Below, one piece after another: positions 1-64,000 of a stretch of DNA of 64,000 nt (the first letter of the stretch is position 1; each line of letters opens with the position of its first letter). Where the stretch lies: the NCBI GenBank assembly GCA_002070395.1, contig MWDE01000009.1:1-64000 (forward strand). Direction: 5' to 3'. Source of the DNA: Synergistetes bacterium ADurb.Bin155 (GTDB lineage Bacteria; Synergistota; Synergistia; Synergistales; Thermovirgaceae). Made by a program: the position numbers and the translations under genes. The notes below the pieces were generated by a model. It ran no database searches. It was not told where the DNA came from and saw only the letters and a program-made list of their open reading frames with translations.

Positions 1-126
1 GGAGGCGTAGTCCCGGTTGTAGCCCGTCGTGGCGGTAACACGGTCCAATATTAGGCCCTTCCCCTTCTTCGACGCTCTGCGGTACTCGTCAGAAGCCTGG
101 ACGATCACTTCCCTCCTCACACCCAT
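1..126 (-). CDS. Transposase/integrase-type protein, N-terminal fragment cut by window edge
   Basis: This minus-strand reading frame runs off the left edge. It starts at ATG 126 (or GTG 138) behind purine-rich G/A tracts. Its 42 visible residues include YRRASKKGKGLILD followed by TTGYNRDYAS. That resembles the N-terminal helix-turn-helix region of IS transposases with an integrase (DDE) core, where a 'kkeKgkILdefc..TGYnRkya' pattern is common. The catalytic core would lie outside the window, so it is unknown whether the gene is intact. The tandem repeats at 191-253, just upstream, would fit an element end. Recognition rests on pattern memory of a short fragment. Confidence 0.55.
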   Translation of the reverse strand, partial: MGVRREVIVQASDEYRRASKKGKGLILDRVTATTGYNRDYAS

Positions 127-190
127 CGAAAGCCTCACCCGTCCTTCCCCCTTCCTCCAGGGTCATGCCCCTTGAAGGAAGATGCTATAC

Positions 191-253
191 CCTTCGACTA
201 GATTCTTAGGTGAGGCAACGTATCGCTTTCGTCTAGATTTTAGGTGAGGCAAC
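191..253. repeat. Two tandem copies of a ~28-bp repeat, probable IS-end / transposase-binding repeats
   Basis: Positions 191-219 and 226-253 are near-identical and in the same orientation. Both contain CTAGATT followed by TTAGGTGAGGCAAC, with a start-to-start distance of 35 bp. They lie between the transposase fragment start (126) and the tRNA-Val promoter (262). Tandem short repeats outside a transposase start often mark an insertion-sequence end; that role is inferred here. Confidence 0.5.
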
Positions 254-261
254 TCGTACTG

Positions 262-290
262 TTGACAAGCCCCGGGGCCGCGGGTAGAAT
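262..290 (+). promoter_or_regulatory. Sigma-70-type promoter of tRNA-Val
   Basis: A TTGACA -35 box at 262-267 and a TAGAAT -10 box at 285-290 are separated by exactly 17 bp. Transcription would begin near 297, about 5 nt before the mature tRNA. It is one of the best consensus promoters in the window. Confidence 0.8.
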
Positions 291-301
291 GCAACACGCT
301 T

Positions 302-376
302 GGGTGGTTAGTTCAGAGGAAGAACGCTTCCTTGACGCGGAAGAGGTCGCAGGTTCGAGTCCTGCACCACCCACCA
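302..376 (+). tRNA. tRNA-Val (anticodon GAC)
   Basis: A full cloverleaf is readable. The acceptor stem pairs GGGTGGT (302-308) with ACCACCC (366-372). The anticodon stem CTTCC/GGAAG closes the loop TTGACGC, giving anticodon GAC. The T arm is GCAGG-TTCGAGT-CCTGC. Discriminator A373 is followed by an encoded CCA (374-376). GAC reads GUC/GUU valine codons. Confidence 0.93.
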
Positions 377-440
377 TAGATGATGTGACTTTACCCCGCG
401 TGGCCTTGGTTAGGTTCTCTCGGGGTAATGTATTTTCGGG

Positions 441-470
441 CCCCCTTCCTCTTGACGGGAGGGGTTTTTT
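441..470 (+). terminator. Rho-independent terminator after tRNA-Val
   Basis: A stem of CCCCTTCC against GGGAGGGG (with one G-T pair) and a short loop is followed by six T residues. It lies about 65 nt after the tRNA 3' end and before the acpS operon, so it separates the two transcription units. Confidence 0.7.
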
Positions 471-584
471 AATACCTTACCTTGGAGGAAGGGAGAACAC
501 GGAGCGATCCCGGTCCTGTCCTGGAAGATCTGGCTTTACCCCTGCCGTTTACGGAAAGAAAAGAAAGGGTCGCGGCTTTTGTCC

Positions 585-590
585 TATAAT
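585..590 (+). promoter_or_regulatory. Probable -10 box of the acpS operon
   Basis: A perfect TATAAT sits 26 nt upstream of the acpS start. No good -35 hexamer is visible at 16-18 bp, so assignment rests on the -10 box and its position after a terminator. Confidence 0.45.
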
Positions 591-615
591 CAGATGACGG
601 ACGAGGGAGGACAAG

Positions 616-981
616 ATGATAAAGGGTATAGGTATAGATATGTGCCGTATCTCCCGTCTGGAAAAAGCTCTCAAGGACCCGGCGTTCCTGGAAAAGGTCT
701 TTACCGCGAAAGAGAAGGAGTACGCCCTGTCCAGGTCGGGAAGAGCCAGGCACTTCGCCTCGGCCTTCGCCGCGAAAGAGGCCTTCGCCAAGGCCGGGGG
801 CTGGGGGTTGGGACAGGTAGGTTTGAAGAACGTCTCCCTAGAACGTCGACAAGGCGCGCCGTCCCTGCGCCTCCAGGGTAATGCCGAGTCACTGATGCAG
901 TCCCTGGAAGCCCGAAGCGCCTACGTAAGCGTGACCCATGAAGGTGATTTTGCTGTAGCAGTCGTTGTACTAGAGGGGTGA
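616..981 (+). CDS. acpS: Holo-[acyl-carrier-protein] synthase
   Basis: AcpS transfers the 4'-phosphopantetheine arm of coenzyme A to a serine of apo-ACP in the cytoplasm, activating it for fatty-acid synthesis. The 121-residue length matches the family. The N-terminal GIGID motif supplies D8, and FAAKEAFAKA supplies E55, the two usual Mg2+ ligands. The C-terminal region has the VSVTHEGDFAVAVVV strand typical of the fold. The ATG follows a GGGAGGA Shine-Dalgarno sequence at suitable spacing. It is first in an operon and ends 6 nt before nnr. Confidence 0.93.
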   Translation: MIKGIGIDMCRISRLEKALKDPAFLEKVFTAKEKEYALSRSGRARHFASAFAAKEAFAKAGGWGLGQVGLKNVSLERRQGAPSLRLQGNAESLMQSLEARSAYVSVTHEGDFAVAVVVLEG

Positions 982-987
982 GCTATC

Positions 988-2535
988 TTGTTCCTCTACA
1001 ATGCCGAGGATATCAGACAGGCTGACCGGAAGGCCGTGGAACTCCTGGGAATGCCCCCGGCCATACTCATGGAAAACGCGGGCAAGGGTGTGGCCGATGC
1101 CGTCAAGAGATATTTCCCTTCCCATTCCAGGGTATTGATAGCCTGCGGCGGAGGAAACAACGGCGGTGACGGCCTGGTTGCCGCACGGCATCTTTTGAGG
1201 GAAGGCTATGTTGTTACGGTCCTCCTAGCGGCCAAGGAGGACAATATAACCGCCGAAACAAAGACCAACCTCGGGATACTTCAAAACATCGGCTGCCTCC
1301 TTATTCACTCCGAAACCAAAACTGACGGAGAGCTCACATCACTGGCGGCCGAAAATGACCTGGTCATTGACGGCCTGCTTGGAACGGGGTCCAAGGGCGC
1401 CCCCAGGGGGGAGATAGGGAGGGTCATCCGCTCACTGGACAAAGCCGTCCCCATCGTCGCGATCGATATCCCAAGCGGGGTCGACCCCTCGACGGGGGAG
1501 ATCGAGGGCGAGGTCCTGGCCGCAAATCTTACAGTGGCGATCCTAGCCCGCAAGATCGGTCACGAGGTGATGCCGGGAAGGGCCTTTCGGGGCGACCTGG
1601 TAACAACGGACCTGGGAGTGGAGGCCGGCCTCCTGCTGCCTGAAGAGGGAAGGGCGGAACTGTTGGAACCATCGATGGTTTCGGGACTCTTCCCCCCGCT
1701 GTCGCCTTTCCTTCACAAGGGTGACAGGGGCGCCGTCCTCGTTATCGGCGGGAGCGAGAGGTACCGGGGGGCACCGATACTGTCAGCCCTGGGGGCGCTC
1801 ATGGGGGGATCCGGCGTCGTCATAGCCGCGGTACCGGCCGATTCTCTCCCCCTGTTATCCCCTCATCCGGAGATCATCCCCCTGGAAATCCAAAAGGAAG
1901 ACGGGGTTATTACCCCTAAGGCCTGGGACAGGATCCTGGATCGGTGGGGGGGGAGATTTTCGGCCGTTGTGATCGGGCCGGGCCTTGACAGGGGGGTCAT
2001 CTCCCGGGAGTTGGTCCGGAGGGTATGGGTTGAATGGAAAGGCCCCCTCTGTCTTGATGGAGACGCCCTTCATGCCCTTTCCTGCTGTGAAGACCTTGAA
2101 CCTAGACCCAGCGGGACCGTGATCACACCCCATGAGGGTGAGGCAGGCACCTTGTTATCTACTGACAGGGCCCAGGTAGGTCGGCAACGCATCAAGTCTG
2201 CGCGGGATCTTTCATCCCGATTCGGCGTGACCCTCCTCAAGGGGCCATGTTCGTTGGTATCCGACGGTCGGAGGTTAAGAGTCAATCCTCATATTGTCCC
2301 GGGCCTTTCGGTACCGGGGTCTGGGGACGTCCTTTCCGGTCTTGTCGGGGCTTTCCTGGCCATGGGTATCCAGGCTTTCGATGCAGCGGCCGCGGCCGCC
2401 TTTGTCCACGGTTCGGCGGGTGAATTTCTCCAGAACCAAAAAGGACCCCACGGGATCACAGCCTCTGAGGTCGCCCTTGAACTCCCTTCCACCCGGAACC
2501 GTTTACAGGCGCCCCTCGGAAAGGAAGGGCCGTGA
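988..2535 (+). CDS. nnr: Bifunctional NAD(P)H-hydrate epimerase / ADP-dependent NAD(P)H-hydrate dehydratase
   Basis: This enzyme repairs hydrated NADH and NADPH. The N-terminal epimerase domain (about 1-215) carries GGGNNGGDG (54-62), DGLLGTG (129-135) and PSGVD (162-166). The C-terminal ribokinase-like dehydratase domain (about 230-500) carries HKGDRG, a glycine-rich VIGGS, DGDAL, ITPHEGE and the catalytic GSGDVLSG. The 515-residue length equals that of the E. coli fusion protein. The start is TTG at 988, with GAGGGG 9 nt upstream. Its stop overlaps the tsaE start, which implies co-translation. Confidence 0.93.
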   Translation: MFLYNAEDIRQADRKAVELLGMPPAILMENAGKGVADAVKRYFPSHSRVLIACGGGNNGGDGLVAARHLLREGYVVTVLLAAKEDNITAETKTNLGILQNIGCLLIHSETKTDGELTSLAAENDLVIDGLLGTGSKGAPRGEIGRVIRSLDKAVPIVAIDIPSGVDPSTGEIEGEVLAANLTVAILARKIGHEVMPGRAFRGDLVTTDLGVEAGLLLPEEGRAELLEPSMVSGLFPPLSPFLHKGDRGAVLVIGGSERYRGAPILSALGALMGGSGVVIAAVPADSLPLLSPHPEIIPLEIQKEDGVITPKAWDRILDRWGGRFSAVVIGPGLDRGVISRELVRRVWVEWKGPLCLDGDALHALSCCEDLEPRPSGTVITPHEGEAGTLLSTDRAQVGRQRIKSARDLSSRFGVTLLKGPCSLVSDGRRLRVNPHIVPGLSVPGSGDVLSGLVGAFLAMGIQAFDAAAAAAFVHGSAGEFLQNQKGPHGITASEVALELPSTRNRLQAPLGKEGP

Positions 2536-3077
2536 CCTCCGTGGGTGACCCAAGCCGGATCGAAAAAGACGGGTTCAATTTCGTATCATCGAGCCCCGAG
2601 GAGACGAAAACCCTGGCGGGACATCTCTCGCGGTACTCTTTCCCTGGCTTGGTTGTCCTTATATCCGGCCTCTTAGGGGCCGGTAAAACTGAATTCGTAA
2701 GGGGTTTTGTCTCGTCGATGACCCGGGACGAGGTCAAGAGTCCATCCTTCACACTGATCAACGAGTACAAGGGCAATATCCCGATCGCCCACGTCGATCT
2801 ATACAGGATAGAAAGAAACGCGTCGATGGAGATCTCCCTAGAAGAATACATCCGTGAAGGTTTTATTGTCCTTGTTGAATGGCCCGAAAACTGGGATGGT
2901 GAAGAGCCCCAAGAGAGCTGGAAGATTGAGCTGGCCATGCCGGAAGACTTTTTACAGAGTGCCGGAAGGAAAAACACCCGCCTCGTTAAAGCCACCTGCG
3001 AAGGCGGGGTCGCCTGTCAAAGACTGGAGCGGTTCATCTCGGGGTTTCGATCGGCATGGGGGGAAGTCGAAAGATGA
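2532..3077 (+). CDS. tsaE: tRNA threonylcarbamoyladenosine biosynthesis ATPase TsaE
   Basis: TsaE is the P-loop ATPase that cycles the TsaB-TsaD complex making t6A37 in ANN-decoding tRNAs. The Walker A motif is SGLLGAGKTEFVRG (K52, T53), followed by the family segments SPSFTLINEYKG, HVDLYRI and VEWPENW. The GTG start overlaps the nnr stop by 4 nt (GTGA). At 181 residues it is longer than usual (about 150), with an N-terminal extension of roughly 20 residues and a longer tail. TsaB follows directly, as in many bacteria. Confidence 0.92.
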   Translation: MTSVGDPSRIEKDGFNFVSSSPEETKTLAGHLSRYSFPGLVVLISGLLGAGKTEFVRGFVSSMTRDEVKSPSFTLINEYKGNIPIAHVDLYRIERNASMEISLEEYIREGFIVLVEWPENWDGEEPQESWKIELAMPEDFLQSAGRKNTRLVKATCEGGVACQRLERFISGFRSAWGEVER

Positions 3078-3751
3078 AAGTGCTGGGTATAGATTGTTCT
3101 GCAGGCTGGACCGGGGTCGGCCTTTTCTCGGAAGATGCCGTTATCGCCGATGTCAACTTTTTTGCGGGAAGAAAGCAGTCTCATCTCCTTCCTATCCTTG
3201 TTGAAGATGTCCTGAAGAAGACGGGTCTGGGTCTTTCATCCCTGGATGCCGTCGCGGTGACCGTGGGGCCGGGATCCTTTACAGGGATCAAGGTGGGGCT
3301 TTCCTACGCCTGCGCCCTTGCTGAAGGCGCGGGGAAAAAGGTCGTGCCGGCCTGTTCCCTCTTGGCCCTAGCCGCGCCCTTCCTGGACGGAAAGAGTACG
3401 CTGGTCCCCCTGATAAGGGCCAGGAAGGGCCAGGTTTACTTTTCTGTGATCGAGGGCGAAGCAAAGTGCCCCTTCATCATTTTGCCGCCCGACATCTTGC
3501 CCGTGAGTCGCCTGACGGCGATGGAGGGCCTGAACTCCACCCGTTTCATCTTGGCCGTTGGGGACCCTCGTTTGCACCAGGACCTGGCGGGAACAGGGAT
3601 CCTTCCCTCATTGACAGGCTTTTTCAGGGGCGGGACTGTTGCCCTGTTAGGGGCCTCTTCCCTGGATAAGGCCGTCGACCCAGGGGAAGTGAGGGCTCTT
3701 TACATCAGGGAACCCGATACGGGGCCGGGTCGGGACGAGGGGATCAAATGA
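3074..3751 (+). CDS. tsaB: tRNA threonylcarbamoyladenosine biosynthesis protein TsaB
   Basis: TsaB is the inactive Kae1-like partner that scaffolds TsaD and TsaE in t6A formation. The protein begins MKVLGIDCSAG and carries the hallmark AVTVGPGSFTGIKVGL segment plus a region around LIRARKGQVYF. I chose ATG 3074, which overlaps the tsaE stop as ATGA and has a G-rich tract about 8 nt upstream. An in-frame ATG at 3056 would add six residues. The ASKHA-type N-terminal domain is complete; the length of about 225 residues is normal. Confidence 0.9.
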   Translation: MKVLGIDCSAGWTGVGLFSEDAVIADVNFFAGRKQSHLLPILVEDVLKKTGLGLSSLDAVAVTVGPGSFTGIKVGLSYACALAEGAGKKVVPACSLLALAAPFLDGKSTLVPLIRARKGQVYFSVIEGEAKCPFIILPPDILPVSRLTAMEGLNSTRFILAVGDPRLHQDLAGTGILPSLTGFFRGGTVALLGASSLDKAVDPGEVRALYIREPDTGPGRDEGIK

Positions 3752-3827
3752 AAAAGTCTCTGGTCAATCCTGGCACTGAAGGGTAACATATTTGCCATCG
3801 ATTTCTTTAATTTAAGTGGAAAAAGGG

Positions 3828-3873
3828 GTGGAAGCGGCGCTGGAGAAGACTCCCCAGCCCTTAGCGTTTCCAC
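3828..3873 (+). promoter_or_regulatory. Long leader hairpin upstream of the dehydrogenase operon
   Basis: GTGGAAGCG (3828-3836) pairs with CGTTTCCAC (3865-3873), with one G-T pair. An inner stem, GCTGG with CCAGC, nests inside it. No T tract follows, so it is not a simple terminator. It sits about 10 nt before the Shine-Dalgarno sequence of the first gene and could affect translation or RNA stability. The 143-nt gap otherwise shows no recognised riboswitch and no clear promoter. Confidence 0.45.
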
Positions 3874-3900
3874 ATCGAGCAAGGGGAGGGATTGGTGGTC

Positions 3901-4221
3901 ATGGATCTGATCCGGGAACACCCGATACTCGACTTCAAACACGGGAGGAAAGTCAGGTTCACCTTCGATGGTGAGGAGTTGGTGGGTTTTGAGGGAGAAC
4001 CGATCGCGGCGGCCCTTCACGCGAACGGGATCAGGATCTACAGGTTGACCCCAAAGAGGCGGCAGCCCAGGGGGTTCTTCTGTGCCATCGGGAAATGCTC
4101 ATCCTGCTTCCTGGTCGTTGATGGCGTGCCCAATGTGCGGTCCTGCATCACTCCGCTGAGGACCGGAATGCGGATCGAGACACAGCGTGACAAGGGCGTC
4201 ATCGCTTTGGATGCAGAATAG
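3901..4221 (+). CDS. [2Fe-2S] ferredoxin-like subunit of amino-acid/opine-type dehydrogenase (HcnA-like)
   Basis: This small protein of about 106 residues has a plant-type [2Fe-2S] fold. Cysteines C61, C66, C69 and C82 form the C-x4-C-x2-C-x12-C spacing seen in HcnA and in the N-terminal part of sarcosine oxidase alpha, within RGFFCAIGKCSSC and NVRSC. The upstream PIAAALHANGIRIYR is also typical. It likely relays electrons from the two flavoprotein subunits encoded downstream. Starts at GTG 3895 or TTG 3892 are possible; AAGGGGAGGG at 3881-3890 serves any of them. The amino-acid substrate is not readable from this gene. Confidence 0.8.
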   Translation: MDLIREHPILDFKHGRKVRFTFDGEELVGFEGEPIAAALHANGIRIYRLTPKRRQPRGFFCAIGKCSSCFLVVDGVPNVRSCITPLRTGMRIETQRDKGVIALDAE

Positions 4222-4227
4222 GGGCAG

Positions 4228-5337
4228 GTGATAAGAGTGAGGCAGACCGAGGTACTTGTAATAGGAGGAGGTCCCGCCGGTCTCAGCGCTGCCCTTGAGG
4301 CGGCCTCGCTGGGTTGCCAGGTCATCCTCGTGGATGGCGACCTGGCTCTGGGCGGCCAACTGATCAAGCAAACCCACAAATTCTTCGGGTCAAAGGATGA
4401 GAGGGCCGGGACGAGAGGGTTCAAGATCTCGGAGATACTCCTCAAGGAACTGAAAAACCACAGAGACAGGGTCAAGGTCCATATCAACTGTACTGCGACT
4501 GGTATCTACAAGGAAGATGGGGTTGTCTCCTGTGTTATTGGGGAAGAAGAATACTTCCGCATCAAACCGGAAAGGATCGTCATGGCCACCGGGGCGCAGG
4601 AGCGCCTCATCCCCTTCCCGAACAATCACCTCCCCGGCGTCTACGGTGCTGGGGCGGTCCAGACGCTGATGAATGTCTACGGCGTGATCCCGGGGAAAAG
4701 GGTACTCATGGTGGGCGCCGGCAATATCGGCCTTATTGTCAGTTACCAGCTTATCCAGGCTGGCGTGGAGATCGCGGGCATCGTTGAAGCCATGGATAAG
4801 GTTGGAGGGTATTGGGTCCATGCGGCCAAGGTCAGGAGGCTGGGGGTTCCCATTTTCCTAAGACACACGATAAAGGAGGCCCTGGGAGACCGCGTCGTGA
4901 CAGGAGCCCTGATACAGGAGATAGATGATCGGTTCCAACCTGTTGGCAGGGAGAAAAAGATCGATGCTGACATCATCTGCATGGCCGTCGGGTTGACACC
5001 TACCTGCGAACTCCTTTGGCAGGCCGGGTGCGAAATGATCTATGTACCCCAACTATGCGGGCACGTCGCCCTGAGGGATCAATTCATGAGGACAAGCCTT
5101 CCCCACGTCTGGGTAGCGGGCGATGCGGCCGGTATCGAGGAGGCTACCGCTGCCATGGTGGAGGGGAGGATAGCGGGCCTAGACGCTGCCAGGTCACTGG
5201 GGAAGGGCGACAAGGAGGACCTGACTGAACGACTCGAAGACTTGCAGAAGCGCCTTGGTGACCTTCGGGGCGGGGAGGTCGGCCAGAAGATCTGCCAGGG
5301 CCTTGCCTGTTGCAGCATCCAAGGATGGGGGGCGTAA
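4228..5337 (+). CDS. FAD/NAD(P)-binding subunit of Fe-S amino-acid dehydrogenase (HcnB / PDH-alpha-like)
   Basis: This is a two-dinucleotide-domain flavoprotein of 369 residues. The N-terminal FAD motif is VLVIGGGPAGLSAAL. A second Rossmann motif, VLMVGAGNIGLI, lies near the middle. The C-terminal WVAGDAAGIEEA segment binds the FAD flank. It aligns in architecture with HcnB and with the alpha subunit of dye-linked L-proline dehydrogenases, but it lacks the C-terminal Fe-S (BFD-like) extension, which a separate gene at 5853 provides. The start is GTG at 4228, behind GGGGCAG. It is probably the subunit passing electrons between flavins and Fe-S centres. Confidence 0.78.
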   Translation: MIRVRQTEVLVIGGGPAGLSAALEAASLGCQVILVDGDLALGGQLIKQTHKFFGSKDERAGTRGFKISEILLKELKNHRDRVKVHINCTATGIYKEDGVVSCVIGEEEYFRIKPERIVMATGAQERLIPFPNNHLPGVYGAGAVQTLMNVYGVIPGKRVLMVGAGNIGLIVSYQLIQAGVEIAGIVEAMDKVGGYWVHAAKVRRLGVPIFLRHTIKEALGDRVVTGALIQEIDDRFQPVGREKKIDADIICMAVGLTPTCELLWQAGCEMIYVPQLCGHVALRDQFMRTSLPHVWVAGDAAGIEEATAAMVEGRIAGLDAARSLGKGDKEDLTERLEDLQKRLGDLRGGEVGQKICQGLACCSIQGWGA

Positions 5338-5340
5338 GGA

Positions 5341-5856
5341 ATGGACGAAAAGGAGAAATTGTTCAACAGCGGGGTGCTCGTCGCCCCGCGAAAGGGAGCG
5401 GTGCGACCCCCGGAGGATCTCTGGCGAAAAAAGAAGAACGGGCTCGTCATCATCGAATGTCCCCAGAGAATACCCTGTAACCCCTGCCACACAAGCTGCC
5501 CTACGGGAGCGGTGAAACCTTTCAAAGATATCAACGATCAGCCTGAGATCGATTATGAAAAATGCACAGGCTGCGCGAATTGCGTGGCCGTCTGCCCCGG
5601 CCTGGCCTGCTTTGTCGTGGACCTCACCTGGGGAGATGAAGACCAGGCGTTGATGAAGATCCCCTATGAAATGCTCCCCATCCCCTCAGAGGGAGAGATC
5701 GTAGAGTGCCTTGACAGGGAAGGCAAGGCCATAACCCGCGGTAAGGTCATCAAAGTTCTCGAACCCCTGCGCGACAGGACAAGAGTCGTCCATGTGGAGG
5801 TCCCGAAGTCCCTGGTGATGGAGGTCCGCGCGATCAAGGTGGTGAAACAGTCGTGA
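5341..5856 (+). CDS. 4Fe-4S dicluster-type ferredoxin subunit
   Basis: A 171-residue protein with two cysteine groups: C40, C46, C49, C53 and C75, C78, C81, C85 (CTGCANCVAVCP). This suggests up to two [4Fe-4S] clusters, the second standard and the first less regular (CPQRIPCNPCHTSCPTG). The C-terminal half, after about residue 90, has no cysteine motif and resembles a small beta domain. It overlaps the next gene by 4 nt. In this context it probably moves electrons from the flavoprotein subunits to ferredoxin or another acceptor. Confidence 0.75.
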   Translation: MDEKEKLFNSGVLVAPRKGAVRPPEDLWRKKKNGLVIIECPQRIPCNPCHTSCPTGAVKPFKDINDQPEIDYEKCTGCANCVAVCPGLACFVVDLTWGDEDQALMKIPYEMLPIPSEGEIVECLDREGKAITRGKVIKVLEPLRDRTRVVHVEVPKSLVMEVRAIKVVKQS

Positions 5857-6134
5857 ATGAAAGGGAAGAAGAGATCGTCATCTGCCGTTGCGAGGAGGTC
5901 ACCCTGGGAGAGATCAGGGAATGGATCGACCGGGGCTATCAAACCTTCGACGAGCTGAAAAGGGTCCTCAGGGTGGGCATGGGGCCATGCCAGGGGAGAG
6001 GGTGTCGCGAGATGATCCTGAGGGAACTATCGCTGAAAACGGGAAAACCTGTCTCCGAGATCCACCCCGGTACTTTCAGGCCCCCCTCCAAACCGGTCAA
6101 ACTGTCGCTTCTAGCCGCTGGCGGGGATACGTGA
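5853..6134 (+). CDS. BFD-like [2Fe-2S]-binding subunit
   Basis: This 93-residue protein holds the bacterioferritin-associated-ferredoxin-type motif. ICRCEEVTLGEI gives C11 and C13, and GMGPCQGRGC gives C46 and C51. In HcnB and related opine oxidases this module is the C-terminal domain of the larger flavoprotein; here it is a free-standing gene. The GTG start overlaps the ferredoxin gene by 4 nt, and its TGA shares one base with the ATG of the next gene. It is predicted to be an electron-transfer subunit of the same complex. Confidence 0.78.
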   Translation: MNEREEEIVICRCEEVTLGEIREWIDRGYQTFDELKRVLRVGMGPCQGRGCREMILRELSLKTGKPVSEIHPGTFRPPSKPVKLSLLAAGGDT

Positions 6135-7285
6135 TGACCTTGAAGAGGACTGCCGATGTCGTTGTTATCGGGGCCGGGATCCAGGGCTGTTCCATTGCCT
6201 ACCACCTGGCGAAGTCCGGGATCAAGGATATCGTAGTCCTCGAGAGGAGTACCATTTGTTCCGGATCGACGGGAAGATGCGGCGCCGGTATAAGGGCCCA
6301 GTGGGGTACCGAGATGAATTGCAGGTTCGGGCTTGCCGCGATAGAGAAGTTCGAACGACTACATGAAGAACTGGGCATGGATTGCGGGCTCCACCAGGGA
6401 GGGTACCTGGTGGTGGCTTTTGAGGAAAGTGAATACGAGCACCTCAAGGAAAGCATCCGGCTTCAGAACAGCCTCGGGATCCACACCAGGACCGTCTCCT
6501 ACGATGAAGCCAGGGAGATATGTCCGGGGTTGTCCGCTGAAGATGCCGTGGGGTTCACCTTTCACGGCAGGGATGGTCATGCTGACCCCTTCCTCACGAC
6601 TTTCGCGTACATGGAAGCCGCTAGGAGGCTGGGGGTGGATTACCAGCGTTTCACAGAAGTCCGTGGCATCAGGTATGAAGCGGGGAAGGTAACGGGGGTG
6701 GAGACCAGCCGGGGTCAGATCGATGCGCCCGTCGTGGTCAACGCTGCCGGCGGGTATTCGCAGCACATAGCGAAGATGGCCGGCGTGAAGATCCCCAATT
6801 CCTCTGAAAGACATGAGATCCTTATCACCGAACCGGTGGAACCGGGCGTATGTCCGCCGATGCTGATCAGTTTCTCGAGGAATTTCTACATCCAGCAGAG
6901 GCCCAACGGCTCGATGATCGGTGGGCGCAGCCCCAAGGGCCACCCCCAGGATTACGGCCTCGGTGTCTCCTGGGATTTCCTAGAGTCCATGTCAAGGACC
7001 TTCGTTAAGCTCCTTCCCCGGACCCGGGGTGTCAGGGTTGTAAGACAATGGTCAGGCCTTTACAACATGACCCCCGACTGCCAACCGATCCTATGCGAAG
7101 CCGACGAAGTGAAGGGGTTTTTCCTTTCCTGCGGCTACTCAGGTCATGGTTTCATGTTCGGCCCCATATCGGGGGAGCTTCTCACGCAACAGATCCTGGG
7201 CCAGGAACCAAGGATCCCCATCATGATGCTTCATTATAGGAGGTTCGAAAAGGGAGAACTCCTGGTCGAACCAGCAATCGTGTAA
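6134..7285 (+). CDS. FAD-dependent amine/amino-acid dehydrogenase catalytic subunit (HcnC / sarcosine oxidase beta-like)
   Basis: A 383-residue DAO-family flavoprotein. The FAD motif DVVVIGAGIQGCSIAYHLA sits at residues 8-26, and the family's C-terminal FLSCGYSGHGFMFGP motif is present. This type oxidises an amino or imino acid (proline, sarcosine, glycine, hydroxyproline or opine) at the flavin. I start it at ATG 6134, one base inside the previous stop; the open frame extends further upstream but overlaps the BFD gene. It is the last gene of a five-gene operon. Substrate choice cannot be decided from sequence. The 2-oxoacid oxidoreductase downstream suggests amino-acid catabolism. Confidence 0.8.
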   Translation: MTLKRTADVVVIGAGIQGCSIAYHLAKSGIKDIVVLERSTICSGSTGRCGAGIRAQWGTEMNCRFGLAAIEKFERLHEELGMDCGLHQGGYLVVAFEESEYEHLKESIRLQNSLGIHTRTVSYDEAREICPGLSAEDAVGFTFHGRDGHADPFLTTFAYMEAARRLGVDYQRFTEVRGIRYEAGKVTGVETSRGQIDAPVVVNAAGGYSQHIAKMAGVKIPNSSERHEILITEPVEPGVCPPMLISFSRNFYIQQRPNGSMIGGRSPKGHPQDYGLGVSWDFLESMSRTFVKLLPRTRGVRVVRQWSGLYNMTPDCQPILCEADEVKGFFLSCGYSGHGFMFGPISGELLTQQILGQEPRIPIMMLHYRRFEKGELLVEPAIV

Positions 7286-7345
7286 CATCATTCCCCGTTG
7301 TTCCGGGTTAGTTGGACTCAATCCACCGGGCCAAACATGAAAGAA

Positions 7346-7373
7346 TTGTCTTTACTTGCTGGTAAATTATGAT
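7346..7373 (+). promoter_or_regulatory. Probable promoter of the 2-oxoacid:ferredoxin oxidoreductase operon
   Basis: TTGTCT (7346-7351) and TATGAT (7368-7373) are separated by 16 bp in an AT-rich island, unlike the GC-rich surroundings. A second overlapping option is TTGTAA with TAGATA a few bases downstream. The remaining 110-nt leader has no feature I recognise. Confidence 0.5.
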
Positions 7374-7491
7374 TTGTAATGCAATATTCAATATATAGAT
7401 ACAAATATGCCTTGTGCCAGGCCTCACAGGGTGGCATAATGGTGTCGGGCAAGAGATCTTGCCCTGAACGTCTCGGAGGAAGGTGAATTGT

Positions 7492-7707
7492 TTGCCAAAA
7501 AAATTTATGGTTACCGTGGATCCCCGCTGGTGCAAGGGTTGTGGTTTATGCCTTGCCGTGTGCCCTACCAAGGTATTCGATTTTGACGAAGGGCTGAAGT
7601 CGGTACCAACGAGGATGGAGGACTGTATCGGTTGCAAGCAATGTGAGAACATCTGCCCCGATCTGGCGATCACGGTAGAGGGGAGTGCGGACAATGCCAA
7701 GAGTTGA
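7492..7707 (+). CDS. korD: 2-oxoacid:ferredoxin oxidoreductase, delta (ferredoxin) subunit
   Basis: A small two-cluster ferredoxin with CKGCGLCLAVCP and CIGCKQCENICPD. These are two C-x2-C-x2-C-x3-C-P motifs, so two [4Fe-4S] clusters. It is the electron-accepting subunit of the four-subunit oxidoreductase. I prefer TTG 7492 because AGGTGA lies 5 nt upstream; GTG 7483 would sit too close to GGAGG. It overlaps the alpha-subunit start by 14 nt. Specificity (2-oxoglutarate versus branched-chain or other keto acids) is not fixed by this subunit. Confidence 0.88.
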   Translation: MPKKFMVTVDPRWCKGCGLCLAVCPTKVFDFDEGLKSVPTRMEDCIGCKQCENICPDLAITVEGSADNAKS

Positions 7708-8830
7708 ATTCTGGCAAGGGAATGCTTCGATCGCCCAAGGGGCCCTTGCCGCAGGCTGTCGATTTTTTGGAGGTTACCCCATAACACCCTCGTCGGAGAT
7801 AGCGGAAGTCATGGCGGCTGAACTGCCTGCCCATAATGGCCGGTTCATACAAATGGAGGACGAAATAGCGGGGATCGCAGCAGCGATCGGGGGGTCGGTG
7901 GCAGGTTTCAAGGCGATGACCGCCACTTCCGGCCCCGGCTTCTCGCTCAAACAGGAAAACCTGGGACTCGCCTACATGGCTGAGATCCCCCTCGTAGTAG
8001 TGGATGTCATGCGCGGGGGACCCTCCACCGGACTTCCAACCTCCATTGCCCAACAGGACGTGATGCAGGCCCGATGGGGTACTCACGGGGACCATGCCAC
8101 CATCGCCTATGCACCTTCGTCCGTGCAGGAATGTTTCGAGGTGGCGATAAAGGCTTTCAATATGGCCGAACGATTCAGGCAGCCCGTTCTGATCATGAGC
8201 GATGAAGTCCTCGGTCATATGCGGGAAAAGGTCGTCGTCCCCGACAGGGAGACTTACACCATAGTGAACAGGAAAAAGCCTTCCTGTGCCCCGGACGTTT
8301 TCATGCCCTACAAACCCGATCCCGAGGACAATCTCCCCCCCATGGCATCCTTCGGCGACGGGTACCGTTGGCACATTACAGGTCTTACCCACAACGAGTG
8401 GGGGTTCCCGACGAACTGCCCCGAAGAGATAGCAAAAAAGACGGCCCGTTTGATGGACAAGGTCAATGCCTATCGTGATGATATCGTCGAATTTGAGACC
8501 GAGAGTGTGGAAGATGCCCGGATCATCGTCGTTGCTTTCGGCAGCGTAGCCCGTACCGCTTTAAGCGCTGTCAGGATGGCCAGAAGCAAGGGGCTCAAGG
8601 TGGGTTATTTCCGACCGATAGTGCTCTGGCCATTCCCCGACAGGGAACTCGAAGCCCTGGCTGAAAAGGCGGGAAAGTTGATCGTCCCGGAGTTGAATTA
8701 CGGGCAGATGGTCAATGAAGTGGAAAGATCAGTCCACGGCAAAGCCGGGATCACCCAGATGAGCCTGGTCAACGGCGAGCTTTTCCAGCCCTCCGAGATC
8801 CTGGAGAAAATCGAGGAGGTGGCCCGATAA
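7694..8830 (+). CDS. korA: 2-oxoglutarate(2-oxoacid):ferredoxin oxidoreductase, alpha subunit
   Basis: The alpha subunit carries the pyruvate-ferredoxin oxidoreductase N-terminal fold. GNASIAQGALAAGCRFFGGYP, the PITPSSEIAE motif, QMEDEIAG and TATSGPGFSLK are all characteristic of KorA-type enzymes. With the beta subunit it oxidatively decarboxylates a 2-oxoacid to acyl-CoA and reduces ferredoxin. The start is ATG 7694, with GAGGGG about 9 nt upstream. The stop overlaps the korB ATG by one base. Family resemblance favours 2-oxoglutarate, but related substrates remain possible. Confidence 0.88.
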   Translation: MPRVEFWQGNASIAQGALAAGCRFFGGYPITPSSEIAEVMAAELPAHNGRFIQMEDEIAGIAAAIGGSVAGFKAMTATSGPGFSLKQENLGLAYMAEIPLVVVDVMRGGPSTGLPTSIAQQDVMQARWGTHGDHATIAYAPSSVQECFEVAIKAFNMAERFRQPVLIMSDEVLGHMREKVVVPDRETYTIVNRKKPSCAPDVFMPYKPDPEDNLPPMASFGDGYRWHITGLTHNEWGFPTNCPEEIAKKTARLMDKVNAYRDDIVEFETESVEDARIIVVAFGSVARTALSAVRMARSKGLKVGYFRPIVLWPFPDRELEALAEKAGKLIVPELNYGQMVNEVERSVHGKAGITQMSLVNGELFQPSEILEKIEEVAR

Positions 8831-9654
8831 TGCCGCGCCCTGAAGTTATGTCATGGTTGAGAAAGAGATTTTTTCCTCACCTGTGGTGCCCCGGATGCGG
8901 CCATGGGATCATAATGCACGCGATCCTGAGGGCCCTTATCGATTCAGGGAAAACAAAGGAACAGACGGTGATCGCCTCCGGGATAGGTTGTTCCAGCAGG
9001 ATGCCTGGTTATATAGATGCTTGCACTATCCATACCACTCACGGCAGGTCCCTGGCTTTTGCCACCGGCATCAAGTTGGCGAACCCTGAACTCACGATAG
9101 TCGATGTTATGGGGGACGGCGATTGTACGGCTATCGGCGGCAATCATTTCATCCATGCCTGCCGAAGGAACATCGGCATCACCGCTGTGGTGATGAACAA
9201 CAATATATACGGCATGACCGGAGGACAGGCTTCGCCTACTACGCCCCTTGGGGCCAAGGCGACTACAGCTCCTTATGGAGCCATCGACCCACCTTTTGAC
9301 GTATGCAAACTAGCCCAGGGCGCCGGAGCTACCTATGTGGCCCGGACCACTGTGGCGCAGCCCGTCCTTTGCGAACAGTATATTAAGAACGGGATAGCCA
9401 ACAGGGGTTTTTCCGTTATTGAGATCCTAACCAACTGCCACACCCAGTTTGGCAGGAGAAACAACCTAAGGACTCCTGTGGACAACCTGAACTTCTTCAA
9501 GAAAAATTCCGTCCCTTTGGCTAAAGCTCAAGGCATGACCCCCGCCGACCTTGAAGGCAAGATTGTCACTGGCGAATTCGTGAAGAGAGAAGCACCGGAA
9601 TATACCGATCTCTACCGTAGCCTGGTCGAGAGGATTGGGGGCGACGAACGATGA
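8830..9654 (+). CDS. korB: 2-oxoglutarate(2-oxoacid):ferredoxin oxidoreductase, beta (TPP-binding) subunit
   Basis: This subunit binds thiamine diphosphate and Mg2+. LWCPGCGHG is the conserved N-terminal motif, IGCSSR and HTTHGRSLAFATG follow, and VMGDGDCTAIGGNHFIHACRRN is the GDG...N TPP signature. MNNNIYGMTGGQASPTTP is also standard. The 274-residue length fits KorB. The one-base overlap with korA and the 4-nt overlap with the gamma subunit support equal expression of the complex. Confidence 0.9.
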   Translation: MPRPEVMSWLRKRFFPHLWCPGCGHGIIMHAILRALIDSGKTKEQTVIASGIGCSSRMPGYIDACTIHTTHGRSLAFATGIKLANPELTIVDVMGDGDCTAIGGNHFIHACRRNIGITAVVMNNNIYGMTGGQASPTTPLGAKATTAPYGAIDPPFDVCKLAQGAGATYVARTTVAQPVLCEQYIKNGIANRGFSVIEILTNCHTQFGRRNNLRTPVDNLNFFKKNSVPLAKAQGMTPADLEGKIVTGEFVKREAPEYTDLYRSLVERIGGDER

Positions 9655-10196
9655 GGGACCGTTACGAGATAAGGTTCGCAGGTTCCGGCGGCCAGGGGGT
9701 CATACTGGCTGCCGTGGTGGTGGGAGAAGCCGCGGCTATCTTCGAAGGTCTGAACTCGGTCCAGACTCAGTCCTACGGCCCGGAAGCAAGGGGAGGCAAA
9801 TCCAAATCGGAGGTCGTCATTTCAAGAGGCAGTATCGATTACCCGAAGGCTACCACCCCTGACCTACAGATCATACTCAACCAGGCTTCCTGCGACGAAT
9901 TCATCGCCCAGACAGGTAAGGGTGGGATAGTGGTCGTCGATGATACCTATGTGTCATCCGTCCCGGAGACGGAAGCCCAGGTCTTCAGTTTACCCATCGT
10001 CAAAACTGCAAGAGAAAAGGTCGGGAGGGAACTGGTCACGAACATGGTGGCCCTCGGCGTTACGGCCAAAATCCTGGAGAAGAAGGGGCTCATGAAAGCC
10101 GAATCCTTAAAGCAAGCTGTATTGGCAAGAGTTCCAAAAGGGACTGAAGAGATCAACGAAAAAGCCTTTATAGAGGGTTACAAACTGATGGAATAG
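9651..10196 (+). CDS. korC: 2-oxoacid:ferredoxin oxidoreductase, gamma subunit
   Basis: The 181-residue gamma subunit begins YEIRFAGSGGQGVILA and includes QTQSYGPEARGGKSKSEVVIS, both hallmarks of the POR/KOR gamma family. The later region has TAREKVGRELVTNMVALG. It completes the delta-alpha-beta-gamma set and likely helps bind coenzyme A and hold the assembly together. A strong terminator follows 40 nt later, so it closes the operon. Confidence 0.9.
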   Translation: MRDRYEIRFAGSGGQGVILAAVVVGEAAAIFEGLNSVQTQSYGPEARGGKSKSEVVISRGSIDYPKATTPDLQIILNQASCDEFIAQTGKGGIVVVDDTYVSSVPETEAQVFSLPIVKTAREKVGRELVTNMVALGVTAKILEKKGLMKAESLKQAVLARVPKGTEEINEKAFIEGYKLME

Positions 10197-10235
10197 ACCT
10201 GGAAGAGTCGGTATTACCCGTTTCCGGCGGTAAGG

Positions 10236-10271
10236 AGCGAGGCGCGAGGTAGCACTCACGCCTCGCTTTTT
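10236..10271 (+). terminator. Rho-independent terminator of the kor operon
   Basis: AGCGAGGCG (10236-10244) pairs perfectly with CGCCTCGCT (10259-10267), followed by a T run to 10271. Confidence 0.88.
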
Positions 10272-10361
10272 GGTATGCCTCCTTAAAAATAATAGGAGAC
10301 CTGACCTTAAGTTCTGTGATCTCCCGCTGTTCTTCTTGAGAGTTATCCTCTAACATAACCC

Positions 10362-10483
10362 AAGGGGATGACATTTCCACCTTCTCAGGAGAAGGGGACC
10401 TCGTGCCTGTCCCCTTAAGGGGTGACATTACCCCCTTCCTTTCGGAAGGGGACCCTGCCCCATTTCTTCAAGAATGGGGCTTC
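10362..10483. repeat. Pair of ~39-bp imperfect direct repeats with nested palindromes
   Basis: Positions 10362-10400 and 10417-10454 share AAGGGG-TGACATT-CC-CCTTC and GAAGGGGACC. Each ends in its own hairpin: CCTTCTC/GAGAAGG in the first and CCCCTTCC/GGAAGGGG in the second. CCCCTTAAGGGG joins them, and a third hairpin (GCCCCATT/AATGGGGC) follows at 10457-10480. The arrangement looks like a decayed insertion-sequence end or a REP-like cluster in the spacer between the kor terminator and tRNA-Gly. The rest of the 10197-10557 gap shows nothing else I can name. Confidence 0.5.
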
Positions 10484-10516
10484 GTCGCCGTCCGGCCACA
10501 GCGGATACGCGGCTTG

Positions 10517-10545
10517 TTGCCAAACCAGCGATGCCAAATTATAAT
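10517..10545 (+). promoter_or_regulatory. Sigma-70-type promoter of tRNA-Gly
   Basis: TTGCCA (10517-10522) and a perfect TATAAT (10540-10545) are 17 bp apart. The predicted start near 10552 lies about 6 nt before the mature tRNA. Confidence 0.8.
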
Positions 10546-10557
10546 GGGCCATCGAGG

Positions 10558-10633
10558 GCGGACATAGCTCAGCTGGTAGAGCATCGGCTTCCCAAGCCGA
10601 GGGTCGCGGGTTCGAATCCCGTTGTCCGCTCCA
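10558..10633 (+). tRNA. tRNA-Gly (anticodon CCC)
   Basis: The acceptor stem GCGGACA pairs with TGTCCGC. The D arm begins AGCTCAGCTGGTAGAGC. The anticodon stem TCGGC/GCCGA encloses TTCCCAA, giving anticodon CCC. The T arm CGGGTTCGAATCCCG is standard. Discriminator T10630 and encoded CCA (10631-10633) complete a 76-nt gene. Confidence 0.95.
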
Positions 10634-10799
10634 ATTTTTTTATGTTATTCTTTATCGTGTCCCCGTAGGTAATGTTTTTGAACCCTCCAAAACGAAGACT
10701 CCGGGAAGGTTCATCCCGCTGGATCCCGGCCGTCAGAAAAATGAACTCGGCCTTGTCGAGTTGACATGATATGGGGGAGGCTATTAAAATCTTGTAGGT

Positions 10800-10829
10800 T
10801 TGTTAAAAAATTTCCTTATACAGTATAAT
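10800..10829 (+). promoter_or_regulatory. Probable promoter of the V-ATPase operon
   Basis: TTGTTA (10800-10805) and TATAAT (10824-10829) are spaced by 18 bp in an AT-rich stretch. The first gene starts 22 nt downstream of the -10 box, so the leader is very short. Confidence 0.65.
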
Positions 10830-10850
10830 GCATGCTGGGAGGTAATAGGT

Positions 10851-11183
10851 GTGCCGAAAAACATCGCGGAAGAAATAACCGAAGCGGAGGTCAAAGCCAG
10901 GCAGATCATCCAAGACGCCCGTGCTGAAGGGGCGCGGGTTTTGGCCCAGGCCAGGGCCGAAGCAGAAAACCTGGCCAAGGGATCAAGACAAAGGTATCAC
11001 CGAAGCCTAAGGGATGCGACCCTCAAACTTGAAGAAGAGGCCGACAGGGAATCGGAAAAAACTATTGAAAAAGGCAGAAAAGAAGCTGAAGGACTGGTCC
11101 AGAGCAATAAAGGCAAGGTGGACGCTGTGGCTGATTGGGTTGCAGAAGAGGTGATGTCACGATATGGCAGTAACGAAGGTTAA
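10851..11183 (+). CDS. atpH: V-type ATP synthase subunit H/G (AhaH-like peripheral stalk)
   Basis: A 110-residue, highly charged, almost wholly alpha-helical protein rich in Ala, Glu, Lys and Arg (AEVKARQIIQDARAEGARVL and later E/K-rich heptads). This is typical of the stalk subunit that pairs with subunit E as a coiled coil. The start is GTG 10851, with GGGAGGTAAT 7 nt upstream; an in-frame upstream ATG lacks such a site. It is the first gene of the V-ATPase operon and overlaps subunit I by 20 nt. Identification rests on composition and position. Confidence 0.75.
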   Translation: MPKNIAEEITEAEVKARQIIQDARAEGARVLAQARAEAENLAKGSRQRYHRSLRDATLKLEEEADRESEKTIEKGRKEAEGLVQSNKGKVDAVADWVAEEVMSRYGSNEG

Positions 11184-13206
11184 AAAAGTCCGCATCGTCT
11201 CTCATCACGATAGCTTGGATACAACCATCGCCGCACTTCAGGGCCTCGGATGTTGTGAGATCATTCCTCCCGATGGGGAGAGTCGACCCGAGGGAGGTCT
11301 CGGCTCGACGACTCCCGAAAGGATCAAGCCAGGCAGGTCCTCGGAACTGGAAACCTGCATTAGTGACTGCCGATTCCTCCTAAGGTTCCTCGAACCCCTT
11401 TACGCCGAAAAAGGCGGGACACTGGAAAGACTTCTCGGCCCCAAACCCCCCGTTACATTGACAGAACTGGCCTCACTGAGAGCCCGGACAGATCTCCCCG
11501 CCCTATCTTCAAAAGCACGAAATCTTGAACGAAGCATATCGGAGATGCGATCGGAGACCGGACAGATAGCCAATCAACTCCATCTCCTGGAACCCATCAA
11601 GGAGTTGGGACTGCCTCTTTGGGTCATCACCAGGGGGACCGAGAAAGTGATGGGCGTGATGGGTTCTATACCCACGGGACGAAAGGCTAGCCTCGCAGAA
11701 CACTTTTCCAGCGTTGTGAATGGTGAGGGCGAGTTATTCCTCTCCTCCTCGACGGCGAAGGAAACCGAGGCCATGGCAGTCCTGATATTCCCCCGGGTTT
11801 TTGAACAGGAAGTGATGGAATCCGCCGCCAAGGCTGGTTTCTCCAGGATAGACTGTCCACCGGTGCTCGAAGAGAAGCCCGCCAAAGAGATAGAAAGGTT
11901 GGCGAAGCGGCGGGGAGAACTCGCTGAGGAGATTGCCTCCGCCGAAGATGAGGCTTCACGAATGGCAACAGAAGTGGTGCCGGTGGTAAGGAATCTGAGT
12001 GACTACCTGGCGGTATTGGCAGCAAGAAACGAGGCGGGCGATTCCGGGGTCTCCTCGGAGAAAGTATCCGTCTTGTGGTTTTGGATCCCCGCGGGCAAGA
12101 TAAAGGATGTCGAAAAGGCCCTGGAGCCTTGCAAAGGCCTGGTGGATATTTATTCCGAGGATCCATCCCCGGAGGACAACCCGCCGATATTACTTGAAAA
12201 CCCCCGATGGGCCATCCCTTTCTCTCCGCTCACAAAGCTTTACGGGATGCCGTCCTACTCGGGCATAGACCCAACGGTGCTGATGGCACCCTTCTTCTTC
12301 CTCTTCTTCGGCATGTGCCTGGGGGATGGAGGTTACGGTCTTGTCCTGGGTGCTTTCCTGCTTTACGCCCTCTTGCGGTACAGGCTTTCGGGGGACACAA
12401 AAAATTTCTTTGTCCTCCTCCTTTTGGGCAGTATCTCCACCGTTCTTGTGGGTGCCCTGACGGGTAGTTGGCTCGGTGACATGATCGACGTGTTCGGTAT
12501 TTTCGCCCCTATTAAGTCCTTAAAGGACAGCCTTGTCCTCATCAAGCCCATGGATGACCCCATTACCTTTCTGGCTATTGCGCTCGGCCTGGGAGTGGTC
12601 CAGATCCTCTTCGGCATATTGATCGCCTTTTGGGATGCTTTCCGGAAGGGAGACATGATGGGTGCTTTCGCCGACCAGGGTGGGTGGCTGGCTCTTCTGG
12701 TAGGGTTTCTCCTTTGGGGGGCTTCTTCTTTGGGAGTAGGGGGTGGCGCAACGCTTTTCTCGGGCAAGGCGCTTGCCGCCGTCGGAGCCCTGACCCTCGT
12801 GGCAACCCAGGGCAGGGACAAGCCTGGAGTGATCAGAAAGGTAGTATCCGGGGTACTGAGCCTCTACAATGTAACTTCCTACCTGGGGGATGTCCTTAGT
12901 TACAGCCGCCTTCTCGCGCTGGGACTGGCCACCTCGGCCATAGCCATGATCGGCAACACTCTTACGATCCTCGTTTCCGGGATACCTTACGTTGGGTGGG
13001 TCCTGGCCTTCCTGATATTCTTCGGCGGCCACCTTTTCAGTGTCGTTGTGAACGTACTCGGTTCTTTTATCCATTCCTTGCGCCTCCAGTACGTTGAATT
13101 CTTCAGCAAGTTCTATTCAGCCGGGGGGAGGGCTTTCAACCCGCTGAGGGTGGCTACGAAATTCACGAGAATAACCGGGCAGGGAGTCGAAGGTCCGGGT
13201 TTATAG
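11164..13206 (+). CDS. atpI: V-type ATP synthase subunit I (membrane stator, a-subunit homologue)
   Basis: The 680-residue protein has a soluble N-terminal half (about 1-380) with coiled-coil segments, then a C-terminal half with seven to eight hydrophobic helices (for example APFFFLFFGMCLGDGGYG). It ends in family signatures VTSYLGDVLSYSRLLALGLA and HSLRLQYVEFFSKFY. The arginine in SYSRLLALGL is the expected essential residue facing the ion-binding ring. This subunit forms the ion half-channels. The next gene encodes the K ring subunit. Confidence 0.92.
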   Translation: MAVTKVKKVRIVSHHDSLDTTIAALQGLGCCEIIPPDGESRPEGGLGSTTPERIKPGRSSELETCISDCRFLLRFLEPLYAEKGGTLERLLGPKPPVTLTELASLRARTDLPALSSKARNLERSISEMRSETGQIANQLHLLEPIKELGLPLWVITRGTEKVMGVMGSIPTGRKASLAEHFSSVVNGEGELFLSSSTAKETEAMAVLIFPRVFEQEVMESAAKAGFSRIDCPPVLEEKPAKEIERLAKRRGELAEEIASAEDEASRMATEVVPVVRNLSDYLAVLAARNEAGDSGVSSEKVSVLWFWIPAGKIKDVEKALEPCKGLVDIYSEDPSPEDNPPILLENPRWAIPFSPLTKLYGMPSYSGIDPTVLMAPFFFLFFGMCLGDGGYGLVLGAFLLYALLRYRLSGDTKNFFVLLLLGSISTVLVGALTGSWLGDMIDVFGIFAPIKSLKDSLVLIKPMDDPITFLAIALGLGVVQILFGILIAFWDAFRKGDMMGAFADQGGWLALLVGFLLWGASSLGVGGGATLFSGKALAAVGALTLVATQGRDKPGVIRKVVSGVLSLYNVTSYLGDVLSYSRLLALGLATSAIAMIGNTLTILVSGIPYVGWVLAFLIFFGGHLFSVVVNVLGSFIHSLRLQYVEFFSKFYSAGGRAFNPLRVATKFTRITGQGVEGPGL

Positions 13207-13262
13207 AAAAGATACTGTTCTATTAAATTTTTAGCATTCTTTGAGAGGAGTGTGCTTCAATA

Positions 13263-13739
13263 ATGGATCAACTTGGGATCATGCTTGCGGTACTTGGCGC
13301 GGCACTTGCCGCCGGGTTTTCAGGTTCAGGTTCGGCGATAGGGGTCGGCATCGCTGGGGAATCCGGTGCTGGCATCATGACAGAAGACCCCGGCAAGTTC
13401 GGTCTCGTCCTTTTGCTCCAGGCTCTCCCCGGGACTCAGGGCATCTACGGGCTCCTCACTGCCTTTTTCGCGATCCTCAAGGTTGGGCTTCTAGGTGGGG
13501 CCGTCGTTTCCGTCAATGTTTGGCAGGGATTGGGAGTCCTCTTCGCCTGCCTTCCCATTGCCATCGCCGGGTACTATTCGGCCATTGCCCAGGGCAAGAC
13601 TTCCGCAGCGAGTATCCAGATGATAGCCAAGAGACCTGAGGAGACAGGAAAGGCGGTCATCCTTCCTGCCATGGTCGAAACTTACGCCGTTCTCGCCTTG
13701 TTGATGAGCATAATACTCCTGAACAGCATCCAGATCTGA
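13263..13739 (+). CDS. atpK: V-type ATP synthase subunit K (sodium-binding rotor ring proteolipid)
   Basis: A 158-residue tandem-hairpin proteolipid with four transmembrane helices. Helix 2 carries LPGTQGIYG (L55, T58, Q59, Y62), helix 3 carries Q110 and helix 4 carries E139 (AMVETYAVL). These match the Na+ ligands known for Enterococcus hirae NtpK (L61, T64, Q65, Y68, Q110, E139) one for one, so Na+ coupling is strongly suggested. Only one carboxylate per four helices is present, as in eukaryotic-type rings. The ATG lies 12 nt after GAGGAG. It sits between subunits I and E. Confidence 0.93.
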   Translation: MDQLGIMLAVLGAALAAGFSGSGSAIGVGIAGESGAGIMTEDPGKFGLVLLLQALPGTQGIYGLLTAFFAILKVGLLGGAVVSVNVWQGLGVLFACLPIAIAGYYSAIAQGKTSAASIQMIAKRPEETGKAVILPAMVETYAVLALLMSIILLNSIQI

Positions 13740-13767
13740 CCGGTTTTATGACAACGGGGTGAGATAG

Positions 13768-14352
13768 ATGTCCTTAGCAGACATTAAAACAAAGATCGAA
13801 GCCGATGCTAGGAACGAGGCGGAGGGGATTCTTGGACAGTTCCGTGCCCAGGCTGACGAGATCCTTGTCACGGCCAGGCGTGAAAGTGAAATGCTTGACA
13901 AAAAGCTCCAGGAGAGGATCAGCCATGAAGAGGGCGAAGTGCGGAAAAGAAAAACGATCGTGGCCGATCTCGAAGTCAGAAAGCTCATGCTGGGAGCGAA
14001 AAGAGAACTGGTAGACCTTGTCTATGAGAAGGCCATGGCGATCCTATCCAGCCTTCCCAGGGACAGGTATGCAGGTTTCATGACAGCGCTGCTCGGGTCT
14101 TCGGAGGTTTCCGGGGATGAAGAGGTTTTTCTGTGCAAGGGAGAAAAGGTTTTGGATCAAAAGTGGCTGGATGAGGTGAACGCCCAAAGGAAGTACAACC
14201 TGACCCTTTCCCGGGACAGGATCCAAGGGTCCGGGGGGTTCGTCCTCAGGAAGGGCAGGATAGATATCAACTGCACTTGGGATGTCCTCCTCGGTCGGGT
14301 TAAGGAAGACTTGGAGGCAGAGGTTGTCGATCGCCTCTTTCCCAGCCGTTAG
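13768..14352 (+). CDS. atpE: V-type ATP synthase subunit E (peripheral stalk)
   Basis: A 194-residue protein with an N-terminal long charged helix (about 1-90; KIEADARNEAEGILGQF) and a compact C-terminal domain containing GSGGFVLRKGRIDINCTW, a recognisable family segment. It forms the peripheral stalk with the H/G subunit. The ATG follows GGGGTGAG at good spacing. The spacing to subunit C (13 nt) keeps it in the operon. Confidence 0.88.
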   Translation: MSLADIKTKIEADARNEAEGILGQFRAQADEILVTARRESEMLDKKLQERISHEEGEVRKRKTIVADLEVRKLMLGAKRELVDLVYEKAMAILSSLPRDRYAGFMTALLGSSEVSGDEEVFLCKGEKVLDQKWLDEVNAQRKYNLTLSRDRIQGSGGFVLRKGRIDINCTWDVLLGRVKEDLEAEVVDRLFPSR

Positions 14353-14365
14353 GGAGGTTCCTACT

Positions 14366-15376
14366 ATGGCCGACCCTGCCGACTACGGTTATGCCGTTTC
14401 AAGACTCAGGGCGATGGAAAACAGGCTTCTTGACCAGGGAGTATATCAACGGCTCCTTGACAGCGAAGACCTACCTTCGGCCCTAAAGGTGATGTCCGAA
14501 ACGGCCTACGGGAAATGGTTCCTTGAGCAGCAGAACGAAAATACCTTTGAGCCCGCCATAGAATCGGAACTCAAGCACGTCTATACCGAAACGGAACAAT
14601 TTGTTCCCGACCCTTGCCTGTACAGGATCTTCAGACTTCCCTATGACATCCATAATATCAAGGTCCTCCTGAAAGGTATTTTCAAACAGAAACAGGGGGG
14701 GCAGAGGCGCTTGGACCTTCTGACCAGCCTTGGGAACATCCCCGTAGATGACCTGGTGATGGCCATCGAGAGCGAAGACTACCGCCTAATGCCCTTCGGA
14801 TTTCACAGGACCGTGCCGGAATCCGTTTCTATCTGGGAACAGACTCACGACATCCTCCAGGTAGAGCGCATTCTCGACCAGGCGCTCTTCTCACTCCAGA
14901 TAAAGATGGCAGACGAAGTGGCTTTCGAAGGAGTGAAACTGTTCGCACGATCCAGGGTCGATACAGAGAATATCAGGAACGTTGCCAGGCTCAAAAGAAT
15001 GGGTTTCGACTCGTCACAGGCCGCTCCGTTCCTTCATAACGGCGGATCCGTACCGGTGGAAAAGATCCAGTCCCTTATCAATGAACCCTATGAGGGATGG
15101 GAAAGAATACTCTCCTTCGCCGATGTCTCCAGGACACTTTCCGGGGCACAGGACCACGCGGACCTGGATTCCCTCATCGTGGACCTCGAAAAATCCATAG
15201 ATGACTTCCTGTCCTGGGTCCTGGCGAAGTACAAATACAGCCCCTTCGCGCCTGAGAATGTCCTTCACTACCTCTGGATGAAGGAAACGGAAGCCAAGAA
15301 CGTCAGGGTCCTTCTCATCGGCATAGGGAACGGGGCGGAACGCACGGTCCTCAGGAGGCTTTTAAGAAATGTCTGA
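14366..15376 (+). CDS. atpC: V-type ATP synthase subunit C (d-subunit, rotor-ring adaptor)
   Basis: Subunit C links the central stalk to the membrane ring. The 336-residue length is usual. It begins MADPADYGYAVSRLRAMENRLL and has the family segments DIHNIKVLLKGIF and LHYLWMKETEAKNVRVLLIG. I start it at ATG 14366 behind GGGAGG; the open frame extends upstream into subunit E. It overlaps subunit F by 8 nt. Confidence 0.9.
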   Translation: MADPADYGYAVSRLRAMENRLLDQGVYQRLLDSEDLPSALKVMSETAYGKWFLEQQNENTFEPAIESELKHVYTETEQFVPDPCLYRIFRLPYDIHNIKVLLKGIFKQKQGGQRRLDLLTSLGNIPVDDLVMAIESEDYRLMPFGFHRTVPESVSIWEQTHDILQVERILDQALFSLQIKMADEVAFEGVKLFARSRVDTENIRNVARLKRMGFDSSQAAPFLHNGGSVPVEKIQSLINEPYEGWERILSFADVSRTLSGAQDHADLDSLIVDLEKSIDDFLSWVLAKYKYSPFAPENVLHYLWMKETEAKNVRVLLIGIGNGAERTVLRRLLRNV

Positions 15377-15695
15377 CGGAAAGAACCTTTTAATGGCCGC
15401 TGTGGGTGATTTTGAAAGCGTTCTCCCTTTCCAGGCTGTCGGCGTGAGTCCCTTTACCCCGGAGAACGGGCTAAGGGAACTTCTCCTGGGGCTGGCCAAG
15501 GAACATTACGCCGTGGTATTCCTCGTTGACTCCCTTTACAGGGACAACCAGGAGATGGTGGAGGAATTGAACGAGAACTATGCCATGAGTATCATTCCCG
15601 TCCCGGGCATCAGGGGTTCTACAGGGATAGGGATAAACACGATCCGTGAAAGTGTTGAAAGAGCGGTCGGGATGGATATTTTTTCCGTGAAGTAG
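15369..15695 (+). CDS. atpF: V-type ATP synthase subunit F (central stalk)
   Basis: A 108-residue alpha/beta protein starting MSDGKNLLMAAVGDFESVLPF, with the later segments VVFLVDSLYRDNQEMVEELN and SIIPVPGIRGSTGIGINTIR. It has the right size and pattern for subunit F, which binds subunit D in the rotor. It starts inside the end of subunit C and precedes subunit A. Confidence 0.88.
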   Translation: MSDGKNLLMAAVGDFESVLPFQAVGVSPFTPENGLRELLLGLAKEHYAVVFLVDSLYRDNQEMVEELNENYAMSIIPVPGIRGSTGIGINTIRESVERAVGMDIFSVK

Positions 15696-15734
15696 CCGTA
15701 ACGGAAGACACGAGTGTACTCGGAGGGGATATTA

Positions 15735-17528
15735 TTGGCCAAAACAGGGAAGATAGTAGGTTCCATCGCCAAGATCTCCGGCCCGCTGGTAATTGCCGAT
15801 GGAATGAGTGGGGCCGGAATGTACGAAGTTGTTAGGGTTGGGAACCTCGGACTTGTCGGCGAGATCATCGAGCTGAAGGGATCGATGGCCTCCATACAGG
15901 TCTACGAGGAAACTTCAGGGTTGAAACCGGGTGAACCCGTCGAGAGCTCCGGTGCTCCCCTGAGCGTGGAGCTGGGCCCCGGCCTCATCGAACAATTCTA
16001 TGATGGTGTCCAGAGGCCCCTGAACCTTATCGAACAGGCGGCCAACAGCCCTTATATATCCAGGGGCATCAACGTCCCGGCCCTCGACAGGTCGAAAAAG
16101 TGGGATTTCGTGCCTCTTGTAGAGGAAGGAGCCCAGGTGTCTGAAGGGGACCTCCTCGGTGAGGTTCAGGAGACAGTATTGGTCAGGCACCTGATCCTGG
16201 TCCCCCATGGCGTCAAGGGTAGCGTCAAAAGCATAAGCAAAGGATCCTTCAACGTCGAAGAGACGGTCGCGGTGATACAGGACGGAGAAAAAGAGGTCTT
16301 CGTGGCCATGATGCAAAGATGGCCTGTCCGGTCGCCTAGACCGGTCCGTCAAAGACTTGCCCCCAATGTCCCACTTCCGACGGGGCAGCGTGTGGTGGAC
16401 ACTTTCTTCCCCCTTTCCAGGGGTGGAGCGGCCTGTGTACCCGGACCCTTTGGTTCGGGCAAGACCGTCATCCAGCACCAGCTGGCCAAATGGGCAGACG
16501 CCGAGATCGTGGTGTACGTCGGATGCGGTGAGCGGGGGAATGAAATGACCGACGTGCTCCTTGAATTCCCCGAACTGGTCGACCCCAGGTCAGGGGAGCC
16601 GTTGATGAAAAGGACGGTCCTGATCGCCAACACCTCCAACATGCCCGTCGCAGCGAGAGAGGCCAGCATATACACGGCGGTCACTATCGCGGAATACTAC
16701 CGCGACATGGGTTACTCGGTGGCCCTCATGGCCGATTCGACGAGCCGATGGGCCGAAGCCCTTCGTGAGATCTCCGGAAGGCTCGAGGAGATGCCGGGCG
16801 AGGAAGGGTACCCCGCTTACCTAGGGACAAGGCTGGCCAGTTTTTACGAAAGAGCCGGAAGGGCCATCTGCCTCGGGTCCGAAGGAAGGGAAGGCTCCAT
16901 CACGTCCATCGGGGCTGTTTCCCCTCCAGGGGGTGACCTGTCCGAACCGGTAAGCCAGAACTCCCTCAGGGTGACCAAGGTATTCTGGGGTCTCGATGCC
17001 AACCTGGCCTACCAGAGGCATTTCCCTGCTATTAACTGGCTTCTCAGTTATTCCCTCTACGCCGAGAAGCTCGGGGAATACTGGGATAACATCTATGACG
17101 GTGAATGGAGCGTCCTGAGGACCGAAGCCATGTCGATCCTTGAAGAAGAGGACAGGCTCCGGGAGATAGTCAGGCTCGTGGGCATCGATGCCCTGTCCAG
17201 GCAGGAGAGGATGGTGCTGGAGACCGCCAAGTCACTCAGGGAGGACTTCCTGCACCAGAATGCCTACCACGAGGTCGATACTTACGCCTCGATGGACAAG
17301 CAGTTCAAGATGCTGAGGAATATCATTCACTTCCACCACCTTTGCCAGAACGCCCTTGAGAGGGGGGCCACGATCCAGGAGATCAACGCCCTTCCTGTCA
17401 GGGACCTGATAGCCAGGATGAGATACGAGGATGAAAAGGAACTGAAACGGATCGATGAATTGCTGCCGGTTATGAAAGAGGAAGTCGACCGACTCCTTTC
17501 TGAGGGGGGCATGGGTGATGTTGCCTAA
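15735..17528 (+). CDS. atpA: V-type ATP synthase catalytic subunit A
   Basis: The catalytic ATPase subunit, about 597 residues. The Walker A motif GPFGSGKT lies at 237-244 (K243), with [13 protein letters not shown] and [21 protein letters not shown] after it. The A-type non-homologous insert (about 100-190) is present. I prefer TTG 15735, with GGAGGGG about 7 nt upstream; GTG 15714 lacks a site. Alternating A/B hexamers hydrolyse or make ATP. It overlaps subunit B by 11-14 nt. Confidence 0.94.
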
Positions 17529-18930
17529 AGAATACAGGACCATATCCGACCTTTCCGGTCCTCTTCTGGTCGTCGAGAATACCGAGAATGTCCGTTACGA
17601 CGAGCTGGTCGAGATCGAGTTGGCCAACGGGGAACGGAGAAGGGGCAGGGTGCTGGAGATAACGAGGGAGAACGCCCTGGTACAGGTCTTCGAAGGTACG
17701 TCCGGTATCGACCTGGATACCACGAAGGTCGTCTTTATGGGGAAGGTCTTGATGCTTCCCGTCAGCAAGGACATCCTGGGACGCATCTTCAACGGGCGTG
17801 GAGAACCTATCGATGGGGGGGCTCCTATCATCCCCGACAAGACCCTGGACGTCAACGGCTACCCCATGAACCCCTATTCAAGGGACTATCCCTCGGAGTT
17901 CATCCAGACCGGCATCTCCACGATCGACGGCATGAACCCCATGGTGAGAGGTCAGAAACTCCCGATCTTTTCTGGGAGCGGATTGCCCCATAACAGGATC
18001 GCTGCCCAGGTGGCGAGGCAATCGACCGTACTCGGCGGTCACGAGGATTTCGCCGTTGTGTTCGCGGCCATGGGTATCACCTTCGAGGAAGCCTACTTCT
18101 TCATGGAAGACTTCCGGAAGACCGGTGCGATTGAAAGAACGGTAATGTTCGTCAACCTGGCGGACGACCCCGCTATTGAACGGATAACGACCCCCCGCCT
18201 TGCCCTCACCTGCGCTGAATACCTGGCCTTTGAAAGAGATTACCAGGTCCTGGTCATCCTGACGGACCTCACAAACTACTGCGAGGCCCTGAGGGAGATC
18301 TCCTCGGCCCGAAAGGAGGTCCCTGGCCGGAGAGGTTATCCCGGCTACCTATATACGGACCTGGCGACGATGTATGAAAGGGCGGGAAGGCTGAAAGGAA
18401 AGAAAGGTTCCATCACACAATTCCCTATATTGACGATGCCCGAGGATGATAAGACCCATCCCATACCCGACCTTACGGGTTATATTACCGAGGGACAGAT
18501 CATCCTCAGTCGGACGCTGCACAGGAAGGGCATCTTTCCCCCCGTCGACGTCATGCCCTCCCTTTCCAGGCTCAAGGACAAGGGTATCGGGGCGGGAAAG
18601 ACCAGGGAGGATCACGCCGACCTGATGAACCAGCTTTTCGCCGCCTATGCCAGGGGAAAAGAGGCCAAGGAGCTGGCCACCATCCTCGGGGAAGGGGCAC
18701 TTTCCGAGGAAGACAAGGCCTTCGCCCTATTTTCCGATCGTTTCGAGGACCTTTATGTCAGGCAGGGTGAATATGAGAACAGGCCCATTGAGGAAACCCT
18801 CGAACTCGGGTGGGACCTGCTTACCATCATCCCGGTCAGGGAACTGAAGCGAGTCAGGGACGCCTACATCGAGAAATATCTCCTGCCGAGATCTGGAGCG
18901 GAAAAAGAAAAACAGGCCAAGGGCGCGTGA
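17518..18930 (+). CDS. atpB: V-type ATP synthase regulatory subunit B
   Basis: This non-catalytic nucleotide-binding subunit lacks a true P-loop; the position is occupied by [16 protein letters not shown]. Other B-subunit signatures are [20 protein letters not shown] and [20 protein letters not shown]. The start could be ATG 17518 or the adjacent GTG 17515, both inside the end of subunit A. The length of about 470 residues is normal. Confidence 0.94.
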
Positions 18931-18962
18931 GGTAAGACATAAAATGGTAAGGGGAGCCTGAT

Positions 18963-19589
18963 ATGGCGAAAAAAATCAATGTCAACCCTAACCGCATGGA
19001 GCTGTCCCGTCTGAAGGCAAGACTTAAGGTAGCCAAAAGGGGGCACAAACTCCTAAAGGATAAGCAGGACGCCCTGATCAAGGCCTTCCTTGAAAAAGCC
19101 AGGAGCCTTAAGGATCTGAGGGAATCGGTGGAGAAGGAGCTGGAAGATTGTTACCGCAGCTTTCTACTTGCCAGGGCCCAGACCTTCCCCGCCATGCTTG
19201 AGCAGGCCTTGATGATCACCGGTACGGGTCTTTCCCTGAAGATATCAAAAAAGAACATCATGAGCGTCATCGTCCCTATCTTCGAAGTGGAGCAGGGTGA
19301 AACATCCCTGAGTTACGGCCTGGGGACGACCACGGGGAACCTCGATGTGGCCCTGGAAAAGTTCTCTGGGCTCCTTCCTAGACTGGTGAGCCTGGCGGCG
19401 GAAGAGAAAGCGTTGAGGCTTATGGCCGTCGAGATCGAAAGGACCCGAAGAAGGGTTAACGCCCTCGAGCACGTCCTCATCCCTTCCTTCCAGGAGACCA
19501 TACGGTACATCACCATGAAGCTCGATGACCAAGAACGGGCAAACCTCAGCAGGCTCATGAGGATTAAGGAGATAGTCCGCTCTCACTAG
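18963..19589 (+). CDS. atpD: V-type ATP synthase subunit D (central rotor shaft)
   Basis: A 208-residue protein whose N- and C-terminal thirds are long helices. Family signatures are INVNPNRMELSRLKARLKVA and KRGHKLLKDKQDALIKAFLE at the start and RRRVNALEHVLIPSFQETIRYI near the end. It forms the rotating central coiled coil inside the A3B3 head. It is the last gene; a strong terminator follows within 30 nt. Confidence 0.93.
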   Translation: MAKKINVNPNRMELSRLKARLKVAKRGHKLLKDKQDALIKAFLEKARSLKDLRESVEKELEDCYRSFLLARAQTFPAMLEQALMITGTGLSLKISKKNIMSVIVPIFEVEQGETSLSYGLGTTTGNLDVALEKFSGLLPRLVSLAAEEKALRLMAVEIERTRRRVNALEHVLIPSFQETIRYITMKLDDQERANLSRLMRIKEIVRSH

Positions 19590-19616
19590 GAAATACTTTC
19601 CCAATATTGATCATTT

Positions 19617-19653
19617 TTAAGGGGAGCCCCATGGGGCTCCCCTTAAACTTTTA
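19617..19653 (+). terminator. Rho-independent terminator of the V-ATPase operon
   Basis: AAGGGGAGCCCC and its exact reverse complement form a near-loopless palindrome at 19619-19644, flanked by T-rich sequence on both sides. It may work in either direction. Confidence 0.85.
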
Positions 19654-19740
19654 CAGGCCCGTCAACCCGAAAGGCCAGGCGTTGAGGAGAAGGGAGCTGT
19701 TTTTCCCATTTTTATCGAAAGGATGATAAACTAATAAACT

Positions 19741-20168
19741 GCGGGAAGGAGTCCAAGCGGTCGCTGCCCCCTCAGGGGGCGGAGGAAAGTCCGGGCTCCA
19801 CAGGGCAGGGCGCTGGAGAAACTCCAGTGGGCGTGAGCCCAAGGAAAGTGCCACAGAAACATACCGCCCGGCACTCATTCAACACTTTGGTGCCCCATTG
19901 ATAATTCCAGCTTGCGTTGGAGGGATCGACGCCAGTTTTGCTCCAAAGTATCGAATGAGTGCCGGGTAAGGGTGAAAAGGTGGGGTAAGGGCCCACCAGC
20001 TGCCGGGCGACCGGTAGGCTAGGCAAACCCCGCCCGGAGCAAGACCGAATAGGAGGGGATGAGGCTGCCCGCTGACCCTCGGGTACGGTCGCTTGAGGCC
20101 CGGCGCAAGCCGGACCCCAGATAAATGACCGCCACGCACAGAACCCGGCTTAAGGACTGCTTCCCGCT
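19741..20168 (+). ncRNA. rnpB: RNase P RNA
   Basis: This is the catalytic RNA that trims tRNA 5' leaders. The ends pair as GCGGGAAG (19741-19748) with CTTCCCGC (20160-20167). The universal core GAGGAAAGTCCGGGCTCC is at 19782-19799, followed by CCACAGAAACATACCGCC. Near the 3' end are AGATAAATGACCGCC and ACAGAACCCGGCTTA. A long P12-like helix runs from CCCGGCACTCATTC (19867-19880) to its perfect complement at 19953-19966. The overall layout is bacterial type A. About 180 nt separate it from mraZ. Confidence 0.95.
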
Positions 20169-20180
20169 GTAGGTAGCCTA

Positions 20181-20215
20181 AAGGAGCGCTTCATTCACGA
20201 AGCGCTCCTTTTTTA
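20181..20215 (+). terminator. Rho-independent terminator of rnpB
   Basis: AAGGAGCGCTT pairs perfectly with AAGCGCTCCTT across an 8-nt loop, followed by a T6 run. Confidence 0.9.
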
Positions 20216-20222
20216 TTGTATT

Positions 20223-20252
20223 TTGAGAAAGATGATACTTGAGAATTATTAA
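20223..20252 (+). promoter_or_regulatory. Possible promoter of the dcw operon
   Basis: TTGAGA (20223-20228) and TATTAA (20247-20252) are 18 bp apart just after the rnpB terminator. Other weak -10-like hexamers lie closer to mraZ, so this is tentative. Confidence 0.35.
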
Positions 20253-20304
20253 AATGACTTCAATGGGGTCAAAAGAACCATAAAGAAACCAGAAAAGATG
20301 ATAG

Positions 20305-20339
20305 AGTGGTGCAAAGTGGAACGAAGTGGCAAAAAATGG
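20305..20339 (+). promoter_or_regulatory. MraZ operator: four TGG repeats at 10-bp spacing
   Basis: AGTGG occurs at 20305, 20315 and 20325, and AATGG at 20335, with exact 10-bp periodicity. The second copy is preceded by AA, giving AAAGTGG-type units. MraZ rings are known to bind tandem TGG-containing boxes upstream of their own gene. The last repeat runs into the mraZ Shine-Dalgarno (GGGAGG, 20338-20343), so binding would also cover the ribosome site. Autorepression is inferred. Confidence 0.7.
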
Positions 20340-20351
20340 GAGGTAAATCCC

Positions 20352-20777
20352 ATGCTGGTGGGAACCTTCGAACATAAATTTGATAATAAGGGAAGGATAG
20401 TGCTCCCGTCAAAATTCAGGGATGAGTTGGGAGAGAGCGCTGTCGCCACGGTGGGTATCGACCGGTGTGTATCGATATACTCCGCGGAAAGATGGCAGGA
20501 GCTACTGAACAGGTTTCACCAGATGTCCTTTTCCAAGGGAAAGACGAGGGATTTTCTGAGGGTACTCCTCGCGACGGCTAACGAGATCCAGTTCGACGCT
20601 TCAGGCCGTGCCCTGATCCCCTCAAACTTGCGACAGCACGCCAAACTGGAACTGGAAGTCAGCGTCATCGGCGTCGGCGACCATGTGGAACTATGGGATA
20701 CGACCTCCTGGAACACCTATCTCGAGGAGATCCGTAGCGTCCTGCCTGACATTGCCGAAGAGGTGGAGGGATTATGA
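20352..20777 (+). CDS. mraZ: Transcriptional regulator MraZ
   Basis: MraZ is a DNA-binding ring protein that regulates the dcw operon. Both AbrB-like repeats are visible: the first begins MLVGTFEHKFDNKGRIVLPSKFR and the second contains QFDASGRALIPSNLR. I chose ATG 20352, 8 nt after GGGAGG. The open frame starts earlier, but that region is the operator. The resulting 141 residues match the family. It overlaps rsmH as ATGA. Confidence 0.95.
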   Translation: MLVGTFEHKFDNKGRIVLPSKFRDELGESAVATVGIDRCVSIYSAERWQELLNRFHQMSFSKGKTRDFLRVLLATANEIQFDASGRALIPSNLRQHAKLELEVSVIGVGDHVELWDTTSWNTYLEEIRSVLPDIAEEVEGL

Positions 20778-21700
20778 ACACCCATATCCCGGTGATGCTT
20801 CCCGAAATCTGCGGAATATTAGGGAAGGCTCAAAACCTGAGGTTCGTCGTGGACGCTACTCTCGGGCTCGGGGGGTATTCGGAAGGGGTCCTGTTGAAAT
20901 GGAGAAAGGCCGTCGTCCTCGGCATTGACCAGGATCCCCAGGCTATTGAGGCGGCGAAGAGAAAGCTCATGGATTTTGGCGACCGTTTTCGGGCCGTACA
21001 CGGCAACTTCCGCGACCTTTCCCCGATCCTGGAAAAAACCGGAATGGGGAAACCTGATGCCGTCCTCTTCGACCTGGGGGTATCGAGCATTCAGATTGAA
21101 ACCCCCGAGCGGGGTTTTTCCTTTCAGGAGGACGGCCCGCTGGATATGCGAATGGATAGCCAGAGTGAGCGCCAGGAGAGGGCCGGTGACATCATCAATA
21201 CCGCCGGCATGAGGGAATTGATCACCCTGTTCCGCAAGTACGGCGAAGATCCCTACGCCGCGCAGATAGCCCGGGGGATTGTCAGGTACAGGGAGTCCTC
21301 CGGCCCTATCAAGAGCACGTCGGAGCTGGTCCAGGTCATCAGAGACACCCTTCCGGCTCCGGTCCAGAGGAAGATGGGGAGGAATCCGGCCAGGAAGGTT
21401 TTCCAGGCGCTCAGGATAGCTGTCAACGACGAACTGGAAGCGCTGGCCGACGCCCTGAACCAGTGCGAGAGCCTGTCCTCGGGGGCGATGATGGTGATCG
21501 TCGTGAGTTATCACTCCCTTGAGGACAGGATCGTCAAGAGAAAATTTCGGGAATGGGATGCCCTGGGAAGAGGAAATGACCTTTACAGAAAGCCTCTTGT
21601 GCCGGGAGCGGAAGAATTGAAAGAAAACTGGAGATCTAGAAGCGCCAAACTACGGGCTTTCTCATTCCTGGAGAAGGTGCCGGAGGTGACTGACCGATGA
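20774..21700 (+). CDS. rsmH: 16S rRNA (cytosine(1402)-N(4))-methyltransferase
   Basis: RsmH methylates N4 of C1402 in the ribosomal P site. The start NTHIPVMLPEICGIL, the SAM motif VDATLGLGGYSEGVL and FDLGVSSIQIETPERGFSF are all family signatures. GRNPARKVFQALRIAVNDEL and VSYHSLEDRIVKRKFR complete the set. The 308 residues are a normal length. It starts within the mraZ stop and ends 4 nt inside ftsL. Confidence 0.95.
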   Translation: MNTHIPVMLPEICGILGKAQNLRFVVDATLGLGGYSEGVLLKWRKAVVLGIDQDPQAIEAAKRKLMDFGDRFRAVHGNFRDLSPILEKTGMGKPDAVLFDLGVSSIQIETPERGFSFQEDGPLDMRMDSQSERQERAGDIINTAGMRELITLFRKYGEDPYAAQIARGIVRYRESSGPIKSTSELVQVIRDTLPAPVQRKMGRNPARKVFQALRIAVNDELEALADALNQCESLSSGAMMVIVVSYHSLEDRIVKRKFREWDALGRGNDLYRKPLVPGAEELKENWRSRSAKLRAFSFLEKVPEVTDR

Positions 21701-22125
21701 ACTCTTGCGCTCTGGAATTGCCCCGCTGCTGCAGTCAAAGAGTCAAGGCGCGCGGACCCTTATGGATCCTTGTTTGCGGCGGAGTAGTGTCGCTCCTCAT
21801 GGGTCTGGTCGGTTTGAGGCTTTATTCCCTTAACTTGGAGTACCAGCTGGCTGATATCCAAAGGCAGATCGTCCTCATGGAAGAGGAGCAGTCGAGGTTA
21901 GAGAAGGACTTGGCGGGTTTACTGAATCCAACGAGAGTGTATAGTTATGCGAGGTCGGAATTGGGTATGAAGGCTTCCGCCGGCATAGGCGTGGTGAGGG
22001 TCGCGGCGGTCCGGACGGTTCCTCCGGCGAGCCAGGCGTACGATAGGGTCGAAGCGGGCGTCATCAGGAAGGCCCTCGTGTGGCTGGTGGATTCCGTGTC
22101 GAGGAAGGCTTCCGCCCGACAGTGA
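21697..22125 (+). CDS. ftsL: Cell division protein FtsL-like
   Basis: A 142-residue bitopic membrane protein. It has a short cytoplasmic part with clustered cysteines (CCSQR), a transmembrane helix at about 23-45, then a periplasmic coiled coil (LADIQRQIVLMEEEQSRLEKDLAGL) and the LNPTRVYSYARSELGM motif common to FtsL and DivIC. It sits between rsmH and ftsI, the usual ftsL place. Sequence conservation in this family is low, so naming leans on topology and position. Confidence 0.8.
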   Translation: MNSCALELPRCCSQRVKARGPLWILVCGGVVSLLMGLVGLRLYSLNLEYQLADIQRQIVLMEEEQSRLEKDLAGLLNPTRVYSYARSELGMKASAGIGVVRVAAVRTVPPASQAYDRVEAGVIRKALVWLVDSVSRKASARQ

Positions 22126-22160
22126 CCGTAAATTGATCAACGAAGGACGGTCAGTATTGG

Positions 22161-23804
22161 ATGAAAGGTCTGAGGAAGAGCCCTTGGCTGCTGCTTGCCG
22201 TTTTCATTTTGGTGCTCCTCTTCCGACTTTATACACGTCACCTTGACCCGGACCCCAGGATAAGATCACAGGCAGGAAGCCAATACTGGGCCAGGTTGAA
22301 GGTAGCGGCCCCCAGAGGCTTCATCAGGGACAGGAACGGTATAGCTTTGGCGATCTCCACCCCGGCCCTGAGTTTTTTCATTGATCCCACCTTGTGGGAC
22401 CCGGGCAACGCCCCCCTTTTGCAGGATTTGATCCCCCGTGAAAGGCTTGAAAGGATCTCCACAAAGATGGAGGGGCGGTACTTCCCGATCGCTCGGAAGG
22501 TTGACCCACCCATTTCCGAACGGATAATTAACCTGAAACTTCCAGGGCTTTTCTGGGTAAAGGAGACGAAAAGGATCTATCCCCAGGGGAACACACTGTG
22601 CCACGTCCTGGGTTTTTGCTCTATCGATGACACGGGACTGGCCGGGACGGAATTATTCTGGGACCGTGTTCTTTTCGCGCCGCCTGAAGGAAGGATCATA
22701 GCCAAGGACGCGAAGGGCCATTTCGTAGACGTAGCCCTGCCAGGCCATACCCTCACCGCGGATAATGACTCACTAGTCCAACTTACCATCGACTCCAGAC
22801 TTCAGCACATCCTCGAACAGAGGCTCAAGGAGGGGATGGACAGTCACAGGGCTGAATGGGCGGCGGCGATTCTGGTCGAACCTTCGACGGGAATGATCCT
22901 GGGAATGGCCAGCCTGCCCGATTTCAACCCAAATGTCAGGACCACCTTTGCCGATAAAGAATCCCTTAGGAATAACGCTCTCTCAAGGGTTTTCGAGCCT
23001 GGCTCAACATTCAAACCCATTATTATGTCAAACCTCCTTGATAACGGTGAGGTCTCTCTGGATAGCACCATAAACTGCCAAGGGAAGATCAGGGTGGCAG
23101 ATGTTACAATCCATGACATAAAGGCCCACGGCAAGGTGAACCCGATCAGCATAATCGCCGATTCCTGCAACGTGGGGATGGTCACCGGCGTGAAACACTC
23201 TGAACCCTTCAGGACCTACTCTTTTTTAAAAAGGTGTGGGTTCGGGGACCCCTCCGGGATCGAACTCCCCGGGGAAGAATCGGGTTTGATCATGCCCCCG
23301 TCCCAGTGGCGGGGTTCAGTGCCAGCCACAATAGCGATCGGTCAGGGTATCGGCGTCACACCCCTCCAATTGGCCATGGCCACGGCTTCCATCGCGAACG
23401 GTGGAACACTGATGAAGCCCTTTATCGTTTCCGAGATCAGGCGCAAAGGCGGCAAATTAGAATACCAAGGCAAGCCTTTCGCCGTTGGCGAGGTTATGTC
23501 GGCTCGGACCTCGCAACTGATGCGGGAAGCCATGAGGCAGGCCGTGGAAAAGGGGACGGGAAGGACCGCTGCTGTTCCTGGGGTCAAAGTGGCAGGCAAA
23601 ACAGGTACGGCCCAGGTTCCAGGAGCGGGAGGGTATCTCAAGGGCGATTACACCCCTTCCTTTGTGGGCTTCTGGCCCTGCGATGACCCAAAATACCTGC
23701 TCTTGGTCGTGATCGGCAACCCGAGGGAGGGAGACTTCCTCGGCGGCAAAGTGGCTGCTCCTGTCTTCAGGAGCATCGTACAGGACATGGAATTGATCTC
23801 CTGA
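22161..23804 (+). CDS. ftsI: Septal peptidoglycan transpeptidase (penicillin-binding protein, FtsI)
   Basis: A class B PBP that cross-links septal peptidoglycan with FtsW. A transmembrane helix lies at about 8-22, a dimerisation domain begins around PRGFIRDRNGIALA, and the transpeptidase domain follows. Catalytic motifs are S282 in GSTFKP, SCN at 335-337 and KTG at 480-482. There is no PASTA domain after the transpeptidase. It lies between ftsL and murE. The 547-residue length is slightly short but complete. Confidence 0.93.
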   Translation: MKGLRKSPWLLLAVFILVLLFRLYTRHLDPDPRIRSQAGSQYWARLKVAAPRGFIRDRNGIALAISTPALSFFIDPTLWDPGNAPLLQDLIPRERLERISTKMEGRYFPIARKVDPPISERIINLKLPGLFWVKETKRIYPQGNTLCHVLGFCSIDDTGLAGTELFWDRVLFAPPEGRIIAKDAKGHFVDVALPGHTLTADNDSLVQLTIDSRLQHILEQRLKEGMDSHRAEWAAAILVEPSTGMILGMASLPDFNPNVRTTFADKESLRNNALSRVFEPGSTFKPIIMSNLLDNGEVSLDSTINCQGKIRVADVTIHDIKAHGKVNPISIIADSCNVGMVTGVKHSEPFRTYSFLKRCGFGDPSGIELPGEESGLIMPPSQWRGSVPATIAIGQGIGVTPLQLAMATASIANGGTLMKPFIVSEIRRKGGKLEYQGKPFAVGEVMSARTSQLMREAMRQAVEKGTGRTAAVPGVKVAGKTGTAQVPGAGGYLKGDYTPSFVGFWPCDDPKYLLLVVIGNPREGDFLGGKVAAPVFRSIVQDMELIS

Positions 23805-23825
23805 ACAGGGGGTTTTTATCCAGTG

Positions 23826-25370
23826 ATGAGGGTCTCCGATATCAAGAGGCTACTGAAGGAGCGCGGAATACTTCTCGGGCACGGGGTCAGGAACATCAGG
23901 GAGGAACCAACGGGAGTCGACACTGAAGAGGACCCCAGGATAACCGGTGTCTTCATGGACTCTCGGAAAGTGCTGCCCGGCGGCATTTTCTTTTGCCTCA
24001 AGGGGACTACTTATGACGGCCATGACCATGCCCTCGAGGCCTGGACCAATGGAGCGGTGTGCGTTGTCTCGGAGAAAGTCACGCCAGCCCCTGTCACTCA
24101 TCTCCTGGTTCGAGATCCCAGGGTCGCGATGGGATTCGCTGCGATGGCCTTTTTTGACCACCCTGCGGATTCGCTGAAGATGATCGCTGTAACCGGAACC
24201 AATGGCAAGACGACCACAGCCTACATGTTGAGGTCCATTTTTAATTCTACCGGCGGCCGATCGGGGATGCTGGGCACCGTGATCTACGACACGGGAAGTG
24301 TCGCCTATCATGAAGCCCGGAGGACGACACCCGAATCGCCTGAAATACAATCCATGCTTCGTGAAATGTTGCTGAACGGCTGTAATTACTGCGTAATGGA
24401 GGCCTCTTCCCACGGCCTTTATCAGGGGAGGCTGACCGGCTGCAGTTACGATGGGGCCATTTTTACAAACCTTTCACCGGAGCACCTGGACTTCCATGGG
24501 ACTATGGGGGAGTACTTCAGGTCAAAAATGATCCTTTTCAGAGATCACATGAAAACCCCGAACTGGATAGGTGCTTCGAATATTTCTGACCCCTACGGTA
24601 AAAGAGTCAAGGAACTCTTCCCCGGCAGGATAGTATCATTCTCCCTGGACAAGGAAGATCACGCCGATTTTTTCGGCGTTGTTAAAAGCCAAAGCCTTGC
24701 GGGTCTGGAAATGGAGATATTTTACGGAGGGAAAGAATCAATTTTTCAGGTCAGCCTCCCGTTGACGGGGCGTTTCAATGCCTTGAACGCCCTAGGGGCG
24801 GCAACCCTCTCTCTTTCCATGGGTCTCGATCCCCAAACTGTAAAAAAGGGGCTCGAGTCCATGCCCCAAGTGCCCGGGCGCCTGCAGCGTTACTCTCTCG
24901 CTAACGGAGTGACGGCCTTGATAGACTACGCCCACACTCCCGAAGCGCTTCAGAACGTACTGACCTCACTGAGAGAGGTCAGCGAAGGAAAGATCTGGAC
25001 CATTTTCGGCTCAGGGGGTGATCGTTTTAAAGATAACCGCCCACGGATGGGGAGGGTCGCTGCCTCGCTGTCGGACCGGGTCGTTATTACGATGGATAAC
25101 CCTAGAAGTGAGGACCCTGCCCAAATTGCCAAGGAGATCCTCGGCGGGGTCATTACAGAGGCCGAAAGAAAGGTACCTCCCGAAGTCATCCTGGATAGGT
25201 GCGAGGCGATCTTTTCCGTCCTCGACAGGGCCGGTGGAGGCGACGTGATCCTCATCGCCGGGAAAGGGCCTGAGAGGAACATAATTTTTTCGGACAGGGT
25301 CATCCCTCACCAGGATTCGGAGTCGGTGGAGGAGTGGTCCTTAGCAAGGGGGGTAAAGTGGGCGAAATGA
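23826..25370 (+). CDS. murE: UDP-MurNAc-L-Ala-D-Glu:meso-diaminopimelate ligase
   Basis: MurE adds the third residue of the stem peptide using ATP. The P-loop is TGTNGKTTT. The amino-acid-specificity motif DNPR (424-427, in MDNPRSEDP) is the form found in meso-diaminopimelate-adding enzymes, so the wall is predicted to contain meso-DAP rather than lysine or ornithine. ATG 23826 follows an in-frame GTG at 23823. The C-terminal part overlaps murF. Confidence 0.94.
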   Translation: MRVSDIKRLLKERGILLGHGVRNIREEPTGVDTEEDPRITGVFMDSRKVLPGGIFFCLKGTTYDGHDHALEAWTNGAVCVVSEKVTPAPVTHLLVRDPRVAMGFAAMAFFDHPADSLKMIAVTGTNGKTTTAYMLRSIFNSTGGRSGMLGTVIYDTGSVAYHEARRTTPESPEIQSMLREMLLNGCNYCVMEASSHGLYQGRLTGCSYDGAIFTNLSPEHLDFHGTMGEYFRSKMILFRDHMKTPNWIGASNISDPYGKRVKELFPGRIVSFSLDKEDHADFFGVVKSQSLAGLEMEIFYGGKESIFQVSLPLTGRFNALNALGAATLSLSMGLDPQTVKKGLESMPQVPGRLQRYSLANGVTALIDYAHTPEALQNVLTSLREVSEGKIWTIFGSGGDRFKDNRPRMGRVAASLSDRVVITMDNPRSEDPAQIAKEILGGVITEAERKVPPEVILDRCEAIFSVLDRAGGGDVILIAGKGPERNIIFSDRVIPHQDSESVEEWSLARGVKWAK

Positions 25371-26776
25371 GAGGCGAGGAAAGGCCTTCAACGGGTTGGA
25401 CCCTCCACGAAGCGGCAAAGGCGATCGGCCTCCGGTTCGTTGGAAAGAATATCCCCATGCCCTCCCATATTTTCGTTGACAGCAGGGATGTACTTCCAGG
25501 TAGCCTGTTCGTCGCCTTGAAGGGGGAAAAGGCCGACGGCCAGGATTTCATCGAAGACGCGATCATGAGGGGAGCGGCCGGGGTGATCTGCCGCACTCCA
25601 GTCCCGGGTAGCCATCTCAACAAGCTACTCGGAACGGATATTCCTGTCATTATGACCGAAGATACGAGGGCCGCGTTGCGTGACCTATCCCTGAAATGGC
25701 TTGACCGTGTAAACCCCGCCCTGATCATAGGCATTACGGGAACGGTGGGCAAGACGACCACGAGAGAGATGATCAAGGCCGTACTATGCTTCTCTCTGAA
25801 GGTTCACACACCGAGAAGGAGCTTTAACACCGATATAGGCTGTGCCGTTACCGTACTCGAGGCTCCTCTCGGGACAGAGATTCTTCTGCTTGAACTTGGA
25901 ACGAATCGCCCCGGCGAGATCCTCGAAACGGCGAAAACTTACCGCCCGGGGTTCGGTGTCATAACCGAAGTGGGACCGGGCCACCTTCAAGGTCTGAAAA
26001 GTATCAAGGGGGTCCTCGAGGCCAAGTTGGAACTCCTGGGAGCCCCTTCGATAAAGAACTTGTCTTATAATTTCGATAACCCGCTGTTGTCCCGTGCCCT
26101 CGAAGACTCGGGTGAGGAGTTGGGCCTTTTCCCGGTAGGTTTCAAAAGCCCGATGTACCGCATCCTCGAGGCCAAGAGCGTCTCCAGGGACGGCTGTCCA
26201 GGCGTGGACGTCGACATCGATACCCCTACGGGTAAACGGAAGTACAGGACGGGTCTTTTTGGTGAACATCACTCTTATGGCCTGGCCTTCGCCTCGGTCC
26301 TCGGTGATCGTCTGGAGGTGCCATCGACCGAACAGGTGAAGAGGCTTTCCTCCTTCAAAGCTTTGCCTGGCAGGGGAAACTTCTACACCTCGGCTAAGGG
26401 CTACCTGATAATCGATGAGACCTACAACGCCAACCCGGCGTCGATGACCGCCGTTCTCAGGGCTCTATCGGCGATCCCCTCGCCAATGAAAAAATGCGCC
26501 GTCCTTGGAGGAATGGGGGAACTGGGGGAAGATTCCCTGCAATGGCACAGATCCTTGATCCCCTCCTTTGAGGGGCTGGACCTCGTCCTGCTGGTGGGTG
26601 AACCTTGGGGGTCGGTTTTCCAGGATATGCTGCCTGTCAATTGCCGAACTGTCGATTTTCAAGACCTTGAAGAGATTTTCAAAAACCGGCTTTCCCCGGG
26701 CGACCTTGTACTTTTTAAGGGTTCCCGTTGCTTCCAAATGGAAAGAGCCATTGAAATACTGGAGAACCTTCGATAA
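25358..26776 (+). CDS. murF: UDP-MurNAc-tripeptide:D-Ala-D-Ala ligase
   Basis: MurF attaches D-Ala-D-Ala to complete the pentapeptide precursor. It shows the substrate-site DSRDVLPGSLFVAL region, the P-loop GITGTVGKTTTREM, and LLELGTNRPGEI. DETYNANPASM is the conserved ligand segment. I prefer GTG 25358, which has a G-rich site 5 nt upstream; ATG 25367, overlapping the murE stop, and GTG 25334 are alternatives. It ends one base into mraY. Confidence 0.93.
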   Translation: MGEMRGEERPSTGWTLHEAAKAIGLRFVGKNIPMPSHIFVDSRDVLPGSLFVALKGEKADGQDFIEDAIMRGAAGVICRTPVPGSHLNKLLGTDIPVIMTEDTRAALRDLSLKWLDRVNPALIIGITGTVGKTTTREMIKAVLCFSLKVHTPRRSFNTDIGCAVTVLEAPLGTEILLLELGTNRPGEILETAKTYRPGFGVITEVGPGHLQGLKSIKGVLEAKLELLGAPSIKNLSYNFDNPLLSRALEDSGEELGLFPVGFKSPMYRILEAKSVSRDGCPGVDVDIDTPTGKRKYRTGLFGEHHSYGLAFASVLGDRLEVPSTEQVKRLSSFKALPGRGNFYTSAKGYLIIDETYNANPASMTAVLRALSAIPSPMKKCAVLGGMGELGEDSLQWHRSLIPSFEGLDLVLLVGEPWGSVFQDMLPVNCRTVDFQDLEEIFKNRLSPGDLVLFKGSRCFQMERAIEILENLR

Positions 26777-27744
26777 TGTCCAGTGTCGGGCTCTTTCTCG
26801 CGGTTTTTCTGATCGGGACCGCCCTGCAGGGATACTGGATCGGTTTTCTGAAGAAACGGAAGGTTATACAGAACCTCAAACTCTATGGTCCCCAGAATCA
26901 CCTCAGGGACAAAAAAAACATCCCCACCATGGGAGGCGCGGTTTTCCTTTTTATGGCGCTCCTTTCGGGGTTGACCCTTGTTTTTTGGGGTAGATGGTCT
27001 TGTCAGGAGGCTCTTTTGTTCCTGGGTTTTCCCCTCACCGGCGGTGCCATCGGGTTGGCCGATGACCTTATCAAGTTCTTCAGAGGATCGAGCGAGGGGT
27101 TACGAAGCCTCCAAAAACTTGCTTTGCAGGTCATCTCGGCCGTCGCCTGGTCCTTTTTCTTAATGCCAGGCGGGGTGCTGACCCTGGCCCCGGGCCGAGT
27201 GCTGGACGGGATACCAGGAGCGCTGGTCCTCCTGTTCTTCCTGGTGGGAACCCTGAACGCCGCAAACATCACCGACGGGCTTGATGGACTGCTATCGGGC
27301 GTCATGGTGATCTCCTTTACGGCACTTCTTCTCTTCATCGGCGAAGGAGATCCAGGCAGGTTCGCTGCGTTGCTGGGATTGGGCCTTTCGGCGGGTTTTT
27401 TGATCTTTAACTTCCACCCGGCCAGGGTATTCATGGGGGATTGTGGTTCCCACTTCCTCGGGGGGCTTCTTGTCTCGATATGCGCTGCCAAGGGCATGCT
27501 GCTGCTCATTCTTCCCCTGGGATTCATTATGGGGGTCGAAGTGATTTCCGTCATCATTCAAATAATAGCCATCAGGGGATTCGGGAGAAGGGTCTTTTCG
27601 ATGAGCCCCGTCCATCATCATTTTGAGATGGAGGGGTGGGGCGAAAGGACGGTCGTTCTGAGCTTCTGGTTTTTCCATCTTGTTGGTATGGGGCTGCTTT
27701 TGATCCTTTACAAGTACCTCCCTCTTTGGACAGGAGGATACTGA
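26776..27744 (+). CDS. mraY: Phospho-N-acetylmuramoyl-pentapeptide transferase
   Basis: MraY moves phospho-MurNAc-pentapeptide onto undecaprenyl phosphate to make lipid I at the inner membrane. There are about ten hydrophobic helices in 322 residues. Family motifs include IPTMGG, LADDLIKF (paired aspartates), ANITDGLDGL, FMGDCGS and the cytoplasmic MSPVHHHFEM. The start overlaps the murF stop, and murD follows after one base. Confidence 0.95.
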   Translation: MSSVGLFLAVFLIGTALQGYWIGFLKKRKVIQNLKLYGPQNHLRDKKNIPTMGGAVFLFMALLSGLTLVFWGRWSCQEALLFLGFPLTGGAIGLADDLIKFFRGSSEGLRSLQKLALQVISAVAWSFFLMPGGVLTLAPGRVLDGIPGALVLLFFLVGTLNAANITDGLDGLLSGVMVISFTALLLFIGEGDPGRFAALLGLGLSAGFLIFNFHPARVFMGDCGSHFLGGLLVSICAAKGMLLLILPLGFIMGVEVISVIIQIIAIRGFGRRVFSMSPVHHHFEMEGWGERTVVLSFWFFHLVGMGLLLILYKYLPLWTGGY

Positions 27745-27745
27745 C

Positions 27746-29140
27746 ATGGGCGCGCCTTCGAGGTTTGTGAAGAGCCCTAGGGATACCAGGGAAAGAATCA
27801 CGGTGATCGGTGCGGGCGTTAGCGGCAGGGCCCTTGCGGTTTTCGCCAGAGAACTGGGGCACACCGTTTTCGTCTCTGAAGCCAGGACCATCGACGAAGA
27901 AACCCGCGTTCTTTTCCGCCGAATCGGCGTGGGCTATGAAGAGAACGGCCATTCCGACAGGATGCTGGACGGTGACACCATGGTGCTCAGTTCCGGGGTG
28001 TCCCCCGGCTCAGAGCCGGTCGCCAGGGCAAAGGAGAAGGGTGTTAGGGTCATCGGAGAGATCGATTTCCTGGCCCCTCATCTTAAGGGGTCCCTCATAG
28101 GCGTGACGGGAAGCAACGGTAAGACCACAACCACTCTCCTCACGGGCCACTTGTTAAAAGAAGCGGGTTTCCGGGTGGGTGTCGCCGGGAACGTCGGCAG
28201 CCCCCTAGCGAGCCACGCGGGGCTGGATCATGAAGTCCTGGTGATCGAACTCAGCAGCTTCCAGCTCTTTTGGGCCCATGGCCTTCGTCTTGATATCGCC
28301 ATTGTCACCAACCTGGAACCGGACCACATCGACTGGCACGGTTCACTGGGCGAGTATTACAGGGCAAAGGGAAAGATTATCGCGATGCTGAAAAGCGGCG
28401 GCACCCTGATCTGCCAGGAAAGAGACCTTTCGTTCTTGATCCGTGACGCCCTGCCAGCGGCCGAGCTCTATCCCTTGAGCTGGGTGAAGGAGACGGCCGA
28501 AGTGAAAGGGGCAAAGTTGTTAATGAAGGGCGACCACGCCACCCTGGTCTCCGGCGGCACCGAGCGGACTCTTTTCCACTATAGCGATGTAAACCTCCTC
28601 GGCAGGCATAACCTCGAGAACGCTGCCATGGCCGCGACCTCCTTTCTCTTGAAAGGAGGCGAGGTGGATGCCCTGCCTGCCTCTTTGGCGACTTTCAAGG
28701 TGCCCTCCCACCGCTGTGAACTTGTCGGAATCGTGGGCAGTGTTTCATTCATTGATGACTCCAAGGGCACCAATGTAGCCGCCACCGTGGCCGCCCTGAC
28801 CTCCCTCGACGGACGAAAGGTCATCATCCTAGGCGGCAGGGGCAAGGGGGAGGATTACGGATCGCTGGCCAATGCCGTTCAGAGGGGGGCGGAGGCAGTG
28901 ATCCTGCTCGGCGAGGAAGCCCCTCGCATCAGGCTGGCCCTGGAGTCAAAGGGCTATACGAAGGTCATCGAGGCCGCGAACATGAAAGAGGCAGTGGCGC
29001 AAGCTTTCAAAGTATCCCCGCCGGGGGGTATGGTCCTGCTTTCTCCGGCGTGCACCAGTTGGGATATGTACGCGAACTACGCCGAAAAAGGGGAAGACTT
29101 TCAAAGGTGCGTAATAGAACTGAAACGGGAGCAGTCCTGA
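27746..29140 (+). CDS. murD: UDP-MurNAc-L-alanine:D-glutamate ligase
   Basis: MurD adds D-glutamate to UDP-MurNAc-L-Ala. An N-terminal Rossmann-type ITVIGAGVSGRALA is followed by the P-loop GVTGSNGKTTTTLL, ELSSFQLFW, VTNLEPDHIDWHG and DDSKGTNVAAT. The 464 residues are standard. Its TGA shares a base with the ftsW ATG. Confidence 0.95.
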   Translation: MGAPSRFVKSPRDTRERITVIGAGVSGRALAVFARELGHTVFVSEARTIDEETRVLFRRIGVGYEENGHSDRMLDGDTMVLSSGVSPGSEPVARAKEKGVRVIGEIDFLAPHLKGSLIGVTGSNGKTTTTLLTGHLLKEAGFRVGVAGNVGSPLASHAGLDHEVLVIELSSFQLFWAHGLRLDIAIVTNLEPDHIDWHGSLGEYYRAKGKIIAMLKSGGTLICQERDLSFLIRDALPAAELYPLSWVKETAEVKGAKLLMKGDHATLVSGGTERTLFHYSDVNLLGRHNLENAAMAATSFLLKGGEVDALPASLATFKVPSHRCELVGIVGSVSFIDDSKGTNVAATVAALTSLDGRKVIILGGRGKGEDYGSLANAVQRGAEAVILLGEEAPRIRLALESKGYTKVIEAANMKEAVAQAFKVSPPGGMVLLSPACTSWDMYANYAEKGEDFQRCVIELKREQS

Positions 29141-30285
29141 TGCCCAGGGACGACTCGCTTCGGGGCGCTGGCGAAGCCTCGCTCGGGGGCTTAAATCTGC
29201 AGGCCACATGGGCTATCCCCCTTGTCCTTTCCTGCATCGGGATCCTGATGATATCCTCCGTTACAGCCCAACTGACGATCAACCAGGGAAGGACACCGTT
29301 CTTCTATGGTCTGAAACAACTGCAGTGGTTACTTGTCGGCCTTGGGGGAATGATCGCATGTACCCTCCCACCCGTGGCCTTCTGGAGAAGATGGAGTGGG
29401 GTGATATGGGCTGGGGCGGTTCTTTTGATGATCTTGACCCTGTTACCGGTATTGGGCCGATCGGGCGGAGGTTCCAGCCGATGGGTGAGGATAGGCCCTT
29501 TGAGCCTTCAGGCTTCAGAAGTGATGCTCCTCGCTGCAGCCGTCCACCTGGCGAAGAAACTGAATGAGCCAGGTCTTACCAGGGGAAGAGCGATGGGCCG
29601 GACCCTGCTGATCTTCGCCCTTTCTGCCTGGCCCTTCCTGTTCCAGCCCGATCTTGGGGGGGTAATAATCCTTTTCACCCTTTCCATGGCTGTATTCGTC
29701 CAGGTCTTCGGATGGGTTATACCCCTTGTCGCCGGTACCATCGCATCTGTGCTGATCTTCTTTCCGGTGGTCCTTTTGGGGCGTTACCGCGTCGAAAGGA
29801 TCACCAGTTTTCTGGATCCCTGGAACGACCCCCTCGGGAGCGGGTTTCAGACCCTCCAGGGGTTCATCGCCTTCGCCAACGGGGGCCTGTTCGGGGTGGG
29901 CATAGGACACGGACTGCAAAAACTCCAGTATCTGCCGGCGGCGCACACCGATTTCATACTGGCCGCCATCGGCGAGGAATTAGGAATGGTCGGGACCTTT
30001 TCGGTAGTTCTTCTTTTCGCCATTCTGTTGCTGATCCAGTATCACTCCTATCGTTCCGCGAGGGATGGGTTTGAGGCGACCCTGACCTGGTCTGTCACCC
30101 TGGCGATATTTATTCCCTTTTTCGTGAATGCCGCGGGGGTCCTTAGATTGATGCCCCTGACGGGAGTGCCCCTTCCCTTCATAAGCTACGGGGGCAGCTC
30201 ACTGGTTTTGGGATGGTGCAAGATCGGAATGCTGTTGCGCCTGATGAGGCAAAAACCCTACCCTGGAGAAGAGGGGATCCCATGA
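29140..30285 (+). CDS. ftsW: Lipid II polymerase / division protein FtsW
   Basis: A SEDS-family glycosyltransferase that polymerises lipid II at the septum with FtsI. It has about ten transmembrane helices in 381 residues. Signatures are GRSGGGSSRWVRIGPLSLQASE, LIFQPDLGG-like FLFQPDLGGVIILF, FAIGEELG-like AAIGEELG and the C-terminal LPFISYGGSSL. I start it at ATG 29140 inside the murD stop. It overlaps murG by 4 nt. Confidence 0.94.
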   Translation: MPRDDSLRGAGEASLGGLNLQATWAIPLVLSCIGILMISSVTAQLTINQGRTPFFYGLKQLQWLLVGLGGMIACTLPPVAFWRRWSGVIWAGAVLLMILTLLPVLGRSGGGSSRWVRIGPLSLQASEVMLLAAAVHLAKKLNEPGLTRGRAMGRTLLIFALSAWPFLFQPDLGGVIILFTLSMAVFVQVFGWVIPLVAGTIASVLIFFPVVLLGRYRVERITSFLDPWNDPLGSGFQTLQGFIAFANGGLFGVGIGHGLQKLQYLPAAHTDFILAAIGEELGMVGTFSVVLLFAILLLIQYHSYRSARDGFEATLTWSVTLAIFIPFFVNAAGVLRLMPLTGVPLPFISYGGSSLVLGWCKIGMLLRLMRQKPYPGEEGIP

Positions 30286-31361
30286 AGATCCTTATCGCGG
30301 CGGGTGGGACAGGGGGACATATCTGGCCTGCCCTATCCTTTCGCGACTGGATTCAAAGAAAAGGAATATCCGCGGAGACCCTTTTTTTATCCGGAAGCCG
30401 TGAACTTGAAGAAGAACTGTACGCTTCCGCGGGTGTTGCCCCCGTGGTCCTTCCCATTGCCGGGTCACCCTTATGGGGTCCGCCGGGAACCAGGATCTCG
30501 CGATCCATCGGTCTTGCGCGATCACTGAAGGTCGTCCTGCAGGTCATCAGGGATTTTTCACCCGATATTTGCCTTTTGTTCGGGGGCTATGTCTCCGTCG
30601 CCGCCATGGCGGCCTCGAGATTGCGAGGGTTGCCCCTTCTTCTGCACGAGCAGAATGCCAGGGCGGGCAGGGTGACCTCTTTAGCGGCCAGGATCGGCAT
30701 TCCCGTCTGTTCCGGTTGGGAGATATGCGAACCTCTTCCTGCCGGTCGTTATCTTCCTGTCGGCATCCCGGTAAGGCGGTTGAGACGCCTGGCCCCCCGT
30801 GAAGCCTGGGAACGGCTAGGCTACGGATTGGACCTTCCCCCAGGACCCAGGATCCTTGTCCTTGGGGGCTCCATGGGGAGCGACCCAATGGCCGGGTTGT
30901 TCAGGGAGTTGTCCGGAGAAGAGCCTTTCCGGGATTACAATTTCTTTGTAGTTGGTTCTAGCGTTGATCCCGTCAGGGTTGCTGATAACCTTCTGTTCCT
31001 GCCACGGGTATGGGAGATAGACCTTCTTTATTCCATCGCGGATGTTGTTATTTCAAGGGCTGGAGCTTCCACACTGGCGGAACTGGTTGCATTTGGCCTG
31101 CCTTCTGTCATAATTCCCTGGAGAGCCGCGGCGGATGACCACCAAGCATCCAACGCGAGGGTTTTCGCACAAAAAGGTTTTGGAACTGTTTGGGAGTACG
31201 GCGGCGATACTCATGAAAAACTTTCGTTCATGATAGACTATGAACTGAAGAAGGCTAGGCTCGGTCAAGCCTCTCCGTTTCCCGGGATGCAAACCAGTGA
31301 AGCCAGTGAAAAGATCTGGGTACTTTTACAACAAATCGCCGAAGGGAGAGGTCGCAATTGA
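30282..31361 (+). CDS. murG: UDP-GlcNAc:lipid I N-acetylglucosamine transferase
   Basis: MurG turns lipid I into lipid II on the cytoplasmic face of the membrane. The glycine-rich GGTGGH lies at residues 8-13, and later motifs are LLHEQNARAG, VLGGSMGSDP and the acceptor-site SRAGASTLAELVAFGLPSVIIPW. The ATG at 30282 overlaps the ftsW stop as ATGA. The 359-residue length is normal. Confidence 0.95.
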   Translation: MKILIAAGGTGGHIWPALSFRDWIQRKGISAETLFLSGSRELEEELYASAGVAPVVLPIAGSPLWGPPGTRISRSIGLARSLKVVLQVIRDFSPDICLLFGGYVSVAAMAASRLRGLPLLLHEQNARAGRVTSLAARIGIPVCSGWEICEPLPAGRYLPVGIPVRRLRRLAPREAWERLGYGLDLPPGPRILVLGGSMGSDPMAGLFRELSGEEPFRDYNFFVVGSSVDPVRVADNLLFLPRVWEIDLLYSIADVVISRAGASTLAELVAFGLPSVIIPWRAAADDHQASNARVFAQKGFGTVWEYGGDTHEKLSFMIDYELKKARLGQASPFPGMQTSEASEKIWVLLQQIAEGRGRN

Positions 31362-32803
31362 ACGACTTCGATGCCCGATTCGATAACCTTGAAAGGGTGC
31401 ACCTTATGGGCATAGGGGGAGCCGGAATGAGCGGCCTGGCTCTTCTTTTGCGCCAGATGGGAATGACGATCACAGGATGTGATGTATCACATACCTATTA
31501 CATAAATAAGATCTCCCCCAACGGCATCGAATTCGTACTGGGCCATGACAAGAACCACCTTGACCGTTTCAACCCCGACGCGATCGTTTTCAGCAGCGCC
31601 ATCCCCCAAGAGACTGAAGAATTAATCGAAGCTGCCAGAAGAGGCATCCGGATATTCAAAAGAGCGGAAGTGCTCAGCTGGCTCTTCAATATGAGAAAGG
31701 GTATCGGCGTGGCCGGCACCCATGGTAAAACCACCACAGCCTCAATGATCGGCCTGATCCTCGAGAATGCTGGGCTCGACCCCACCGTCGCCATAGGCGG
31801 GGAGCTCTGCGACATCGGCGGGAACGCGAAGCTGGGGCAGGGAGCCCACATGGTCGCCGAACTTGATGAAAGTGATGGGTCCTTCGAGCTTTTTCGTTCC
31901 CACGTGGCCATAGTGACCAATGCAGACTGGGACCATGTCGATTATTACCCCAATTTCAACTCCGTGCTCGAAGCCTACGAAAGGTTCCTCGGTAACAGGG
32001 AACACGAAGGTACGGCCATAGTCTGCGGAGAGGACAGGGGGCTCTCCACCCTCCTTCACAACAGGATCAACGGGAAGCACCAGACCTACGGCTGGGGCGC
32101 CCGGTGGGACTGGGGCGCCCAAGACGTAAGGCACAACAGGGGGGGAGGCGTTACCTACACCCTTTCCAGGGACGGCACACCGACCCTCGAAATATCCCTC
32201 CGGATCTCCGGTGAACATAACGTCCTTAATTCGCTGGCTGCCTGCGCTGCAGTGAACGCGATCGGAGTTCCCCTTGAGGCGGCCTCCCAGGCACTGAAGT
32301 CCTTCAAGGGGGCGAAAAGGCGACTGCAGCACATGGGATCAGTCCCCGCCATCGGTGTGGATATTTTTGACGACTATGGCCATCACCCCAGGGAGATCGC
32401 TGCCACCTTGGGCACACTCAGGAAAATGTTTCCCGAAAGAAGACTCATGACCGTTTTCCAGCCCCATCGCTTCACGAGAACGGCTGCTATGTACAGGGAA
32501 TTCGCGGAGGTACTCTCCATGTCCGACGGGATTTTTCTCCTGCCGGTCTTTCCCGCCGACGAAATGCCTATTGAGGGCGTCTCTTCGACGCTGATCGGAG
32601 ATATCCTGAAGCAAAAAGGGCATAAGGGTTTTGACTTTTGCAGTGATATGGAAGACGTCTTGACCAAAGTCTCAGCTAATGTGAATGAGGGCGATGTGAT
32701 CGCTACTATCGGCGCAGGGGATGTTTCCATCGTTGGGGAAAAGATCCAGCAACGCCTTGAGGGGAAAGGCGTTACCATCGATGCGATGGCGGTCAAGGCT
32801 TAA
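31358..32803 (+). CDS. murC: UDP-MurNAc:L-alanine ligase
   Basis: MurC adds L-Ala, the first stem residue. VHLMGIGGAGMSGLA is the N-terminal UDP-binding signature, GVAGTHGKTTTASM the P-loop, AELDESDGSF and HRFTRTAAM the later motifs. The start is TTG 31358, overlapping the murG stop by 4 nt, with GGGAGAGG upstream. The 481 residues are typical. It overlaps murB. Confidence 0.94.
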   Translation: MNDFDARFDNLERVHLMGIGGAGMSGLALLLRQMGMTITGCDVSHTYYINKISPNGIEFVLGHDKNHLDRFNPDAIVFSSAIPQETEELIEAARRGIRIFKRAEVLSWLFNMRKGIGVAGTHGKTTTASMIGLILENAGLDPTVAIGGELCDIGGNAKLGQGAHMVAELDESDGSFELFRSHVAIVTNADWDHVDYYPNFNSVLEAYERFLGNREHEGTAIVCGEDRGLSTLLHNRINGKHQTYGWGARWDWGAQDVRHNRGGGVTYTLSRDGTPTLEISLRISGEHNVLNSLAACAAVNAIGVPLEAASQALKSFKGAKRRLQHMGSVPAIGVDIFDDYGHHPREIAATLGTLRKMFPERRLMTVFQPHRFTRTAAMYREFAEVLSMSDGIFLLPVFPADEMPIEGVSSTLIGDILKQKGHKGFDFCSDMEDVLTKVSANVNEGDVIATIGAGDVSIVGEKIQQRLEGKGVTIDAMAVKA

Positions 32804-33710
32804 TCGTACCATCCTTCCGTTCTGTTCCTGTGATATCCCTCTGAAAAATCTAACTACCTTGGGGGTGGGCGGGGCCGCGGAATGCCTGGCCAGGCCTTCA
32901 ACTCGCCGTGAAGTATCCTCGGTCCTCGATTTCTGCAATGAGGAGGGAATATCAGTCTGGTTCCTCGGTGGAGGCAGCAATGTCTTGATCCCTGATGAAG
33001 GACTTAGGGGCATGACCATTCAGACGGGTGGGCTTAACGGCGTTTCCTGGGAAGAAAAGGGGGGTTCCGTCCTGCTCGAAGCTGAAGCGGGAGTTCCCCT
33101 GGCTGCCCTTCTGGCTCTTTCGATAAAAAGGGGGTGGCGGGGGCTGGAATTCGTCGCAGGTATCCCTGGAAGTGTAGGAGGATCACTCCGGGGGAATGCG
33201 GGGGTTGAAGGGCGAGCTCTCGGAGACCTAGTCGAATCGGTGCTGTTGATAGACAGAAAGGGCTCCCCTCGATGGAAAAATAGAAAGGAGATCCAGTTTT
33301 CCTATCGCTACTCCGATCTACTGGCGGAACACAAGGCCGTCATCGCTTGCAGGCTCTCCCTCGCGAGGGCTGGGACTGCCGAAGTGGCCCTCAGGGCAAG
33401 GGATTTTTTTAACAAGAGAGTGGGACAACCCAAGGGCGTCAGGACGGCTGGGTGCATCTTCAAAAATCCAAAGTCGGGTTTCGCGGGAAAGATCCTGGAA
33501 GAGGCCGGCTGTAAGGGTCTCAAGGTAGGCGCCGCGGAGGTATCAGCCCAGCACGCAAATTTCATTGTGAATAATGGTTCGGCCAACTCAAGAGATATAG
33601 CAAGGCTGATCTTCATCTGCAGGGATAGGGTTTTCGAAAAAACAGGGATTCTCCTGGACCTAGAGCTATGCCTTATGGGTGAGTTTCTTGATGGGGAAGT
33701 CGGCCATTAG
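32781..33710 (+). CDS. murB: UDP-N-acetylenolpyruvoylglucosamine reductase
   Basis: MurB reduces UDP-GlcNAc-enolpyruvate to UDP-MurNAc with NADPH and FAD. FAD-binding motifs are FLGGGSNVLIPDEG and GIPGSVGGSLRGNAG; SYRYS follows. The catalytic proton donor, usually Ser in GS-F-KNP, is Cys225 here (AGCIFKNP). The C-terminal QHANFIVNNGSA fits short type II MurB proteins. I chose ATG 32781, overlapping murC by 23 nt; an in-frame start at 32721 would overlap by 83 nt. Length is 309 residues. Confidence 0.92.
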   Translation: MRWRSRLNRTILPFCSCDIPLKNLTTLGVGGAAECLARPSTRREVSSVLDFCNEEGISVWFLGGGSNVLIPDEGLRGMTIQTGGLNGVSWEEKGGSVLLEAEAGVPLAALLALSIKRGWRGLEFVAGIPGSVGGSLRGNAGVEGRALGDLVESVLLIDRKGSPRWKNRKEIQFSYRYSDLLAEHKAVIACRLSLARAGTAEVALRARDFFNKRVGQPKGVRTAGCIFKNPKSGFAGKILEEAGCKGLKVGAAEVSAQHANFIVNNGSANSRDIARLIFICRDRVFEKTGILLDLELCLMGEFLDGEVGH

Positions 33711-34473
33711 GGTTGCCCTGTTTCTGGTTTTCCTTTCAGGGGTGCTATACTGTACGGAAGAACGATTCCAGTTCTTCCGTCTCAGGTCGGTCTCTTTCGA
33801 TTCCCTCGCCCTGGTTTCGGACGATCAACTTTGGAAAAGGGTCGAACCGAAGGCTCATCGTTTTTGGCCCTTTTTTTCTCTTAAGCTGGGATCCATTGAA
33901 AGATCGATCATGGCCGAGGCACCGGTCGATATAGATATTTCACGGACAGGTCCCGGCGTTTTCAAAGTGAAGGCAAAGCCTCTTGAACCGTGGTTCATGG
34001 TTTTCTGGGCCGGGGGAGAGTGGTTCCTCGCCAGGGAAGGGAGGATGTGGTCAGTCCACCACTCCATGAACAGCATCATTTCCCAGCAGTCGGCGAGGGA
34101 GGGGGCAGTCCTTGTTTGGGGTCGCGGCCTACCTGACCCTGTTCCTTCCGGTATCGACATTGAGAACTCCGTTAAGGATTCGCTGATACCTTGCGATGAG
34201 ATCGAGTCTTGGAAAGAAGCTCTGGATAACCTTGGTTTTTACAAAAAGGTCTCTTCCATTACCATCAACAGGAGCGAAGGAAGAAGGACCGTCGAAATAC
34301 TCGAAAGGACCAGCGAGGGAAGCGTAAGGATCCTCCTTGACGAATTCCCCGCCCATTGGCCGCCCCTCCTGGAAGCGGTAAATGATATACTTTCGCAAAC
34401 CGGCTTAAAGGACAAGAACTTGCTTGTAGATACGACCTATTCCGGAAAGATACTGGTCAGGGTAATATCCTGA
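33691..34473 (+). CDS. ftsQ: Cell division protein FtsQ/DivIB-like
   Basis: A 260-residue bitopic protein with a transmembrane helix at about 5-22 and an extracytoplasmic remainder. RLRSVSFDSLALVSDDQLW resembles the start of a POTRA domain, followed by the usual FtsQ beta domain. Sequence is poorly conserved; the place between murB and ftsA is the classical ftsQ site. ATG 33691 overlaps murB by 20 nt; GTG 33679 is an alternative. Confidence 0.78.
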   Translation: MGKSAIRVALFLVFLSGVLYCTEERFQFFRLRSVSFDSLALVSDDQLWKRVEPKAHRFWPFFSLKLGSIERSIMAEAPVDIDISRTGPGVFKVKAKPLEPWFMVFWAGGEWFLAREGRMWSVHHSMNSIISQQSAREGAVLVWGRGLPDPVPSGIDIENSVKDSLIPCDEIESWKEALDNLGFYKKVSSITINRSEGRRTVEILERTSEGSVRILLDEFPAHWPPLLEAVNDILSQTGLKDKNLLVDTTYSGKILVRVIS

Positions 34474-34497
34474 TCTCTACGGTCTGGAGGTTTGCCG

Positions 34498-35838
34498 ATG
34501 AGGAGAGGGAAGGTAGAGCCCATCATATGGTCGGGTCTTGATATCGGCACCAGGAAGATCTCGCTTATCGTGGCCGAAACGGACCCCCTCTCACAGGATA
34601 CCCAGGTTATCGCCGTCGGATCCTCTAGAACGCGGGGGATCTCAAAGGGCGAGATCCGGGACGCCGATCTTGTGGTCGAGTCCATCAGGAAAGCCGTGGA
34701 TGAGGCTGAAAAGGCCTTCGACCTCAACGTCAGAGATGCCTTCCTTTCGATCGGGCCTACGTCGGTTTCCTCCTTCATCCTGGAACATAAGTGCACCTTA
34801 AGTGAAGAGGGTATAACGGAAAGGCCCGTCACGGGCAAGGATATGAAAGACATCATCAGGGAAGCCATGAAGGGCGCACGGGAGATCACCGAGGATCTCC
34901 TGCTTCACGCGATACCCCTTGCTTATTCTGTAGATGCCGGCCCTTCCGTGAAAGACCCAAGAGGGGCCTTGGGATCGGAATTGGCCACCGAGGTCCTTTT
35001 CATAGGTCTCGCCGAAGAAGAGGTGCGGAGATCGATCAGTTGTGCTGAGAAGGCCGGGTTGAACGTGCTGGGGGTGATCCACAAATCGATCGCCTCCGCT
35101 TTCGGCTCCCTCAGCGTAGAAGAGCTCGAGGACGGGGCCGTGGCCGTGGACATCGGGGCGGGCACCACTACCGTGACCTATGCCAGGGGAGGACAGGTCA
35201 GGGGGGTGGGTGTTTTCCCGGGCGGTGGAGACCTGGTCACCCAAGATATTTCTGAAGTGCTCACAATTCCGGCATCAAAGGCCGAATATCTGAAGCGTGA
35301 GGTATCCCTTTTTGAAAGCCCGGAGGACCTGGGGGATGAACTTGAATTCGAGATGGGCGGGGAACCTTTCGTTGTGACCGTCCAGGACGTTCTCGGGATC
35401 GTGTCGCCGAGGATAGAAGAGATCTTCTTCAGGTTCATTGTCCCTAAGATAGAAGAGTTTGAACAGGAAGGGACCCTCAGTGCCATCGTTTTTTCGGGCG
35501 GCGTTGCCGGGTCAAAAGGGTTCATGGACCTCGCCTCAGAAAGCTTTGAAACGCCGGTCAGGCTCGGAGAACCCGTAAAAGGGACGAGCCTCCCACCTCA
35601 CGCAAGAGGGTGTGAATTTTCATCCACTGTGGGGATCGTGAATTACCTACTTGAAAGGGACAACAACCCTGACAATCTCCTGGAACCGGTGTTCGGAGCC
35701 TTGGCCCCGGAAGAGGCGGGTATGATCAAGACTCCGAGCCCCTGGAAAGGGAAATTGGTGAAGAAAGAAAACGAGGGCAAGGGCCCGATGGCCAGGTTCT
35801 TCGACGCCTTGAGGAACGCCTTCAGTGAGCTGTTCTAA
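34498..35838 (+). CDS. ftsA: Cell division protein FtsA
   Basis: An actin-like ATPase that anchors FtsZ to the membrane. The phosphate-1 motif is SGLDIGTRKISLIVAE, followed by GAGTTTVTY-type phosphate-2 VAVDIGAGTTTV and IVFSGGVAGSKGF. The C-terminus is an amphipathic helix, ARFFDALRNAFSELF, the usual membrane-targeting sequence. ATG 34498 lies 8 nt after GGAGG. The gene precedes ftsZ by 25 nt. Confidence 0.94.
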   Translation: MRRGKVEPIIWSGLDIGTRKISLIVAETDPLSQDTQVIAVGSSRTRGISKGEIRDADLVVESIRKAVDEAEKAFDLNVRDAFLSIGPTSVSSFILEHKCTLSEEGITERPVTGKDMKDIIREAMKGAREITEDLLLHAIPLAYSVDAGPSVKDPRGALGSELATEVLFIGLAEEEVRRSISCAEKAGLNVLGVIHKSIASAFGSLSVEELEDGAVAVDIGAGTTTVTYARGGQVRGVGVFPGGGDLVTQDISEVLTIPASKAEYLKREVSLFESPEDLGDELEFEMGGEPFVVTVQDVLGIVSPRIEEIFFRFIVPKIEEFEQEGTLSAIVFSGGVAGSKGFMDLASESFETPVRLGEPVKGTSLPPHARGCEFSSTVGIVNYLLERDNNPDNLLEPVFGALAPEEAGMIKTPSPWKGKLVKKENEGKGPMARFFDALRNAFSELF

Positions 35839-35863
35839 TCCGTTTATGGTGGAGGTTACTCGA

Positions 35864-37015
35864 ATGGCTGAACTCTTTGAGATCGAAGGTTCCCAGTCGC
35901 AGTTACGCGAAGTGATCAAGGTTATCGGGGTGGGCGGGGGCGGCGGTAACGCCCTCAACCATATTGTCAGGAGCGGTGTGACCGGCGTGGAGTTCATCGC
36001 CGCCAACACTGATGTCGCTCACTTGAGTCTCTCCGAGGCCGACGTCAAGATCGTGCTGGGCAGGGAATTGACCAAAGGCCTCGGCGCGGGCGCGGACCCA
36101 GAGATCGGGATGAGGTCCGCCGAAGAATCCATCGATGAGATCAGGGAAGTGCTGATAGGTGCCGATATGATCTTTCTCACGGCGGGCATGGGGGGCGGGA
36201 CCGGCACAGGGGCATCGCCGGTCATCGCGCAAGTCGCTAAGGAAAACGGGACCCTTGTCGTGGCCGTGGCGACCAAACCTTTCCTTTTCGAGGGGCAAAG
36301 AAGGATCACCCAGGCCCTGGAGGGCATTGAGAACCTTCGTGGCAACGTGGACGCCCTCATCATAATACCGAACGATCGCCTCCTGGAGATCACCCAGAAA
36401 GAAACGACCCTCCTGGATGCTTTCAGGCTCGCCGACGACGTCCTAAGGCAGGCTGTCCAAGGTGTCACAGACCTTATCCTCCGGCCGGGCCTTGTTAACG
36501 TTGATTTTGCAGATGTGAGGACGATCATGAAGGATGCCGGAACGGCCATTATGGGCATCGGTGAGGCCAAGGGGGACGACAGGGCTTCCAAGGCGGCGCA
36601 TGCCGCCATCAATAGTCCGCTGATGGACGGCCCTATTACAGGAGCCCGGGGGGTGCTCTTCAACGTCACCGGGGGGCCGAATCTGGGTATCCACGAGATC
36701 CAGGAGGCGGCCCGGGTCGTGACAGAAGCGGCAGACCCGAAAGCCACCATCCTCTGGGGTCACGTACTTGACCCCGAGTTGGATGAAAAAGTGCAGATCA
36801 CCGTGATCGCGACGGGATTTGCCTCGGGCCCGGGGCCAAGGAGGGCGCTGTCGATCCCGAGGAAAAGCGGGGGTCCCTTTATCGAGACTGAAGCCCTTGC
36901 TCGAGGGGATGTCTCCAGGCAAACCACCAAAGACCCGGTTCCGCCTCTTGAGAATATGGAAGACCTCGATACCCCTCCAGAGATCAGAAGGAGGAAGTAC
37001 GGTCATAAGTTTTAA
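35864..37015 (+). CDS. ftsZ: Cell division GTPase FtsZ
   Basis: The tubulin-like GTPase that forms the division ring. The tubulin signature GGGTGTG is at 110-116, with VGGGGGNALNHI near the start and NDRLLEI plus FRLADDVLRQAVQGV later. A short linker leads to a C-terminal peptide, LDTPPEIRRRK, similar to the FtsA-binding tail. ATG 35864 follows GGAGG by 8 nt; the open frame starts earlier, inside ftsA. Length is 383 residues. Confidence 0.96.
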   Translation: MAELFEIEGSQSQLREVIKVIGVGGGGGNALNHIVRSGVTGVEFIAANTDVAHLSLSEADVKIVLGRELTKGLGAGADPEIGMRSAEESIDEIREVLIGADMIFLTAGMGGGTGTGASPVIAQVAKENGTLVVAVATKPFLFEGQRRITQALEGIENLRGNVDALIIIPNDRLLEITQKETTLLDAFRLADDVLRQAVQGVTDLILRPGLVNVDFADVRTIMKDAGTAIMGIGEAKGDDRASKAAHAAINSPLMDGPITGARGVLFNVTGGPNLGIHEIQEAARVVTEAADPKATILWGHVLDPELDEKVQITVIATGFASGPGPRRALSIPRKSGGPFIETEALARGDVSRQTTKDPVPPLENMEDLDTPPEIRRRKYGHKF

Positions 37016-37039
37016 AACAACGGATCGGGACAAGCACTG

Positions 37040-38566
37040 TTGAAACGTGTTTCCGGAAAAAGCCAAAGAGAGACCTGGAAATACCTCAGGGAGCAGGAAG
37101 TAGAACTTGACGTCCTTCCCCGGGGGGGCCATCCGTTGTGGGCCATGCTTTACCCCGCCCGCTACGAGGTGGGGATGGCAAATCTTGGGTATCAGACCAT
37201 AATCTCGGAGATGCGGACCCTCGGCGTCGGGATCGAACGTTTTTTTTCGGGTCGGCTTTCCAGCCTATCGGTGGAGGCGGAAAGATCGATCTCCGACTTT
37301 CCTCTTATTTCCGCGTCAATCGCCTATGAGCCCGATATCTTGACCCTTCTTTCGGTTTTTCGAGGGTGGGGGATATCTCCCTGTCCGGAAGAAAGGGAAT
37401 CCCAGGGCCAGCCCGTCTTCGGAGTCGGCGGAGCTTTGAGTTACATCAATCCCCTGGTTTTTTCAGGTGTGGCGGATTATGTTGTTTTAGGCGACGGGGA
37501 AAAGGTAGTCGATCACCTGGTGAGGGAAGCCAGGCGTTACGTACGCGACGGGGACCGGTCAAAGTTCAGGAGGGCACTGGCGGAGCATCCATCCATTTAC
37601 GTACCTCCTCTGCATGACCGGATCATCCTCAGGGGCGAGAAGGTCCACAAGCACAGGAACATTATCGATAACCTTGACGACGCAAGGGGAAAAAGCCTCT
37701 GGGTTGCCCCCTCCTCGGTCTTCGGGAAGACTGTATTGGTCGAATTGCAGAGGGGTTGCAGGAGGAATTGCAGTTTTTGTACCATCCCCTCTTCCTTCGG
37801 AAAGCCCAGGACCCGCTCCCTTGCGCGGGTCCTGGAGGATGTCAGTTCGGTGGATTTCCTTGAGGGGGTTCAGGTTGGTTTAGTCGCGCCTGAAACAGGC
37901 GACTACCCGGCCTTGGAGGAGTTGCTATCCGCCGTGGATTCCCTCGGCGCCGCCGTTTCCTTCGCTTCCCTCAGGGTTGACAATATCAACGAAGCCATGA
38001 TCAAGTCCCTGGCCCGAAGCGGAAGGCATACCCTCACCGTAGCCCCGGAAGCCGGGAACGAGCGGTTGAGAAGAGCCTGCGGCAAGCATTTTTCCGATGA
38101 CCTTGTTATAGAACGACTCTCCATGGCCTCCCATATGGGCATCAGAAAGGTAAAGCTTTATTTCATGATGGGACTCCCCGGGGAGACCACTTCTGATATG
38201 GACGACATCGCCCGGTTGTGCGGCCGTGTACGGAGTGAGAGCGGACTCCAGGTCAGGGCTTCGGTGGGCGTGTTTGTTCCTAAACCGATGACCTTTTGGG
38301 AGAAGGTCGAGATGATAAGCGACGATGAAGCCCATTCCAGGAAGGATAGATTGAACAAATTATTCAGGGATGGCCCCGGGAAGGGCTGCCGGGTCAACTT
38401 CCAGGAGCCGCGGGAAGCGGCCGTTGAATTTGCCATTGCGTGGAAAGGTGTATCCCCGGCAAACAAGTTCCTCTCCTATCCGAGAGGAAAAGCAAGCTTT
38501 CCTAAACCCGGTCTGGAACAGAGGGAACTCCTGCTGGAACAACTGGGTTTGCTTGGTTATCATTAA
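37040..38566 (+). CDS. Uncharacterised radical SAM protein
   Basis: A 508-residue protein. The first third (about 1-200) resembles a B12-binding-like Rossmann region (ALSYINPLVFSGVADYVVLGDGE). It is followed by a radical SAM domain with the cluster motif CRRNCSFC (C-x3-C-x2-C), LEGVQVGLVAPETGDYP and KLYFMMGLPGETTSDM. This combination matches a broadly distributed family without an assigned reaction. The TTG start is 24 nt after ftsZ, so it may be co-transcribed with the dcw cluster. I cannot name its substrate. Confidence 0.8.
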   Translation: MKRVSGKSQRETWKYLREQEVELDVLPRGGHPLWAMLYPARYEVGMANLGYQTIISEMRTLGVGIERFFSGRLSSLSVEAERSISDFPLISASIAYEPDILTLLSVFRGWGISPCPEERESQGQPVFGVGGALSYINPLVFSGVADYVVLGDGEKVVDHLVREARRYVRDGDRSKFRRALAEHPSIYVPPLHDRIILRGEKVHKHRNIIDNLDDARGKSLWVAPSSVFGKTVLVELQRGCRRNCSFCTIPSSFGKPRTRSLARVLEDVSSVDFLEGVQVGLVAPETGDYPALEELLSAVDSLGAAVSFASLRVDNINEAMIKSLARSGRHTLTVAPEAGNERLRRACGKHFSDDLVIERLSMASHMGIRKVKLYFMMGLPGETTSDMDDIARLCGRVRSESGLQVRASVGVFVPKPMTFWEKVEMISDDEAHSRKDRLNKLFRDGPGKGCRVNFQEPREAAVEFAIAWKGVSPANKFLSYPRGKASFPKPGLEQRELLLEQLGLLGYH

Positions 38567-38606
38567 TTATCCTGGTCAGAGAACACACTTTGTGAGGTGA
38601 TCATCG

Positions 38607-39203
38607 GTGAGCTTCAGAAAAAACAGGAAGTTCAAAGAAAAGCCGGCTGTATTCGCTTTCGGCCATATTATGCTGCCCCTGGTCGCCATCCTGGCCATAG
38701 GACTTTTGATACTCGGGGTAAGGCTTCTTTTCGTGTCACCCGGCGGCCAGGTAAGTTCCCCCGACGTGATCGAATACCCCGAGGAGGAAAGCCCGGCCGC
38801 GCAGGTGATCACCGAACCAGGCGATGGACCCCAGGTCGTAGCTGTCCCCTCAACCGGCGGTGATGAACCCACGGCTACTCCCGAAGCCGTCCCGGCCGTG
38901 CCCGCCGCCGAAGAGACGCCACCAACCCAACCTGAAACGGAGACCAAGGCGGCGCCTGCCCAGGCCTCGAGAGGAAGTTGGGTTGTCCAGATCGGAGCCT
39001 TTTCCCTTAAGGAATCAGCTGAAACCCTCGCTAGGGAAGTGAGAGATAAGAACTTCAATGCCTACGTGGCCCGCGCGGAAGTCGGAGGGAAGACCTACTA
39101 CCGGGTGAGAATCCCCGCGGGTGACCAAAAGGCCGAGGCAGATAACCTTGCCAGGGACCTCGCATCGAAGGGGTATCCAACGCTGGTCACTCGGCAGGAA
39201 TAG
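38607..39203 (+). CDS. SPOR-domain membrane protein
   Basis: A 198-residue bitopic protein with a basic N-terminus, a transmembrane helix at about 25-45, a long Pro/Ala/Glu/Thr-rich linker (about 50-120) and a C-terminal SPOR domain. The SPOR part begins SWVVQIGAFSLKESAETLAREV and ends near VTRQE. SPOR domains bind denuded glycan strands at the septum, so a division role fits its place after ftsZ. GTG 38607 has GAGGTG 7-8 nt upstream. Confidence 0.82.
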   Translation: MSFRKNRKFKEKPAVFAFGHIMLPLVAILAIGLLILGVRLLFVSPGGQVSSPDVIEYPEEESPAAQVITEPGDGPQVVAVPSTGGDEPTATPEAVPAVPAAEETPPTQPETETKAAPAQASRGSWVVQIGAFSLKESAETLAREVRDKNFNAYVARAEVGGKTYYRVRIPAGDQKAEADNLARDLASKGYPTLVTRQE

Positions 39204-39219
39204 GAGCCGGAAGAGATCG

Positions 39220-39258
39220 ATGATCCTTCCGTTCGAAAAACAATGTCAGGTTTTGTGA
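39220..39258 (+). CDS. Possible 12-codon leader ORF coupled to moeA
   Basis: ATG at 39220 follows GGAAGAG by about 4 nt and opens a 12-codon frame (MILPFEKQCQVL). It stops with TGA at 39256-39258, which overlaps an in-frame moeA GTG (39255) as GTGA, the junction type used elsewhere in this window. The tiny ORF may only deliver ribosomes to moeA. It could also be chance. Confidence 0.25.
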   Translation: MILPFEKQCQVL

Positions 39259-40481
39259 CCAACACCCTTTCCAGGGAAGAGGCCCTGCGTACCATTGCTC
39301 AACAGATGAGGTTTCCTTGGCCTGTGGCCGTGAGAGAGGGTATCCCTATCGGGGAAGCCCTGGGCCTCGCTTTGGGAGCCGATGTCATAGCACCCGAAGA
39401 GAGCCCTCCCTTCGACAGGAGCCTTCGGGACGGGTATGCCGTGAGGTCAATGGACCTGATCGGTACAAGCGACGCGTCACCTGCTTTTCTTGCACTACGC
39501 GGCGAGGTGCCCATGGGTACTGTCCCACTGATGGATGTGGGATCTGAAGAGGCAGTCCTGGTGCATACTGGGAGTGCCATACCACCCGGGGCGGATTCCA
39601 TCGTAATGCTCGAGGACACGTCCCTTGCCGGGAACCTGCTGGAGGTTCGAAAATCCGTCCAAAAGGGAGAAAATCTCCTCCTCAAGGGTGAGGAGTACGG
39701 CAGGGGGCAAAGGTTGGCCCGCAAGGGAGAGATCCTCGATTTTCGCAATATCCCCGCCCTGGCGTCCTGCGGACAGGCGACCACAGTGGTATGCGACCTC
39801 GGTATAGCTGTCATCAGCACCGGCGACGAGATCGTACCGGCGGACACAAATCATATCGAGCCAGGGATGATCCGGGACGCCAACTCTTTCACCATCATGG
39901 CCAACCTGGCAAAAGCGGGTTTTAGGAGTGAATTCTTGGGAATCGTCCCTGATGACCCCGAAAAATTAAAAAAAGCTTTCAACAGGGCCCTGGGTGAATT
40001 CGACGTTGTGATCCTGAGCGGAGGCTCCTCGGTCAGCGCCAGGGACCATTCCGTCCTTCTTCTTCGGGAACTGGGAGGGGGAAAACTGATCGTCCGTGGG
40101 CTGAATATCTCCCCTGGCAAACCGACTATCGTCTCGGGAGATCCCGCCAGGAAAAAACTCGGTGTCTGCCTGCCAGGCCATCCTCACTCCTGTGCCGTGA
40201 TCGCCTCGACCTTCCTGGTGCCCCTTATCTCTTCGCTTATAATGGGTGAGCCCCAAGATCTTTTTCGGAAAATCCTCCTTACCGCTGGAGAGGACATTAT
40301 CGGGAGGAGCGGCGTGGAGGAATTCATCCCCCTGAAGATCGGAACCGAAGGAGAGGCCAGACCCCTGTGGGCGAAATCGGGCTTTCTTCTGGGCATGGGG
40401 AACTCCGACGGCCTTATCCGGCTGCCAGAGAATATGGAGACCCTGAGGAAAGGGGCCCCTGTAGAGGTGTGGCTTTGGTGA
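39243..40481 (+). CDS. moeA: Molybdopterin molybdenumtransferase MoeA
   Basis: MoeA inserts molybdate or tungstate into adenylylated molybdopterin. Motifs are PPFDRSLRDGYAV, TGSAIPPGADSIVMLED, STGDEIVPAD, SGGSSVSARDH and ISPGKPTIV, with LPGHPHSC toward the C-terminus. The start is ATG 39243 (no clear ribosome site) or GTG 39255 (overlapping a mini-ORF stop). The 412 residues are normal. It heads a cofactor block, and its stop overlaps a second MoeA-like gene as GTGA. Confidence 0.9.
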   Translation: MSGFVTNTLSREEALRTIAQQMRFPWPVAVREGIPIGEALGLALGADVIAPEESPPFDRSLRDGYAVRSMDLIGTSDASPAFLALRGEVPMGTVPLMDVGSEEAVLVHTGSAIPPGADSIVMLEDTSLAGNLLEVRKSVQKGENLLLKGEEYGRGQRLARKGEILDFRNIPALASCGQATTVVCDLGIAVISTGDEIVPADTNHIEPGMIRDANSFTIMANLAKAGFRSEFLGIVPDDPEKLKKAFNRALGEFDVVILSGGSSVSARDHSVLLLRELGGGKLIVRGLNISPGKPTIVSGDPARKKLGVCLPGHPHSCAVIASTFLVPLISSLIMGEPQDLFRKILLTAGEDIIGRSGVEEFIPLKIGTEGEARPLWAKSGFLLGMGNSDGLIRLPENMETLRKGAPVEVWLW

Positions 40482-42385
40482 CCTTCAAGGAGAACCTGGA
40501 TCTTTTGACCGCGTGGTCTCTGATCGAAACGAGAGTGCGGCCCCTCGACGAGCTTGAGCAGATCGACCTCCTCTCCTTTGAAGGGTACCAAACGAGGATA
40601 CTGGGGGTCGATGTCCTTTCGAGGAGGAATCTCCCCCAATACCCTGCCTCCGCCGTCGACGGTTTCGCCCTGAAGGCTTCGGACACGGCCAACGCCTCCC
40701 CGAGAACACCGGCCAGGATCCCGGAAGGCAGTTACGGCTGGGTGAACACCGGCGGAGGCGTGGATCGGGCCTTCGATTCGGTGGTCATGGTAGAAGACAC
40801 TTCGATGGATGGAAGTGCCCTGCTCGTAGCGAAAATGACGACCAAGGGCGAGAACATCAGGCCCGAGGGCGAGGATGTGACCAAGGGTCAAGTCATAGCA
40901 AGAAGAGGGGACCCGCTTGACGCCTTCCTGATCCCGCTGCTGATCGCGTCGGGGTATTCCACAGCCAGTGTTCCAAGGTTGCCGAGGACCATCTTCATAC
41001 CCACCGGTGATGAGATCATCCCCGCCGCCGAATGGGTCAGGGGAGATGGCGGGGAGTGGGGAAGGGTACCGGAAACCAACTCCTACATGCTGAAAAAGCT
41101 CTTCCAAGACTGGGGCTTCCCCCTGGAGATCCACGGACTGGTCCGCGACGATGAAGGGCTGATCAGAGAAGCCGCCCTCAAGTCCTTGGAGGTTTACGAC
41201 CTGGTCATTATCGGCGCCGGAACGGCGAAAGGCAAAAGGGACCACAGCGCGGAGGTGATCGAGAAACTCTCGGACCCTCTTTTCCGGGGCGTCAGGATGA
41301 AACCAGGGAGGCCCGTCATAGCGGGGGTAAGGGGGAACAAGCCTTTGGTCGCGCTACCAGGGTTCCCCATGTCCGCCCTTGTGACCTGCTGGAGCATCAT
41401 CAACCCGCTTCTTAAGAGGCTTTACGGCGAGACCTCCGCTCCCGCCCCTGAAGAGGCCGTCGGGAGTGCCGAAACTCTCAATACAAAGTTCCTGCTGCAC
41501 CATTCCTCGCAGCCCGGGGTCCTGGAATGGCTCAGGATCAAATGCGGGGAGATCGACGGTACGATCTATTCATGGCCCCTCCCCGCCGGTGCCAGTTCGA
41601 CCTTTTCCATTGCCGACGCCGACGGGTTCGCCATCCTGGCTCCTTCCACCCTTGAAGTTCCCAAAGGGAGCGATATCCGGATCTTGCTCAGGAAAAAGGT
41701 GGATCTCAAGAAGAGGATTGTCTACCAGGGCTCCAACGACCCTGCCATTGAAAGGATCGTCTCCTATGTCAGAAAAAGGGGCGGGGACCTGGCCATTCGA
41801 TCCGTCGGCAGCCTCGGCGGCCTTTCCGCCCTGGCCAGGGGAGAGGGCCATGTTGCTTCCTGCCACCTCCTGGACCCCGAGAAAGGTGTATACAACGACA
41901 GTTACATTGAAAGACTGGACGAAACTCGGAGTTGGCGGAGGATCAAGCTTTTCAAAAGACAACAGGGCTTCCTGGTCAGGAAAGGGAACCCTGCGGGGAT
42001 CCATTCCGTCAAGGACCTGGCCGTAACCGGAGCCTTTTTCGTAAACAGGCAACCCGGGGCAGGCACCAGAGTTCTTTTTGACCACCTCTTGAAGGAAGCC
42101 GGGATCGACCCCGGTTTGATCAACGGGTACGACAACATTGCCATCACCCATTACGAAGCGGCCGCCAGGATACCGGGCGGCTCAGCCGTCGCCACCCTGG
42201 GCGTCAAGGCGGCGGCGGAGGCTTTCGGGACGGATTTCATACCGGTGACGGAGGAAGATTTCGAGCTGGTCATTCCTGAGCGCTTTATCGATCACCCGGG
42301 GATCCTGATCCTATTGGAGGCCCTTTCGGACGAGAGGTGGAGGAGTGAAGTCGACTCCCTGGGGGGATACCGATGGATTTCTTGA
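40478..42385 (+). CDS. MoeA-like protein fused to a periplasmic-binding-protein-like domain
   Basis: A 635-residue fusion. Residues 1 to about 400 form a MoeA domain with PQYPASAVDGFAL, PTGDEIIPA, GTAKGKRDHSAE and MKPGRPVIAG. The remaining ~210 residues resemble the PBP-like domain seen on some MoeA proteins, with NRQPGAGTRVLFDHLLKEAGI and SAVATLGVKAAAEAFG. That domain may sense molybdate, tungstate or a cofactor intermediate. The GTG start overlaps moeA, and it overlaps moaA by 13 nt. Two paralogues may split metal choice or steps; this is inference. Confidence 0.82.
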   Translation: MTFKENLDLLTAWSLIETRVRPLDELEQIDLLSFEGYQTRILGVDVLSRRNLPQYPASAVDGFALKASDTANASPRTPARIPEGSYGWVNTGGGVDRAFDSVVMVEDTSMDGSALLVAKMTTKGENIRPEGEDVTKGQVIARRGDPLDAFLIPLLIASGYSTASVPRLPRTIFIPTGDEIIPAAEWVRGDGGEWGRVPETNSYMLKKLFQDWGFPLEIHGLVRDDEGLIREAALKSLEVYDLVIIGAGTAKGKRDHSAEVIEKLSDPLFRGVRMKPGRPVIAGVRGNKPLVALPGFPMSALVTCWSIINPLLKRLYGETSAPAPEEAVGSAETLNTKFLLHHSSQPGVLEWLRIKCGEIDGTIYSWPLPAGASSTFSIADADGFAILAPSTLEVPKGSDIRILLRKKVDLKKRIVYQGSNDPAIERIVSYVRKRGGDLAIRSVGSLGGLSALARGEGHVASCHLLDPEKGVYNDSYIERLDETRSWRRIKLFKRQQGFLVRKGNPAGIHSVKDLAVTGAFFVNRQPGAGTRVLFDHLLKEAGIDPGLINGYDNIAITHYEAAARIPGGSAVATLGVKAAAEAFGTDFIPVTEEDFELVIPERFIDHPGILILLEALSDERWRSEVDSLGGYRWIS

Positions 42386-43350
42386 AGGATCGCTTTGAAA
42401 GACGGCTTAACTACGTCAGGATATCGATCACTGACCGTTGCAATTACCGGTGCGTTTACTGCATGCCCGAAGAAGGCCTCCAATGGATCCCCCACGACAG
42501 GATAATGACTTACGAGGAGATCGTTTTTCTGGCCCAGGTCCTGAAAGGGGTGGGGGTCGAGAAGATCCGCTTTACCGGTGGAGAACCGTTGGTGAGAAAG
42601 GGTTTTTTCCCCTTTCTTGACACCTTCAGCACTTCCGTCCCCGGCGTTCGCACCGTCCTGACCACCAATGGAAGCCTGATCCCCCAGTTCATCGATGAAA
42701 TAAGCCGGTCGGGCCTTTCCGGCGTGAACGTGAGCCTCGACACGCTGGACGAAAACCTTTTCCGCTTCATCACGAGGGGCGGCAGGCTGCAGGACGTGAT
42801 CGAAGGCGTCAGACTTCTGTCGGAGCGGACGGAAATACCGATCAAGATAAACACTGTACTGATGAAGGGGATAAACGACAGCGAGATCAAGGCCCTGCTC
42901 GATTTCGCTAGATCCCATCGGGCCGTTCTCCGCCTTATCGAGTTCATGCCCCTTGATGATTCCGTCTGGAATAAAGACCTGTTCATTCCGACTTCGGATA
43001 TTATGCAAAGGCTGCCTGACCCGGACCGTTGGGAGAAGCTGGATAATTCTTCCGACCACAGCGCCGGGCCCGCGCGTTATTTCAGGAACTCGTCCACCGG
43101 CCAGAGGCTGGGCCTGATAGAGGCGGTCTCACATCATTTTTGCGATAGTTGCAACAGGCTTCGCGTTTCAGCTTCGGGGATCATGAGACCCTGCCTTTTT
43201 TCCGAAGAGGGGGTCTTCCTGAGGCCCGCGCTTCTTTCCGGTGACGCCGCCGAGGTAAAAGCCCTGATCCTCCGTGCGGTGAGCTGCAAACCCGGATCCT
43301 ACAAGCAGGCCCGATCCGGTGCGATGCACATGTCTCGGATAGGAGGGTGA
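42373..43350 (+). CDS. moaA: GTP 3',8-cyclase MoaA
   Basis: MoaA is the radical SAM enzyme that starts molybdopterin synthesis from GTP. The N-terminal cluster motif is DRCNYRCVYCMP. The second cluster uses three C-terminal cysteines (CDSCNRLRVSASGIMRPC). The protein ends in the conserved double glycine (MSRIGG) needed for activity. The 325 residues are usual. It is followed after 6 nt by moaC, its partner enzyme. Confidence 0.95.
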   Translation: MDFLKDRFERRLNYVRISITDRCNYRCVYCMPEEGLQWIPHDRIMTYEEIVFLAQVLKGVGVEKIRFTGGEPLVRKGFFPFLDTFSTSVPGVRTVLTTNGSLIPQFIDEISRSGLSGVNVSLDTLDENLFRFITRGGRLQDVIEGVRLLSERTEIPIKINTVLMKGINDSEIKALLDFARSHRAVLRLIEFMPLDDSVWNKDLFIPTSDIMQRLPDPDRWEKLDNSSDHSAGPARYFRNSSTGQRLGLIEAVSHHFCDSCNRLRVSASGIMRPCLFSEEGVFLRPALLSGDAAEVKALILRAVSCKPGSYKQARSGAMHMSRIGG

Positions 43351-43356
43351 GCGAGC

Positions 43357-43842
43357 ATGGATGGTTTTTCTCATCTTGACGACTCCGGAAGGCCTGTCAT
43401 GGTCGACGTGGGGGGGAAAGATCCCACCGTGAGGGAAGCCATGGCCGAGGGGATCGTGATATTCCCCGGCAAGGTCTTCGAATCCCTGGTGAAAGACAGA
43501 AATCCTAAGGGGGATGTCTTGAGGGTCGCCGAAGTTGCGGGGATAATGGGGGCCAAAAAGACATCAGCCCTCGTGCCCTTGTGTCACCCTGTGAGGCTGG
43601 ACCATGTTTCGGTCTCCTGTGAACTGGACCCGAAGGGGAAGTTGGCGAGGATAACCTGCACCGCCAGGGCAAGGGACGTAACCGGGGTCGAGATGGAAGC
43701 GTTGACGGGGGTATCAGTGGCGGCGCTGACCCTTTATGATATGTGTAAGGGTATCGACAAGGGGATGGTCATCGAGGGGATCCGCCTGCTAAGCAAGAGC
43801 GGCGGTAGGTCCGGCGAATACAGGGCGGAGGTCGGGCCATGA
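43357..43842 (+). CDS. moaC: Cyclic pyranopterin monophosphate synthase MoaC
   Basis: MoaC converts the MoaA product into cyclic pyranopterin monophosphate. It carries MVDVGGKDPTVREA, MGAKKTSALVPLCHP, GVEMEALTGVSVAALT and the YDMCKGIDKGM catalytic segment. The 161 residues are standard. It overlaps the next gene by 4 nt (ATGA). Confidence 0.95.
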   Translation: MDGFSHLDDSGRPVMVDVGGKDPTVREAMAEGIVIFPGKVFESLVKDRNPKGDVLRVAEVAGIMGAKKTSALVPLCHPVRLDHVSVSCELDPKGKLARITCTARARDVTGVEMEALTGVSVAALTLYDMCKGIDKGMVIEGIRLLSKSGGRSGEYRAEVGP

Positions 43843-44660
43843 AAAACAGGGTCCTGGGTTTTTCCGGCCGATACAGTGATCGTCCGATGGTGTACCTGCA
43901 TAGCGACAACGCGGGGAACCCGCTTGCCGACGGTTCGACCGTGGATCTGATCCTTGAGGAGGCCGGGAAAGGTTCACCTGCGGAAGGCGTACTAGGGATC
44001 GTGGTTCGTGGGGTGCCCTTCATCGAGCCGGGCGATTTGCTTTCCTTTCCTGACGGGTTGATCCTAAAGTGTAAAGAAAAAGATATACCTGACCCAAGGG
44101 AGTCCTTCCTTGTGTTCAACAAAGGGTTCCTGTCTGTCTCATCTACCTTCGTGCCATGGCGATCCCTAAAGGTGGGGGTGCTGACCGTGAGCGACAAGGG
44201 AAGCCGTGGTGAGAGGGTTGATACAGCTGGACCCGCTCTGGAGAGGTCCTTGCCAGCCCTGGGAGCCGTCCTGAAGAAAACGGGGATAGTCCCGGACGAA
44301 ACCGGCAAGATCAGCGACAAGATCCGGGAATGGATGACGGCAGAGGTTGACATCATACTGGTCACGGGGGGAACGGGCATTTCCAGAAGGGATGTAACCC
44401 CTGAAGCGGTTAAATCCCTAGGCTGTAGAGAGATACCCGGCATCGGAGAGTACATGAGGTGGAAGACATCCTTTGAAAACGAGAGGTCCATCCTTTCCAG
44501 GTCCCTTGCCGTGGCTTGTTCCGGTACAATTGTGATCACGCTGCCGGGGAGCGAGAGGGGAGCGGTGCAATGCTTCAGTGCCGTCGCCCCGGTTCTCCGC
44601 CACGCTGTGGAAGTAGCGACGGGGAGGAGTGGGGATTGCGGCGGATCTCGCCGAGGATAA
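43839..44660 (+). CDS. MogA/MoaB-type molybdopterin adenylyltransferase with unrecognised N-terminal domain
   Basis: The C-terminal ~160 residues match MogA/MoaB. These include LKVGVLTVSDKGSRGERVD, the LVTGGTGISRRDVTPEA motif and TIVITLPGSERGAVQC. This domain adenylylates molybdopterin before metal insertion. The first ~105 residues (MKNRVLGFSGRYSDRP onward) are a separate region I do not recognise. It includes VVRGVPFIEPGDLLSF and has no cysteine-desulfurase (MOSC) cysteine pattern. The gene ends 19 nt before rapZ. Its partner genes (moaD, moaE) are not in the window. Confidence 0.8.
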   Translation: MKNRVLGFSGRYSDRPMVYLHSDNAGNPLADGSTVDLILEEAGKGSPAEGVLGIVVRGVPFIEPGDLLSFPDGLILKCKEKDIPDPRESFLVFNKGFLSVSSTFVPWRSLKVGVLTVSDKGSRGERVDTAGPALERSLPALGAVLKKTGIVPDETGKISDKIREWMTAEVDIILVTGGTGISRRDVTPEAVKSLGCREIPGIGEYMRWKTSFENERSILSRSLAVACSGTIVITLPGSERGAVQCFSAVAPVLRHAVEVATGRSGDCGGSRRG

Positions 44661-44679
44661 TTGAAAGAAGGGTCCCGTT

Positions 44680-45564
44680 TTGAAAGAATCCCTTCCTAAC
44701 AGGGTCTCAAGGTGTGTGATCATCACGGGCATGTCAGGAAGCGGTAAATCCACCGCACTGCGCATGTTCGAAGACCTTGGGTTTTATGCCATCGAGAACA
44801 TCCCTCCCACATTGTTACCCCAACTCTTGCAGGTCCTGGGCCGACACGAGGAAGCGGTTCAGAATGGAGTGGCGGCCGTCGTAGACATCAGGGGGGAAAG
44901 CCTCCTTGATGATCTTTTCGCCGTTATAGCCAGCCTCAAGGGTAGAGGACTTAATATCAGGGTCATCTTTCTCGATGCCTCCGACTCATGCCTCGTCAAG
45001 CGTTTTGAAGAGACCAGGAGGAGGCACCCCCTCTCTTCGGAGATAACCATCCTCGAGGCTATTGGCAGGGAGAGGAGAGAACTGTCTCAGATCCACGAGA
45101 TAGCCGACGTCGTCGTCGAGACATCGGATCTGACCCTTTCTCAACTCAGAAATGAGATTTTCGCGAAGATGGAAATAACCGAGGGCCCACTCAAGGTCAT
45201 CTTTACCTCCTTCGGATTCAAGCATGGCATTCCCCAGGATAGCGATTTTGTCATCGATGTCAGGTTCCTACCAAACCCGTTTTACGAATCTAAGCTGAGA
45301 CCCTTGAGTGGAAGGGACAAGGAAGTTCAGGATTTCATCCTCTCCCATGACGGGGTATCCAACTTTTTCAGCGCCCTTTCAGAACTGATGGAACAAGTCA
45401 CGGCCCTTTACAGGAACACGGGAAAGAGCATTGTCCATATCGCCGTCGGCTGTACCGGAGGCAGGCACCGTTCAGTGGCCGTCGCCGAATGGCTGGGGTC
45501 AAAGATGCCTGACAATTCGTCGATCAGACATAGGGATATTGAAAAGGATACGGTGGTAACGTGA
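44680..45564 (+). CDS. rapZ: RNase adapter / nucleotide-binding protein RapZ (YvcJ)
   Basis: A P-loop protein of 294 residues. The Walker A motif is TGMSGSGKSTALRMFEDLGF, the ensuing AIENIPPTLLPQL is characteristic, and the C-terminal domain contains FKHGIPQDSDFVIDVRFLPNP and AVGCTGGRHRSVAVAEWL. In E. coli it steers RNase E to an sRNA; in most other bacteria the role is less clear. TTG 44680 has AAGAAGGG about 8 nt upstream. It overlaps yvcK as GTGA, as in many rapZ-yvcK-whiA sets. Confidence 0.93.
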   Translation: MKESLPNRVSRCVIITGMSGSGKSTALRMFEDLGFYAIENIPPTLLPQLLQVLGRHEEAVQNGVAAVVDIRGESLLDDLFAVIASLKGRGLNIRVIFLDASDSCLVKRFEETRRRHPLSSEITILEAIGRERRELSQIHEIADVVVETSDLTLSQLRNEIFAKMEITEGPLKVIFTSFGFKHGIPQDSDFVIDVRFLPNPFYESKLRPLSGRDKEVQDFILSHDGVSNFFSALSELMEQVTALYRNTGKSIVHIAVGCTGGRHRSVAVAEWLGSKMPDNSSIRHRDIEKDTVVT

Positions 45565-46700
45565 ACTGGTGGTCGGCTTTCACCATCGGGTTTCTTACGG
45601 GTGGGATAATTGCACTTCTTGGTGCGAGGCTCTTCCAGGAAGAGGTGGAAGAGGGCGCCGGGGAATCGCAAGACAAAAAGAATGGCTCCGTTATGACCAA
45701 AGCCTTCCTGCACAAGGTCTCACAAGGTCCCGAGATTGTCGCTATCGGTGGAGGGACGGGCCTTTCAACTTTGTTATCCGGGTTGAAGTATTACACCCGC
45801 AATATAACTGCTATTGTGACAGTTACCGATGAGGGGGGAAGTTCCGGCCGCCTGCGTGGTGAATGGGGAGTCCTTCCCCCGGGGGATATCAGGAACTGCA
45901 TGCTGGCCCTTGCCGAGGACGACAGCTCTCTCAACAGGCTGCTCAACTACAGGTTCGACCGCGGGGAACTCAAGGGGCACAGCATGGGCAACCTCATTCT
46001 TCTAGCAGCCACGGAGATGACCGGCGACTTCCGGAAGGCCGTGGAAGAACTTAACAGACTCCTGGCCATCCGCGGAAAGGTGATACCTGTCACGAACGAG
46101 TCGGTGGTTCTTTGCGCCGCCACGGCTGATGGCGACTTACTTCGAGGTGAGCTGGACATCGCCAGTAGAGGGAGCCGGATCGAATCGATCTGGATCGAAC
46201 CCGACGATGCCAGGGCTTTTCCTGAAGCCCTCGCCGCCATCGAGAACGCTGACGCTGTCGTGCTTGGACCGGGGAGCCTGTTCACAAGCATCATCCCCAA
46301 CCTCATGTTCAGGGAGGTTTCCGAGGCCCTGAAAAGGACCGCCGCGCCGAAAATATACATCACCAACCTCATGACCCAACCCGGCGAAACGGACGGAATG
46401 ACCCTAATGGATCACATCCGATGGATAACCAGGGCCTCAGGGACGATCCCTGATTATATCCTCGTCAACGATGAAGAAGTACCTTCCACGTTGCTTGCGA
46501 CATACCGGGCGGCCGGAGCCTCGCCCCTGTCACTGAACGAAGAGAACGAAAGGACCCTGTCCCTCATGGGGTCAAAACTCATCCTGTCGGGTTTCCTCGA
46601 TGTCGCCGGTGGGAACGTCAGGCACAACAGCCAGAAAGTGTCCGAGACCCTGATGCGGATCGCCAGGGAAGAGAGGGACTCGTCCCGATGGAAAAGCTGA
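45561..46700 (+). CDS. yvcK: Gluconeogenesis factor YvcK-family protein with N-terminal membrane helix
   Basis: A CofD-like protein of 379 residues. The core begins at IVAIGGGTGLSTLLSGLK and includes DEGGSSGRLRGEWGVLPPGDIRNCM and NLMTQPGETDGM. YvcK binds UDP-sugars and supports cell shape and gluconeogenic growth in Bacillus. Here an extra N-terminal stretch of about 50 residues carries a transmembrane segment (AFTIGFLTGGIIALLGARLF), so it may be membrane-tethered. The GTG start overlaps rapZ, and it overlaps whiA by 13 nt. Confidence 0.9.
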   Translation: MNWWSAFTIGFLTGGIIALLGARLFQEEVEEGAGESQDKKNGSVMTKAFLHKVSQGPEIVAIGGGTGLSTLLSGLKYYTRNITAIVTVTDEGGSSGRLRGEWGVLPPGDIRNCMLALAEDDSSLNRLLNYRFDRGELKGHSMGNLILLAATEMTGDFRKAVEELNRLLAIRGKVIPVTNESVVLCAATADGDLLRGELDIASRGSRIESIWIEPDDARAFPEALAAIENADAVVLGPGSLFTSIIPNLMFREVSEALKRTAAPKIYITNLMTQPGETDGMTLMDHIRWITRASGTIPDYILVNDEEVPSTLLATYRAAGASPLSLNEENERTLSLMGSKLILSGFLDVAGGNVRHNSQKVSETLMRIAREERDSSRWKS

Positions 46701-47593
46701 GGGAAGTGATCCGTGACGACTGGTCTGCTGTCCTAGTGGATAACAGTGTCAAGGCCTCGGTTGAGATCAGCGGGATACTCTCCGGCCTGGTGGCCGGCTG
46801 CGATAAGGAAGGTATGGTCTTTTCCAGCAGGAGGTTTTTCCTGTTCAGGAAACTGAAAAAACTTTGGGAAATTTCGGATTGGGGCAGGTCCGGTCAAACC
46901 CTGAACCTTATCATCCCCGCCGGCAGAAAGGGCAGGGTCTCGTTGAGACTTGACGATGAAACCGTCCTCAAAGGCATTTCTTATTATGGGGACCTCCATA
47001 GGGTTGAGTCCCTTTCCTGGCACTGGCTTAGAGGTCTCTTCGGGTCCTGCGGGACCCTGTCCTTGCCAAGGACAGGTTATTATATGTCTTTCAGGGTGAG
47101 CGAGTCCTCTCAATGGGACCCTATAGAAAAACTGGAAAAGGTTCTTTCCTCGAAGGGCATCTCCTTCAGGAAAAGGCAAAGGCGTAATTTTTCCGAGTTC
47201 GTTCTGCGTGACCAGTCTTCCATCGTGGTGATGCTTTCCAACATGTTGATGTTCAAGGCTTCCCTTCTACTTGAGGAGAAGGCGTTGCTCCGATCCATCA
47301 AGGAAAGGGCCAACAAGATCGTGAATTGCGATGCATCCAACATCAGGAAATCTTTGGAATCCGCCCAGAGACAGGTCGAGCTGGCGAGAATGCTTTTGGC
47401 TAGGGGCGATGTCCTAAGATTGCCGGACAAGTTGCGGGAACTCGTATATGCCAGGTTAGAAAACCCGTCGGCCACGCTCAACGAGCTTGGTCAGGCCCTT
47501 TCCAGGCCCGTTAGCAAAAGCACAGTCAAGTATCGATGGGGGAAGATCGAACTACTCACAAGGATGTCTTTAAAAATTGAAAAGGGGGGCTGA
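46688..47593 (+). CDS. whiA: DNA-binding protein WhiA
   Basis: A 301-residue protein with an N-terminal LAGLIDADG-homing-endonuclease-like fold (inactive) and a C-terminal helix-turn-helix. RANKIVNCDASNIRKSLESAQRQV and the final LNELGQALSRPVSKSTVKYR segments are the WhiA signatures. In Streptomyces it controls sporulation genes; in Bacillus it affects division. No sporulation genes are visible here. The position after yvcK is conserved. Confidence 0.92.
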   Translation: MEKLREVIRDDWSAVLVDNSVKASVEISGILSGLVAGCDKEGMVFSSRRFFLFRKLKKLWEISDWGRSGQTLNLIIPAGRKGRVSLRLDDETVLKGISYYGDLHRVESLSWHWLRGLFGSCGTLSLPRTGYYMSFRVSESSQWDPIEKLEKVLSSKGISFRKRQRRNFSEFVLRDQSSIVVMLSNMLMFKASLLLEEKALLRSIKERANKIVNCDASNIRKSLESAQRQVELARMLLARGDVLRLPDKLRELVYARLENPSATLNELGQALSRPVSKSTVKYRWGKIELLTRMSLKIEKGG

Positions 47594-47598
47594 AGATC

Positions 47599-49551
47599 AT
47601 GTACCTGGGAAAGGCCGATGTGAACACCTATGAAAAAGGCTCCAGCCGGGAATTCCTGACTACGAACGGCTGGGGCGGTTACGGCTTTTCGACCGTGATC
47701 GGTGCGAACACCCGCCGCGAACATGGCCTGCTGGTGGCAAAAAAGAGTGGAGAAGAGGCTTTTCCTGCTGTCCTCATCAGCAAGGTGGATGAGACCGTTA
47801 TCAGCAAGGGGAAGAAATACCATCTTTCCACCAATCGCTATACAGATGTCATTTACCCGGATGGCTACCGTTACCTGCAAGAATACCAGGCCGAACCCCT
47901 TCCCGGCATGCTTTTCGTGATACATAGCGTTTTCCTGAGGAAGACGGTCTTCATGCCCAGGGGCCTGCCCCTTACGGTCATAAAATACGAACTCCTCACC
48001 GCCCCGGAAAGTGTAAAGCTGGAGATACGGCCCCTCGCAGCCCACCGGGGGGCCGACAGGTTATTCCCCGAAAAGGATGGGTCGGATTTTGAGTCATTTT
48101 TTACGGAAAAATCCGTGACCATTTGCGGCAGGGGGCATCAGAGCCACTTCTCCTTCAACCAGGGCGAGTGGTATTCCAAACCCTTATGGTTCGAAAACCT
48201 ACTCTACGAACACGACGACTGTGAAAAACCGGGAACGGACAGTCTGTGGTCCCCGGGATTCCTTTCCATCGACATGAACGAGGGGGAAACGGTCTACGTA
48301 CTCCTGGGAGCGGAGAACGTGCACTATGACCATGATTCGGTGGCGACCATGGAGAATAAAGCCAGGCTTCTTTTCCAGGAAAACCTCACGGGGAGCCCGC
48401 TGGTAAGGAAGACCCCCATGGTGAAGGAACTACTTCATTCCGCGTCCCATTGCCTCTCCCAGTTGGACGGAAAGCGTCCCGCGATCTTCTCCGGCTATCC
48501 TTCCGTGAGGGAGACCGCCAGGGAGACCTTTATTTCCCTTCCGGGCCTTTTGCTGGTGACGGGCAAGACCGACTTCGCCGAAAGGGTCCTCAAGGTCTGG
48601 CTGGAGAGGGCCATCATGAATGACCATGTAATGCCCTCCGAAGTGAACCCCCACACGGGGTCGCTTGTGACCAGGGCCTGTGACGCGGGGTTATGGTTCT
48701 TTTACGCGCTGGACAAGCTCTGTGACCAGACCGGGCGTACGGACCTCGTCAGGGAAAACTGGGACCACCTCACAGGGATCCTCGATAGGTACTCCGATGG
48801 TATCCCTGCTATCGGTATAAAACTGGACAAGGACGGTTTGCTCGTCCTTCAATCGGATGACCCCGGGAGCAACTGGATGGATGGGGATATCGACGGGAAG
48901 CCCATTGTCGAGAGAAAGGGCAAACTGGTGGAGGTCAACGCCCTTTGGTACAACTCGCTTAGAGCGATGGAACAGTACTCGGAGATCCTCGGCCGTGACA
49001 GGGAATGCAAGGAATATGGCTCCTTGGCCGAAAGATCCAGAAAAAGTTTCCAGGATCTCTTCTGGTGCGACAAGGGCTACCTTTTCGACTGGGTGGATGA
49101 TAAGAGAAGGGAAGAATCGGTGCGATGCAACCAGATCCTTGCCGTGTCGCTGCCAGCCTCCGTCATGGACCCCGAAAGGGGAAGATCGATCGTTGAAACT
49201 TGCTGGAACGAACTTTACACCACCTTTGGTCTCAGGACCCTCGACCCTCACCATGAGAAGTACAAGGGCCGATGCGAGGGAAGGATCGACCAGAGGGAAA
49301 AAGCCCGGTTCATGGGGATGGCCTGGCCCTGGCTTTTGGGCCAGTTCATAACAGCCTACCTTAGATACAACCCTGACAGAAAGGATATCGGGTGGTGCTT
49401 CCTCCGCCCCTTCCTCTCGCACCTGAGGAAAGGGTGTCTCGGCGGAGTGGCGGAGATCTTTGACGGCAGTATGCCTTACAAACCCCATGGCGATGCCCTT
49501 TATTCCCCGAGCGTTTCGGAACTGTTGAGAGTCATAGGGGAGGACATGTGA
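47599..49551 (+). CDS. Glycogen debranching enzyme (amylo-alpha-1,6-glucosidase family)
   Basis: A 650-residue protein with the N-terminal domain common to archaeal/bacterial debranching enzymes (FLTTNGWGGYGFSTVIGANTRREHGLLVA). A C-terminal (alpha/alpha)6 catalytic domain contains PGLLLVTGKTDFAERVL, DDPGSNWMDGDIDGKP, VEVNALWYNSL, TFGLRTLDPHHEKYKGRCEG and GMAWPWLLGQFI. It hydrolyses alpha-1,6 branch points of glycogen. It lies between whiA and the glycolytic genes, so a carbohydrate-reserve role fits. No glycogen synthase or phosphorylase is in the window. Confidence 0.88.
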   Translation: MYLGKADVNTYEKGSSREFLTTNGWGGYGFSTVIGANTRREHGLLVAKKSGEEAFPAVLISKVDETVISKGKKYHLSTNRYTDVIYPDGYRYLQEYQAEPLPGMLFVIHSVFLRKTVFMPRGLPLTVIKYELLTAPESVKLEIRPLAAHRGADRLFPEKDGSDFESFFTEKSVTICGRGHQSHFSFNQGEWYSKPLWFENLLYEHDDCEKPGTDSLWSPGFLSIDMNEGETVYVLLGAENVHYDHDSVATMENKARLLFQENLTGSPLVRKTPMVKELLHSASHCLSQLDGKRPAIFSGYPSVRETARETFISLPGLLLVTGKTDFAERVLKVWLERAIMNDHVMPSEVNPHTGSLVTRACDAGLWFFYALDKLCDQTGRTDLVRENWDHLTGILDRYSDGIPAIGIKLDKDGLLVLQSDDPGSNWMDGDIDGKPIVERKGKLVEVNALWYNSLRAMEQYSEILGRDRECKEYGSLAERSRKSFQDLFWCDKGYLFDWVDDKRREESVRCNQILAVSLPASVMDPERGRSIVETCWNELYTTFGLRTLDPHHEKYKGRCEGRIDQREKARFMGMAWPWLLGQFITAYLRYNPDRKDIGWCFLRPFLSHLRKGCLGGVAEIFDGSMPYKPHGDALYSPSVSELLRVIGEDM

Positions 49552-49644
49552 CGGTATTTGCACCTGCCCTCCATCCTCTGGACCTGGCGATCGAGGTTCT
49601 TTTTCTGTTGCGGAATAGAAAAAATAATACGGGAGGCGATGAAA

Positions 49645-50661
49645 ATGATAAAAAAACGTGTCGCTATCAACGGTTTCGGACGGATCGGGCGGCTGGCCCT
49701 CAGGGCACTTTTCGATCAACAAGAGGATGTCCTTTTCGATATCGTGGCAACGAACAGCCGGACCACGGCGGAGCAGAGGGCTTACCTTTTCAAGTATGAT
49801 TCCGTCCACCGGCGTTTTTCCGGCGATGTTTCCGCCCAAGGAGATTCACTCCTGATAAACGGAAAGCCAGTCCAGGTCCTGGCGGAACCCGAATTGGAAA
49901 ACCTGCCCTGGAAGGACCTGGGAATTGACCTCGTAATAGAATCTTCCGGCAAGTACACCGACGCTGCCAAAGCAGCCAAACACCTTGTAGCCGGCGCCAG
50001 GAAAGTCCTCATCACCGCCCCTGCAAAGAACGAGGACGCGACGATCGTCATGGGCGTGAACGAGGAGATTTACGAACCCGGCAAGCATCACGTGGTCTCC
50101 AACGCCTCCTGCACGACCAACTGTCTTGCCCCGGTGGTCAAGGTGCTCCACGAGGCCTTCGGCATAGAAAAGGGTCTCATGACCACCACTCACGCCTACA
50201 CCAATGACCAGAAAACCCTCGATGCCTCCCACAAAAACCTTCACAGGGGGAGGGCGGCCGCCCTATCGATGATACCCACCACGACGGGAGCGGCTTCCGC
50301 GATCGGAAAGGTTTACCCGGCGGTGGCGGGCAAGATGAACGGCTTGGCCGTCAGGGTCCCGACGCCTGACGTCTCCCTCGTCGACCTCGTGACGGTATTA
50401 TCCAGGGAAGTGACCTCCGAGGAGGTCAACGCCGCCTTCCGCAAAGCGGCGGAAGGACCGATGCAACGCTACCTTGGCTACGAAGAGGATGACATCGTCT
50501 CCGTCGACGTCACGGGAGACAGCCGCTCCTCACTGTTCGCGGCGAGGCATACCATGGCCCTGGGCAACCTGGTCAAGACCCTTTCATGGTACGACAACGA
50601 ATGGGGATACGCCTGCCGTGTCATAGACCTTGTCAATTACATGCTTTCAAAGGGATCCTGA
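49645..50661 (+). CDS. gap: Glyceraldehyde-3-phosphate dehydrogenase
   Basis: This enzyme oxidises glyceraldehyde-3-phosphate with NAD+ and phosphate. It has VAINGFGRIGRLALRAL, the active-site ASCTTNCLAPVVK (nucleophilic Cys between Ser and Thr), HAYTNDQKTLD and the C-terminal WYDNEWGYACRV. Length is 338 residues. ATG 49645 lies 8 nt after GGGAGG; ATG 49639 is too close to it. The stop overlaps the pgk start. Confidence 0.95.
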   Translation: MIKKRVAINGFGRIGRLALRALFDQQEDVLFDIVATNSRTTAEQRAYLFKYDSVHRRFSGDVSAQGDSLLINGKPVQVLAEPELENLPWKDLGIDLVIESSGKYTDAAKAAKHLVAGARKVLITAPAKNEDATIVMGVNEEIYEPGKHHVVSNASCTTNCLAPVVKVLHEAFGIEKGLMTTTHAYTNDQKTLDASHKNLHRGRAAALSMIPTTTGAASAIGKVYPAVAGKMNGLAVRVPTPDVSLVDLVTVLSREVTSEEVNAAFRKAAEGPMQRYLGYEEDDIVSVDVTGDSRSSLFAARHTMALGNLVKTLSWYDNEWGYACRVIDLVNYMLSKGS

Positions 50662-51857
50662 TGGTCATGAGGTTGAAAACCATCGAGGACTGTTCCTTTC
50701 GAGGGAAGAACGTCCTTGTCCGAGTGGATCTCAATGTACCAATGGAAGACGCCAAGGTCACCGATGATACCAGGATAAGAGCCCACCTCGACACTTTGGA
50801 TATCCTCAGGCGAGGTGGGGCAAGGGTCGCCCTTGCCTCCCACCTGGGAAGACCGAAGGGAAAGGTCGCCGCCGGCCTTTCCCTTTTTCCCGTCTCCCAG
50901 GCTCTGGGGGCACTGCTGGGCTGCGAGGTCCCCTTTTGCGAGGACTGCGTGGGAGAGAAGGTCTCGGCAAGGGTCGCTTCGATGGGCGATGGCGATGTCT
51001 GCCTCCTGGAAAACTTGAGGTTTTACCTCGGGGAAGAGGCCAACGACCCTGTCTTCGCTGGTGAGTTGGCCGGACCCTTCGACCTCTTTGTCATGGACGC
51101 CTTCAGTGCCGCCCACAGGGCGCATGCCTCCACGGTGGGTGTGACCAGGTTCCTGCCCTCCTGCGCGGGGAAGCTGATGGAAAAAGAAGTCACGGTCCTC
51201 TCCAGGGTCATGAAGGACCCCAGAAAGCCCATGGTGATCATCCTGGGGGGGGCTAAGGTCTCCGACAAGATCGGCTTCATCCGGAGCATGCTTGAAAAGG
51301 GCGATGTAATGCTGATCGGTGGAGCCATGGCCTTCCCTTTCCTTAAAGCCATGGGTAAATCCATAGGGGATTCGTTTTGCGAGGAAGGTACCGAAGCCGT
51401 AGCGTCGGAGATCCTCGAAACTGCCAAAAGGACATGTATTAAGATCATCCTTCCCGTTGACCTTCTCGCACCCAGGGAAAAGGGAGACGACAGCGAAATC
51501 GAAGTGGTCAGGGCCGACTCGATCCCGAAGGATTCGAAGGGGTTCGATATAGGACCGGAGACGGTGGCCCTTTTTACAGAAGAGATCCAAAAGGCTGGGA
51601 CGATCCTCTGGAACGGCCCCCTCGGCCTTTTCGAGAGGAAACTCTTCGGAGAAGGGACAAGGCTGGTCGGCCTCTCCGTCGCCGATAGGACCGCCGAGGG
51701 CGCCGTCTCCGTTCTCGGGGGAGGGGATACCGCCGCGGCCGCCAATATGCTGGGGTTTGCCCAGGGGATAAGCCACATTTCAACCGGTGGCGGAGCGACC
51801 CTCGAATTCTTCGAGAAAAAGGGGCTTCCGGGCATAACGCCCCTTCTCATGCCGTAG
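50661..51857 (+). CDS. pgk: Phosphoglycerate kinase
   Basis: Pgk transfers phosphate from 1,3-bisphosphoglycerate to ADP. It has VRVDLNVPMEDAKVTDDTR, the basic-patch SHLGRPKGK, DAFSAAHRAHAST, ILGGAKVSDKI and the C-terminal SVLGGGDTAAAA and HISTGGGATLEF. Length is 398 residues. The start is ATG 50661 inside the gap stop; ATG 50667 is an alternative. Confidence 0.95.
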   Translation: MVMRLKTIEDCSFRGKNVLVRVDLNVPMEDAKVTDDTRIRAHLDTLDILRRGGARVALASHLGRPKGKVAAGLSLFPVSQALGALLGCEVPFCEDCVGEKVSARVASMGDGDVCLLENLRFYLGEEANDPVFAGELAGPFDLFVMDAFSAAHRAHASTVGVTRFLPSCAGKLMEKEVTVLSRVMKDPRKPMVIILGGAKVSDKIGFIRSMLEKGDVMLIGGAMAFPFLKAMGKSIGDSFCEEGTEAVASEILETAKRTCIKIILPVDLLAPREKGDDSEIEVVRADSIPKDSKGFDIGPETVALFTEEIQKAGTILWNGPLGLFERKLFGEGTRLVGLSVADRTAEGAVSVLGGGDTAAAANMLGFAQGISHISTGGGATLEFFEKKGLPGITPLLMP

Positions 51858-51885
51858 AATGCCCGGGGAATGGAGTGGAGCGCCT

Positions 51886-52713
51886 GTGAAAAGGGGGAAG
51901 TTTATTGCCGGGAATTGGAAAATGAACAAGGGAACGGCCGAATCCCTGGCCTTCCTTGGGGATCTGGCGGCCCTGCTTGAAGAGGTGAAGGGATTCGATT
52001 CCCTGGTCCCTGATCCTGTCGACCTGGTCTTGTTCCCCCAGGCGATCAATCTGCAGTCAATGGAGGAGTACCTCAAGAAAAATAAAATAAATATCAAACT
52101 CGGGATACAAAATATTCATTGGTCCTTATCCGGAGCCTTCACCGGTGAGAATTCTATCGTAGGCGCCCTGGAAGCCGGGGCGTCCTTTGCCCTCGTGGGT
52201 CACAGTGAAAGAAGGCACCTTTTCGCTGAAGACGACGAACTGGTCGCGAAAAAATTCTGCTCCTGTCTCGAGAACGGCCTTGAACCGGTCCTTTGCGTCG
52301 GCGAGACCGAAATTCAAAGGAATAACGGTTCAACCGAAAAAGTGATCGAAGGCCAGGTAAAGGCTGTTTTTGCCCGCCTGAAGGAGGATTCCGTGAAAAA
52401 AGAAAGGATTTTTATCGCTTACGAGCCGGTCTGGGCCATCGGAACCGGGTTGAACGCCACGGCTGGGGACGCTCAGCAATGTTGCCGTTTCATTCGGACC
52501 CTTCTATCCGAACTGGGCGGTCCCGGTTTGGCGGCCCGTTCCATCGTTGCTTACGGCGGGAGCGTTAAAAAATCCAATTCCAAGGGCTACCTCGACCAGG
52601 AGGACGTGGACGGGCTCCTCGTTGGAGGGGCGTCCCTGGACCCCCGGGAGTTCTACGGGATAATCCTCTCCGCCTTTCAGAGGGTCAAGGACTCCCGGGT
52701 CCAGAGTAAGTAA
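51886..52713 (+). CDS. tpiA: Triose-phosphate isomerase
   Basis: TpiA interconverts dihydroxyacetone phosphate and glyceraldehyde-3-phosphate. Key parts are FIAGNWKMNKGTA (catalytic Lys), GHSERRHLF (His), AYEPVWAIGTGLNAT (Glu and flexible loop) and DGLLVGGASL. I prefer GTG 51886, with GGAG upstream, giving 275 residues; ATG 51859 directly after the pgk stop has no ribosome site. It is somewhat longer than the usual 250 residues. Confidence 0.94.
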   Translation: MKRGKFIAGNWKMNKGTAESLAFLGDLAALLEEVKGFDSLVPDPVDLVLFPQAINLQSMEEYLKKNKINIKLGIQNIHWSLSGAFTGENSIVGALEAGASFALVGHSERRHLFAEDDELVAKKFCSCLENGLEPVLCVGETEIQRNNGSTEKVIEGQVKAVFARLKEDSVKKERIFIAYEPVWAIGTGLNATAGDAQQCCRFIRTLLSELGGPGLAARSIVAYGGSVKKSNSKGYLDQEDVDGLLVGGASLDPREFYGIILSAFQRVKDSRVQSK

Positions 52714-52753
52714 TGCAACATAAGATATATTATAAGACATTTCTGTCTGTCAA

Positions 52754-52780
52754 ATAAGGCCCCTTCCGGGGCCCTATTTC
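52754..52780 (+). terminator. Terminator of gap-pgk-tpiA
   Basis: GGCCCC-TTCC-GGGGCC (with flanking ATAAG/CTAT pairs) forms a stable hairpin with short T-rich sequence after it, about 45 nt after the tpiA stop. Confidence 0.65.
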
Positions 52781-52786
52781 AAGATC

Positions 52787-52820
52787 AAAAGGGCGGATCC
52801 CAGAAAGGGATCCGCCCTTT
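52787..52820 (-). terminator. Terminator of the minus-strand rsfS operon
   Basis: AAAGGGCGGATCC pairs with GGATCCGCCCTTT around a short loop, overlapping the rsfS stop. On the minus strand it is followed by TTTTGATC. It faces the tpiA terminator, so the two operons converge here. Confidence 0.75.
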
Positions 52821-53160
52821 AATCACCGACCCGGGTCATTTCCGCGCCGGCCCAAATGCTCTCGAGCCTGTAAAAATCTCTTCCTTCCCGGCTGAAGATG
52901 TTTATTACGACGTTGCCGGCGTCAAGAAGGATCCATTTCGGGCTGTATTCTCCCTCAACCCTGTAGGTTCTCTCCATCCGGTCCATGGCCTCGGTAAGAT
53001 TATCAAGAAGCGTCTTCATATGAACATCCGAGTTCCCCGTCGCGAGAATGAAAGCATCGGCGAAGGATGATTCCCTTGAAACGTCGATGATGGTTATATC
53101 CTCAGCAAGTTTATCCTGCAGTGCCTGGATCAGTGGGCTAACGGTATCGTCCGGTAGCAA
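52819..53160 (-). CDS. rsfS: Ribosomal silencing factor RsfS
   Basis: RsfS binds ribosomal protein L14 and blocks 30S-50S joining when nutrients are short. The motif ITIIDVSRESSFADAFILATG, then HMKTLLDNL and EGEYSPKWILLDAGNVVINIF, are family features. I prefer TTG 53160, which has GGAGG 7 nt upstream, giving 113 residues. ATG 53181 has no such site and reads through the Shine-Dalgarno sequence. It is last in the operon after the LCP gene. A TATAAT-like sequence sits between them. Confidence 0.88.
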   Translation of the reverse strand: MLPDDTVSPLIQALQDKLAEDITIIDVSRESSFADAFILATGNSDVHMKTLLDNLTEAMDRMERTYRVEGEYSPKWILLDAGNVVINIFSREGRDFYRLESIWAGAEMTRVGD

Positions 53161-53193
53161 GGGCAAACCTCCCTTTATCATATTATAAGAATT

Positions 53194-54462
53194 TTATTGA
53201 TCTCGGGCCCGATCGATCCTTTGGAAAATATTCATATAATCATGGCCCATAATCATTGTAACATTTCTGACCGAAGGGTCTTTCCTTACTAGATTCTCAG
53301 CGATGCCGAAGAGCTGCCCCAGTGACCGGGCAGTTTTTTCCGTCTCTTCACCGGGGGGAAAAAGGAGGTTGGTGTATTTATAATCGTAATGCTTTGCATT
53401 CCCAATATGTGCTACATCTATCCCAAGGGACTGGAGCCGCGTGGCCGATTCCTTACCGACGCCGGCAGTTCCTGACCCGTTCAGGATCGAAAGGCTGACT
53501 TTTATGGATGCCAAGATGTCCTTCAGGTCCAAATCGGTCGCACTCACCGGTTCATCGGCTCTATCCTCCTCCATTAGGCTGTCTAGGGGTTCCCCGGGTT
53601 TTTCCGTTAGGATCTCCGAGAGATCGCCGAGCTCCCCTAGCCAGTAGCTGATCCCGGAAATATAGGCCGCTTTTCCTGGCAGGGTGTGGAAAACTACCCG
53701 TGAGGGGTCCAGGTCCTTAAGGTATGAGGCAAGCTGGATCGCCTGCGAAAGGCTCAGGTTTGTCTTGACGAGACGGATCCCCTGGCGGATCAACTCGGGG
53801 ATCTTGGTTATCATCGCCGGGTCCTTGATCTTGTGGAAAACAGTCATCATGAAGACCTGCTGTCTTTCCACCCTCCCGATATCACCGAGGGCATCATGGC
53901 GGAACCTGACAAAACCCAGGGCGGTTTTCCCATCCATGTGCTGCTCGCCCGCCGGTATGTCAATGTGTATCCCTCCGGCCCTGTCGGTATACCTCAACCT
54001 CTTGGGGACGTTGATCGTCACGCCGCCGACAAGGTCAACCAGTTCCGGGAAGTTCTGGAGGTTGACGATGACATGGTACGGGATGGGAACGCCCAGGTAA
54101 TTCACCAGGGTCGTCTTCAGAAGTTCCACTCCCCCATAGGCGTAGGCGTGGTTCAGCTTTTGCCAGCCTCGACCGGGTATCTGTACCCTCGTGTCCCTGG
54201 GGAGCGATAGCAACCGGACAACCTTGTCGTCGATATCGATCGACAGGAAGGCGATGGAATCGGGCCGGTTAACATCTTCGCCCGGGACTTTATCAAGACC
54301 CAGCAAGAGTATATTGATCCTCCCGGTCTCCTCGTCGTGTTCAATTCTTTCCCGGATGGTTTCGGGTTCGGGGTTGAAAAAGAAGAATGCTTTCAAGCCG
54401 ATACCCGCCGTTAACGACAGGATCGCGGTCAGGGCCAGGAGGAGAACCTGTCTTTTTGACAC
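53194..54462 (-). CDS. LytR-CpsA-Psr (LCP) family cell wall glycopolymer transferase
   Basis: A 422-residue membrane-anchored protein with one transmembrane helix at about 5-26. The LCP domain (about 45-240) has NILLLGLDK, DSIAFLSIDI, LLSLPRDTRVQIPG, the KLNHAYAYGG motif, and FVRFRHDALGDIGRVERQQ, including the conserved Arg/Asp residues that bind polyprenyl pyrophosphate. A C-terminal LytR_C domain (about 320-420, VSILNGSGTAGVGKESATRL) follows. These proteins attach secondary polymers to peptidoglycan. The start is GTG 54462 after GAAGGA. Confidence 0.87.
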   Translation of the reverse strand: MSKRQVLLLALTAILSLTAGIGLKAFFFFNPEPETIRERIEHDEETGRINILLLGLDKVPGEDVNRPDSIAFLSIDIDDKVVRLLSLPRDTRVQIPGRGWQKLNHAYAYGGVELLKTTLVNYLGVPIPYHVIVNLQNFPELVDLVGGVTINVPKRLRYTDRAGGIHIDIPAGEQHMDGKTALGFVRFRHDALGDIGRVERQQVFMMTVFHKIKDPAMITKIPELIRQGIRLVKTNLSLSQAIQLASYLKDLDPSRVVFHTLPGKAAYISGISYWLGELGDLSEILTEKPGEPLDSLMEEDRADEPVSATDLDLKDILASIKVSLSILNGSGTAGVGKESATRLQSLGIDVAHIGNAKHYDYKYTNLLFPPGEETEKTARSLGQLFGIAENLVRKDPSVRNVTMIMGHDYMNIFQRIDRARDQ

Positions 54463-54469
54463 CTATCCT

Positions 54470-55108
54470 TCACCATCCGTTCCTGAAATACAGGTTATTC
54501 TTGTATATATACTGCTCCACCAGCCAGGGGGCAAGGTACCGGATACTCTGACCGTTGGAGACTCTCTTCCTGATCTCGGTGCTTGAGATCGCCAGGAGGG
54601 GTATCTCAAGGTGGATCAGGTTTTCCCTGATCTCTACAGGCAGGTTTTCGAGCCCTCCCGGGTTGAAACCGGGGCGGCTGACGGCTACTATCCTGCAGAG
54701 CCGGGGGATCTCCAGGGGCTCCTTCCAGGCCGGGATCTCCAACACCGCATCAAGGCCGGTTATGAAAAAGAACTCCACGCTACCGGAAGGGTACCAATGC
54801 CTCATCTCCCTAAGCGTGTCGACGGTATGGCTTGACGTCCCGCGGTCGATCTCTATCCTGGAGATGCGGAAATGGGGGTTGTCGAGGGTGGCGAGCATGG
54901 TCATGATGTAACGGTGTTCCGCCGACGATATGGACCTCCCCGCCTTGTGGAAGGGATCACCCGTCGGCACAAAAACCACCTCTGTCAACCCCAGGCTGAA
55001 ATAGGCCTCTTCCCCGGCGATCAAATGGCCGAAATGTATCGGGTCAAAGGTGCCACCCATGACCCCTATCTTGCGCTTGCGCAAACCCTCGGAGGACCGT
55101 AAAGGCAT
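54470..55108 (-). CDS. nadD: Nicotinate-nucleotide adenylyltransferase
   Basis: NadD makes deamido-NAD from nicotinate mononucleotide and ATP. The nucleotidyltransferase motif GVMGGTFDPIHFGHL is near the N-terminus and ISSTEIRKRVSNG near the C-terminus. Length is 212 residues, with a short Arg/Lys-rich leader before the first strand. It lies between obgE and the LCP gene, as in many rpmA-obgE-nadD clusters. Confidence 0.93.
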   Translation of the reverse strand: MPLRSSEGLRKRKIGVMGGTFDPIHFGHLIAGEEAYFSLGLTEVVFVPTGDPFHKAGRSISSAEHRYIMTMLATLDNPHFRISRIEIDRGTSSHTVDTLREMRHWYPSGSVEFFFITGLDAVLEIPAWKEPLEIPRLCRIVAVSRPGFNPGGLENLPVEIRENLIHLEIPLLAISSTEIRKRVSNGQSIRYLAPWLVEQYIYKNNLYFRNGW

Positions 55109-55113
55109 GATCG

Positions 55114-56469
<1,356 letters not shown>

Positions 56470-56483
56470 CTAAATACAGGAAA

Positions 56484-56508
56484 AGGGCCCAAGCTCGACT
56501 CAGGCCCT
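56484..56508 (-). terminator. Candidate attenuator between rpmA and obgE
   Basis: On the minus strand AGGGCC and GGCCCT form a 6-bp stem, followed by TTTT. It sits between rpmA and obgE and could lower read-through from the abundant ribosomal-protein genes. The stem is short and its loop is about 12 nt, so termination is uncertain. Confidence 0.4.
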
Positions 56509-56533
56509 CCAGCGTTTCGATCAGACAGAAGCA

Positions 56534-56815
56534 TCAGGCCATCACTGGTTCTATGGTCGCGTACTTTCTCCCGGCCTTGGTCTGGAAACGCACAGTGCCT
56601 TCGGAAAGGGCGAAAAGAGTGTCATCCTTACCCTTTCCCACGTTCGCCCCGGGATGGATCCTGGTGCCCCTTTGTCGGACGATGACGCTGCCGGCGGTGA
56701 CAACCTGCCCGTCGCCTCGCTTCACGCCGAGTCTCTTGCTGATGCTGTCCCTGCCGTTGGTGCTGCTGCCCTGTCCTTTTTTATGAGCGAACAGTTGAAG
56801 ATCCAAAGTACTCAT
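56534..56815 (-). CDS. rpmA: 50S ribosomal protein L27 (with cleavable N-terminal extension)
   Basis: L27 reaches the peptidyl-transferase centre. The protein (93 residues) contains [22 protein letters not shown], near the start, and [20 protein letters not shown]. An extra leader, [10 protein letters not shown], precedes the usual HKKG start, like the Firmicutes L27 leader cleaved after FA by Prp. The prp gene overlaps it by 35 nt. The ATG has GGAGG 9 nt upstream. Confidence 0.95.
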
Positions 56816-57134
56816 CCACTTCCACCTCCGTGTACCTTACATAAGAAGGGTAATTTTCTTCCACCGATCTCAGCATCTTCATGACCGTTTCCGACAGGAG
56901 CCTGACCCTTGGATCATCGGACCCTCGCCAGGAAAGGCTCATAAAGCCCTGTTCCTTATCAACCCTGGATGAGACCGTACCCAGTACCCCGGCAAGGCCC
57001 ATCTCAAGGGTCTGCGCCAAGGTTGACAGGGCCGCGCAGACGATGTCGCTGCCGCTTTCGGCATAGCCCGTATGGCCCGCTATTTCCAGTCCACAAAGGG
57101 TCCCCTTTCTCCGAAAGGACTTTATCTCGGTCAT
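56781..57134 (-). CDS. prp: Ribosomal-processing cysteine protease Prp
   Basis: A 117-residue protein of the YsxB family. The catalytic pair is H21 in [19 protein letters not shown] and C33 in the same segment. Prp cleaves the N-terminal leader of L27 in Firmicutes. The gene sits between rplU and rpmA, as expected, and here the target leader is also present. Confidence 0.92.
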
Positions 57135-57141
57135 TTCAAGC

Positions 57142-57456
57142 CTATAAAGTAATGGATTCGATCCTGACCGAGGAAAAGAGCTGTCTGTGTCCCATGGTCT
57201 TCCTGGACTGCCTGGATTTGTTCTTGTACTTGAAGACCGTTATTTTTTTCGCCTTCCCCTGTTCCAGCACCCGCCCCTTGACGACGGCACCGGGAACGAC
57301 CGGTTCACCAACGGAGACCCCCTTGTCGGTGGCCACGAGCAGGACCCTTGGGAAATCGACCTCCGCCCCTTCGGACGCGTTGATCCTCTCGACCTTGATG
57401 GTATCTCCGGGGGACACGCGGTACTGCTTTCCCCCTGTCTCGATAACAGCGTACAT
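57142..57456 (-). CDS. rplU: 50S ribosomal protein L21
   Basis: L21 is a 104-residue 23S rRNA-binding protein. It begins MYAVIETGGKQYRVSPGDTI, a clear signature, and ends in KNKSRQSRKTMGHRQLFSSVRIESI. The ATG follows GAGGAGGAG. It is the first gene of the rplU-prp-rpmA-obgE set, with its own promoter and leader upstream. Confidence 0.96.
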   Translation of the reverse strand: MYAVIETGGKQYRVSPGDTIKVERINASEGAEVDFPRVLLVATDKGVSVGEPVVPGAVVKGRVLEQGKAKKITVFKYKNKSRQSRKTMGHRQLFSSVRIESITL

Positions 57457-57588
57457 CCTCTTGACTCCTCCTCACGCCGATGAATCGGGTGGCCCTAAGG
57501 GCTCTTGATACCCGTCCCGAGCGAAGATTGAAAAGACCCGGAAGGGAGCCCGGCCAGTCTTTTCACCGGTCAGATCGACCAAATAAGG
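57457..57588 (-). promoter_or_regulatory. Structured leader of the rplU operon
   Basis: From the -10 box to the L21 start there is about 130 nt. On the minus strand GAAAAGAC and GGTCTTTTC form a long stem with an inner GC-rich part (CCGGGCTCCCTTCCGG), and a second G/C-rich stem (GGGT...ACCC) lies downstream. It could be an L21-type autoregulatory leader, as in other bacteria. No direct match was made. Confidence 0.45.
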
Positions 57589-57594
57589 ATTATA
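57589..57594 (-). promoter_or_regulatory. Extended -10 promoter of the rplU operon
   Basis: The minus strand reads TGTTATAAT, a perfect TATAAT with an upstream TG (extended -10). A TTGACC lies 20 bp upstream, slightly too far for a standard -35, and overlaps the recN stop region. Confidence 0.55.
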
Positions 57595-57616
57595 ACATAA
57601 AAAATTTTGTTACGGG

Positions 57617-59278
57617 TCAACCCAACTCTTGCCGATTCGCTTCAAGCAGCGATCTCGCCAGTCCCGCGGCTTCCGGGTCATCGGGGTCGCCCGCCAGCAT
57701 CCTGGCTAGCTCCCTCTCCCTCTGTTTCCCTTCGACCTCAAGGACCCTGCTTATATCGCCGTCCCTTTCCACCCGGAAGTGCTGGTCGGCCAGGGACGCG
57801 ATCGAGGCCTCGTGGGTTATGAGGATCACCTGGCATCGCTTTGACAGGTCTCTCAAGGTTTGTCCCGCCAGGAAGGCGGAACGCCCCCCCAAGCCCGCCT
57901 CTACCTCATCGAATACCAGGGTTTGGGGAAGCATTTCGTCGGAGGCGGCCGCTTGGAGGGCCAGCAATATCCTGCTGAGTTCACCTCCCGATGCGATCTT
58001 GGAAACGGGGCCCTCAAGGAATTTATCGTCGGTAAGGTAGAAAGCAATGCTGTCGGCCCCACTCTGCCGGACCTTCTCCAGTGGCTGCAGCGACACCCCG
58101 AACCGAAGCCCCTCCATGGCCAGGCCCTGTAGAGAGACGTTGACCGCCATCTCGAGCTTCTCGGCGGCTTCCTTCCTGGATCCCCTGAGAGAAAGGGCAA
58201 GGGCGGACACCTCCTTTTTCAGGGAAGCGGATCTTTCCTGCAGCCTGGCAAGGGTCTCGCGGCTGTCCCTGAGCCATTCCAGCTCCGAGTGCAATCTTTC
58301 GGCAAAGTCCACAAGATCCTCGGCGTTATCGACCTTGGCATATCTCATCAGTTTTTTCAGGCTCCCCAATCTCTTCTCCAGTTTTTCCTGTTCCTCCTGG
58401 AGGGATTGTTCCCTTTCCACGGAGAAGACTCTTTTCAGTCCGCTCTCGATCTCCTGAGTGGAAGATAGGAGCCTTTCGATACTCCCTTCGAGTTCGGGGA
58501 TCTCCTTCAAGCTTTGCCTGACCTCATGGCAAAACTGCTCGATGGCGGAGGAAAGGCCCTCCCCGGAGCTCCCGCCAGTCAGCCTGTCATGGGCGAGTCT
58601 CAGCAGGCCCTGTTTTTTCAGTTGTTCCGAAACACGGTTCATATCGGTCTCCCACTCTGACTCGCACCCGGGCCTGATACCCATTCTGCTGAACTTCTCC
58701 AGAAAGGCTTCGCCCTCCTGGTACTTCGATTCGATCTCCCTCCTCCGGCGGGTGATCTCCAGGAGGTCCCTTTCATTCCCCAGGGCCAGTGAAACCGCCT
58801 GGGAAAGGTTTGACCGGATAGACCGGAGAGGGTCACCGCCACTGTTATCCAGCAGTTCGGCCTGTTGGTCCGGTTCGAGCAGTTCAAGTTGGGCGAACTG
58901 GCTCTGGATGGCTATAACCTTTGAAAGAGCCCCGGAAAGCGTGTTCAGGGGCACTGGTTTCTCCTGGAGGTAGGTTTTGGCCCTCCCGGCCGATGAAACC
59001 ACCCGCTTGACAAGGATAAAACCCTCTTGGGGCTGAAGGTCTTCGGGCAGAGAGGCCAGCGGGGCATCCATTTCCAGGGCTGCCCTGACTTCGGCCTCCT
59101 CAACACCGGCCCTGATGATCGACGATTGGGCCCTCTTGCCGCTGACGAGTTCAAGAGCCCTGACCAGGCTGCTCTTCCCGGCCCCGCTTTCCCCGGTAAT
59201 GACGATAAAATTGCCCCTGAAATGGAGAGAGGCCTCTCTTATCCCTCCCACGTTGGTCACCATCAGTTCGGAAAGCAT
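57617..59278 (-). CDS. recN: DNA repair protein RecN
   Basis: An SMC-like ATPase acting on DNA double-strand breaks. It has the Walker A motif GESGAGKSS (residues 29-37), a central coiled-coil hinge region (about 160-400) and the ABC signature SGGELSRILLALQ near the C-terminal Walker B VFDEVEAGLGG. Start ATG 59278 has GAGGAG 7 nt upstream; the open frame extends further but overlaps nadK. Length is 553 residues. Confidence 0.93.
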   Translation of the reverse strand: MLSELMVTNVGGIREASLHFRGNFIVITGESGAGKSSLVRALELVSGKRAQSSIIRAGVEEAEVRAALEMDAPLASLPEDLQPQEGFILVKRVVSSAGRAKTYLQEKPVPLNTLSGALSKVIAIQSQFAQLELLEPDQQAELLDNSGGDPLRSIRSNLSQAVSLALGNERDLLEITRRRREIESKYQEGEAFLEKFSRMGIRPGCESEWETDMNRVSEQLKKQGLLRLAHDRLTGGSSGEGLSSAIEQFCHEVRQSLKEIPELEGSIERLLSSTQEIESGLKRVFSVEREQSLQEEQEKLEKRLGSLKKLMRYAKVDNAEDLVDFAERLHSELEWLRDSRETLARLQERSASLKKEVSALALSLRGSRKEAAEKLEMAVNVSLQGLAMEGLRFGVSLQPLEKVRQSGADSIAFYLTDDKFLEGPVSKIASGGELSRILLALQAAASDEMLPQTLVFDEVEAGLGGRSAFLAGQTLRDLSKRCQVILITHEASIASLADQHFRVERDGDISRVLEVEGKQRERELARMLAGDPDDPEAAGLARSLLEANRQELG

Positions 59279-59282
59279 GGGA

Positions 59283-60161
59283 TCACTCCTCGAGAATGCT
59301 GGGTGTTCTGTGCCCCCATTGGAATTTTTCCTGAAGAAGGGTGAAGAATTCGTTCTCCGGGAGGGTGATAATGCCGATCGTCCTCTCCTGGTCAAGAGAG
59401 ATGGAGATGCGGTCTCCGGGGAGAAGTTCATATCCCAACTGGCCGTCCTGGGTCAGCATGATCTCCCTGTGCTGACCGGCCGGGGTAATGGTCACGGTGT
59501 CCGATTCGCTTAGCACGATCGGTCTCGAGTAGAGCGTATGAGCGCATATCGGGGTGAGGATCATACAGGACAGGTGAGGGGGGACGATCGGGCCTCCGGC
59601 GGAAAGGGAATAGGCCGTCGAGCCGGTGGGAGTCGCCACGATTATCCCGTCGGCGTGCAACAGGTTCAGCGGCCTTCCGCTGACGGCTATATCAAGGGCG
59701 ATCATCCTCGCGAAGGGCCCCTTGGTAACGACAAGGTCGTTCAGGGCGTACACTTCGTGCTTGTGTCTTTTCCCCCTGGAGACGATGCCGTGCAGGAGGG
59801 GCCTCCGGTTTATCGAGTAATCCCCCGCTATGATCTTTTCCAGATCCTCCTCCGCGCTCTCTATCTTGCCGCAGGACAGGAAACCGAGACGCCCGACGTT
59901 GATCCCGTAGAGGGGGATGTCGTGACCTATAACGTAACGGGCTGCCCGTAGGAATGTCCCGTCCCCTCCCAGGACTACGGCGGAGTCGACCATCTCTTTC
60001 CATTCCTGGTCCGAGGTTTCCTGTTCCCCCAGCACATGGGACTCGTGGGGAGGGAGGGCGAAATTGACGCCCCGTTCCCTGCCCCACCGGAGAATGCTCT
60101 CGGCAAGGGCCAGGGCCGCACCCTTCTGGGTATTGACCAAAAGCCCAAGCGTTTTGATCAT
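59283..60161 (-). CDS. nadK: NAD kinase
   Basis: NadK makes NADP from NAD. Motifs are LGGDGTFLRAARY (GGDG at 65-68), YGINVGRLGFL and HADGIIVATPTGSTAYSLSAGGPIV. I start it at ATG 60161 behind GGGGAG; an upstream in-frame ATG at 60206 overlaps tlyA. Length is 292 residues. It lies 4 nt before recN. Confidence 0.94.
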   Translation of the reverse strand: MIKTLGLLVNTQKGAALALAESILRWGRERGVNFALPPHESHVLGEQETSDQEWKEMVDSAVVLGGDGTFLRAARYVIGHDIPLYGINVGRLGFLSCGKIESAEEDLEKIIAGDYSINRRPLLHGIVSRGKRHKHEVYALNDLVVTKGPFARMIALDIAVSGRPLNLLHADGIIVATPTGSTAYSLSAGGPIVPPHLSCMILTPICAHTLYSRPIVLSESDTVTITPAGQHREIMLTQDGQLGYELLPGDRISISLDQERTIGIITLPENEFFTLLQEKFQWGHRTPSILEE

Positions 60162-60177
60162 CCTTGACTCCCCCCTT

Positions 60178-61017
60178 TTATGCCTTTTTGTCCCTGACTT
60201 CAACAAGCTCGCGGTGAGCCTTTTCTACCAGGTCCCCAAAGAAGGCCTCGTCGAGGCCCGCCGGGGGGACCCCTCCTTTCCTGAGGTGGAACAGGAACTC
60301 TATGTTCCCGCTGGGCCCTAGTATGGGAGAAAAGTCGGCGCCCATCAAGGCCATCTTATCCATGGAGCGGGTAAAAAGGCTTAACGATATCAGGATACCC
60401 CTGTGCAGGCGCCTATCCCTAATAACCCCTTTCTTCCCGACAAGACCTTTGCCGGCTTCGTACTGGGGCTTGACCAGGGCGATACAATCGCCGTCGGGCG
60501 CCAGGAGCGCTTCCACGGCCGGCAGGATCTTGGTGACGGAGATGAAGGATACATCCATGGTGGCTATCTCGGGGACGTCACTCAGGTGGCCGGGTTCGAG
60601 GTATCTGGCGTTGGTCCTTTCCATGACGACGACCCTCTCGTCGTTCCTCAGGCGCCAGGCCAGTTGTCCGTAACCGACATCGACACAGTACACCCTCTTG
60701 GCCCCGCGATCGAGGAGCACATCGGTGAACCCCCCCGTAGAGGCGCCGATATCGATGCATATTCTCCCCGAAGGATCGACGGGGAACACGTCCAGGGCCT
60801 TCAGGAGCTTGTAAGCCCCTCTGCCGGCCCATCGGCTCTCACCGCTGATCTCGATAATGGCATCGGGCGATACCTTTGCCCCCGGTCTGACGACCTTTTC
60901 CCCGTTCACCCGTACATCTCCGGCCATTACGAGGGCCTGCGCCCGGTTCCTGCTCTCGGCGATCCCCCTTTTGACCAACTCCAGGTCCAGCCTTTCATCT
61001 CCCTTTGAAGGCTTCAT
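60178..61017 (-). CDS. tlyA: TlyA-family rRNA methyltransferase (S4-domain)
   Basis: A 279-residue protein with an N-terminal S4 RNA-binding domain (about 1-60; ERLDLELVKRGIAESRNRAQ) and an FtsJ-like methyltransferase domain. K70 follows in GRGAYKLL. The SAM-binding CIDIGASTGGFTDVLL is at 87-102, and MDVSFISV and KPQYEAG carry further conserved residues. Actinobacterial TlyA 2'-O-methylates 16S/23S rRNA and affects capreomycin sensitivity; in this group it is often annotated as a hemolysin. It overlaps dxs by 23 nt. Confidence 0.92.
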   Translation of the reverse strand: MKPSKGDERLDLELVKRGIAESRNRAQALVMAGDVRVNGEKVVRPGAKVSPDAIIEISGESRWAGRGAYKLLKALDVFPVDPSGRICIDIGASTGGFTDVLLDRGAKRVYCVDVGYGQLAWRLRNDERVVVMERTNARYLEPGHLSDVPEIATMDVSFISVTKILPAVEALLAPDGDCIALVKPQYEAGKGLVGKKGVIRDRRLHRGILISLSLFTRSMDKMALMGADFSPILGPSGNIEFLFHLRKGGVPPAGLDEAFFGDLVEKAHRELVEVRDKKA

Positions 61018-62863
61018 AAATTTTTAACACCTCTTCCGGGACGAGCCCGCAATGCTCCCACTGTTCGCGGACCGTCCCGTGGGGGATGAACCGGTCGGGG
61101 ACACCCAGGCAGTTTACGCGGGAGGCGACCCTCACACGGTCAGCGAGAAGAGATATCTTCTCCCCGATACCCCCCTCGATGTTACCGTCCTCAAGCACGA
61201 CGGCCAAGGGGTGCGTACGAAGGGCCTCCTCAACGGCATCGACATCCAGCGGTTTCAAAAAGCGAAGATCATAGACGGAAGGTGGTTCCACGTCCGTCTT
61301 TTCGGCCTTCTCAAAGACCGAGAGGGCCAAAGGGATCGTTGCACCGTAGCTGAAAAGGCACCATCCGGTCCCTTTGAGTATCCTTTCGGCCCGGCCCCAG
61401 ACTTGTCGGGGGGTATCCCCTTCACGACAGATCGATGCAGGGGCGGCCCCCCGCGGCAACCGGATAGCCAGAGGAGAACCGGTTTTCAGAGCCTCCCGGT
61501 AGATCCATTTCAGATCCTCCAGGTCCCGGGGGGCCATAACGTTCAGGTTGGGGATCGCCCGGGTCCATGGCAAATCCAGGACCCCGTGGTGTGTCTCGCC
61601 GTCCTCGCCTACCAGGCCGGCACGGTCGATCGCCAGGATGACATGGAGGTCCTGCATGCAGATGTCATGGACCAACTGGTCCATGGCTCTTTGTAGAAAG
61701 GTGGAATAGATGGAGACCACGGGTAAAAGCCCTGCCGTTGCCATTCCGGCGGCAAAGGTCAGCAGGTGCCCCTCGGCGATCCCCACATCGAAAAACCTTT
61801 CCGGGTACTTTTTCTGGAAAGGGCCCAGTTTGCTGCCTTCTTTCATGGCTGCCGTGAGAAGGACCACCCTCGGGTCCAAGCCCGCCAGCTCCTCAATGCA
61901 TGCCGCTGAGGCTTCGCTCCAACTTCCCGGCGAGGGTTTGCCGGAGGTGAGGGCCGAAGGACACGGGGAAATGCCATGAAATTTCTCCGAGTCCTCCTCG
62001 GCTGGTTTGAAGCCCTTCCCTTTTGTGGTCAAAAGGTGGACCAGGAGGGGGTAACCGTAGCCCTTCGCCATGGAGAAGATCTTTTCCATCTCCTGGATAT
62101 CGTGACCGTCAAAGGGTCCCCAGTAGCTTATACCCAGGTCTTCGAAAATGTTGGGCGGCAGCAGGAACCTCTTCAGTGTCTGCTTGGACCTTTCAAGCAG
62201 GGATTCTAGTTTCTTCCCCTCCGGGACCCTGTGACAGAAGTACTTGAGAAACCTCTTGAACTGCCTGTACATGGGGTTCACGCTCAGGGCGGCAAGGTGA
62301 CTGGCCATCCCGCCCACCCTTTTGCTTATGGACATCTGGTTGTCGTTTAATATGAAGATCACGGGCGTATCGAGTTCATTGACATGGTTGAGGGCCTCGA
62401 GGGCAAGTCCGTTGATGAGCGATCCGTCGCCTATCACCGCCACCACGTGGTGATCCTGGCCCAAGAGGTCCCTTGCCTTCGCCTGGCCTAGCGCGGCGGA
62501 TAGTGATTTGCTGCTGTGGCCCGCGTTGAAGTGGTCGAAGGGGCTCTCCTTAGGATCGGGAAAGCCCGATATACCCTTCCACTTTCTCAGCGTTTTGAAC
62601 CGGTCTTTTCTGCCCGTGAGGATTTTATAAGCGTAGGCCTGGTGCCCCACGTCGAAAATGATCCTGTCCTTCGAGGGATCGAAGGATCTCAGTAGCGCTA
62701 TATTGAGCTCAACGGCCCCAAGGGAGGAAGCAAGGTGCCCCCCGTTGGACTCGACCGTTTTTATGATCATCTCCCTGATCTCCTTCGCCAGGAGATCGAG
62801 CCCGGGGGGATCGAGACCTTCCAGGTCCCTGTAGTCCACTAATGATCCCAGCAGATCCTTCAT
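60995..62863 (-). CDS. dxs: 1-deoxy-D-xylulose-5-phosphate synthase
   Basis: DXS condenses pyruvate and glyceraldehyde-3-phosphate in the first step of the MEP isoprenoid pathway, using thiamine diphosphate. Motifs are DVGHQAYAYKILTGR, the TPP-site GDGSLINGLALEALNH, YWGPFDGHDIQ and RAGLVGEDGETHHG (acid-base region). At 622 residues it is a normal length. It is followed downstream by tlyA and preceded by ispA, an arrangement common in bacteria. Confidence 0.95.
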   Translation of the reverse strand: MKDLLGSLVDYRDLEGLDPPGLDLLAKEIREMIIKTVESNGGHLASSLGAVELNIALLRSFDPSKDRIIFDVGHQAYAYKILTGRKDRFKTLRKWKGISGFPDPKESPFDHFNAGHSSKSLSAALGQAKARDLLGQDHHVVAVIGDGSLINGLALEALNHVNELDTPVIFILNDNQMSISKRVGGMASHLAALSVNPMYRQFKRFLKYFCHRVPEGKKLESLLERSKQTLKRFLLPPNIFEDLGISYWGPFDGHDIQEMEKIFSMAKGYGYPLLVHLLTTKGKGFKPAEEDSEKFHGISPCPSALTSGKPSPGSWSEASAACIEELAGLDPRVVLLTAAMKEGSKLGPFQKKYPERFFDVGIAEGHLLTFAAGMATAGLLPVVSIYSTFLQRAMDQLVHDICMQDLHVILAIDRAGLVGEDGETHHGVLDLPWTRAIPNLNVMAPRDLEDLKWIYREALKTGSPLAIRLPRGAAPASICREGDTPRQVWGRAERILKGTGWCLFSYGATIPLALSVFEKAEKTDVEPPSVYDLRFLKPLDVDAVEEALRTHPLAVVLEDGNIEGGIGEKISLLADRVRVASRVNCLGVPDRFIPHGTVREQWEHCGLVPEEVLKIYEAFKGR

Positions 62864-62889
62864 CCTTTCAGTTCAACCCCTAAGGGATC

Positions 62890-63825
62890 CTACCGGTCTC
62901 TACCCGCCAGCATCTCCGGAAACCTTTCCAGGGCTGCCACGTCTCTTTCTATCGCGGAGAGCGCTTTTTGAGCCAGGGACGTCTCTTCCTCGGCCATTCT
63001 TTTTGCCTCCTCAAGGCCGAACACGCTCACGAAGGTGATCTTCCCCTGGGCGCTGTCCTTGCCGGGTATTTTACCGGTCTTTGAGGCCTGCCCCGTGACA
63101 TCGATGATGTCGTCCGCTATCTGGAAGGCCGCACCAAGGTGATCGCCGAACTCAGCGAAGAGCCGCCTCTCCTCGGGCCCGGCCCCTCCAAGGATGGCCC
63201 CCGCCTGGACGCAGGCGCTTAAAAGGACCGCCGTCTTGGACCTGGCGACGGTCCAGGGGTGTTCTTCCCTCGAGCCGACGCTCAATGGGTCCGTGTCGAG
63301 GACCTGGCCCCCGCAGATCCCGAAAGGTCCCGCGGCGTCAAGGATCACCCCCAGGGCTTCCAGGATGGAATGACAAGAGAAGGCTCCACTCGCGAGGAGT
63401 CCAGCACGGGCGTATTCGAAGGCCCAGATGAAGAGGGCGTCCCCCGCCAAAAGTGCCAGGGATCCCCCGAAAACCGCGTGATTGGAAGGTTTCCCCCTTC
63501 TCAGGGCGGCATCGTCCATTTCAGGGAGGTCATCATGGATGAGGGAAGCGGTATGGATCATTTCGCAAGCCAGGGCCAGCGGCAGAAGGTCCTCCCGAGA
63601 AACCCCGAAGGCTTCCCCGGACAGGACGCAAAGGAGGGGCCTGATCCTTTTCCCGCCCGCGAGAAGCGAGTAGGTCATCGAATCCCATAACCTTTGGGGG
63701 ATGCCGGGCGGGTTCTTATCACAAAGGTCGAGAAGGGCATTTTCTATGAAAAGTCGGTCTTCGGAGATCCTGGCCTCCGGGTCGTCGTTAGGGGAAGGTC
63801 TTTTAGTCGCCATCGGCCGGTTCAT
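62890..63825 (-). CDS. ispA: Polyprenyl (farnesyl/geranylgeranyl) diphosphate synthase
   Basis: A trans-isoprenyl diphosphate synthase of 311 residues. The first aspartate-rich motif is LIHDDLPEMDD and the second is FQIADDIID. GGKRIRPLL near residue 60 binds IPP. It extends DMAPP by successive IPP additions. Chain length cannot be decided by eye. ATG 63825 overlaps xseB by 23 nt; ATG 63813 is an alternative. Confidence 0.9.
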   Translation of the reverse strand: MNRPMATKRPSPNDDPEARISEDRLFIENALLDLCDKNPPGIPQRLWDSMTYSLLAGGKRIRPLLCVLSGEAFGVSREDLLPLALACEMIHTASLIHDDLPEMDDAALRRGKPSNHAVFGGSLALLAGDALFIWAFEYARAGLLASGAFSCHSILEALGVILDAAGPFGICGGQVLDTDPLSVGSREEHPWTVARSKTAVLLSACVQAGAILGGAGPEERRLFAEFGDHLGAAFQIADDIIDVTGQASKTGKIPGKDSAQGKITFVSVFGLEEAKRMAEEETSLAQKALSAIERDVAALERFPEMLAGRDR

Positions 63826-64000
63826 CCCCGGATAGAGGATCCCACTCCCTCCCCTCCGATTCCTCCTGCTCCGCCGAGAGGAGGGTGATCCTCTGCTGAG
63901 CCTCCTCCAGGTATTTCCTGCAGGAATTGACCAACCCTATCCCTCGCTCAAAGAGCTCCAGCGAATCCTCAAGGGGTATCTGGCCCGAGTCCAGCCGCGA
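63803..64000 (-). CDS. xseB: Exodeoxyribonuclease VII small subunit, C-terminal part (cut by window edge)
   Basis: This frame enters from the right edge. The 65 visible residues include LEDSLELFERGIGLVNSCRKYLEEAQ, then QRITLL, which is the XseB signature, and a Glu/Asp-rich tail. The N-terminal start is outside the window. XseB caps the XseA subunit of exonuclease VII. Its place before ispA-dxs-tlyA-nadK-recN is the usual bacterial order. Confidence 0.85.
   Translation of the reverse strand, partial: SRLDSGQIPLEDSLELFERGIGLVNSCRKYLEEAQQRITLLSAEQEESEGREWDPLSGDEPADGD

Follow-up and report, generated by a model that had tools for sequence, protein, structure and literature searches.

The window considered here, a stretch of 64,000 nucleotides from Synergistetes bacterium ADurb.Bin155, carries five adjacent forward-strand open reading frames, A1, A2, gamma, delta and beta, with the genes of a 2-oxoacid:ferredoxin oxidoreductase downstream (Table 1). 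The protein types that the earlier note had given to these five frames agree with both the ORF coordinates and the Pfam matches. A1 and A2 are separated by 6 nt and A2 and gamma by 3 nt, while gamma/delta and delta/beta overlap by 4 and 1 nt, respectively; the start of A1 was set at its ATG because orthologues begin there. A scan for promoters and terminators gave results no better than chance.

Table 1. Coding features of the five-gene locus and its downstream neighbour.
Feature	Position	Strand	Remarks
A1, [2Fe-2S] protein	3901..4221	+	start = ATG; ORF open from TTG 3892
A2, FAD/NAD(P) protein	4228..5337	+	
gamma, dicluster 4Fe-4S protein	5341..5856	+	
delta, BFD-type [2Fe-2S] protein	5853..6134	+	
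beta (type I), catalytic FAD amine dehydrogenase, DAO/SoxB family	6134..7285	+	
KorDABC, 2-oxoacid (2-oxoglutarate-type):ferredoxin oxidoreductase	7483..10196	+	PRK08659, PRK09628, PRK08537, Fer4

A1 matches Fer2_4 (E 8e-31, Pfam), its ligand cysteines C64, C69, C72 and C85 are invariant in aligned relatives, and it aligns with residues 8-88 of 1y56_A, a stretch in which 1y56_A is without these cysteines. Judged from these matches, A1 is HcnA-like and corresponds to the N-terminal part of the archaeal PDH alpha subunit. A2 (Pyr_redox_2, E 6e-37, Pfam) aligns with 1y56_A 109-378 and covers only positions 168-489 of the 996 in the soxA profile, and its second Rossmann motif, GAGNIG with the following E, is kept in at least 95% of 52 homologues; it is assigned to the SoxA/HcnB/PDH-alpha type, without the aminomethyltransferase or BFD part. 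The BFD module does form a gene of its own, as had been claimed: delta matches Fer2_BFD (E 2e-12) and SO_alpha_A3 (E 3e-11, both Pfam), has cysteines C11, C13, C46 and C51 invariant in aligned relatives, and aligns with 1y56_A 410-491, the C-terminal part of PDH1 alpha. The presence of a dicluster ferredoxin-type gene is likewise borne out by the Fer4 matches of gamma (Fer4_7, E 1e-8, Pfam) and its eight cysteines (C40/46/49/53/75/78/81/85), all invariant in aligned relatives, the first cluster motif being irregular (C-x5-C-x2-C-x3-CP). The AlphaFold2 model of gamma (pLDDT 86.9) predicts an additional C-terminal beta domain with no known close fold, and a fold search with this model against the PDB gave no match at E<=0.001. 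Taken together, the invariant ligand cysteines lead us to predict two [2Fe-2S] and two [4Fe-4S] sites.

The catalytic subunit, beta, matches DAO (E 3e-75, Pfam). The earlier note had compared the system with HcnABC, but the best PDB match of beta is 1y56_B of Pyrococcus horikoshii (PH1364; E 9e-77, 36.6% identity), the beta subunit of an L-proline dehydrogenase, and among known systems the archaeal alpha-beta-gamma-delta enzyme stands closer than HcnABC. Phylogenetically, it falls in a clade that we call type I, and betas of this kind are 74-85% identical within the window's family.

Across Synergistota, the gene order A1-A2-gamma-delta-beta is kept, and natural gene fusions in relatives support the proposal that the five products form a single complex. 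These join A2 to gamma (L140, L147), A1 to A2 and gamma (L146), and, in a protein of 694 aa with two betas after it, all of A1, A2, gamma and delta (L070); one genome (G164) has delta and beta only. Homologues of gamma scoring at least about 67 bits are present in 85 of 188 genomes, and weaker matches in many genomes were set aside as unrelated ferredoxin domains, such as those of HypD activases. The matches listed from a scan of genome contigs are Synergistota loci together with a few from Thermotogota and Bacillota. Plasmid searches yielded nothing closely related to gamma, and the betas that they returned were distant.

In their genomic distribution, A1, A2, gamma and delta behave as a portable, reusable electron-carrying cassette that takes different substrate-oxidising betas. 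Two old beta clades, types I and II, use it: a type II beta adjoins the cassette in 34 of 58 cases, and in one genome (G003) both types adjoin the same cassette, one on each side. Six genomes carry cassettes at two distant loci that are 97-100% identical in DNA, despite unrelated flanks and betas that are only ~40% identical; in one of the six, the second copy has no adjoining beta. Two species, G138 and S2R_St_13, have the same two loci, with flanking genes that match between them, and here A1-A2-gamma shows 99-100% identity inside each genome, compared with 82-87% from one species to the other. Because matching loci are thus homogenised within genomes and yet divergent between species, these sequences show concerted evolution of the twin cassettes rather than recent duplication.

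The window's own family presents a different arrangement, with one A2 per genome (in G185, as two fragments of one gene) and two betas in most genomes. One cassette was found in every Thermovirgaceae-type genome examined, a count that rests mainly on the near-complete G182 and G183 (99%) and on G176 from another family, the window's genome being 88% complete. An extra BFD gene in G182 and G183 was considered as a sign of a second cassette and rejected; in G182 its neighbours are arsR-, thioredoxin- and permease-like genes. The window's genome has in common with seven relatives a second, cassette-less beta that adjoins a proline-racemase-family gene, usually with a hydroxyproline dehydratase nearby. 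More widely, 14 genomes hold an orphan type II beta with the cassette elsewhere, a tally from which we left out the second copy in G151 and dropped G130, G166 and G023, where a contig end cuts the expected cassette place. Because there is one cassette copy per genome, and in view of the beta phylogeny, the window's cassette probably serves the second beta in trans as well, although the orphan type II beta may work by itself or with a different partner.

An amino acid is a likely substrate, as had been suggested, and judging from the family the best candidate is L-proline or a compound closely related to it. The proline-type neighbours of betas belong to the ProR, HypD and OCD/Pyr2C-reductase families, and type I betas have 8 of 18 type-diagnostic residues in common with the L-proline dehydrogenase beta, compared with 2 of 18 for type II. 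Nevertheless, at 36.6% identity to the characterised enzyme, beta is too distant for this comparison to fix the substrate. Sarcosine, D-hydroxyproline, opines and glycine are substrates in related families. Downstream, KorDABC is a conserved neighbour outside the complex: in all 28 loci holding KorA, this gene lies ~1.5-1.8 kb from the type I beta on the same strand (19 distinct genomes once double fetches are removed).

Taking these observations together, we consider it probable that the locus encodes a Synergistota form, in five genes, of the dye-linked alpha-beta-gamma-delta L-proline dehydrogenase, with a reusable cassette that probably serves betas both in cis and in trans. Beta would use its own FAD to oxidise the amino acid, for which L-proline or a closely related compound is the likeliest choice. 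If the path resembles that in the solved structures of PDH1 and sarcosine oxidase, the electrons would then cross an interface FMN to the [2Fe-2S] cluster of delta. From there, in an order likewise suggested by analogy, they would proceed to the FAD of A2, the [2Fe-2S] cluster of A1 and the 4Fe-4S pair of gamma. In some relatives the cassette is a single fused protein, and in others its copies at different loci are homogenised; the sole cassette of the window's genome would serve the type I beta in cis and the orphan beta in trans.

Alternatively, the locus could encode one dedicated five-gene enzyme, with the orphan beta working independently through an acceptor of its own and the identical cassettes being recent duplications. 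Recent copying within each genome could likewise account for cassette identity taken alone, and the case for sharing is built on genomic pattern; we still judge this alternative unlikely in light of the homogenised, matching loci of G138 and S2R_St_13, the frequent adjacency of type II betas to the cassette, the cassette flanked by both beta types, and the fused cassette followed by two betas. Slightly better placed, although still rather unlikely, is direct oxidation by beta of a primary (e.g., D-) amino acid, rather than proline, with the resulting 2-oxoacid entering the neighbouring KorDABC. The conserved adjacency of this 2-oxoglutarate-type enzyme is in line with such a route, as is the finding that ten family genomes gave no P5C dehydrogenase match passing the curated cut-off; however, the closest beta of known function comes from an L-proline dehydrogenase, most relatives use secondary amines, and the adjacency could also reflect conversion of proline via glutamate to 2-oxoglutarate.

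Flavin-based bifurcation or confurcation, in which the multiple centres would reduce ferredoxin from an amino acid, is improbable. At standard state, the oxidation of proline cannot by itself drive the reduction of ferredoxin or NAD+, and the retained NAD-type motif and the dicluster subunit would offer two possible electron exits, both of which count in its favour. Yet the resemblance to bifurcating enzymes was of the general Pyr_redox_2 kind, a weak match to NfnI alpha included, and none of the sequence marks of known bifurcating flavoproteins was found. No dedicated module of the Etf, Nfn or HydABC type is found in the operon, and the archaeal relatives are measured in dye-linked dehydrogenase assays (PMC8704557). 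We give a similarly low chance to a broader proposal, in which the cassette would be an all-round redox hub for amine oxidation: one copy would work with several betas from any place in the genome, concerted evolution would hold duplicate hubs identical and thereby compatible with every beta, and low-energy oxidation of amino acids would be coupled through bifurcation to the reduction of ferredoxin. Least credible by far is a glycine-oxidising, cyanide-forming enzyme: the Fer2_4, Pyr_redox_2/BFD and DAO parts are held in common with HcnABC, but HCN synthase is a three-subunit enzyme, whereas here the BFD gene is separate, a dicluster subunit is present, and the nearest PDB sequence is a proline dehydrogenase beta.

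To our knowledge, no physiological electron acceptor has yet been established for enzymes of this group, whose archaeal members are assayed with dyes. Synergistota provide a clean test, with near-complete genomes holding one cassette and two betas, fusions expressible as single proteins, and identical cassette pairs with different betas. If trans sharing is true, many lone amine dehydrogenases have partners that gene neighbourhood alone will not reveal; the betas would then indicate the range of substrates, and the cassette the routing of electrons. The twin loci also show, in bacteria, a redox module of several genes that evolves in concert and has its edges at or near gene boundaries. The portable cassette, its homogenised copies and its probable sharing with the orphan beta go beyond the earlier note.

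The subunit set itself is already known from proline dehydrogenases of heat-loving archaea, and what we describe is a split version in a bacterium. The dye-linked L-proline dehydrogenase of Thermococcus has separate gamma and delta subunits, encoded in the order alpha-gamma-delta-beta (PMC4364671), and the extra Fe-S subunits are therefore not the new addition that they had been taken for. Gene order and subunit types in T. profundus (pdhA-pdhF-pdhX-pdhB) are as in the window, the archaeal gamma and delta being compared by description; the alpha-beta-gamma-delta genes of T. litoralis (OCC_00347/00342/00337/00332) lie in a locus with proline racemase and Pyr2C reductase, as type I and type II betas of Synergistota lie with ProR- and OCD-family genes. 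The archaeal alpha is one polypeptide, whereas that of the window is split into A1 and A2, and we therefore regard the window system as a variant rather than a plain member; it differs further in its bacterial host and in the second, cassette-less beta of the genome. The nearest solved relative of beta belongs to the alpha4-beta4 PDH1 of Pyrococcus horikoshii (PH1363/PH1364, PDB 1y56), whose alpha, 1y56_A, unites A1-like, A2-like and delta-like regions in a single chain; its A1-like region is without the cysteines, and the solved pair is without gamma.

OpnDH/D-hydroxyproline dehydrogenase (OdhABC) combines common electron-carrying subunits with an exchangeable beta, as in OdhB1-C-A-B2 of B. 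japonicum (PMC4575208), and the genomic pattern described here fits such an exchange. It differs in having three subunits (alpha-beta-gamma) with neither a separate BFD gene nor a dicluster protein, and in exchanging betas within one cluster, whereas in the window type exchange would extend to betas in trans and involve homogenised cassette copies. HcnABC has HcnA-, HcnB- and HcnC-like parts in common with the window system, but has three genes, uses glycine, lacks gamma and carries its BFD inside HcnB. Finally, the heterotetrameric sarcosine oxidase SoxBDAG is alike in that beta is DAO/SoxB-like, A2 corresponds to the FAD/NAD part of SoxA and delta to SO_alpha_A3, while the window system differs from it in having separate Fe-S subunits and in being without the aminomethyltransferase part, SoxD and SoxG.

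The five open reading frames that the earlier note placed at 3901-7285 were found there, all on the forward strand, and domain searches gave matches in A1 (Fer2_4), A2 (Pyr_redox_2), gamma (Fer4 dicluster), delta (Fer2_BFD/SO_alpha_A3) and the catalytic beta (DAO). The first three genes are separated by 6 and 3 nt, and the last two junctions overlap by 4 and 1 nt. Among aligned relatives, four cysteines in A1, eight in gamma and four in delta are invariant putative cluster ligands, from which two [2Fe-2S] and two [4Fe-4S] sites are predicted, in addition to at least two flavins. The second gamma motif is of the usual form (C75-x2-C78-x2-C81-x3-C85-P); the first is irregular, with C40, a plausible replacement for the absent third cysteine, preceding a C46-x2-C49-x3-C53-P run. 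We found no close solved relative of gamma, and a fold search gave no confident match for its C-terminal beta domain, despite a good model.

The further proposal that the products form a single complex receives good, though indirect, support from three kinds of natural fusion, all with the genes joined in the sequence seen in the operon: A2-gamma (one case in Pseudothermotoga, one in another Thermotogota genome), A1-A2-gamma and A1-A2-gamma-delta. By analogy with the L-proline dehydrogenase PDH1 and sarcosine oxidase, electrons would pass from the beta FAD through FMN, delta, A2 and A1 to gamma. The second Rossmann motif of A2 is conserved, and the candidate acceptors are NAD+ via A2 or a ferredoxin via gamma; bifurcation, though energetically conceivable, is a speculative reading.

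Of 188 Synergistota genomes, 85 encode gamma, with one to five copies each. The betas form two main clades: the A1-A2-gamma-delta cassette normally lies upstream of type I, which includes the window beta, and either downstream (several families) or upstream (others) of type II, and in G003 both types flank one cassette. Six genomes (G009, G017, G021, G124, G138 and S2R_St_13) carry two distant cassettes that are 97-100% identical in DNA over ~2-2.2 kb, beginning at or close to the start of A1 and ending in or near delta. Outside this stretch the sequence is unrelated, and the betas are ~40% identical where both copies carry one, the second copy in G009 having none. Several of these genomes are single contigs, and the near-identity is thus not an assembly effect. 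In G138 and S2R_St_13 the two loci occupy matching positions with flanking genes in common, and each beta is 86-89% identical between the species; because A1-A2-gamma are nonetheless 99-100% identical within each genome but 82-87% between them, this pattern is the signature of concerted evolution, for which gene conversion is the simplest explanation. Delta is not homogenised in this pair, which weakly fits its adapting to its own beta. Synergistota-like cassettes or betas also occur on contigs labelled Methanomethylovorans, Desulfobulbus and proteobacterium (L128, L122 and L107), probably because these MAG contigs were misbinned.

A2, gamma and BFD genes are each present once in the window's genome, which carries a second beta on another contig, 41-42% identical to the first, with no cassette genes within the 16 kb examined around it. 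This orphan is divergent from a proline-racemase-family gene bearing the Cys-Cys pair of racemases/epimerases, and seven other genomes of the family share this arrangement. The cluster includes trans-4-hydroxy-L-proline dehydratase (HypD, NF043068; truncated at a contig end in G183) and an activase in five of these (G181, G182, G183, G186 and G187), and an OCD-family gene in several. At this locus the window's genome lacks the HypD, activase and GntR genes that lie between the neighbouring genes in G181 (L175) and G186 (L176), as if by deletion; its contig C7 (L181) carries a tandem pair of glycyl-radical enzymes, which score below the HypD cut-off, along with two activases. In G182 (99% complete, two contigs), orphan beta and cassette lie 0.64 Mb apart. 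Phylum-wide, type II beta adjoins the cassette in 34 of 58 cases, and 14 genomes, once contig-end and unexamined cases are removed, have a cassette-less type II beta with the cassette elsewhere; G164 has its cassette apart from a delta-beta pair that lacks A1-A2-gamma. Most simply, the orphan betas would be served in trans by the cassette.

Locations of the features discussed
Feature	Location	Remark
KorDABC	window 7483-10196	directly 3' of type I beta
Orphan type II beta and divergent proline-racemase-family gene	L154:6666-9016	window's genome, contig C10
Type II beta with only delta (BFD) upstream	L188:6564-7984	G164
Cassette without adjacent beta	L033:4115-6375	G009, second copy
Cassette without adjacent beta	L060:5008-7313	G006
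A2-gamma fusion	L140:5810-7507	Thermotogota
A2-gamma fusion	L147:5822-7501	Thermotogota
A1-A2-gamma fusion	L146:2-1915	Thermotogota
A1-A2-gamma-delta fusion	L070:3538-8021	one 694-aa protein, then two different betas and an OCD-family gene

From their family, the betas would be expected to act on secondary amines, and the ProR, HypD and OCD/Pyr2C-reductase neighbours point to proline and hydroxyproline metabolism. At the 18 positions separating the two types, type I matches the L-proline dehydrogenase beta at eight and type II at two, and we therefore favour L-proline for type I and D-proline or D-hydroxyproline for type II. KorDABC follows type I beta on the same strand in 19 distinct genomes, which fits a route from proline through glutamate to 2-oxoglutarate, and also fits a primary amino acid being converted to the corresponding 2-oxoacid; a search for P5C dehydrogenase in ten genomes of the family found none above the cut-off. 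The KorDABC neighbourhood is kept across several Synergistota families, often with TsaE/TsaB-like genes upstream. At seven loci (L043, L048, L050, L064, L092, L115 and L117), genes resembling aldehyde ferredoxin oxidoreductase, commonly accompanied by a small Fe-S protein, lie near the operon and may indicate an aldehyde product.

New to us is the genomic evidence for four electron-carrying genes as a shared, homogenised cassette with exchangeable, partly stand-alone catalytic subunits; beta exchange on common subunits is already known for opine dehydrogenases (PMC4575208). The earlier note compared the operon with HcnABC, but an archaeal L-proline dehydrogenase is closer, given the shared gene order and that the best solved relative of the window beta is the beta subunit of P. 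horikoshii PDH1 (1y56_B; E 9e-77, 36.6% identity). In the PDH1 alpha chain (1y56_A), residues 8-88 align to A1, without its cysteines, 109-378 to A2 and 410-491 to delta. A second archaeal type has separate gamma and delta genes in the order alpha-gamma-delta-beta, as in T. profundus pdhA-F-X-B and T. litoralis OCC_00347-00332 (PMC4364671; PMC8704557). The five window genes are best read as this system with alpha, undivided in the archaea, divided between two genes: a split bacterial form of an already known archaeal complex, to which the three-gene HcnABC is a more distant cousin.
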